This document shows, in pieces, positions 1 to 24,314 of a DNA stretch of 24,314 bases. Origin of the DNA: a virus; IMG/VR virus record IMGVR_UViG_3300025769_000820, positions 1 through 24,314 of that record, one strand, 5' to 3'. The notes beneath the pieces were generated by a model that worked only from the letters and a program-made list of their open reading frames with translations, did not search any database and was not told where the DNA came from. Both the position numbers and the translations under genes were made by a program. How positions within the stretch are numbered: position 1 is the first letter of the stretch; every line of letters starts with the position of its first letter.

Positions 1-1754
1 TGATTGACTACGCTAAGAATTACTTCCCAGATACTTACAATGACTTCTCACCAACATCACCAGGTATGATGTTTATGGAGATGGTAGCGTATGTAGGAGA
101 CGTATTATCATTTTATCAAGACATCCAGCTACAGGAAACATTACTCCAGTACGCTCAAGAACCAGGTAACTTATATAGCTTAGCTTATATGATGGGTTAC
201 CGTCCGAAGATTTCAACAGCAGCAACTGTCGATATTGATGTATTCCAGCAAGTATCAGCAGCCGCTAACGTACCTAACTGGAATCAAGCTTTAGTTATTC
301 CCGAGAATACTCAACTAGAATCAACAGCAGCAGGTCAAGCTAGGTTCTTTATCGATGAAAAAGTTAACTTTGGATTCTCAAGCTCATACAGCCCTACTAC
401 GGTATCCGTCTACGCTTCATCAGGGAACACTATTAATACATTCTTATTAAAGAAGACAGTAAAAGCATTCTCTGGAGAAGTAAAAACTAAGACAGTATCA
501 GTAGGATCACCGGAAAGATTTAAGACTATTACTTTAGAAGATTCTGATATTATCGGCATCTTAGATGTAAGTGACGGGAGTAACGATTGGTACGAAGTAC
601 CTTATTTAGCTCAAGATACTATTTTTGAAGAAACAGCTAACGGAAGCTCTGATGCTAATCTAGCTCCATATTTACTCTCACTAAAGAAAGTACCTCGTCG
701 ATTTGTAACCAGGTTTACATCAACAGGTAACCTACAGCTTCAATTTGGAGCAGGTACCACAGGTCAAGATGACTCAGTAATCACACCAGATCCTACAAAC
801 GTAGGATTGGGTACAGGTAATGGAGTAAGTAAGATTGACGTCGCTTACGATCCTTCAAACTTCATGTTTACAGGTACCTACGGACTAGCTCCTTCGAACG
901 TTACATTGACTATCAGGTATCTAGTAGGAGGTGGAGTTGAAGCTAACGTTCCTGCTAACACAATTACCACAGTAATTAACCAAGCTACTGCAACAGGTAC
1001 GGATACTTCTCAAGCATCTACAATCGCTTACAATAACCCTAGAGCAGCCTCTGGAGGTAAAGATGGAGATACAGCTGAAGAAATCAGACAAAATTCTTTA
1101 AAAGCTTACTCTGAACAGTTAAGAGCAGTAACTAAAGAAGATTATATTGTTAGAGCATTATCAATGCCTTCTAAGTTTGGATCAGTAGCTAAAGTACATG
1201 TATTACAAGATCAGTTAACAAGTACTAAATCCACTACCGATAACATTATCGATAGTAATCCTCTTTCATTATCGATGTATGTACTAGCTTATAACAACGA
1301 CAGAAAGCTGACAACTGCAAGTACAAACCTTAGAAACAACCTTAAACAGTACCTATCTCAATACCGTATGCTAACAGACGCAATCAACATTAAAGATGCA
1401 TTTGTTGTTAATATCGGTGTTAAGTACGATATCGTATTACGACCAGGAGCAGTAGGTAGAGAAGTACTTTTAAGATGTACACAAGCTTTACAAGAGCATT
1501 TTGATATTAGAAAGTGGAATATCAACCAACCTATTAATATAGGTACTATTTACAGCTTACTTGACAGAATCAAAGGAGTACAAACAGTACAGAATGTAGA
1601 GATTGTGAATAAAGTAGGAGGTACTTACTCACAGTATGCATACGATATTAAAGGAGCAACTAAGAACAACATAGTATACCCTTCTTACGATCCATGTATC
1701 TTTGAATTAAGAACTACTAATAGTGATATTGAAGGTAGAATAACAACATTATAA
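1..1754 (+). CDS. gp6: Baseplate wedge protein, T4 gp6-like (5' end outside window)
   Basis: The reading frame is open from the first complete codon at position 3, so the gene starts before the window and the ATG at 66 is internal. 583 residues are visible, against about 660 in T4 gp6. The N-terminal part has the typical helical stretch in which MVAYVGDVLSFYQD is followed by a run of charged and polar residues, a region shared by gp6 proteins. The segment around 1057-1210 (GKDGDTAEEIR, then AVTKEDYIVRAL) is the baseplate J-like core. In T4, gp6 dimers join neighbouring wedges into the ring that triggers sheath contraction. The gene is followed one base later by another structural gene, consistent with a tail operon. 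The family assignment rests on recalled motifs, not on a search. Confidence 0.85.
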   Translation, partial: IDYAKNYFPDTYNDFSPTSPGMMFMEMVAYVGDVLSFYQDIQLQETLLQYAQEPGNLYSLAYMMGYRPKISTAATVDIDVFQQVSAAANVPNWNQALVIPENTQLESTAAGQARFFIDEKVNFGFSSSYSPTTVSVYASSGNTINTFLLKKTVKAFSGEVKTKTVSVGSPERFKTITLEDSDIIGILDVSDGSNDWYEVPYLAQDTIFEETANGSSDANLAPYLLSLKKVPRRFVTRFTSTGNLQLQFGAGTTGQDDSVITPDPTNVGLGTGNGVSKIDVAYDPSNFMFTGTYGLAPSNVTLTIRYLVGGGVEANVPANTITTVINQATATGTDTSQASTIAYNNPRAASGGKDGDTAEEIRQNSLKAYSEQLRAVTKEDYIVRALSMPSKFGSVAKVHVLQDQLTSTKSTTDNIIDSNPLSLSMYVLAYNNDRKLTTASTNLRNNLKQYLSQYRMLTDAINIKDAFVVNIGVKYDIVLRPGAVGREVLLRCTQALQEHFDIRKWNINQPINIGTIYSLLDRIKGVQTVQNVEIVNKVGGTYSQYAYDIKGATKNNIVYPSYDPCIFELRTTNSDIEGRITTL

Positions 1755-1755
1755 G

Positions 1756-2880
1756 ATGGCAGTATTTAAAATATTCCCCGAAAAAGACGCTACTATATAT
1801 TCAGAGTACTCTAACATGAATACCGGTAGAGATGAAATCTTAGAGATAGCATCGTATTACAAAGGTAGTGACCGCTATGTTAACCGCTCTGTGATCGCTT
1901 TCGATACTGCCGAAGTAAACTCAGTTATAAATACTTATATATCTTCCTCTAATAGAGCAGCAACAGATTTCAGCGCCTCCTTGCGACTAATGTTAGCAAG
2001 CGCAAATGAAGTACCTACTGCTTATAGATTAGAAGCATTTCCGGTATATGCCAGTACTCCTGGTACATGGACAGCCGGGAACGGTAAGTACGGCGATTCA
2101 CCAAGAAACTCGAGCGGTGTATCATGGGATTTTATAGACTCAACAGGATCTTATAGTTGGGCTACAGTAAATAATGTTACAGCTTCCTACACAGGTTCTT
2201 CTATAGGAGGAGGTACATGGTACACTGGATCAGGAAATTACGACTTTACGTACATGACTCAATCTCACACCGTAGTATCTACTCATGATGCAAATATAAA
2301 CATTACCGAAGGTATTAAAGCTCATTATAATGGAGAGATCACTAACGCCGGATTCTTAGTAAAGTTACAAGATAGTTTAGAATTCCAAACCGACCGTCAG
2401 CTATACTTAAGGTATTTCTCTAACAACTCACATACAATATACCCTCCTCATTTAGAACTGAAATGGGACGACTTCGAAACTGACTCTACATTAAGTGAAG
2501 TAAGTGATCCAAATATTGTTATGAAAATTAAGAACAATAGAGGAAAGTATACAGACGTAGGTAGACAGAGATTTAACTTACATGTTAGACCTAAATATCC
2601 TACTAGGACATTTACAACAAGTTCTGTTTATTTAACTAACTACTATCTTCCTACAGCTTCCTACTGGGGACTTAGAGATGAAAATACCGAAGAGATGGTT
2701 ATCGATTTTGATACTACATTTACTAAAATAAGCAGAAACACTACAGGTAATTATTTCGATATATACATGGAAGGATTAGAACCAGAGAGATATTACAGAG
2801 TGTTAATCAAATCCGAAATAGACGGCTCTACGAATGTTATTGATGAAAATCTAGTTTTTAAAGTAGTACGAAATGGCTAA
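1756..2880 (+). CDS. Beta-rich virion structural protein, DNRLRE-like
   Basis: 374 residues. The N-terminus (FPEKDATIYSEY, then NMNTGRDEILEIAS) and the mid-region pattern of a Ser/Thr/Tyr/Gly-rich sheet ending in HLELKWDD resemble DNRLRE-type beta-sandwich domains, which occur in surface and spike proteins. The C-terminal third (from about residue 250) is a separate beta-rich domain. The start is one base after the upstream stop, and the 3' end overlaps the next gene by 8 bases. Placement directly after the gp6-like gene suggests a baseplate or tail-surface component. The exact role is unknown; T4 has gp7 and gp8 at this place, but I see no clear similarity to either. Confidence 0.7.
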   Translation: MAVFKIFPEKDATIYSEYSNMNTGRDEILEIASYYKGSDRYVNRSVIAFDTAEVNSVINTYISSSNRAATDFSASLRLMLASANEVPTAYRLEAFPVYASTPGTWTAGNGKYGDSPRNSSGVSWDFIDSTGSYSWATVNNVTASYTGSSIGGGTWYTGSGNYDFTYMTQSHTVVSTHDANINITEGIKAHYNGEITNAGFLVKLQDSLEFQTDRQLYLRYFSNNSHTIYPPHLELKWDDFETDSTLSEVSDPNIVMKIKNNRGKYTDVGRQRFNLHVRPKYPTRTFTTSSVYLTNYYLPTASYWGLRDENTEEMVIDFDTTFTKISRNTTGNYFDIYMEGLEPERYYRVLIKSEIDGSTNVIDENLVFKVVRNG

Positions 2881-3226
2881 TCAAAAAGTTCAAATAAAGA
2901 AAACAGTTTATAGCAGCGCAGGACTTTCTAAGATCGTAGATAGAGAGTTTAAAGCTTTTGCTGACCCATTACCTGTACAAGATACAGATACGGTAGATGA
3001 ACTTTTTAGATTATACGATAAACTTTATTTAGAGATACCGGTAAACGGAGAGGTAAACTCACACGAGTATTTAGTAAACAAAAGCTCAGAACTCGTAGAC
3101 GTTGATCTTGACAATGAAGCAATACAGCCGTTATTAGAAGAGATATCTCAACTAAGACAGCAGTTACTAGAAGCAAATATTGAGATTGCAAATCTTAATA
3201 CTAATTTAGCAAATGGCGGAAATTAA
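2873..3226 (+). CDS. Small structural protein with C-terminal coiled coil
   Basis: 117 residues, family not recognised. The N-terminal 75 residues are mixed alpha/beta. From about residue 80 to 112 there is a heptad-like, Leu/Ile-rich and Glu/Gln-rich helix (IQPLLEEISQLRQQLLEAN), a probable short coiled coil, ending in a flexible NGGN tail. The gene overlaps its upstream neighbour by 8 bases and its downstream neighbour by 14, so translation is likely coupled with both structural genes. A trimerisation or docking adaptor for the large protein that follows is a reasonable guess only. Confidence 0.65.
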   Translation: MANQKVQIKKTVYSSAGLSKIVDREFKAFADPLPVQDTDTVDELFRLYDKLYLEIPVNGEVNSHEYLVNKSSELVDVDLDNEAIQPLLEEISQLRQQLLEANIEIANLNTNLANGGN

Positions 3227-6200
3227 TTATACAGTATTACAATCCACGTTAGATGGAGTAGGGTATGAAAACTACTCTGCAGAAGATCGCTCAGTAGTAG
3301 ATTCTTTTGAGATTAATTCCGCTTACGATGAATCTAAGCATAATATCGAACTACACATCTACGGATTAGACGGTACTCTTTTAGATTCTAATCTGAGTTA
3401 CAGAGGAGCTCAACAACTACAAGGAGCTGAGAACGGAGCTAATCTATCCATAGATCCTGAAAGAGACGCTCTTCAAGCCGGGTACGATCAAGGAGATGTA
3501 AAGTTACTTTATAACTTCTTAAATAACATCTCACCAGAAGAATTCTTTATTCAAGAGATATCAGCTGATAGAACAGAGCTACGAGTACTACCAGTAAGTC
3601 CTACTTTCGATGCTACTGCGTTAGTTAGTGAAATTCAGCAAGGTATTTCTACTGGAGCTTATTTTAACGAGTTTAGATTAAACTTCGGAGGCAACGATCT
3701 CTTAATCGGTCTCAATATTGATATTAAGAACTCAGTCCTTATCAAGCTATATGAACCACTACCAGCAATCTACACAACTAAATCGAGATTTACTTTTGAT
3801 GAGATTGTTTCCGATAGCGTAGTATTTGAGATTCAAGCTGAATTTATTCCTGACGCCCCTATTTACCCAACACTGAGAGGAGCTAACTTTAATATTGATA
3901 CAGGAGAGGAAAGAGTACAACCTACTGAATACTTTGATTACAACGATCTTTACTCTTTCGATGTAACTAGCTCATTACATGGAGTTATTACGCAATTATC
4001 TTCTAGCGGTGTTGAATTAAGTATCGACTATACAGGTTATGAAAACTTTATTCACTTTAGCTCTGCTGAAGAGAGATTAAGGAACTTCCATTACAAGATG
4101 GGGTTGTTAGAGCAGTATAACTACAGTGCTTCAATCTCAACAACATATCAACCTCAGTACGATAATTTAACTAAGGGTATTATCTCTAAGTTCGATGATT
4201 ACGAGAAATATCTATATTTTAAATCAGGAAGCAAAGCTTGGCCTAAAACCAACGCTAATATTCCATATATAAACGATACTGTATCAAATTCCACAAGCTG
4301 GTTTACCGAGCAAGTAGCTTCTGCTTCTCTATACGATGAATTAAACGAAAGCAGATTAACGTACACAGTACCTGAATTTATCAGAGAAGATTCTTCTAAT
4401 GCTCCGTACAATCTATTCCTCGATATGATTGGACAGCATTTCGATAACCTTTGGATCTATTCGAAGGCAATGACTGATAAATATGATGCAGATAACCGTC
4501 TTGATGTTGGTGTCTCAAAGGATCTGATTAGAGACGTGCTTAAATCGTTTGGTATAAAATTATATTCCTCAAACTTCTCAGTATCAAATCTAGCTGCAAG
4601 CTTTATTGGAGAATTCTACCAAAGCGGCTCAGAGCAGATTAATACATTTGTAACTGCATCAAACGATCCTACACCAGATAAAGATATCTTATCGGAAACA
4701 TATAAGAGAATATACCACAACCTTCCTTACCTCATTAAGACAAAAGGTACTGAGAGAGGATTGAGAGCTCTTATCAACTGTTTCGGTATTCCTTCTGGTT
4801 CATTAGAGATTACTGAAGTTGGAGGGTATAAAAAAGATGATTACTTTTTTAACAGAGCTGAGACTGTAGATAAGATAAGATTAGACAACACAGGCAGCCT
4901 AGTAAGCGGAAGTACTCTTAATCAGTACATTTCTATTCAGAACAATGATAAGAAATACACTCAAGACTCTCACCAGATAGATGTATCATTCGCTCCCGCT
5001 AAATACCTTAACACTTATATTGAGAACCAAATCACAGGAAGCTATCCTAGCGGATTTAATATTGATGATTACATTGGGGATCCTACATTACTAAGCTCAG
5101 GCAGCTATACTAATCTAAATAATATAGCTAACACAGCATTATCAGGATCTGATAGATATGATATGTTTGATTTCGTAAGACTGGTGAAGTTCTTCGACAA
5201 TCAGCTCTTTAAGATGATCAAAGATTTTGTACCTGCTAGAGGAGTAACTACAACAGGAATTACAGTTAAACCGCACATACTCAACAGAAGTAAGATAGTA
5301 GTACCTACTCCTACCTGGACTAGACCAGAGTATAGCGGATCTATTGATACAGCATTTACAACCGGATCAGAGGGAGGTGTAATACCTTCCACGGTATCAA
5401 CAGCTTACACTGCATCCTTCAGTACATTATCTGGATCTGTTAATAAAATTATTGACAATAATTCACCGCAGTTTAACGGAGAGTTAGGAGGTAGCACATT
5501 AACAGTAACTACCCAGGACCTAAACAGTGCTAATGAATATAAAGTTAACCAGCAGCCATATACAACGTATAATGTACAACGTAACACACTAGCACTTTTA
5601 CAACTACCTGGATGGGTAGACACATTCCGTGAAACAGAACCTGCTGCTGGACAGTTTAAAGTTAGGTACCTAGAACGTGAAGCCGGAGGTCTACCAATTC
5701 AGTATGATTACGATTTACTAGACGGTACTATACATAAAACCTCATCGAACAGTGTAGATGTTAATGGCGCACTAAATAGAGTTACTGTTGTGTATGTTCT
5801 CGGTAAAGAGTTTATTGTAGATGAAATTCAGGAATTTGCTAACCACTACTACTTTAAGTTTATTAAACAAGTAGATGTCACAAGAGTAGCTACTACCTCT
5901 AATGCAGACGTAGTATTTAGAAATTATGTTGCTAAATTATTCTACAATAGTGACTACAACGTACTGGTAAATAACGCAACAAACGCACGTAAATCCACAA
6001 CCTTTGTTAAAGTAGACTACAACTCAGGAATACTGCCTAGTAATTTAAATTACATACAAACCTCCCCATCTGGTAACATAGAGCTTCAAGAATCTAACTA
6101 TTCTTCAAACGCATATACAGGTATCAGATACAACGGTAGCTACTTACAAGGACAACAAGTAAACGAATACACCCCAGGAGATAAATCTTACGGTGAGACT

Positions 6201-7418
6201 CCTGTTATAGAGAGAATGTCAAAATACTTTGGTTACGCTGAATCTGCTGAGAGACTAGATCCACTAATTGTAAATAAAACCCAGTATACCACTAAGTACT
6301 TAATTGACGCTGAAGAATCTGTAGTAGATTTATCTGCCGTTACAGATGCATACTTATACACAAGGTATAACTTCGAACAAGGTAGTAGTGTACAAATACA
6401 GTTACAAGATCCTTTATACAATGGAGGGAATAGTTACTACCTAAACGGTACTAAGAAGGTACACAAAGCTGGTCTAAGAGCAGAATACTTAGCAGGAACT
6501 GAAACTACTTTAGGAGTGTTCACAAGCTCGATCAATTTCCCATCCGAAGGAAACGTAACAGATTACGGATTCTTAGCTACAAGTACTAATAATCAACCGG
6601 CACCCGGAGGATTTACCCAATTAAGTTTCGCCCAAGATTACGACGCTCCTGGCTACTACGCTTCAAACACCTACACATTTGGTGAAGATTCAGAAGCACA
6701 GGTAGCATTTAGAGTACAGGGTACTTTTCAAAACGATAGAACTCAAGCTTACGATTTTACCATCCGTATTAAAAGAAACTCAACAGTAATAGCAACAAAA
6801 ACACTTGAAGTACCTGCAACCAGTACTCTAACCTTCGACCTAGCTAACAACTACCAATACTTCAGTAATACGGATGACATCACTGTAGAATTTTACTCTA
6901 CAGCTGGAGTATTAGGAGTTGTAAAAGCTGGAGCAGAATTCGACTTAGTGCAAAACCCAGCACCAAAATTAACAGTGCAAACATCAGGAATGTGGACTAC
7001 AGGATCTGCTAACGGTAATTCTGTAACAAGCTCTGCACAATTAGCTTCCGTATACGGTACCCGTATTCAAGCACCAAACTATAATACTGCTTTCCCAAGC
7101 GCTTCTTTACCGTTTACAGTAGAAGTTGGAGATGAGTTTAGATTCGACGGTAATGAAGTTAATACTTACATTGTTACCGACGTGGTTAAATCGGGAAAAG
7201 TCTATGTTAAATTCGACAAGACAGTACCTCCTCAAATCAACATCCTAAACTTTACTCATCGTAGGTATGTAGACGATGCTTCTTCTATTATTACAAATCA
7301 AAAGAAGATACCTGGAGTAGTGTCTCCAGTATACATTACTCCAAAATACACAACACCGGACTTAAAACGTAATATTGAAGGTATTGTTAAGAATCTGAAG
7401 AGTAAGAATTTATTGTAA
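3213..7418 (+). CDS. Large tail/baseplate structural protein (1401 aa)
   Basis: This is the largest gene of the window. The N-terminal 330 residues are beta-rich. From about 330 to 540 follows a helical region containing NLFLDMIGQHFDNLWIY and a later segment YHNLPYLIKTKGTERGLRAL (residues about 505-525), a motif I recall from large structural proteins of marine T4-like phages, with some likeness to P2 gpI-type tail proteins. The remaining 850 residues are Ser/Thr/Asn/Tyr-rich beta structure, as in tail fibre or baseplate-arm proteins, closing with a basic helix (DLKRNIEGIVKNLKSKNLL). By position and size it could fill the place of T4 gp7 (1032 aa), but no sequence evidence supports orthology. 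The start overlaps the previous gene by 14 bases. Confidence 0.75.
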   Translation: MAEINYTVLQSTLDGVGYENYSAEDRSVVDSFEINSAYDESKHNIELHIYGLDGTLLDSNLSYRGAQQLQGAENGANLSIDPERDALQAGYDQGDVKLLYNFLNNISPEEFFIQEISADRTELRVLPVSPTFDATALVSEIQQGISTGAYFNEFRLNFGGNDLLIGLNIDIKNSVLIKLYEPLPAIYTTKSRFTFDEIVSDSVVFEIQAEFIPDAPIYPTLRGANFNIDTGEERVQPTEYFDYNDLYSFDVTSSLHGVITQLSSSGVELSIDYTGYENFIHFSSAEERLRNFHYKMGLLEQYNYSASISTTYQPQYDNLTKGIISKFDDYEKYLYFKSGSKAWPKTNANIPYINDTVSNSTSWFTEQVASASLYDELNESRLTYTVPEFIREDSSNAPYNLFLDMIGQHFDNLWIYSKAMTDKYDADNRLDVGVSKDLIRDVLKSFGIKLYSSNFSVSNLAASFIGEFYQSGSEQINTFVTASNDPTPDKDILSETYKRIYHNLPYLIKTKGTERGLRALINCFGIPSGSLEITEVGGYKKDDYFFNRAETVDKIRLDNTGSLVSGSTLNQYISIQNNDKKYTQDSHQIDVSFAPAKYLNTYIENQITGSYPSGFNIDDYIGDPTLLSSGSYTNLNNIANTALSGSDRYDMFDFVRLVKFFDNQLFKMIKDFVPARGVTTTGITVKPHILNRSKIVVPTPTWTRPEYSGSIDTAFTTGSEGGVIPSTVSTAYTASFSTLSGSVNKIIDNNSPQFNGELGGSTLTVTTQDLNSANEYKVNQQPYTTYNVQRNTLALLQLPGWVDTFRETEPAAGQFKVRYLEREAGGLPIQYDYDLLDGTIHKTSSNSVDVNGALNRVTVVYVLGKEFIVDEIQEFANHYYFKFIKQVDVTRVATTSNADVVFRNYVAKLFYNSDYNVLVNNATNARKSTTFVKVDYNSGILPSNLNYIQTSPSGNIELQESNYSSNAYTGIRYNGSYLQGQQVNEYTPGDKSYGETPVIERMSKYFGYAESAERLDPLIVNKTQYTTKYLIDAEESVVDLSAVTDAYLYTRYNFEQGSSVQIQLQDPLYNGGNSYYLNGTKKVHKAGLRAEYLAGTETTLGVFTSSINFPSEGNVTDYGFLATSTNNQPAPGGFTQLSFAQDYDAPGYYASNTYTFGEDSEAQVAFRVQGTFQNDRTQAYDFTIRIKRNSTVIATKTLEVPATSTLTFDLANNYQYFSNTDDITVEFYSTAGVLGVVKAGAEFDLVQNPAPKLTVQTSGMWTTGSANGNSVTSSAQLASVYGTRIQAPNYNTAFPSASLPFTVEVGDEFRFDGNEVNTYIVTDVVKSGKVYVKFDKTVPPQINILNFTHRRYVDDASSIITNQKKIPGVVSPVYITPKYTTPDLKRNIEGIVKNLKSKNLL

Positions 7419-7452
7419 CCTTATATTTATAATATATACTAAAATCATTGCA
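7419..7452 (+). promoter_or_regulatory. AT-rich leader with TATTTATA element
   Basis: A 34-base non-coding gap between two structural genes. It contains TATTTATA at 7424-7431 and a following AT-rich run, TATAATATATAC, that includes a TATAAT hexamer. There is no Shine-Dalgarno sequence before the ATG at 7453. The same 8-base core recurs in three other leaders of the window. It may be a phage promoter or an unstructured translation leader; the sequence alone does not decide. Confidence 0.4.
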
Positions 7453-8103
7453 ATGGGATATTTAGACAATTCGGTAGTAACAGTTGATGCTATCTTAACA
7501 AAAAAGGGTAGAGAGCTTCTAGCTAGAGGTGACGGCTCTTTTAGAATCACACAGTTTGCTTTAGCAGACGACGAGATCGATTACACACTATACAATCCTT
7601 CTCATCCATCAGGTTCAGCATACTATGGCGAAGCAATTGAAGCTATGCCGTTATTAGAAGCATTTCCTGATGAAACACAGATCATGAAATACAAACTAAC
7701 TACCTTACCAAGAGGTACTGCTAGATTACCAATCCTAGCTTCTGTAGCAAGTATTTCTCTGAAACAAGGTCAATCTCAAGCTATTACTCCTGAAACCTTA
7801 AACTACTTAGGAGGAGGTAACACTACTGAAACAAACGGATACGTCTTCACCATTGCAGACGCTAGAGTAGCTGCAGCATTTAACGGTGCAGGTATCAACA
7901 CTGATGAAGCTCAGAGATTAAATCAAACTACTACATTAGGTACTAACGTATCTAAGACAGTAATCGGAACCACATTAAACTTTACTGCTACAACAGTAAA
8001 TACTTTATTCGGCTCTAATACATCATTGCAAACATCATTAACTATTATCGGTAGAGATTCTGGAGCTAGAATCACCGTACCAGTAACCATCACTAAACTC
8101 TAA
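7453..8103 (+). CDS. Virion structural protein, conserved in T4-like marine phages
   Basis: 216 residues. The N-terminus (MGYLDNSVVTVDAILTKKGR, then ELLARGDGSFRITQFALADD) is a pattern I recall from structural proteins of uncultured marine T4-like phages, always beside tail genes. The central part is Leu/Pro-rich. The C-terminal 100 residues are Thr/Asn-rich beta structure, resembling an Ig-like or carbohydrate-facing domain (ending DSGARITVPVTITKL). It has its own AT-rich leader. Six bases separate it from the next structural gene. It is probably a baseplate or tail-fibre attachment protein; the exact role is unknown. Confidence 0.7.
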   Translation: MGYLDNSVVTVDAILTKKGRELLARGDGSFRITQFALADDEIDYTLYNPSHPSGSAYYGEAIEAMPLLEAFPDETQIMKYKLTTLPRGTARLPILASVASISLKQGQSQAITPETLNYLGGGNTTETNGYVFTIADARVAAAFNGAGINTDEAQRLNQTTTLGTNVSKTVIGTTLNFTATTVNTLFGSNTSLQTSLTIIGRDSGARITVPVTITKL

Positions 8104-8109
8104 TAGCAT

Positions 8110-9048
8110 ATGTCATTCAAAAGATTCGAAACAGACGATATAGCCATTAGTGCAGAATCAATCACTGCTCCTGTATGGTCTACCGGTGCCCCAACGTTAA
8201 GCACATTCTTTACATCATCTGAACAGTATAATTCAAACAATCAGTATTATGTTGATGTATACCAGACCGGTTCAGCATTAACTAATGCTGCAGTACAGTT
8301 CTCTATCTCCTACGCTAATAAAGCAGGATCAGGTTCATTACTATACAACAGTGCGGTAGATGGTAAGTCCCCATCTTCAACAATTTACGGTCAATATAGA
8401 ACACTAGTACTGGGAGATGAAGATACGGACTTCTCACTAAACGGTACAACTCTATCAGAGTTCTATGTAATATCTATTGACAGAGCAAGATATAAAGAGA
8501 AATTACTGCCGGGAACTTTCGAAATTAATACAGATAACGGAGTCTTTATCGACAACAGTACTACACTCACAACAGTAACTTATGGTGATGCAGGAAGAGT
8601 TTACAAACTAGTTTCAGGAAGTATAGCAGATGGAGCTTTCAATACTACAGAGAAAGGATACTTCTTACCAGACATCTGCACAGTGTTACTCCATACAAGT
8701 AGTATTGCTACAGCAACTACGACTACATCAAATACTAACGGTCTAAATACTAGAAGATTTTTTGATGCTCTAACAGGTATTAGGTTAAATTCAGAAGAGA
8801 CAGTTAGCTCACAGTATGCTTTCGTTAGAGTTAGAAACTCAGAGTTCAACTACTCGACCAATCCATCTAACATCACAGGTTCAGGAGACTTACAACACAA
8901 CGTGATGATTAATGCTCCTCAAGCTTATATGACAACAGTTGGATTATACAACGATAATAACGACCTTCTAGCTGTAGCTAAGCTATCACAACCATTATTA
9001 AAAGACTTCACTAAAGAAGCATTAGTACGTATCAAGTTAGACTTCTAA
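8110..9048 (+). CDS. Tail structural protein, paralogue A of a tandem pair
   Basis: 312 residues, beta-rich. The landmarks are PGTFEI near residue 137, a Gly/Asp-rich turn after it, and a C-terminal block with NYSTNPS, then YMTTVGLYNDNNDLLAVAKL and SQP. The protein encoded immediately downstream has the same landmarks in the same order (PGTFEF; NYSLNPS; YVTTVGLYNDANELIAVGKL; GQP), so the two are diverged copies. I recall such proteins as abundant virion components of marine T4-like phages, of unknown placement in the particle. No Shine-Dalgarno sequence precedes the ATG. Confidence 0.75.
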   Translation: MSFKRFETDDIAISAESITAPVWSTGAPTLSTFFTSSEQYNSNNQYYVDVYQTGSALTNAAVQFSISYANKAGSGSLLYNSAVDGKSPSSTIYGQYRTLVLGDEDTDFSLNGTTLSEFYVISIDRARYKEKLLPGTFEINTDNGVFIDNSTTLTTVTYGDAGRVYKLVSGSIADGAFNTTEKGYFLPDICTVLLHTSSIATATTTTSNTNGLNTRRFFDALTGIRLNSEETVSSQYAFVRVRNSEFNYSTNPSNITGSGDLQHNVMINAPQAYMTTVGLYNDNNDLLAVAKLSQPLLKDFTKEALVRIKLDF

Positions 9049-9051
9049 TGA

Positions 9052-10266
9052 ATGAGTGCATTTATAAAACTCAACAAACAAGATGCGTTTATAACTCCGT
9101 ATACTGCGCATAAATCCTACTCCTATTCAACGAATCAGGAGAGGATTATTGCCGGTGTGAGGTTTAGGTTAGGGACTGCATTGAGTAGTTCTAGATCAGG
9201 AGATATTATCCCGACAACCTCAGATAGGTATCATAGCTCAGTTAAGCAGTTGTATTATTCAAATTACTCTGCTTCTTACGAAAGCGGTAGCTTTGATAAC
9301 TTTAACCAATCTACTTTATTCTTCACTAAGAGCTTATCAGATAATATTGCTATTGTATCTATTCCACAATTTCTATTCGGAGAGAATATTAAACCAGGAA
9401 CGTTTGAGTTTAACTCTGGATCAGTATTTCATATCATAGATGATGGAGAAGGAAATTTATTTGCATCAGGAGCAGTAAGTTATAATGCAACGATAAGCAG
9501 CTCTGTTAGCTCATCAAATCAATCGTTCACTTCAACAGATACCAGTACTATTGAAAGTATCCCCGGTATAAGTCGAATAAACTTTGTATCAGAAACTAAA
9601 GTGCCTAGCAACTATACAGTAACAACTGCATCATATAGCGGAGCAGAAGGCACGTCGCCATTTTATATAAATAATGGAACGACTCAAGTAACATTCGTAA
9701 CAGGATCCCAAGCTGAAGTACTTGCTGTTAACATCGATCAAATTGCAATTACATCGAATGATACCTCCAGGACTAGTTTTATAGATACAACAACTTCAGG
9801 CACTATCACAATCACTGCCGTAAGCTCCAGCATACAGACTACAACCACAAATCACGAGATACACCCTGCGAGCACAATCACAGATAACGAGCTACTAGGT
9901 AATATATACTACAGTCACGGAATGCTAACCTTAACTAAATCCGATGTAGCTAAGAGATTTCAAGAACAGGTACTGCGTTCTGGATCATTATCATGGAAAG
10001 GATCTCATACTATCTACGAACATACATACAATTGTAGATCTAACCAATCACAGTTAAACTACTCACTAAACCCATCAACATTTAACAATACAGACGAAAG
10101 CGGTTCTATTAACGACAACGTATCGGGAAGTTATTTCCAGCCATATGTCACAACAGTAGGACTGTATAACGATGCAAACGAACTCATAGCAGTTGGAAAA
10201 CTAGGACAACCTGTACCTAAATCACAATACAATGATATGACGTTTGCAGTAAAATTTGATGCATAA
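9052..10266 (+). CDS. Tail structural protein, paralogue B of a tandem pair
   Basis: 404 residues, related to the 312-residue protein just upstream. The shared frame is the PGTFEF region (about residue 116), followed here by the Asp/Gly turn DDGEGNLF, then GNIYYSHGMLTLTKS and LSWKGSHTIYEHTYNC, and the common C-terminus with TVGLYNDANELIAVGKLGQP. The extra length lies in a Ser/Thr-rich insert at about residues 140-285, which looks like an added beta domain and is the part most likely to differ in ligand or partner. The stop codon overlaps the next ATG. It is probably a baseplate/fibre component. Confidence 0.75.
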   Translation: MSAFIKLNKQDAFITPYTAHKSYSYSTNQERIIAGVRFRLGTALSSSRSGDIIPTTSDRYHSSVKQLYYSNYSASYESGSFDNFNQSTLFFTKSLSDNIAIVSIPQFLFGENIKPGTFEFNSGSVFHIIDDGEGNLFASGAVSYNATISSSVSSSNQSFTSTDTSTIESIPGISRINFVSETKVPSNYTVTTASYSGAEGTSPFYINNGTTQVTFVTGSQAEVLAVNIDQIAITSNDTSRTSFIDTTTSGTITITAVSSSIQTTTTNHEIHPASTITDNELLGNIYYSHGMLTLTKSDVAKRFQEQVLRSGSLSWKGSHTIYEHTYNCRSNQSQLNYSLNPSTFNNTDESGSINDNVSGSYFQPYVTTVGLYNDANELIAVGKLGQPVPKSQYNDMTFAVKFDA

Positions 10267-10742
10267 TGGCACTAACTCCAGTAAATTGGAGGTATGAAGA
10301 GCAACTCATCACAGAAATCTCAGACATGCCCGAAGGCACATATGGGTTTATCTACAGAGTTACACATCTACCAACTCAAAAAAAGTATATAGGAAAGAAA
10401 GTTTTGTTCTTTGAACGTAACGTAAAGTTAGGTAAGAAGGAGACAGAAGCTTTAAGAGAAGAGAGAAAAGCAGCCGGTATAGGTGGCCGAGTACCTGCTA
10501 AGAAAAAAGTAATTAAGGAATCTGACTGGAAGACTTATTACGGATCTCAGGAAGATATTAAAAAGCTAGCTCGTACCTCTAAACCAGAGGATTGGACTAG
10601 AGAGATCTTAGATTTCGTTCCTACAAAGAAATTGTTGACTTATTACGAAATAAAGCATATATTTAAGAACGATGCTTTAGAGGATTCAGATTTTCTTAAC
10701 GACAATATCTTAGGAAAGTTCTACAAGAAAGATTTTATATAA
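10266..10742 (+). CDS. GIY-YIG-like nuclease
   Basis: 158 residues. The N-terminal strand GFIYRVTH, the loop, and KKYIGKK match the GIY and YIG half-motifs of GIY-YIG nucleases (in variant form, GFIY/KYIG). The Lys/Arg-rich insert and SDWKTYYGS follow, with WTREILDF, then YYEIKHIF (candidate metal-binding Glu) and a late Asn (NDNILGKF), as in stand-alone GIY-YIG proteins common in T4-like phages. These are usually described as putative homing or DNA-processing endonucleases. It sits in-line in the structural operon, overlapping the genes on both sides by a single base at each ATG, so it looks like a resident gene and not a recent insertion. The substrate is unknown. Confidence 0.7.
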   Translation: MALTPVNWRYEEQLITEISDMPEGTYGFIYRVTHLPTQKKYIGKKVLFFERNVKLGKKETEALREERKAAGIGGRVPAKKKVIKESDWKTYYGSQEDIKKLARTSKPEDWTREILDFVPTKKLLTYYEIKHIFKNDALEDSDFLNDNILGKFYKKDFI

Positions 10743-10879
10743 TGGCTAAAGGACAAACCACTAACCTACGTATCGATAGACCAAAAATCTCTCGTCCAAA
10801 CGTTCACGCAAAGACTAGAACCTCTAACAGTAAGAACTCTCCTAACTACAAAAAGAAGTATAGAGGACAGGGAAGATAG
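10742..10879 (+). CDS. 45-residue highly basic protein
   Basis: A short gene whose ATG overlaps the upstream TAA (TAATG). The product begins MAKGQTTNLRIDRPKISRPN and ends with SPNYKKKYRGQGR. It has 13 Lys or Arg residues against one Asp, no hydrophobic core and many Ser/Thr/Asn residues, so it is probably unfolded until it binds nucleic acid or an acidic partner. I recall similar short proteins with an HAKTKxS and a NYKKKYRGQGR ending in other phages, which supports it as a real gene, though I cannot verify this here. The gap that follows is the first true non-coding spacer after 3.3 kb of packed genes, so it is the last gene of the structural operon. Confidence 0.65.
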   Translation: MAKGQTTNLRIDRPKISRPNVHAKTRTSNSKNSPNYKKKYRGQGR

Positions 10880-10908
10880 TTGCTTAATTGAGATTAAATT
10901 CTTATATT
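10880..10908 (+). promoter_or_regulatory. Possible sigma-70-like promoter before the primase gene
   Basis: The 54-base gap before the primase holds TTGCTT (10880-10885) and TATATT (10903-10908), separated by exactly 17 bases, a reasonable match to -35/-10 hexamers of a housekeeping sigma factor. A TATACT lies at 10924-10929, nearer to the ATG. It sits where the module changes from structural to replication genes, where a separate promoter is expected. In a Bacteroidota host the usual promoter is different (TTTG and TAnnTTTG), so the call is tentative. Confidence 0.35.
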
Positions 10909-10933
10909 AAGGTAATAACTAGTTATACTCTCT

Positions 10934-11860
10934 ATGGAGAATGGATTGCTTTTAAATGCAGTTGAAAATGTTTTAGGTAAATCTCATAAACGAGCAAGAG
11001 ACAATTACGCGTTTCATTGCCCGTTCTGTAATCACCGTAAACCTAAATTAGAGATCAAGATAGTGTCTGACGAGAAAGGACACAATCCTTGGGAGTGCTG
11101 GGTATGTAATACTCGAGGACGTACTATTAAGTCTCTCCTTCGACAAATGAAAGTCGGTAAAGAAGAGGCTATTGAAGTTCTCAAATACGTCAAGAAAGGT
11201 GATAAGATTACCTACCACGACTTAGAGGTAGTTGAATTACCGAAAGAATTCCAACCCCTTTACTCAGCCTCTACTACCTCTATTATCGCTAATAAGATCA
11301 GAAAGTACCTCTATAAAAGAGGATTGACTGATAATGATTTTATTAAATACAACATCGGATACTGTATGACCGGTGATTACGGAGGTAGAATTATCATTCC
11401 ATCGTATAACGAAAATAATCAATTAAACTTCTTTGTAGGTAGGACGTTCGAAGATGCTTTTATGAAGTATAAAAACCCATCCGCCTCTAAAGATATTATA
11501 GTATTTGAAAATATGATTAACTGGAACCAGCCTATTATACTTGTTGAAGGAGTATTTGATGCTATGGCTGTTAAGCGTAATGCTGTTCCGATCTTAGGTA
11601 AAACTTTATCTAAGAGCTTAATGAAGAAATTAGTTTCTTCTAAGGTTCAAGACATTTATATAGCATTGGATAAAGATGCTCTGAAAAAAGCGCTAAGCTA
11701 TTCTGAGCAGTTCCTATCAATGGGTAAACGTGTCTTCTTAGTAGATATGGTAGACAAAGATCCTAGCGAGATGGGTTTCTCTAATTTTACTCATCACGTC
11801 CAATCCGCTCAAGAGCTAACCTTCAGCGACCTCTTGAAGCATAAACTACAACTAGCATGA
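10934..11860 (+). CDS. gp61: DNA primase, T4 gp61-like
   Basis: 308 residues (T4 gp61 has 342). A zinc-binding domain lies at the N-terminus with C29-P-F-C32 and C55-W-V-C58. A TOPRIM-type catalytic core follows, with the Glu of VEGVFDAMA (E205) and the DxD of ALDKDA (D246, D248) as the metal-binding residues. Primases of this type make short RNA primers on the lagging strand, together with the replicative helicase (gp41 in T4). The C-terminus (MGKRVFLVDMVDKDPSEMG) also fits the family. The start is in an AT-rich leader without Shine-Dalgarno sequence. The 3' end overlaps the nuclease gene by 4 bases (ATGA), indicating co-translation. Confidence 0.88.
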   Translation: MENGLLLNAVENVLGKSHKRARDNYAFHCPFCNHRKPKLEIKIVSDEKGHNPWECWVCNTRGRTIKSLLRQMKVGKEEAIEVLKYVKKGDKITYHDLEVVELPKEFQPLYSASTTSIIANKIRKYLYKRGLTDNDFIKYNIGYCMTGDYGGRIIIPSYNENNQLNFFVGRTFEDAFMKYKNPSASKDIIVFENMINWNQPIILVEGVFDAMAVKRNAVPILGKTLSKSLMKKLVSSKVQDIYIALDKDALKKALSYSEQFLSMGKRVFLVDMVDKDPSEMGFSNFTHHVQSAQELTFSDLLKHKLQLA

Positions 11861-12639
11861 TATATAAAGGTGCTAATGTTCTGAATGAACATAAGAAGAA
11901 GAAGTTAATGTACGATGGTCAATTAGAACAGATTACGTTCTTAGACCGTCGAGTTTACAAAAAGGAAGAAGGAGTTTATTACCCTTCTGTTACTACTGTT
12001 TTACAGTATATGCCTAAGAATAAGTTCTTCGATAACTGGCTGAAAGACGTTGGACATAATGCTGATCTCATTATGCGGAAAGCTGCACAAGAGGGTACAG
12101 CAGTACACGAGGCTGTAGAAGACCTGATTGCAGGTAAAGAGATTACTTGGATGGATGACTTCGGTAACGCTAAATACAACCTTACAGTTTGGAATATGAT
12201 CTTAAAAGCAGCAGAGTTTTTTAAGAAACATAAACCAACTATTATTGCTGCTGAAGAATTTACATTCTCAGACAAATACGAGTACGCAGGTACTGCAGAT
12301 TTGATTGTAGAGATGGATGGAGAAAGATGGTTACTTGATGTTAAAACTTCAAATAATTTACACCGTTCATACGACTTGCAGTTAGCAGCATATGCTAAAG
12401 CATGGGAAGAGATGTTCGGTCAAAAGATTGATAGAACAGGTATCTTATGGTTAAAATCTTCTAAGAGATCAGAATCAAAAAAAGAAGGAGTGTACCAAGG
12501 AAAAGGTTGGGAAATCAAACAAATCGATAATATCGATGAGAACTTCGAACTCTTTAAGACTATCTATAGTTTATATAAACTCGATAACCCGACTACGGAA
12601 CCTATTTATAATAGTTATCCTACCAAAGTTAAACTATGA
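11857..12639 (+). CDS. PD-(D/E)XK nuclease, RecB/Cas4-type
   Basis: 260 residues with all core motifs of the RecB-family nuclease fold in order: GTAVHEAVEDL (H84, E85), a beta strand with Glu (AAEEFTF), GTADLIVE (D148), LLDVKTS (D161-V-K163) and the Q-x3-Y motif (Q175, Y179). Such enzymes cut single-stranded DNA ends with a Mg or Mn ion. No Cys cluster for the iron-sulphur centre of Cas4/AddB is seen, so it is the plain single-domain form that is common in phages. Co-translation with the primase (ATGA overlap) points to a role in replication, recombination or end processing. The next gene also overlaps by 4 bases. Confidence 0.85.
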   Translation: MIYKGANVLNEHKKKKLMYDGQLEQITFLDRRVYKKEEGVYYPSVTTVLQYMPKNKFFDNWLKDVGHNADLIMRKAAQEGTAVHEAVEDLIAGKEITWMDDFGNAKYNLTVWNMILKAAEFFKKHKPTIIAAEEFTFSDKYEYAGTADLIVEMDGERWLLDVKTSNNLHRSYDLQLAAYAKAWEEMFGQKIDRTGILWLKSSKRSESKKEGVYQGKGWEIKQIDNIDENFELFKTIYSLYKLDNPTTEPIYNSYPTKVKL

Positions 12640-13487
12640 AACTAATCGAAGCTCTTCTATATGAAGCTCCTAAAAGCGCAAAAGCCATTATTATGGCAGG
12701 TGCTGCAGGTGCTGGTAAAACTACATTATATAAATCTGCAATCAAACCAAACTTACCTGCAGATCAATGGGAGTATTTAAATCCCGATACGTATATTGAG
12801 AGAGAAGAGAATCCGATGAACCTGTCAATGGCTAGTCAACAAGTTGATGCTAAAGACGTACCTCAAGCCATGGAAGGAAAGAAAAACTTCGTATGGGATA
12901 CAACAGCATCTAACGCTAATAGAATGCTTGGCGGTAAGATAGGAAATAAAAAAGAACCTCACCCAGGTTACTTAAATGACGGTAATTACGATTTCTTAAT
13001 GGTGATGGTATACGCTCACCCTATGGTATCGTTTTTACGTAACTTTAGTAGAGAGAGAAAAGTACCTAAGTTTGCCGTGTTAAAAACCTGGAACAGCGTT
13101 TACGGTAATATTGGAGCTTACAGCGCTAAATTAGGGAGGAACTTCCTTATGTATCAATCTCCAGCAGGAGATGCTGAGATGCAGAAAGAAGTAGATGCCT
13201 TCGAAGCTGCTTATAAAGCGAATAAATTAGAAGAGTACTTTACAGACCTCATCGAAAAAGGAGGAGATAAGTTCTCATCAAGTTTTAAATCTCAAGTACC
13301 TGATGAAGAATTATCTCCTGAAGAACTAGAAAAGAGACAAAAGAGCAGAGCGACTACTCAGAGACTCTTTCAACAAGAAGTAACTCAGTTAGCAACTAAC
13401 TTTGGCAAGGTTCGTGATGAGGTAGATAAGTACCTTGTAGGAAGTGAAGATGAAGTATCATCAAGAGTTAAGCAATTTGTAGGGTAA
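12636..13487 (+). CDS. P-loop kinase, zeta-toxin/polynucleotide-kinase-like
   Basis: 283 residues. A clear Walker A motif G22-A-A-G-A-G-K28-T-T is followed by NPDTYIE (about 49-55) and by a VWDTTASNANRM segment, an arrangement seen in zeta-toxin-like and polynucleotide-kinase-like P-loop proteins. A second conserved part has a basic RNFSRERKVP segment that could hold lid arginines. The C-terminal 80 residues are charged and helical. The first ten residues (MKLIEALLYE, then AP) look like the capsid-targeting peptide of T4 Alt (MELITELFDE), with a possible prohead-protease site after E10. The substrate is unknown: UDP-sugar, nucleic acid or protein are all possible. It overlaps the upstream gene by 4 bases and the downstream gene by one. 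Confidence 0.75.
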   Translation: MKLIEALLYEAPKSAKAIIMAGAAGAGKTTLYKSAIKPNLPADQWEYLNPDTYIEREENPMNLSMASQQVDAKDVPQAMEGKKNFVWDTTASNANRMLGGKIGNKKEPHPGYLNDGNYDFLMVMVYAHPMVSFLRNFSRERKVPKFAVLKTWNSVYGNIGAYSAKLGRNFLMYQSPAGDAEMQKEVDAFEAAYKANKLEEYFTDLIEKGGDKFSSSFKSQVPDEELSPEELEKRQKSRATTQRLFQQEVTQLATNFGKVRDEVDKYLVGSEDEVSSRVKQFVG

Positions 13488-15658
13488 TGAAAGTAGGAGT
13501 AATAGGAGGAGGATTTAAACCACCGCATAAAGGTCATTTTGCTTTTGCTAAACAAGCATTAAGCAAAGTACCGGACTTAGATAAGCTTCTTATTTACGTT
13601 GGAGGTAAAGTTAGAGCAGGAGCAGCTATTACTCAAAACCAAGCTATTGAGATCTGGAAACTCTATGCTAACGAACTACCAGGAGCTATTGAAATCCTAC
13701 CAGCAGATCAACCTATTGCAAAAGCATATAGTCAAGCAAGTAAAAATCCTGGAAATGAAGTTTTCTGGTTCCTAGGAGTTAGAGACGAAGATGACGCAAA
13801 AGAAGCAGATAGGAGAGAAGTTCATTTAAGAAAGAATCCTGAGAAGTATTCAAATCTAAATGTAATTAGGATTGCAGATACCGGTACAGATGTTAGCGGA
13901 ACAAAAGCAAGGAAGGCATTAGAAGCAGGAGATAAAGAAGCATTCTTTCAAGCACTGCCTGATGTAGTAGATAAAGATAAAGTATACGATATTGTGAAGA
14001 CACCGGAAACTAAAATGGCAGATGCTATCGATGAGTTATTTGCTAACTTCATGTATGAAGAACAAGAAGAAGTAGAGGAAGTAACTAAAGGCTCTCATGC
14101 AGCACCTATTGCAGTATTGCCTTCTGAGGAAAGACAGAAGCTACAAAACTATACAAAGATCTTACAAGACGCTTTACCAGATGAATTCGATGTAGAGTAC
14201 AGACAAGATCATATTAGAGTATCGGTACCGTATTTTGATAAAAATAAAAATCACCAAGATGATTGGACTCCTCATCAAAGACAGCTACCAGAAGAAGTAG
14301 CAGAAGAAACTACCGGTCAATTTGATTTTGCACCTCACATTGCTTCTATCTTAGAATACTGTATGACTAAAGGAATGAAAGTTACTCCTATCCCGGAAGT
14401 TAAGATCAGACAAGATGAAGAAAACGCAGCTAACTTATTCGGAAAAACAGGCTACTACGATCCACAGAATAGAGAGATTGTACTGTACGTAACCGGCCGT
14501 CATCCTAAGGATGTTTTAAGAAGCTTCTGTCACGAACTTATTCATCATATGCAAAACTTAGAGGGACAGAATCTAACTTTCTATACTACCGATGTTCATG
14601 CAAATGAAGAGTTAAAAGCTATTGAACAAGAAGCTCACGCTAAAGGTAGCTTCTTATTTAGAGATTGGGAAAACTCAAATAAAGAACAAGCTCCTATAGA
14701 TAAGGTAGATAGTTTACAAGAGATTTTGGATATGATTAATGAAGCAGGTTTAAAGGATTTTGAAAAACAAGCTTTAATTATGAAGATAAAAAAAGCAGCT
14801 AAAGGATCTGCCTCTACTAAACATCTGGAGCAAATTATTGATGATTTGATCAAAAAGCTTGAAAAACCTTCTGCTACCGGAGTTAAATATGTTCATGGAA
14901 AGAGAGTGGAAGAAGGAACTAAATACCGTTCTATCGTTGTAGATGTTAGAAAAGCAGTTAATGAGGCTCTTAATAAGTTACTGAAGGGAGAAAAGTTAGG
15001 AGGTTATAATTTACCGATTAAAAGGGAACCTACTGAGGAAGATAGAAAGTTAGCTAAGCAATACGGATTCACTCCTCTCGGACTCATGCTCAATTCTGAA
15101 TACCAATCAGCATACTTAGGAGTATTTAAGAGTCAGAGTGAGAAAGGTACACCAACTGAAGTAGGGGTATCACTCAAGTTTGCTCTTTCAGACGAAGTGG
15201 AGAAAGGAAAGTATTACGTTGATGGAGAAGCTTCTGCTGACGAAGCTGAATTAGATATCATTTTAGCATTCAACCCAGAAGACGGAACTAATATGCTTCA
15301 ACAAATTCAACCTACGTTAACAGACCTCATTCGTCACGAGACTGAGCACTTAACTCAAAGTGGAGAGCAGGTTAAGCCTGATAAATGGATGAGAGGTGAT
15401 CAAGCTAGGAGACAGAAGATTAGACAGAATCCTGAACTCTTTTATAAGTACTTCTTACTACCTAAAGAGGTGGATGCTAACATTCAAGGTTTGTACGCTA
15501 AGTCAAAATACGATAAAACTAACTTCCAGGACACTGTAGACGCTTACCTAACAGACTTAGTAGGTGATGGAATTATCACTCAAGCCAACAGTAAGCAGAT
15601 CTACAACAAGTGGAAAACTAGAGCAGCAGAAATAGGAGGAATACCAGAATTAAAATAA
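13487..15658 (+). CDS. Nucleotidyltransferase fused to two HExxH (zincin-like) regions
   Basis: 723 residues in at least three parts. Residues 1-175 form a cytidylyl/adenylyltransferase-type Rossmann fold: GGGFKPPHKGH with H14-x-G-H17, then FWFLGVRDEDD, and SGTKAR (137-142), the variant of ISxTxxR that binds the nucleotide phosphates. Residues about 180-205 are an acidic linker that itself contains an amphipathic ELFANFMYEE stretch. A first metalloprotease-like region has HELIHH (H349, E350, H353) with a downstream Glu-rich helix (ELKAIEQEAHAKG) that may give the third ligand. A second has HETEH (H617-H621) preceded by DLIRHE and followed by a helical C-terminus. The gene starts on the last base of the preceding stop and is 1 base from the next. 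Reaction partners are unknown. Fusion of these activities is unusual. Confidence 0.75.
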   Translation: MKVGVIGGGFKPPHKGHFAFAKQALSKVPDLDKLLIYVGGKVRAGAAITQNQAIEIWKLYANELPGAIEILPADQPIAKAYSQASKNPGNEVFWFLGVRDEDDAKEADRREVHLRKNPEKYSNLNVIRIADTGTDVSGTKARKALEAGDKEAFFQALPDVVDKDKVYDIVKTPETKMADAIDELFANFMYEEQEEVEEVTKGSHAAPIAVLPSEERQKLQNYTKILQDALPDEFDVEYRQDHIRVSVPYFDKNKNHQDDWTPHQRQLPEEVAEETTGQFDFAPHIASILEYCMTKGMKVTPIPEVKIRQDEENAANLFGKTGYYDPQNREIVLYVTGRHPKDVLRSFCHELIHHMQNLEGQNLTFYTTDVHANEELKAIEQEAHAKGSFLFRDWENSNKEQAPIDKVDSLQEILDMINEAGLKDFEKQALIMKIKKAAKGSASTKHLEQIIDDLIKKLEKPSATGVKYVHGKRVEEGTKYRSIVVDVRKAVNEALNKLLKGEKLGGYNLPIKREPTEEDRKLAKQYGFTPLGLMLNSEYQSAYLGVFKSQSEKGTPTEVGVSLKFALSDEVEKGKYYVDGEASADEAELDIILAFNPEDGTNMLQQIQPTLTDLIRHETEHLTQSGEQVKPDKWMRGDQARRQKIRQNPELFYKYFLLPKEVDANIQGLYAKSKYDKTNFQDTVDAYLTDLVGDGIITQANSKQIYNKWKTRAAEIGGIPELK

Positions 15659-15659
15659 A

Positions 15660-16949
15660 ATGCAAAGTTTGTTAGAATTGTTCGAAGTTACAAAAGAGGA
15701 TTTGAATCCTGAATTGAAGAAGTACCGTTTATATTGCGATATGGACGGAGTATTGTGTGATTTCAAATATCGTTTTGAATACCTATTCGGTAAAGGTCCT
15801 AGAGAGATCGAAGCTGAAAAAGGAGCACCTTACTTCTGGGCAATGATTAGAAGAGTAGGAGCTAAGTTCTGGTCTGGAATGCCTTGGACTCCATCAGGCC
15901 GTCAGTTATGGGCAGCAATCAAACAGTACGATCCAAAACTATTGACTGCACCTCCTAGAGCTTACAGAGACTTTAGTAACTTTGAACCTACAGCAGTTGA
16001 AGGAAAAACTCAATGGGCAGGTCAAAACTTAGGTTTAAGTTCTAGCGATGTTTTATTTAAGAGGTCAAAAGATAAGCAAGAAATTGCAACAAGTGATATC
16101 GCCAACGGTTATATCCCCATATTAATAGACGATAGGATTGATAATATTAACAACTGGAAATCCGCCGGAGGAATTGGGATACACCACCCAGAGAATGCAT
16201 CTGACATATCATCAGTTTTAGAAAGATTGAGAAAGTTATATAAAGAAGAACCTGTAGATGACTCTGAAAAAGAAGTACTCAAGGAACAGGTGAAGAAGAT
16301 AAAATTTACTCAACCCGCTTTAAATTATAGACCTGTATCTTTAGAACCTTACATAGATAAGGAGACAATGGACGAGCACTACGGTAATCACTTTAAGGGG
16401 TATACTGATAAATTAAATGCAGAGTTAAAAGAAAAAAACATTATAGTTGAAGCTGAAGATCAGATTGAAGCTATTCAAAAGATTTTAGGAAAGTACTCCA
16501 ATAACGACAAGATCAGAAACAATGGAGGAGGCTTCTACAACCACATACTCTACTTCGAGAATATGACTCCCATATATAAAGCTCCATCATCAAAACTCAG
16601 GAGGTTAATTGAAGAGAGTTTTAACTCTTTTACAGAATTCAAAAAACAATTTAAAGACGCTGGTTTAAAGCAGTTCGGTTCCGGTTGGGTATTTCTAATA
16701 GAGAAAGGAAATAAGTTAGTTATCGAATCTCACCCTAATCAAGATAACCCATATTTGGATAATCGATTTAAAGGGACTATCTTATTAGCAATGGATGTAT
16801 GGGAACACTCATACTATCTAAAACATAGATCTAGAAGAGAAGGTTATATAAACGACTTCCTTAGAGTAATTGATTACAGCGTTGCCGAAGGAAGATCTAA
16901 ACTGTTACAAAAAGAAGATGAGCGAAAGTCAACTGAAGAAAGAATTTGA
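15660..16949 (+). CDS. HAD-type 5'-nucleotidase fused to Mn/Fe superoxide dismutase
   Basis: 429 residues in one frame. Residues about 22-195 are a HAD phosphatase of the 5'(3')-deoxyribonucleotidase type: DMDGVLCDF (nucleophile D27, D29) and ILIDDR (D157, D158). After an acidic linker (about 196-218), residues 218-420 are a complete superoxide dismutase: ligands H240 (HYGNH), H295 (YNHILYF), D379 and H383 (DVWEHSYY), gateway Y248 and H244, and FGSGWVFLI. The H240-H295 spacing of 55 equals that of E. coli SodA, and G291 and Q361 (NQD) stand where Mn-type enzymes have their marker Gly and Gln, so manganese is favoured. The dismutase turns superoxide into oxygen and hydrogen peroxide. The N-terminus (MQSLLELFE) is helical and capsid-targeting-like. 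Confidence 0.88.
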   Translation: MQSLLELFEVTKEDLNPELKKYRLYCDMDGVLCDFKYRFEYLFGKGPREIEAEKGAPYFWAMIRRVGAKFWSGMPWTPSGRQLWAAIKQYDPKLLTAPPRAYRDFSNFEPTAVEGKTQWAGQNLGLSSSDVLFKRSKDKQEIATSDIANGYIPILIDDRIDNINNWKSAGGIGIHHPENASDISSVLERLRKLYKEEPVDDSEKEVLKEQVKKIKFTQPALNYRPVSLEPYIDKETMDEHYGNHFKGYTDKLNAELKEKNIIVEAEDQIEAIQKILGKYSNNDKIRNNGGGFYNHILYFENMTPIYKAPSSKLRRLIEESFNSFTEFKKQFKDAGLKQFGSGWVFLIEKGNKLVIESHPNQDNPYLDNRFKGTILLAMDVWEHSYYLKHRSRREGYINDFLRVIDYSVAEGRSKLLQKEDERKSTEERI

Positions 16950-17493
16950 TTCTAAAGCAGTAAATCGAGTTAGAAATCTAGTTAAGAAAGATTTTACTAG
17001 CCGAACTACAGTCGGAACAGGTTACTCTAAGAAGAGAGAGAAGCATAGCGAAGGAGACATCTGGAAAGAAGATGGTAGAACTTGGACTATAAGAAACGGT
17101 GTTAAACAAAATATAACTAAGTTAGACTCCGCTAAGAAATCTATGCAAACTCCTTTAACTTGCCCTAAGTGTGGAGGATCTATGAAACATCACTTAGCTA
17201 AAAAGATGTATAAGGTTCATGGCTTCTGTTTTGACTGTACTGTCGATATGGAAGCAGACTTACGAAAAGCAGGCTTGTACGAGAAGTACGAAAAGACTAT
17301 GATGAGAGGTAACATGGAAGCATGGGCAAACGGGTTAGAACAATGGGTACAGGACACCCTTGCAGAATCTATGACATATGTTACTGAAGAAGGTGATGTA
17401 GAGGACTGGAAAGGTAACACTCAGAAGCAGAAACAGGAGTTACTTACAGGTATGAACGAATACCTTAAGCATCTTAAGAAGCATATGGAGTAA
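16918..17493 (+). CDS. Zinc-ribbon protein, conserved hypothetical
   Basis: 191 residues from the ATG at 16918; an earlier in-frame ATG at 16870 would lie deeper inside the upstream gene and adds a non-conserved-looking tail, so I prefer 16918 (32-base overlap). The N-terminal 40 residues are basic. Then come EGDIWKEDGRTWTIRNGVKQ (about 45-64) and a four-Cys zinc ribbon C82-P-K-C85 ... C104-F-D-C107, followed by a helical charged C-terminus. I recall this arrangement from many T4-like marine phages, with no known function. The basic N-terminus and zinc ribbon suggest contact with nucleic acid or with the transcription machinery. This protein lacks the capsid-targeting-like start that its neighbours have. 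Confidence 0.7.
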   Translation: MSESQLKKEFDSKAVNRVRNLVKKDFTSRTTVGTGYSKKREKHSEGDIWKEDGRTWTIRNGVKQNITKLDSAKKSMQTPLTCPKCGGSMKHHLAKKMYKVHGFCFDCTVDMEADLRKAGLYEKYEKTMMRGNMEAWANGLEQWVQDTLAESMTYVTEEGDVEDWKGNTQKQKQELLTGMNEYLKHLKKHME

Positions 17494-17509
17494 CTATTTA
17501 TAAAGAAAC
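17494..17509 (+). repeat. 16-base leader repeat, copy 1 (contains TATTTATA)
   Basis: The sequence CTATTTATAAAGAAAC lies directly after the stop of the zinc-ribbon gene and 5 bases before the ATG at 17515. An identical copy is at 19500-19515, before another gene whose product has the same kind of N-terminus. It ends in TATAAAGA, one base from the T4 late promoter core TATAAATA, but so close to the ATG that a normal promoter would leave almost no leader. It could be a promoter for a very short leader, or a translation-enhancing leader. Confidence 0.5.
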
Positions 17510-17514
17510 TCTTT

Positions 17515-18699
17515 ATGCTTTTAACAGAATCTAAACTAACAGAAGTATTAACGGAAGGGTTAAAGTACCATCTCGATACTAAAACACCGTTATATGAAAA
17601 TGTATACCGTCCAGGTTCAGAAGCATACTTCTCTACTATCAAACAAGCTCGTCATTTAATGAACAGAGGAATCCTCACAGAACTATGTTTAGAGGATACG
17701 GAGCTTTTATTTGAAACTGAAGTAGGAGAGTATGGAGAGTTTGAAGGTAAAAGAGTACCTCTAGATTTCCCGATGATTACTGAAGTAGTAGTTGTTACTG
17801 AACCTCAGACTACAGAATACACTCAAGCATGGAATGCCGCCAAACAAGATGAAATCATCAGAGGTATCGTTGAAAAAGAAGCTAGAAAGAAAAATATAGA
17901 GCCATACAATGCATGGCTAGAAATGGCTAGCAAAGGTAAAGCAGCAGGAGGAGCAGCATATACTGTAGGAGCATCATCAGTATCACAGTACTTATCAGAA
18001 GAAGATATGAACCCAGATGCTGACGTTTCTAAGGTAATGCCCATCTTAGCGGAGTTTATGCTAGAAGGGAATAAGAAGTACGTTATTTTAACCGGTCAAG
18101 ATACTTTTAGAGAGATCCAAACTGAAAACGTAGATGTATGGGTAGTAGATTTAACTATCTACCAAGCAGATTCTAAAGAAACAATTGCCGAAGTTCTCAA
18201 CGAATATGTTGATTATGAACCTAAGTACTTTGCTACTTGGTTTAGGGTATTAAAAGATATTGTAAGTAAGACTGAAGAAGACGTACACTACTACATGAAA
18301 GACCTATCAGGACCAGCTCACAAAGCTGCTGAATACTTTTTAAACTTTTTTAAGAAGAACCCAGGCGTTCGAGAAAAACTCCGTAAAAGTATGGGTATGT
18401 CTGAAGCAAAGTATCAAGGTAGAGAAGTAAAGCTCAATAAACCACAGAGAAGCACCGGTCCTAAGAAGTACAAAGTATACACTAAGAACGATAAAGGAAA
18501 CGTCGTAGTAGTAAACTTTGGAGACGCTAAAGGAGGATTAACAGCTAAGATTAATAACTCTAAAGCAAGAAAAGCCTTCTCAGACCGCCACAACTGTCCC
18601 GCCAAAAAAGATAAAACTAAAGCAGGATACTGGTCTTGCCGATTACCAAGATATGCAAGTTTACTCGGACTCAAATCAAGCTTTGGAGGATACTGGTAG
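17515..18699 (+). CDS. DUF5872-type protein with capsid-targeting-like start
   Basis: 394 residues. The start (MLLTESKLTEVLTEG) is an amphipathic helix with possible (L/I)-x-E cleavage sites after E10 and E14. The middle (about 55-290) contains FETEVGEYGEFEGKRVPLDF and a long mixed alpha/beta region. The C-terminal domain (about 305-385: YQGREVKLNKP, GPKKYKVYTKN, VVNFGDAK, then DRHNCPAKK and GYWSCRL) matches the DUF5872 pattern, found in many phage head-associated or uncharacterised proteins, with two conserved Cys residues. Function is unknown; prohead or virion association is inferred from context. The last 47 bases overlap the cupin-like gene in another frame. Confidence 0.7.
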   Translation: MLLTESKLTEVLTEGLKYHLDTKTPLYENVYRPGSEAYFSTIKQARHLMNRGILTELCLEDTELLFETEVGEYGEFEGKRVPLDFPMITEVVVVTEPQTTEYTQAWNAAKQDEIIRGIVEKEARKKNIEPYNAWLEMASKGKAAGGAAYTVGASSVSQYLSEEDMNPDADVSKVMPILAEFMLEGNKKYVILTGQDTFREIQTENVDVWVVDLTIYQADSKETIAEVLNEYVDYEPKYFATWFRVLKDIVSKTEEDVHYYMKDLSGPAHKAAEYFLNFFKKNPGVREKLRKSMGMSEAKYQGREVKLNKPQRSTGPKKYKVYTKNDKGNVVVVNFGDAKGGLTAKINNSKARKAFSDRHNCPAKKDKTKAGYWSCRLPRYASLLGLKSSFGGYW

Positions 18700-18994
18700 G
18701 CCTTACCAGAATCTTTCTGTTACAGATAAATGTATCATTAGAGAGTTCTCTTCTAATATTGATCCTGAAGAATTTAAATGGCATCAGGATGATGAAGATA
18801 GAGTAGTAACTATTTTAGAATGTGGTAAAGGATGGGGCTTTCAGTATGATAACGAATTACCATACGAAGTAGCTCCAGGAGACATCCTATTTATATTAAG
18901 GCATGAATGGCACCGAGTAATCAAAGGCGAAGGTAACTTGGTGATAAAAATAGATTTAGATGACACAAGATTCCTTAGACAAGAAGAAAACTAA
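18653..18994 (+). CDS. Small cupin-like protein
   Basis: 113 residues. The pattern FKWHQDDEDR, then TILECGKGWGFQYDNELPYE, then VAPGDILFILRHEWHRVIKG is that of a small beta-barrel of the RmlC/cupin type: H (in KWHQ), D/E in the same strand, the PGD turn, and H (EWHRV) in the second cupin motif, so a metal site is possible. I recall close relatives in T4-like cyanophages and marine phages beside structural genes. The gene starts 47 bases inside the upstream gene, in another frame, which is unusually deep; a start further in would remove the first part of the domain, so I keep 18653. It lacks a Shine-Dalgarno sequence. Role unknown. Confidence 0.65.
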   Translation: MQVYSDSNQALEDTGRPYQNLSVTDKCIIREFSSNIDPEEFKWHQDDEDRVVTILECGKGWGFQYDNELPYEVAPGDILFILRHEWHRVIKGEGNLVIKIDLDDTRFLRQEEN

Positions 18995-19001
18995 GAGCGA
19001 T

Positions 19002-19172
19002 ATGTACGCTTTTATGCGTGAACTCATCGAAGAAATACTCGCTGAAGAAAAACCAGGGTTATGGGCTAACATTAGAGCTAAGAGAGCAAGAGGTGAAAAA
19101 CCAGCTCACAAAAACTCTAAAGCACATAAAGACGCAGTAGCATCTGGCAAGAAGATAAATAAAGATAGCTGA
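19002..19172 (+). CDS. Small basic protein with GLWANIRAKRARGE motif
   Basis: 56 residues from the ATG at 19002. An upstream in-frame ATG at 18960 would overlap the cupin gene by 35 bases and give a 70-residue product; 19002 is preferred because the product then begins MYAFMRELIEEILAEEK, like several neighbours. The rest, GLWANIRAKRARGEKPAH and a Lys/Ala-rich tail, is a short motif I recall from proteins of many aquatic phages, sometimes joined to larger structural proteins. It is strongly basic after residue 17, so it could bind DNA. A possible cleavage site follows LAE (E15). Function unknown. Confidence 0.6.
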   Translation: MYAFMRELIEEILAEEKPGLWANIRAKRARGEKPAHKNSKAHKDAVASGKKINKDS

Positions 19173-19249
19173 TGAAGTTTCCTATTCCGTTTATACCGAA
19201 GAAGAACTACGTCAGGAGATGTAGGAGATCAAATATAATGTTTTTGTAG
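19172..19249 (+). CDS. Possible 25-residue mini-protein
   Basis: An ATG overlaps the upstream TGA (TGATG) and opens a 25-residue frame beginning MKFPIPFIPKKNYVRRC and ending at TAG. The product is basic with a Pro/Phe-rich start. The stop-start overlap is like that of the real genes here, which is the only support. It may equally be chance in a 93-base spacer that carries the leader of the next gene. Confidence 0.25.
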   Translation: MKFPIPFIPKKNYVRRCRRSNIMFL

Positions 19250-19265
19250 TTTCCATTATACAGCT

Positions 19266-19496
19266 ATGACTAGAGAAAAATTAACAGAAATCATAAGAGA
19301 GGTACTTGCAGAGATGCAAGAAGCCAAAGATGTTCATAAAGCAATGAACCCAGGAATCTTATCAAAAGACTCAAGCCTAAAAGGAGAAGACGGTAAGATT
19401 AAAATCTCCAAAGTAAGACAGAAACTTAGTAGCATGAAAGATAAAGGTAGTACTAAAGCTAAGGCTTTGCGTAGGTTTATTAACTACCACGACTAA
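19266..19496 (+). CDS. Small basic protein with capsid-targeting-like start
   Basis: 76 residues: an amphipathic, acidic N-terminal helix MTREKLTEIIREVLAEM (possible cleavage after E16 in LAE), then a basic, Lys-rich part (KIKISKVRQKLSSMKDKG, then STKAKALRRFINYHD) that is likely helical. After removal of the first 16 residues the remainder would be a 60-residue basic peptide, as expected of an internal DNA-associated head protein. I recall similar short proteins ending ALRRFINYH in other marine phages. Function unknown. It has a leader of its own without Shine-Dalgarno sequence. Confidence 0.65.
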   Translation: MTREKLTEIIREVLAEMQEAKDVHKAMNPGILSKDSSLKGEDGKIKISKVRQKLSSMKDKGSTKAKALRRFINYHD

Positions 19497-19499
19497 TTG

Positions 19500-19515
19500 C
19501 TATTTATAAAGAAAC
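19500..19515 (+). repeat. 16-base leader repeat, copy 2 (contains TATTTATA)
   Basis: Exact second copy of CTATTTATAAAGAAAC found at 17494-17509. It lies between the stop of the 76-residue gene and the ATG at 19524, 8 bases before that ATG. Both copies precede genes for proteins with the same type of N-terminal helix. Confidence 0.5.
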
Positions 19516-19523
19516 AAGATAAC

Positions 19524-20885
19524 ATGGCCATATCTTTTAGTAAACAAATGCTCGTAGAAGCTGTAAAACAGATTTTAGTAGAGCACGAAACAGATCCTAA
19601 CTTAGAACTTACAGTAAGAGATTATCAAACTAAGCACTACCATATGTGCCCAGGTGCTAAGACATTATACCAGGATATTGAAAGTAAAGTAGAGGATATC
19701 GATCTAGCAGTAAGAGCTGCTAAACTTCAAGACGCCTTATTCGCTATGGAAGAGATGGCATTAGAAAGAGGCGCAACTGAAGCAGATGTACTTGCTGCCG
19801 AAGCAGTAGCTAATCAAATCATGTCGATGGCTCAGATGATGGGTCTAGAGCAAGAGCACTCTTATATTCAAGGTCATGTTGATAAAATTAAAGCAGCATC
19901 AACCGGGGTAGACGAAAACACAACAGAAGTCCCAACTACCGACGGTACTGAAAAAACCGCTACCCCAGATCAGAAAAAAGTTATCATGCAAGCTAGAAAA
20001 AACGGTACACCGTTATCTTTCCGTAAAAAAGGAGATATAAAACCAGCCATGGAAGAAACACTTTCGGTAGGTCATATCGACGACGAACCTGGTATGTTGA
20101 AGCAGTTTGCATTCGATACTGCTGAGTACGCTGTTAAGCTCTATAAATTGCTACACCAGTATGAACAGATGGAAGATCAAGTAGATTTTCCAAACTGGTG
20201 GCAGCACAAGGTAATGATGGCTAGAGAGTATATATCTAAAGCCACTCACTACTTAGAGTTTGAGACTATGAAGCCTCAAATCGATGCAGCAGTAGACGGT
20301 CATTCTGAAGAACCGGATGAAGAATTGAACGAACTCTTTGGTAAAGCAAAAAATAAGATTGTCAACTATCAAGGACACGATTACGAAATCTTAGATATTG
20401 ATAGCGCAGGTACTTTTACTTTAATCGATCCAAAAGATAAAAGTGCAAAACCTTTCTATGTCAACAAAAAGCAAATGAAAACCGGTAGAGTACCAGATGT
20501 AAAAGAGCCTGAAGTAGAAGAAGTGCCGTTAATGAATTTAAGAGAGGATGATGTTGAAGCACCTGCTACAGGTTTTGAGGATGACTCAGCTAAAGCACCT
20601 AAAGGCGATAAGAAGTTAAATAAAGCTGCTTCTAAAGACGATAAGATTATCTCTGCATTTCAGAAAATACAGCCTCTGTTTAAAAAAGCAGCTGCTGGAG
20701 ATAAAGAAGCTTTAGCTATCGTTAAAGCTAACCAAGATGTAATAAAAGCTTATAAAAAAATGAAGCAAAAGCATCTAACAGAATCAAAAGCTACTTGTTG
20801 CGGTAAGTGTGGGAGAACACACGTTAAAGGTACTGAATGTAAAAAACCTTTTTTAACAGGTAAAGATCACTGTAGAGTAAGATAA
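19524..20885 (+). CDS. Head-associated hypothetical protein with C-terminal Cys-rich finger
   Basis: 453 residues. A TTG nine codons upstream (19497) is open in frame, but it covers the repeated leader, so the ATG at 19524 is chosen. The start MAISFSKQMLVEAVKQILVE has two (L/I)-x-E sites (after E12 and E20). The body is Glu/Lys/Ala-rich and helical, with a DYQTKHYHMCPGAK segment and KLQDALFAMEEMALERGA. Residues about 270-300 hold a small beta domain (KNKIVNYQGHDYEILDID). The end, CCGKCGRTHVKGTECKK followed by DHCR, is a Cys/His cluster that may bind zinc. I recall this family, including the terminal finger, from aquatic T4-like phages. Role unknown; core or internal head protein is inferred. 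Confidence 0.65.
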   Translation: MAISFSKQMLVEAVKQILVEHETDPNLELTVRDYQTKHYHMCPGAKTLYQDIESKVEDIDLAVRAAKLQDALFAMEEMALERGATEADVLAAEAVANQIMSMAQMMGLEQEHSYIQGHVDKIKAASTGVDENTTEVPTTDGTEKTATPDQKKVIMQARKNGTPLSFRKKGDIKPAMEETLSVGHIDDEPGMLKQFAFDTAEYAVKLYKLLHQYEQMEDQVDFPNWWQHKVMMAREYISKATHYLEFETMKPQIDAAVDGHSEEPDEELNELFGKAKNKIVNYQGHDYEILDIDSAGTFTLIDPKDKSAKPFYVNKKQMKTGRVPDVKEPEVEEVPLMNLREDDVEAPATGFEDDSAKAPKGDKKLNKAASKDDKIISAFQKIQPLFKKAAAGDKEALAIVKANQDVIKAYKKMKQKHLTESKATCCGKCGRTHVKGTECKKPFLTGKDHCRVR

Positions 20886-20886
20886 G

Positions 20887-21531
20887 ATGACTAAGCAAGA
20901 ATTAAAAGATATTATCGAAGAAGCTTATTACGAAGTATTAGCATCTGGTTTACTTTTCGAAGCCGAAGGCGACGAAGAGGAGACTGAAGGGGTACCGGAA
21001 GAAGCTCCTGATACTGAATTTGCCGATGCTGAAGAAGTAGAGGCAGCAGAAGATGAAGTTACTGATCCAACACCAGAGATCTTAGCTAAATTCCCTACAT
21101 TAAAGAAAACCATCGTTCACTTACTTACTCCCGACTACGAAGAGTTTGTAGAAAAAATTGGCTGGATGTCCCCTAAACCATCTACATTCAAAGTAGAGTT
21201 TAAGAACGGTCAAGACTTCCAATTAAAGTGGATGGGTAAAGGCTTTCAAGCTACTGTAGAAGGTAAGAGATACTTCTTAACCAACGTATCAGAATACCAG
21301 CAATGTTTAGATAAGATTGGACATATGTTAGCATCAGGTCCTATTACCGATCAATTCGCCGATGCAGAATCCGGTGAAGATGTATTTGGTGGTGCTGAAG
21401 GTGGAGGCGGAGACTTCCCCGGTGAAGAAGGCGGAGCCGCTGGATTTGGAGGTGGTGAAGAAGGAGGAACCGAAGCAGGAGCAGAAACATCATCCGGTGA
21501 AGAAGATGTATTCGCAGGCGTAGAAGCATAG
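20887..21531 (+). CDS. Acidic protein with Gly/Glu-rich tail and capsid-targeting-like start
   Basis: 214 residues. The N-terminus (MTKQELKDIIEEAYYEVLAS, then GLLFEAEGDEEE) is an amphipathic helix with candidate protease sites IEE/A and LFE/A. An acidic linker of about 40 residues leads to a compact domain (about 65-155) with FKVEFKNGQDFQLKWMGKGF and VEGKRYFLTNVSEY, a pattern I recall from other marine phage proteins. The last 55 residues are almost only Gly, Glu, Asp and Ala (GGAEGGGGDFPGEEGG and similar), unstructured and very acidic. Acidic, protease-cleaved proteins are typical of prohead cores (T4 gp22, gp67), so a scaffold/core role is plausible. Confidence 0.65.
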   Translation: MTKQELKDIIEEAYYEVLASGLLFEAEGDEEETEGVPEEAPDTEFADAEEVEAAEDEVTDPTPEILAKFPTLKKTIVHLLTPDYEEFVEKIGWMSPKPSTFKVEFKNGQDFQLKWMGKGFQATVEGKRYFLTNVSEYQQCLDKIGHMLASGPITDQFADAESGEDVFGGAEGGGGDFPGEEGGAAGFGGGEEGGTEAGAETSSGEEDVFAGVEA

Positions 21532-21534
21532 AAA

Positions 21535-22734
21535 ATGGATATATTAGATAAACTCATACAAGAGTGGTCATGGAGAACAGAAAAAGGTTACCCTGATCTC
21601 ACTAACGAAGATGATCTTAAAATCTTAAGAGAAGTTTTTGGACTCGATCTTACTGAAGCTTACACCGAATTTCCTACCTCTGCTGAACAGATAAGCAATC
21701 CTAAGGTAGCAGAACTATTCAAAATAGTAAAATCTTTCCCTGGATTAAAGATAGAAGATCCAATAGCACTAGATCCTGTTAAGAAGAATAGTCCTAAAAT
21801 AACGAGAGCCTTAAAGAATAACAGAGATTTTATAGAGCATTTAGAAAACGGTCTAGGGATTGAAATAGAGGATCCCAATGAATTTATTAGATGGAACGGT
21901 CTTTCTATTAGTTTTGGAGAAGGTTCAAGAGGAGGTCGAGGCGTTAACAGTAAAGGTTTAAAGTTTGAGGAAGAGATTGCTCAAGACTTAAACAACTATA
22001 AAGCAGGAACTGAAGAATACATACATTCTGAACTTACTAAATCAATCATAAGAGAATTCTCACTAACCCCTACTAACTTCAGTGTTAAGAGCGAAGGTGG
22101 TGAAAATAAGAGAAGACCCTTAGAGTTCACAGAAAAAGGGCCGATCGTAGGATTCGCAGAAGATAATTTAGCTGCAACACTTACTGACTTAACAATTCTT
22201 AAAGGATCAGAAACGATATACCTCTCTCTAAAGTTCGGAGGAACTCTAACATTTTTTAACTCCGGAGTTGCCGTTACTGTTTTTCCAAAAGATGATTTCT
22301 CCGACGGTAAGATAGACACTCCGAACGGTGTATCCCTTTTAGATACTTTTGGTATCGACAACGAACTATTCTGTAGAGTATTTAATGAATACAAAGAAGA
22401 TGGATCCGGTCCTGATTTCTCACAGTATCATAAAGTTACTACTGATTACGACAAGGAGAAGCTATTCAGATTAGTAGAAAGCGGTATAGGTACAGGTTAC
22501 TATATGCTAAAAGGAGGTAGAACGACTGAATTTTTCTTCGTAGGAGACGAATATAATAAAGCAGCATCACAACCTACTTCTGGTATAGAAATACAGTATG
22601 GAGGAAAAACAGGTAAAGGTAAAAGAATAGATATTGTATTTGAATCTGAAAAATATAGGTTCAAAATTAATATTCGAAACAAGCAAGGAAAGTTATATCC
22701 ATCACATATTATGTGTGATTACAAGAAAAAGTAA
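21535..22734 (+). CDS. Possible restriction-fold (PD-(D/E)XK-like) nuclease
   Basis: 399 residues. The start MDILDKLIQEWSWRTEKGYP, then DLTNEDDLKILREVFG, is a module I recall at the N-terminus of many aquatic phage proteins. The body from about 137 has GLKFEEEIAQDL (E145-E147), then TDLTILKGSETIYLSLKFGG with D218 and S231-L-K233, which could be the E ... D ... (E/S)xK core of a nuclease in which Ser takes the place of the second acid. The C-terminal RFKINIRNKQGKLYPSHIM is another conserved-looking block. No closer family is recognised; the nuclease call is an inference from motif spacing. The first ten residues resemble a capsid-targeting peptide (LIQE). It follows the acidic protein by 3 bases. 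Confidence 0.5.
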   Translation: MDILDKLIQEWSWRTEKGYPDLTNEDDLKILREVFGLDLTEAYTEFPTSAEQISNPKVAELFKIVKSFPGLKIEDPIALDPVKKNSPKITRALKNNRDFIEHLENGLGIEIEDPNEFIRWNGLSISFGEGSRGGRGVNSKGLKFEEEIAQDLNNYKAGTEEYIHSELTKSIIREFSLTPTNFSVKSEGGENKRRPLEFTEKGPIVGFAEDNLAATLTDLTILKGSETIYLSLKFGGTLTFFNSGVAVTVFPKDDFSDGKIDTPNGVSLLDTFGIDNELFCRVFNEYKEDGSGPDFSQYHKVTTDYDKEKLFRLVESGIGTGYYMLKGGRTTEFFFVGDEYNKAASQPTSGIEIQYGGKTGKGKRIDIVFESEKYRFKINIRNKQGKLYPSHIMCDYKKK

Positions 22735-22752
22735 AGTATATATTTATATATA
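22735..22752 (+). promoter_or_regulatory. AT-only leader with TATTTATA element
   Basis: An 18-base gap that contains TATTTATA (22741-22748) within an almost pure A/T run, only 4 bases before the ATG at 22753. No Shine-Dalgarno sequence is possible here. The same core occurs before the genes at 7453, 17515 and 19524. Confidence 0.35.
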
Positions 22753-23328
22753 ATGAGAGGTTTTAAATTCGAACATATTGTAATACTAGTCTTAGGGGTA
22801 GCTTTACTATGGTTAACACAGTGCCGTAGAACAGAACCTATTGTAGATGAGATTATAAAAACAGAGGTTGTAACTAAATGGGATACTGTTGAGGTTGCTA
22901 AGACTGAATACGTTCCTAAAATCATTGAAAAGGTAGTAGTAAATATTGATACGTTTACTGCACCTATTGATACGATTTCAGTGTTAGAAGATTATTACGC
23001 AAAGTACTTTTACACTGATACTATTCAAATAGATACTTTAGGTTCTGTGGTGATAAATGATACTATCACTAGAAACTTAATTTCATTTAGAGATGTACAA
23101 TCCAACATTTTCATCCCAACAACTACAATTACTAATACTGTTTACCTCAACAGGAGGGAGTTTTACGGCGGTATTTCGTTAACTGGACAACCTACTCAAT
23201 TAGATTTTATTAACGGAGAGTTACTATACAAAGGTAAGAAGAGAAACGCTTACGGTATAGGGGTAGGTATCAATAATGAACTTGTACCTATCTACACTTT
23301 CAAAGTATTTTGGAAGATAGGTAAATGA
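22753..23328 (+). CDS. Membrane-anchored beta-rich protein
   Basis: 191 residues. One N-terminal hydrophobic segment (about residues 8-23, HIVILVLGVALLWLTQ) is preceded by two basic residues and followed by C24, so it is either a signal anchor with the remainder outside the cytoplasm or, less likely because of the Gln before the Cys, a lipoprotein. The exported part is Thr/Val/Asp-rich with repeated DTI/DTF units, and the C-terminus (FYGGISLTGQPTQLDF, then YGIGVGINNELVPIY) alternates like a membrane or barrel strand pair. I recall comparable proteins in phages of Bacteroidota. Spanin or envelope function in lysis is possible but unproven. Its stop overlaps the terminase ATG (ATGA). Confidence 0.6.
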   Translation: MRGFKFEHIVILVLGVALLWLTQCRRTEPIVDEIIKTEVVTKWDTVEVAKTEYVPKIIEKVVVNIDTFTAPIDTISVLEDYYAKYFYTDTIQIDTLGSVVINDTITRNLISFRDVQSNIFIPTTTITNTVYLNRREFYGGISLTGQPTQLDFINGELLYKGKKRNAYGIGVGINNELVPIYTFKVFWKIGK

Positions 23329-24314
23329 GTCAGCAAGACGTAAAGAAAATAGTAATACAGGAATACGCTAAGTGTGCAAAAGATCCTGCATACTTCATGC
23401 GTAAGTACTGTTATATACAGCACCCGCAGAGAGGACGTATATTATTCAACTTATATCCATTCCAGGATAAAGTTTTACATTTATTCAAAGATAATCAATA
23501 CTTAATTACTCTTAAATCAAGACAGTTAGGTATTTCTACTTTAGCAGCCGGTTACAGTTTGTGGTTGATGATCTTCCACAAAGATAAAAACGTACTTGCA
23601 TTAGCTACTACTCAAGCTACAGCCAGAAACCTTGTAACTAAGGTACAATTTATGTACGAACAATTACCAAGCTGGTTACAATTAAAAGCAGTAGAGAAGA
23701 ACAAACTATCGTTAAGATTAAAAAACGGTTCAAGAATATCAGCAAAATCATCTAATTCAGATGCTGCTCGTTCAGAAGCTGTATCATTACTTATTATAGA
23801 TGAAGCTGCATTTATTGACAATATAGATGAAACATTTGCATCAGCACAACAAACACTTGCAACCGGTGGTCAATGTATGGCTCTATCTACTCCCAACGGT
23901 ATTGGTAACTGGTTCCATCAGACCTGGGAAAAAGCCGAAACTGGTGAGAATAGCTTTATCCCAATCAGGCTACCGTGGACTGTTCACCCTGAAAGAAGCC
24001 AAGTGTGGAGAGATCTACAGGATGCCGACTTAGGTCCTAGGATGGCCGCTCAAGAGTGTGACTGTGATTTTTTATCTTCCGGTGATACGGTATTTGAACC
24101 TGAAGACTTAATCTTCTACGAAACAACAGCTCAAAACGATCCTATTGAAAAACGAGGAGTAAGCGGTGATTACTGGATATGGGAGTACCCAGACTATACT
24201 AAGAGTTATATGGTTGTTGCTGATGTTGCTAGAGGTGACGGACAGGATTTCTCCGCATTCCATGTGTTTGATATTGAAGGAGCTAATCAAGTTGCTGAGT
24301 TTAAGAGTAAGGTG
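23325..24314 (+). CDS. gp17: Large terminase subunit, T4 gp17-like (3' end outside window)
   Basis: 330 residues are visible and the frame runs off the right edge. The ATPase part has a variant Walker A, S65-R-Q-L-G-I-S-T72, in which the Lys that normally follows the Gly is replaced, as in many phage terminases (a Lys or Arg nearer the start of the loop serves instead), a Walker B LLIIDEAAF (D159, E160) and the coupling motif LSTPNGIG (188-194). The nuclease part begins with VVADVARGDGQDFSAF (D300), the first metal-binding acid of the RNase H-like fold. The enzyme pumps DNA into the prohead and cuts the concatemer. It is translated from an ATGA overlap with the upstream gene. No small-terminase gene is recognised beside it. 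Confidence 0.92.
   Translation, partial: MSQQDVKKIVIQEYAKCAKDPAYFMRKYCYIQHPQRGRILFNLYPFQDKVLHLFKDNQYLITLKSRQLGISTLAAGYSLWLMIFHKDKNVLALATTQATARNLVTKVQFMYEQLPSWLQLKAVEKNKLSLRLKNGSRISAKSSNSDAARSEAVSLLIIDEAAFIDNIDETFASAQQTLATGGQCMALSTPNGIGNWFHQTWEKAETGENSFIPIRLPWTVHPERSQVWRDLQDADLGPRMAAQECDCDFLSSGDTVFEPEDLIFYETTAQNDPIEKRGVSGDYWIWEYPDYTKSYMVVADVARGDGQDFSAFHVFDIEGANQVAEFKSKV

Follow-up and report, generated by a model that had tools for sequence, protein, structure and literature searches.

Several genes in one block of the 24,314-nucleotide stretch of viral DNA analysed here (the window), which comes from a marine T4-like phage, begin alike, and the question they raise is whether these starts direct their proteins into the phage head. 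The window is a 24-kb fragment that ends in a terminase gene, ahead of the head genes, and contains no head genes itself. T4 capsid-targeting peptides are cut after [LI]xE, are portable, and have their cargo injected (PMC9026906, PMC5694885), and the leaders described here have the same motif and are likewise portable. We consider it quite probable, from sequence comparison, that they are portable capsid-targeting sequences of the T4 type which the prohead protease would cut.

Distribution of the leader motif

A strict motif (hydrophobic-x-x-hydrophobic-[LI]-x-E within 25 aa) was set in advance from the mutational map of T4 IPIII, in which residues 4 and 7 serve targeting and residues 8 and 10 processing (PMC9026906). 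It is present in 7/11 block genes and 0/11 other window genes (Fisher p=0.0019); the loose rule [LI]xE gives the weaker contrast of 8/11 versus 3/11 (p=0.043). All eight N-termini listed in the initial annotation are present in the sequence, the nucleotidase-SOD start MQSLLELFE failing the strict form, and a leader-type start is indeed shared within the block, except that three of its 11 genes (13487, 16915, and 18653) have no leader-like start. The accompanying statement that the tail, primase, RecB-type nuclease, and terminase genes do not start this way is true for the strict form only, because 11857 (RecB-type nuclease) and 23325 (terminase) are among the three loose matches outside the block.

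Motif enrichment across whole genomes, which the annotation proposed as a check, is seen in relatives. Immuto, an isolated phage of Flavobacterium sp. LMO8, has the strict motif (genes as annotated in GenBank) in 7/14 block genes and 3/16 head-region genes versus 12/208 others, shuffled N-termini and internal 25-mers matching at 1-3%, and five related genomes show enrichment of the block as well (p 3e-5 to 0.02). This test omitted G004 and the window, where the flanking gene was not found, and took the gene starts of G001-G005 from a custom gene caller that matched the GenBank start in 186/216 shared immuto genes. Run on T4, the strict motif misses IPI, Alt, gp67, gp22, gp21, and gp23; its 14 other-than-background matches include the known cleaved head proteins IPII, IPIII, gp68, and gp24, and several T4 proteins outside that class. 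A gp21-type protease (Peptidase_S77) is encoded in 10/10 relatives tested, the prohead protease of immuto being gp070, and the Gp23 propeptides and gp21 of these same phages carry the same motif. Comparison lends strong support to capsid-targeting-like leaders ending at a T4-type protease site, as first proposed, for the block genes that have a leader.

One further leader, QFxRMQxLAGIITE, occurs twice in immuto; its exact pattern gave just 4 stretches in viral_contigs, and judged by that pattern we do not regard it as a wide system.

Kinase, nucleotidase, and superoxide dismutase

The first half of the block encodes the following features.

12636..12665, + strand: leader of a P-loop kinase, MKLIEALLYE/A (10 aa), from 57 distinct homologous N-termini
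12666..13487, + strand: kinase body (Zeta_toxin / AAA_33, Pfam), domain from residue 12-18
13487..15658, + strand: adenylyltransferase and metallopeptidase protein, no N-terminal leader (strict-motif scan, Pfam)
15660..15686, + strand: leader of the nucleotidase-SOD fusion, MQSLLELFE/V (9 aa), from homologous N-termini
15687..16949, + strand: body, 5'-deoxyribonucleotidase fused to Fe/Mn superoxide dismutase (PHROG 2643, Pfam Sod_Fe_N/C)
16278..16286, + strand: internal L-K-E site (residues 207-209) directly before the SOD domain, EVLKE/QVKKIKF, from junction comparison

The kinase leaders agree with the IPIII map position by position (PMC9026906): among the best 80 of 536 relatives, 57 distinct N-termini have E10, [IL]8, and [LIV]7 in 57/57 and L4 in 56/57, with variable flanking residues and never D for E. 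They thereby resemble T4 IPI, IPII, IPIII, and Alt, whose short N-terminal peptides have hydrophobic residues at 4 and 7, I/L8, and E10 (PMC9026906, PMC5694885), although T4 Alt is not cut after MELITELFDE, as the initial annotation had it; processing is at ITE-6 (PMC5694885). Non-kinase leaders follow the IPIII positions less exactly. Here and below, relatives were ranked by similarity to leader-containing queries. A PDB sequence search gave no match for the kinase or the nucleotidase.

Among the best 80 of 578 nucleotidase relatives, [LI]xE lies within the first 20 aa of 58/61 distinct N-termini (5/66 having been dropped because no ATG was in reach, and 1/80 loci having no anchor) versus 25.5% of 976 proteins; some homologues have LLGG, LLGN, LLGV, or LLDA forms without the E. 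SOD homologues (best 80 of 585 relatives) have some 10 extra residues ending in [LI]xE ahead of where solved SODs begin. In a second SOD clade the E is present in 28/28 (P3 = I16/L12), and a gp21 match was found in 1/7 of its contigs, the others of which may be fragments.

The only fusions in the window are nucleotidase-SOD and adenylyltransferase-peptidase. Elsewhere L005 (1602 aa) and L006 (1014 aa), identified by eye and by BLAST to the window proteins, appear to join a peptidase region, SOD, and nucleotidase in one chain, L005 also including the kinase. Three fusions place the LKE site identically with respect to SOD, and at 7/7 fusion junctions examined the hydrophobic helix is gone and [LI]xE retained, versus 12-15% of 14-mers.

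Leaders in the second half of the block

17515..17556, + strand: leader MLLTESKLTEVLTE/G of a 394-aa protein (strict motif)
19002..19046, + strand: leader MYAFMRELIEEILAE/E before the GLWANI body (10 distinct homologous starts)
19266..19313, + strand: leader MTREKLTEIIREVLAE/M (strict motif; homologues found)
19524..19583, + strand: leader MAISFSKQMLVEAVKQILVE/H (close relatives)
20887..20961, + strand: leader MTKQELKDIIEEAYYEVLASGLLFE/A of an acidic protein (family alignment)
21535..21657, + strand: 41-aa leader ending DLTE/A, of a nuclease-like protein (conservation and leader swap)
21658..22734, + strand: its body, a putative restriction-endonuclease-like fold (model residues 128-399; AlphaFold2, VIA-align)

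The homologues of the GLWANI body favour the start at 19002 (MYAFMREL..) over 18960 and have [LI]xE directly ahead of the body in 10/10 distinct starts, the leader itself being variable. The 19524 product has its start codon, an ATG, at that position, and its close relatives keep SFNKxxIxEAIQEVLAE and diverge thereafter. Not all of the cut sites drawn initially stand as drawn: i) the 17515 family is mixed, with many homologues lacking the site and one having LLVD; ii) the site of the 20887 protein is shifted, since the window protein no longer has the usual site of its family, EVLxE (E in 15/18, with S, S, and T in this protein and those of two close relatives), and the next site is LLFE/A; and iii) the site at 21535 was misplaced, because conservation continues through MDILDKLIQE/W (E10/W11), and the boundary and swap point is E41/A42. 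An ADP-ribosyltransferase assignment for the 17515 protein was set aside for its poor model (pLDDT 56.6).

The 41-residue leader (DKxILEWSxRTxKGYPD) keeps E41 in at least 90% of 21 sequences, and its conservation beyond residue 10 points to selection on more than a cut site. Among the best 80 of 82 relatives (48/80 loci read, 47 placed in families), the nuclease body carries either this leader or one like that of T4 IPIII, and both kinds meet the body at one and the same residue; in four phages an MKTFKQFFRE/A-like leader, M(K/R)TFKxFFRE/A or MKTFKQYFFE/S, takes its place. The 41-residue leader is an add-on, since cyanophage homologues of the body are without it. Genes adjoining those cyanophage homologues have MKTFKQF/MKDFKKL-type starts. 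The model of the body (AlphaFold2, pLDDT 84.9) aligns in VIA-align with HinP1I (2fkc, Z 9.2) and MspI (1sa3, Z 7.6), the best Foldseek E being only 0.019, and E145, D218, S231, and K233 are invariant in 21 sequences. From the 7-deazaguanine genes of immuto, the one basis for it, we guess that modified phage DNA makes the nuclease harmless to the phage.

A leader of about 24 residues (FDLKKFLVENKLTxNSKLLxE) is common to 49 protein families, counted after 7/128 unique proteins (<=90 aa; the 7 is derived from family sizes) had been left out. Only residues 14 onward test this leader, because the search pattern fixed the first 13. Conservation runs to E21 (2.04 bits) and falls to 0.38 bits at the following residue; [LIVM]xE stands at the boundary in 47/49 families versus 4-6 of 51 in shifted windows, with D replacing E in 2/49; and gp21 is encoded in 10/10 contigs tested. 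Pfam searches on ten bodies behind this leader (10/49 families) gave one HD domain above the cut-off and one sub-threshold match, with no match for the other eight. We speak of unrelated bodies for this leader alone, since those behind the 41-residue leader, one pair of which is similar at E 3e-5, may be remotely akin to one another.

A possible route into the head, and its alternatives

These comparisons show leaders that are shared and portable, a boundary at [LI]xE, and co-occurrence with gp21; from them we infer head entry, the cut itself, and injection. A 9-41 residue N-terminal leader would bring the protein behind it into the prohead core during assembly; a gp21-type prohead protease would cut at the leader's terminal [LI]xE; and the freed protein would stay inside the head and be injected together with the DNA. 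The tagged proteins, including the SOD and the restriction-enzyme-like nuclease, are thus probably loaded into the head and trimmed there. In this lineage of aquatic T4-like phages the leader kinds (short T4-IP-like; MKKSxLxxIIKEVLxE; and the 24- and 41-residue forms) are interchangeable, the cargo is large and variable (a kinase, the nucleotidase, SOD, a restriction-type nuclease, and small proteins of no known function by the dozen), and fused cargo retains sites between its domains in the manner of a polyprotein. A literature search found no virion proteome of such a phage.

The leaders might instead serve only to dock the protein on the prohead core, or on some other partner in assembly, and never be cut, the final E being part of a binding face. 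Docking without cutting is possible because the T4 work separates targeting from processing (PMC9026906), and the 41-residue leader is conserved far past residue 10; we nonetheless find this explanation unlikely, since the fusions lose the helix and keep the site, the 24-residue leader is conserved exactly as far as its E, and D, which replaces E in only two of the 49 families behind that leader, never does so in the kinases examined.

It is less likely still that the cutter is a cargo peptidase rather than gp21, acting perhaps even after injection. The 13487 protein, whose immuto homologue gp088 is annotated as a NadR-type adenylyltransferase, matches a metallopeptidase only weakly (DUF6782, E 0.00056, short of the cut-off); L005 and L006 appear to have the peptidase region in one chain with SOD and nucleotidase; and auto-processing peptidases have been proposed for polyvalent proteins (PMC5512222). 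Against this, the motif is the published specificity of T4 gp21 and is seen again in the Gp23 propeptides of these phages, and gp21 accompanies the leaders in every relative and 24-residue-leader contig tested.

That the shared starts are a general trait of small proteins, reflecting composition, translation, or another partner, or a generic amphipathic start with no head link, is hardly credible: leaders do occur outside the block in immuto, and starts of the MKLDLLKKLIKEAVKEAV type, found repeatedly in the genomes, adjoin baseplate genes in immuto, but enrichment is local to the block and head region, leaders of differing length share the [LI]xE boundary, one leader is swapped for a T4-IP-like leader, and Gp23 and gp21 share the motif.

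Relation to known systems

Returning to T4-type targeting, we lean towards a broader reading in which aquatic T4-like phages would have a general head-loading system, with a few swappable tags, each ending at the prohead-protease site, on dozens of rapidly exchanged cargo proteins (SOD, nucleotidase, kinase, restriction-type nuclease, HD hydrolase, and hydrophobic proteins) and fused cargo cut apart in the head. The opening minutes of an infection are decided by the proteins that a phage injects, and in uncultured phages these are nearly unrecognisable. If the reading is correct, sequence alone would suffice to list the injected cargo of a large group of marine and freshwater phages, tags could lead to new anti-host and anti-defence proteins, the tags could be used as portable head-loading signals, and phages packaging SOD and a restriction-type nuclease, together with polyprotein-like processing by a prohead protease, would be added to what is known.

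Whereas only a few proteins are marked in T4, a single leader is found on 49 families here, and, unlike in T4, there are leaders of 24 and 41 aa, tagged SOD and restriction-type nuclease, and sites between fused cargo domains. In the giant phages SPN3US and phiKZ, too, the prohead protease strips injected head proteins of their propeptides (in SPN3US, eight of about 50 head proteins are processed), but several propeptides there exceed 100 aa and the motif is A/S-x-E, and a short, portable leader spread over dozens of families is not known from them (PMC5694885). The 1602-aa L005 protein may resemble the polyvalent proteins of phages and plasmids, multidomain proteins of unlike activities that are predicted to be packaged and injected and often include a metallopeptidase (PMC5512222); unlike these, the corresponding parts in the window are for the most part encoded by genes of their own, the majority of which have an individual leader, and their sites fit the specificity of gp21.

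Position in the phage and overall reading

This 24,314-base piece of a T4-like phage, taken from an IMG/VR virus record, runs from tail and fibre genes through a primase and a RecB-type nuclease to the 11-gene block at ~12636-22734 and then to the terminase gene, inside which it stops, so that its own head genes lie outside view. No DNA-level match was found in the phage collection; the nearest isolate by terminase (77% identity) is Flavobacterium phage immuto, which has the same primase-to-terminase gene order and, beyond the terminase, encodes gp20, the prohead protease gp21 (Peptidase_S77, E 8.9e-35) and the capsid protein Gp23 (E 6.3e-84). The gene at window positions 22753-23328, which separates the terminase from the nuclease-like gene, encodes a protein whose N-terminus is a membrane or lipoprotein segment (MRGFKFEHIVILVLGVALLWLTQC); immuto has the leader-bearing gp077/gp076 in its place.

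N-terminal leaders of the T4 capsid-targeting type, ending at a prohead-protease site and moved among many proteins, would explain the comparisons below; that leader-bearing proteins are packaged in the virion, cut and injected is our proposal. In the parts of the open-licence literature searched, no account of leaders like these turned up for this group of phages. Related concepts there are the internal proteins of T4, the propeptides of SPN3US/phiKZ and the polyvalent proteins; the Far-T4 paper (PMC4360716) uses neither the word protease nor the word internal.

Enrichment of the motif in the block

In T4 IPIII, residues 4 and 7 serve targeting and residues 8 and 10 processing (PMC9026906). 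Because fitting to the window's own proteins was to be avoided, the strict motif, hydrophobic-x-x-hydrophobic-[LI]-x-E within the first 25 residues, was drawn from this T4 work; the loose form, [LI]xE, is the rule of the initial annotation. The initial annotation had confined the shared starts to the block, and by the strict motif this holds (7/11 block genes versus 0/11 others, p=0.0019), but loose [LI]xE also occurs in 3/11 other genes (versus 8/11, p=0.043). In immuto the strict motif marks 7/14 block, 3/16 head-region and 12/208 other proteins, against a background of 1-3% when the N-termini are shuffled or 25-mers are taken from inside the same proteins. In the genome-wide enrichment test suggested at the outset, the block is richer than the remaining genes in all five genomes (p 3e-5 to 0.02), although these are related and the tests therefore not independent.

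Strict motif in the block, as delimited by its flanking genes, and in remaining genes of five related phage genomes
Genome; block; remaining genes; p
immuto; 7/14; 13/216; 3e-5
G001; 3/15; 5/181; 0.016
G002; 4/10; 12/200; 0.004
G003; 3/11; 10/203; 0.02
G005; 6/13; 6/84; 0.001

Among 255 called T4 genes the strict motif picks IPII, IPIII, gp68, gp24 and gp2, together with genes lacking a known head link, and misses IPI, Alt, gp67, gp22, gp21 and gp23; as a detector it is reasonable but leaky. T4 gene 61.1 (18966-19130) also matches, with a start, MKTFKEFIKED, that is nearly the IPIII leader, and could encode an internal protein so far overlooked.

A motif-free comparison of the first 35 residues of immuto proteins, restricted to pairs with non-matching bodies, gave 16 pairs scoring at least 40, whereas internal segments gave 2. 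Repeated leaders account for the highest scores (99, 95 and 84); the remaining pairs include lipoprotein signal peptides and chance pairs. A small protein starting MKLDLLKKLIKEAVKEAVREEL or similar (immuto 81525-81944) lies directly before baseplate genes in immuto and has matches in G002-G005.

Leaders exchanged between bodies

In the 21535 protein of the window the N-terminal module is conserved through L39-x-E41, and by BLAST this 41-residue leader precedes seven body families, some possibly remote relatives of one another. In four relatives the same nuclease body carries instead leaders resembling the T4 IPIII start (MKTYQEFIAEA), namely MKTFKQFFRE/AFTVFPKS, MRTFKEFFRE/AFTVFPKS and MKTFKQYFFE/SYSVFPKT (slash, proposed cut), and the two versions join the body at the identical residue. 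This swap is the clearest sign that the 41-residue module does the same job as the IPIII-like leader and that its boundary is at E41/A42, rather than after residue 10 (MDILDKLIQE/W) as first proposed. The body is likely a restriction-type nuclease: its model (pLDDT 84.9; leader 57-74) resembles HinP1I (Z 9.2 over 206 residues) and MspI (Z 7.6), although the best Foldseek E value was only 0.019.

Cyanophage homologues of the nuclease body have no such leader. Starts of the form MKNFFQFLTEA or MKTFKQFREE occur near a homologue of the body in a marine single-cell virus and cyanophage S-RSM4 (L148:8881-10122; L146:9610-9951), so that leaders of the T4-IP type may be common across T4-like phages of the sea. 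Immuto gp078 is a 41-residue-leader protein resembling the window's nuclease-like protein, and the same phage carries a 7-deazaguanine DNA modification set (record 18607-37015) of FolE, QueD, QueE, QueC, a QueF-annotated gene and DpdA.

A second leader of ~24 residues, with no copy in the window, was sought in viral contigs by the exact pattern F[DN]L[KR]xFLxEN[KR]LT, giving at least 152 matches in at least 120 stretches, 147 of the 152 listed lying within 12 codons of an ATG. The matches listed precede 51 body families (49 after merging pairs with phmmer E <0.1). When each family is counted once, xNS[KR]LLxE is conserved at residues 14-21, which the search pattern did not cover; the information content falls from 2.04 bits at the E (37/51 families) to 0.38 bits at the following residue. 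Residues 18-24 contain [LIVM]xE in 47/49 families and [LIVM]xD in the other 2, versus the same motif in 4-6/51 for shifted windows. All ten tested contigs with this leader encode gp21, one locus (L509) has four consecutive genes bearing it, and 9 of 11 copies within longer open frames have, by eye, [LI]xE ~10 residues or less upstream.

Leaders of the block families

Among 57 distinct kinase N-termini from the best 80 of 536 relatives, E10, I/L8 and L/I/V7 are present in all, and residue 4 is L in all but one, which has I. Residues 5, 6, 9 and 11-14 vary; position by position, this conservation is that of the T4 IPIII map. Stand-alone superoxide dismutases (SODs) of related phages start MKLSKLILE/NKEFKLPSL, MKIKDILFE/QKEFKLLEL or MSDILLE/AKGFSLPSL, and for nearly all of the 60 matches listed, solved SODs align from query residue 10-12 onward. 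In a second group the SOD lies within ~510-residue proteins, with [LI]xE directly preceding MKKIGIEKLPYSYSAL (E, and I or L at P3, in 28/28 distinct sequences). This group, to which most of the loci L163-L230 belong (e.g. L191:3923-5461), has a ~30-residue N-terminal part ending in [LI]xE and an uncharacterised C-terminal half. Of seven contigs tested from this group, one has gp21 and Gp23; the other six, possibly fragments, have no match.

The nucleotidase has [LI]xE within the first 20 residues in 58/61 distinct N-termini, versus 25.5% of 976 proteins; [LI]xD is also frequent there (28/61), and single forms without the E end in LLGG, LLGN, LLGV or LLDA. In the family of the 19002 protein (GLWANI) leaders differ, yet [LI]xE stands directly ahead of the body in 10/10 distinct starts. 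Two further leaders of the initial annotation stand in part. The 20887 family has EVLxE with the E in 15/18; the window is among the three without it but has LLFE/A a few residues past the lost site. The 17515 protein has an [LI]xE-type start in the window, but its family is mixed, many starts being of the form MIQLREIVGLPSLQYHL without a site.

The phages' own capsid proteins were also compared. The Gp23 N-terminus of six relatives reads M-E/D-L/I-N-x-L-L/F-(N)E. More sites follow, and the final one, of the type (I/L)-(V/I)-x-E, falls around residue 60, ahead of the Pfam Gp23 domain. In T4, cleavage of gp23 takes place after residue 65.

Sites at domain junctions

Separate block genes of the window are fused in more distant relatives: in L005 (8231-13039) a single chain of 1602 residues combines adenylyltransferase, peptidase, SOD, GLWANI, kinase and nucleotidase, and L006 (6044-9088) has most of them in one of 1014 residues. 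Each of the seven domain junctions studied, among them the one between nucleotidase and SOD in the window (EVLKE/QVKKIKF), has [LI]xE no more than 14 residues ahead of the domain, versus 12-15% of 14-mers in these proteins, although the three SOD junctions are mutually related and the seven do not count as independent. These junctions have lost the targeting helix but kept [LI]xE, which favours cutting over docking. Site-to-SOD spacing is identical in all three SOD junctions, and the junction site ahead of the kinase lies four residues before PKA, the common stand-alone spacing.

Follow-up and report, generated by a model that had tools for sequence, protein, structure and literature searches.

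The open reading frame (ORF) at 15660-16949 (+) of the window, the whole 24,314-nucleotide stretch of viral DNA analysed here, encodes 429 amino acids without an internal stop and joins a 5'(3')-deoxyribonucleotidase to an Fe/Mn superoxide dismutase (SOD). We read it as a two-part head-cargo precursor, from which the phage head protease would free the nucleotidase and the SOD for delivery at infection. We put the probability of this reading at roughly three in four.

An intact fusion of two enzyme domains

To describe the fused frame we combined its translation with profile searches, predicted structures and alignments with related phages. Its features were as follows (here and below, an arrow marks a cut placed by the [L/I]-x-E motif).

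15660..15686, + strand: N-terminal propeptide MQSLLELFE, with [L/I]-x-E read from the sequence and a predicted cut after E9 (LFE↓VTK)
15717..16238, + strand: HAD-type 5'(3')-deoxyribonucleotidase domain, residues 20-193 (phrog_2643; catalytic D27/D29/K139/D157/D158)
16239..16298, + strand: disordered linker, residues 194-213, with the predicted cleavage site VLKE209↓QVKK
16299..16895, + strand: Fe/Mn superoxide dismutase domain, residues 214-412 (Pfam, phmmer, Foldseek; ligands H240/H295/D379/H383)
16896..16949, + strand: C-terminal tail, ending in STEERI and a stop and overlapping the start of the next gene (DNA alignment with the SOD-less phage L003)

Residues 215-410 matched the Pfam domains PF00081 (1e-17; 64.7 bits against a cut-off of 27) and PF02777 (3e-29; 101.4 bits against a cut-off of 20.9), and phmmer matched 155 solved SOD sequences (best 1.2e-41). 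The AlphaFold2 model of the SOD domain had a pLDDT of about 90 and fitted MnSOD and FeSOD crystal structures in Foldseek, with a TM to target of 0.80-0.89 (E 1e-16 at TM 0.83). The metal ligands H240, H295, D379 and H383, the gateway tyrosine Y248 and the second-sphere glutamine Q361 were all present, each with a conservation of at least 90% across the SOD set, and the residues G291 and Q361 hint at a metal site of the Mn type.

In PHROGs, residues 19-183 matched the 5'-3' deoxyribonucleotidase family phrog_2643 (4e-22). The DxD of motif I, the lysine of motif III and the acidic motif IV were all found, and D27, D29, K139, D157 and D158 were invariant among 28 phage nucleotidase homologues. 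The model of this domain, built with AlphaFold2 from its own alignment, had a pLDDT of about 97, and its fold match in Foldseek was loose (TM 0.45-0.5); the best PDB matches at that level were cytosolic and mitochondrial deoxyribonucleotidases, headed by the human cytosolic enzyme 2i7d (E 8.5e-5). The pLDDT fell below 50 at residues 1-19 and 193-211, which predicts disorder on either side of the nucleotidase. Neither Pfam nor PHROGs gave a peptidase domain in the frame. The original prediction had named D27, D29, D157, D158, H240, Y248, G291, H295, Q361, D379 and H383, all of which were found where it had placed them, and its full SOD and 5'-nucleotidase-type domains were borne out by these profile, residue and SOD-fold results.

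The same fusion was met again on L002, an independent 99-kb phage contig, with 86% protein identity and the same neighbours, so the two-domain order occurs elsewhere and the joint is no assembly error. Purifying selection acts on both domains: between the window and L002, dN/dS was 0.08 in each of them, and at the N-terminus it was about 0.03. Misassembly or a frameshift was ruled out by the two independent contigs, the open frame and the dN/dS of 0.08, and the earlier view of a continuous frame that is no decayed remnant held on the same grounds. Contamination by a bacterial SOD was ruled out by the phage genes on either side and by the phage clade to which the SOD belongs.

The SOD as a mobile module

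A profile search gave 68 viral SOD loci, in most of which the SOD stands alone. Three sister phages (L003, L004 and L005) carry no SOD, with 88% identity over the nucleotidase; their nucleotidase runs from ...LYKED directly into ...STEERI, whereas the window has its SOD module between the two. The DNA alignment with the SOD-less sister phage L003 places the insertion of the SOD module just upstream of STEERI. Five of the 68 loci embed the SOD in ORFs of 1014-1614 amino acids, whose modules come in varied combinations (nucleotidyltransferase-like, SOD, plastocyanin-like cupredoxin, zeta-kinase, acetyltransferase and nucleotidase). These giant SOD-bearing ORFs were:

L006, 8195-13039
L007, 6044-9088
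L008, 1431-5663
L019, 3071-6832
L023, 1485-5405

In the SOD tree, a single clade with support 100/96 took in 32 of the 34 SODs labelled as phage; it adjoined the SODs of Flavobacteriales and branched beside those of Flavobacteriales, Saprospiraceae and Chlorobiota. At least four changes between the fused and unfused states were needed on this tree. The SOD is thus a mobile module, which is found alone, within other large ORFs, or not at all in close sister phages.

Some candidates were not used as examples of phage SODs. L011 (MW462191) and contigs from clinical isolates look like bacterial DNA; L011 has metabolic genes and no phage neighbours. The 'phage' records OR84xxxx/OR85xxxx hold near-cellular SODs in tiny unannotated records. 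Since several 'phage' SOD records look like host DNA, database counts of SOD in phages may be inflated. A divergent SOD-like protein, annotated as hypothetical, was seen in Pseudomonas phage PA5oct (gp223, L267:2956-3504), with the N-terminus MNDSIKKYISIAE↓AASS; the record carries an ESI-MS/MS note, and the protein was possibly detected in the virion.

The [L/I]-x-E motif at N-termini and domain junctions

In T4, propeptides target the internal head proteins to the prohead core, and gp21 cuts after L/I-x-E; these propeptides are 10-19 residues long in the IPs and 7 in Alt (PMC9026906). The T4 record gave MAKINELLRE↓S for gp24, MKTYQEFIAE↓A for ipII/ipIII and FLTE↓A for gp23, with the cuts set by the published motif. 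The fused frame starts with an N-terminal propeptide of this type (about 7-20 residues with an L/I-x-E end), MQSLLELFE↓V, which aligns with NLLE↓AY and DLLLE↓E of its relatives. Within it, E6 (LLE↓L) fits the motif too.

Stand-alone phage SODs and nucleotidases showed an extension of 9-20 residues ending in [L/I]-x-E. Examples from the SODs are MKLMSILTE↓A, MIKLTDILKE↓V, MKLSKLILE↓N, MKIKDILFE↓Q and MNYDKLADLILE↓E. The motif lay ahead of the fold in 27 of 30 distinct stand-alone phage SOD N-termini; the other three, one of them the bacterial-looking L011, had no strict motif. Cellular SODs mostly start directly (MAFELPKLPY...), and 11 of 80 carried the motif even when [LIV] was allowed, several of the 11 being over-long ORF calls. 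The comparison of 27/30 with 11/80 gave a Fisher p of 9e-14, a significance that is inflated by the kinship of the phages. The extensions vary in sequence and in length, which argues against one inherited string.

Two further observations concern N-termini in related phages. In Flavobacterium phage immuto, gp092, gp076 and gp077 (L086, 78000-127999) have different annotations and share a similar N-terminal string, FDLKKFLVENKLTxNS...LKE / NLRSFLTENKLTKNAQLLKE. This string has a pair of L-x-E sites and represents a second kind of CTS-like N-terminus; one immuto copy precedes a cobalamin adenosyltransferase-like protein. Related nucleotidases at L164, L167, L172, L173, L174 and L178 have almost no N-terminal extension (e.g. 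MKPRIYCDMDGVL), and no gp21-type protease was found in the fragmentary records of these six. They are a possible natural control.

Outside the SOD fold, the fused frame has [L/I]-x-E at E6, E9 and E209 only. The nucleotidase is free of it, and E209 is the sole such site between the two domains. Its position matches that of IIRE, TLQE, PLKE, NITE and TLNE in other fused SODs. In an alignment anchored on PxID, in which L037, L038, L041 and L042 were not placed by the anchor, all seven fused SODs had the motif 20-22 residues before the anchor, and stand-alone SODs had it at 15-35. The junction of L038 is propeptide-like (LKSLLME↓EEA), and L041 holds in mid-chain what resembles a whole second propeptide (MKMSDILLE↓AKGFSLP, compared with MIKMSDILLE↓AKGFSLP in the stand-alone L040). 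The junction of the window reads EVLKE↓Q and that of L002 EVIKE↓Q, so that [L/I]-x-E is retained despite the change from L to I at P3.

The motif also precedes other modules. Among fused nucleotidases it stood at most 15 residues before the domain in 17 of 19 non-redundant cases, with two lacking it, against a null mean of 2.5 (maximum of 9 over 2000 resamplings; binomial 2e-13), although shared phage ancestry inflates the p-values of these motif tests. In the giant ORFs of 1000-1600 amino acids it was found before the SOD, zeta-kinase, acetyltransferase and nucleotidase modules and before one of two cupredoxins. The shortness of L-x-E is a weak point of the cargo-precursor reading. Five further L-x-E lie inside the SOD fold (E258, E264, E318, E319 and E348), of which E258 and E264, at or near a loop, might be extra cut sites.

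These data bear on two other explanations. The first is a permanent bifunctional enzyme, in which the two domains would remain linked and work jointly in the infected cell. One open frame with both domains intact and conserved on two independent contigs is what it would lead one to expect. However, close relatives have the SOD absent or alone, the fused state has changed repeatedly on the SOD tree, the SOD is joined to several unrelated partners, and [L/I]-x-E sits at the junctions, here within a disordered linker; we consider a lasting fusion improbable. The original prediction was right about two intact domains in a phage gene, and its delivery of protection to a newly infected cell is plausible, but the fusion enzyme as the point of the gene is probably wrong, given the mobile SOD, the repeated changes between states and the junction motif.

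The second is an ordinary auxiliary metabolic gene, expressed during infection, whose product is not packaged; the L-x-E N-termini would then be, for example, an amphipathic docking helix or a localisation tag. The SODs of other phages that have no such N-termini (L073 and Vibrio phage 2.275.O) speak for it. Against it, the N-termini match experimentally known T4 propeptides, the motif clusters in a block that runs into the head genes, and it also occurs at internal module boundaries, where an N-terminal docking helix would make no sense. An unpackaged enzyme is accordingly unlikely.

Head genes, the proposed pathway and known systems

The order of genes in the window was primase, exonuclease, zeta-like kinase, a 723-aa ORF, the fused ORF, a 191-aa zinc-ribbon protein, short proteins and terminase. 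The neighbours of the fused ORF were:

12636..13487, + strand: zeta-toxin-like P-loop kinase (Pfam Zeta_toxin, 1e-6), CTS-like N-terminus MKLIEALLYE↓APK; probable co-cargo
13487..15658, + strand: 723-aa multidomain ORF, nucleotidyltransferase-like N-terminus and metallopeptidase-like segments (HELIHH, HETEH)
16918..17493, + strand: 191-aa zinc-ribbon-like protein, conserved; in relatives the next gene downstream, whether or not they carry the SOD module
17515..18699, + strand: 394-aa protein, N-terminus MLLTESKLTEVLTE↓G; probable co-cargo
18960..19172, + strand: 70-aa protein, N-terminal LIEEILAE↓E; probable co-cargo
19266..19496, + strand: 76-aa protein, N-terminal IIREVLAE↓M; probable co-cargo
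20887..21531, + strand: 214-aa acidic protein, N-terminal GLLFE↓AEG; probable co-cargo or core protein
23325..24314, + strand: large terminase subunit (from its translation), running off the end of the window; a marker of the T4-type block of head genes

The 723-aa ORF is the counterpart of the front part of the giant relatives. The terminase region has the gene order of immuto (TerL-portal-protease-MCP) and of contig G001. In immuto, whose arrangement is similar, the nucleotidase gp087 stands alone; downstream come the terminase and portal genes and then those for the gp21-type protease, the scaffold and the major capsid protein. The source of the window is likely a T4-type phage of Bacteroidota. 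Two gene calls in the window deserve comment. The ORF at 19497-20885 was called from TTG, and its likely start is an internal ATG giving MAISFSKQMLVEAVKQILVE↓H, a CTS-like N-terminus. PHROGs gives the label 'NAD synthetase' (phrog_447), apparently in error, to the SegE-like GIY-YIG protein (PF19835) at 10266-10742 and also to immuto gp100.

We counted N-terminal [L/I]-x-E across whole gene sets. In immuto it was present in 24 of 32 genes of the block from segE to the MCP and in 41 of 192 others (p 6e-9), and on contig G001 in 16/25 versus 24/81 (p 0.002). On G003, where genes were called crudely and the interval was fixed, the enrichment was not significant (13/30 versus 61/196, p 0.13); the SOD and the nucleotidase of G003 have clear propeptides. 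Because the hypothesis was already known when the limits of the blocks were drawn, the tests lend support but do not amount to independent proof.

Of 12 related records searched, eight, among them immuto, Melnitz and L002, contained a gp21-type protease (PF03420); the four without a match were all contigs of 47-70 kb. In a second record set it was present in the four largest. L002 therefore carries both the fusion and a gene for a gp21-type (S77) prohead protease. The window ends at the terminase, and hence its own protease gene is not in view.

Processing could also come from another enzyme. In the published model of polyvalent proteins (PMC5512222), proposed for other phages and conjugative elements, the protein would be injected whole and an embedded metallopeptidase would free its domains in the host. 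The metallopeptidase-like HExxH segments among the neighbouring and fused modules agree with this, but the fused ORF itself lacks a peptidase module, and putative ones were seen only in the neighbouring ORF and the giant relatives. The junctions carry a head-protease motif and stand-alone SODs have the same type of propeptide, and we regard release by an embedded peptidase as very unlikely.

For the head-cargo precursor we propose the following pathway. MQSLLELFE would act as a T4-like capsid-targeting sequence and bring the chain into the prohead core, where a gp21-type prohead protease would cut after E9 and E209 (VLKE↓Q), so that the 5'(3')-deoxyribonucleotidase and the Fe/Mn SOD become separate proteins. 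DNA would then be packaged around both enzymes, and both would reach a new host together with the genome. In that host the SOD would quench superoxide early, in the first minutes and ahead of phage gene expression, while the nucleotidase may act on nucleotide pools or signals, by recycling host nucleotides or removing signal nucleotides. The mature products are likely two separate head-packaged enzymes; we infer their targeting, cleavage, packaging, injection and physiological roles. With somewhat less confidence, we favour a wider reading in which phages of the T4-type lineage make head-packaged enzymes as modular polyproteins that the capsid-maturation protease splits, and so deliver a shuffled enzyme kit (SOD, cupredoxin, nucleotidase, kinase) with their DNA.

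If true, this would be a cargo polyprotein processed by a capsid protease in bacteriophages, and a SOD delivered by the phage particle. L-x-E before a domain may mark the head-loaded, injected proteins of these phages, so that, for a large group of aquatic T4-type phages, the sequence by itself would be enough to predict which proteins enter the host first. It suggests that some phages carry superoxide protection in, instead of making it after infection, and that phages have cleavable cargo polyproteins with a logic comparable to the polyproteins of eukaryotic viruses. The propeptides may also serve for loading proteins into phage heads.

In the open-licence literature our searches turned up neither a described nucleotidase-SOD fusion nor any described cargo polyprotein that a prohead protease cuts in trans, and the MIJ3 paper holds no virion data for SOD. 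The proposed targeting and cutting follow the chemistry of the T4 internal proteins, and the layout with several enzymes resembles that of the polyvalent proteins. These are large proteins of many domains, predicted to accompany the DNA into the host and to be processed, which Iyer et al. 2017 liken to viral polyproteins (PMC5512222). The fused ORF likewise has two unrelated enzymatic domains near virion genes, and its relatives have several. However, that paper, which never uses the word 'superoxide', ascribes the processing of polyvalent proteins to embedded metallopeptidases or to assemblin-like domains at the C-terminus (PMC5512222), whereas here sites of the head-protease type lie between the modules.

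A packaged SOD encoded by a virus is known from Chlorella virus PBCV-1, whose Cu/Zn SOD A245R is reported in the virion and coincides with lower superoxide during infection; superoxide was lower with the SOD-packaging chlorovirus than with a SOD-less relative (PMC7019647). PBCV-1 is a eukaryotic virus with an unrelated Cu/Zn enzyme and no described cleaved precursor. The ejection proteins of the giant phages phiKZ and SPN3US are similar in that they are head proteins which a gp21-related protease cuts after x-x-E and which are ejected into the host; they differ by an A-x-E or S-x-E motif and mostly long propeptides, and SOD is not mentioned in the passages on them that were consulted (PMC5694885). 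Another comparable protein is immuto gp087, a 5'-3' deoxyribonucleotidase at the same gene position with the CTS-like N-terminus NLADLLLE↓ES and no SOD module. With T4 IPI, IPII, IPIII and Alt the common features are a short [L/I]-x-E propeptide, a gp21-type protease and the order of the head genes. T4 has one internal protein per gene and no SOD among them, whereas in the phages described here the enzyme modules lie in one chain with sites at their boundaries.
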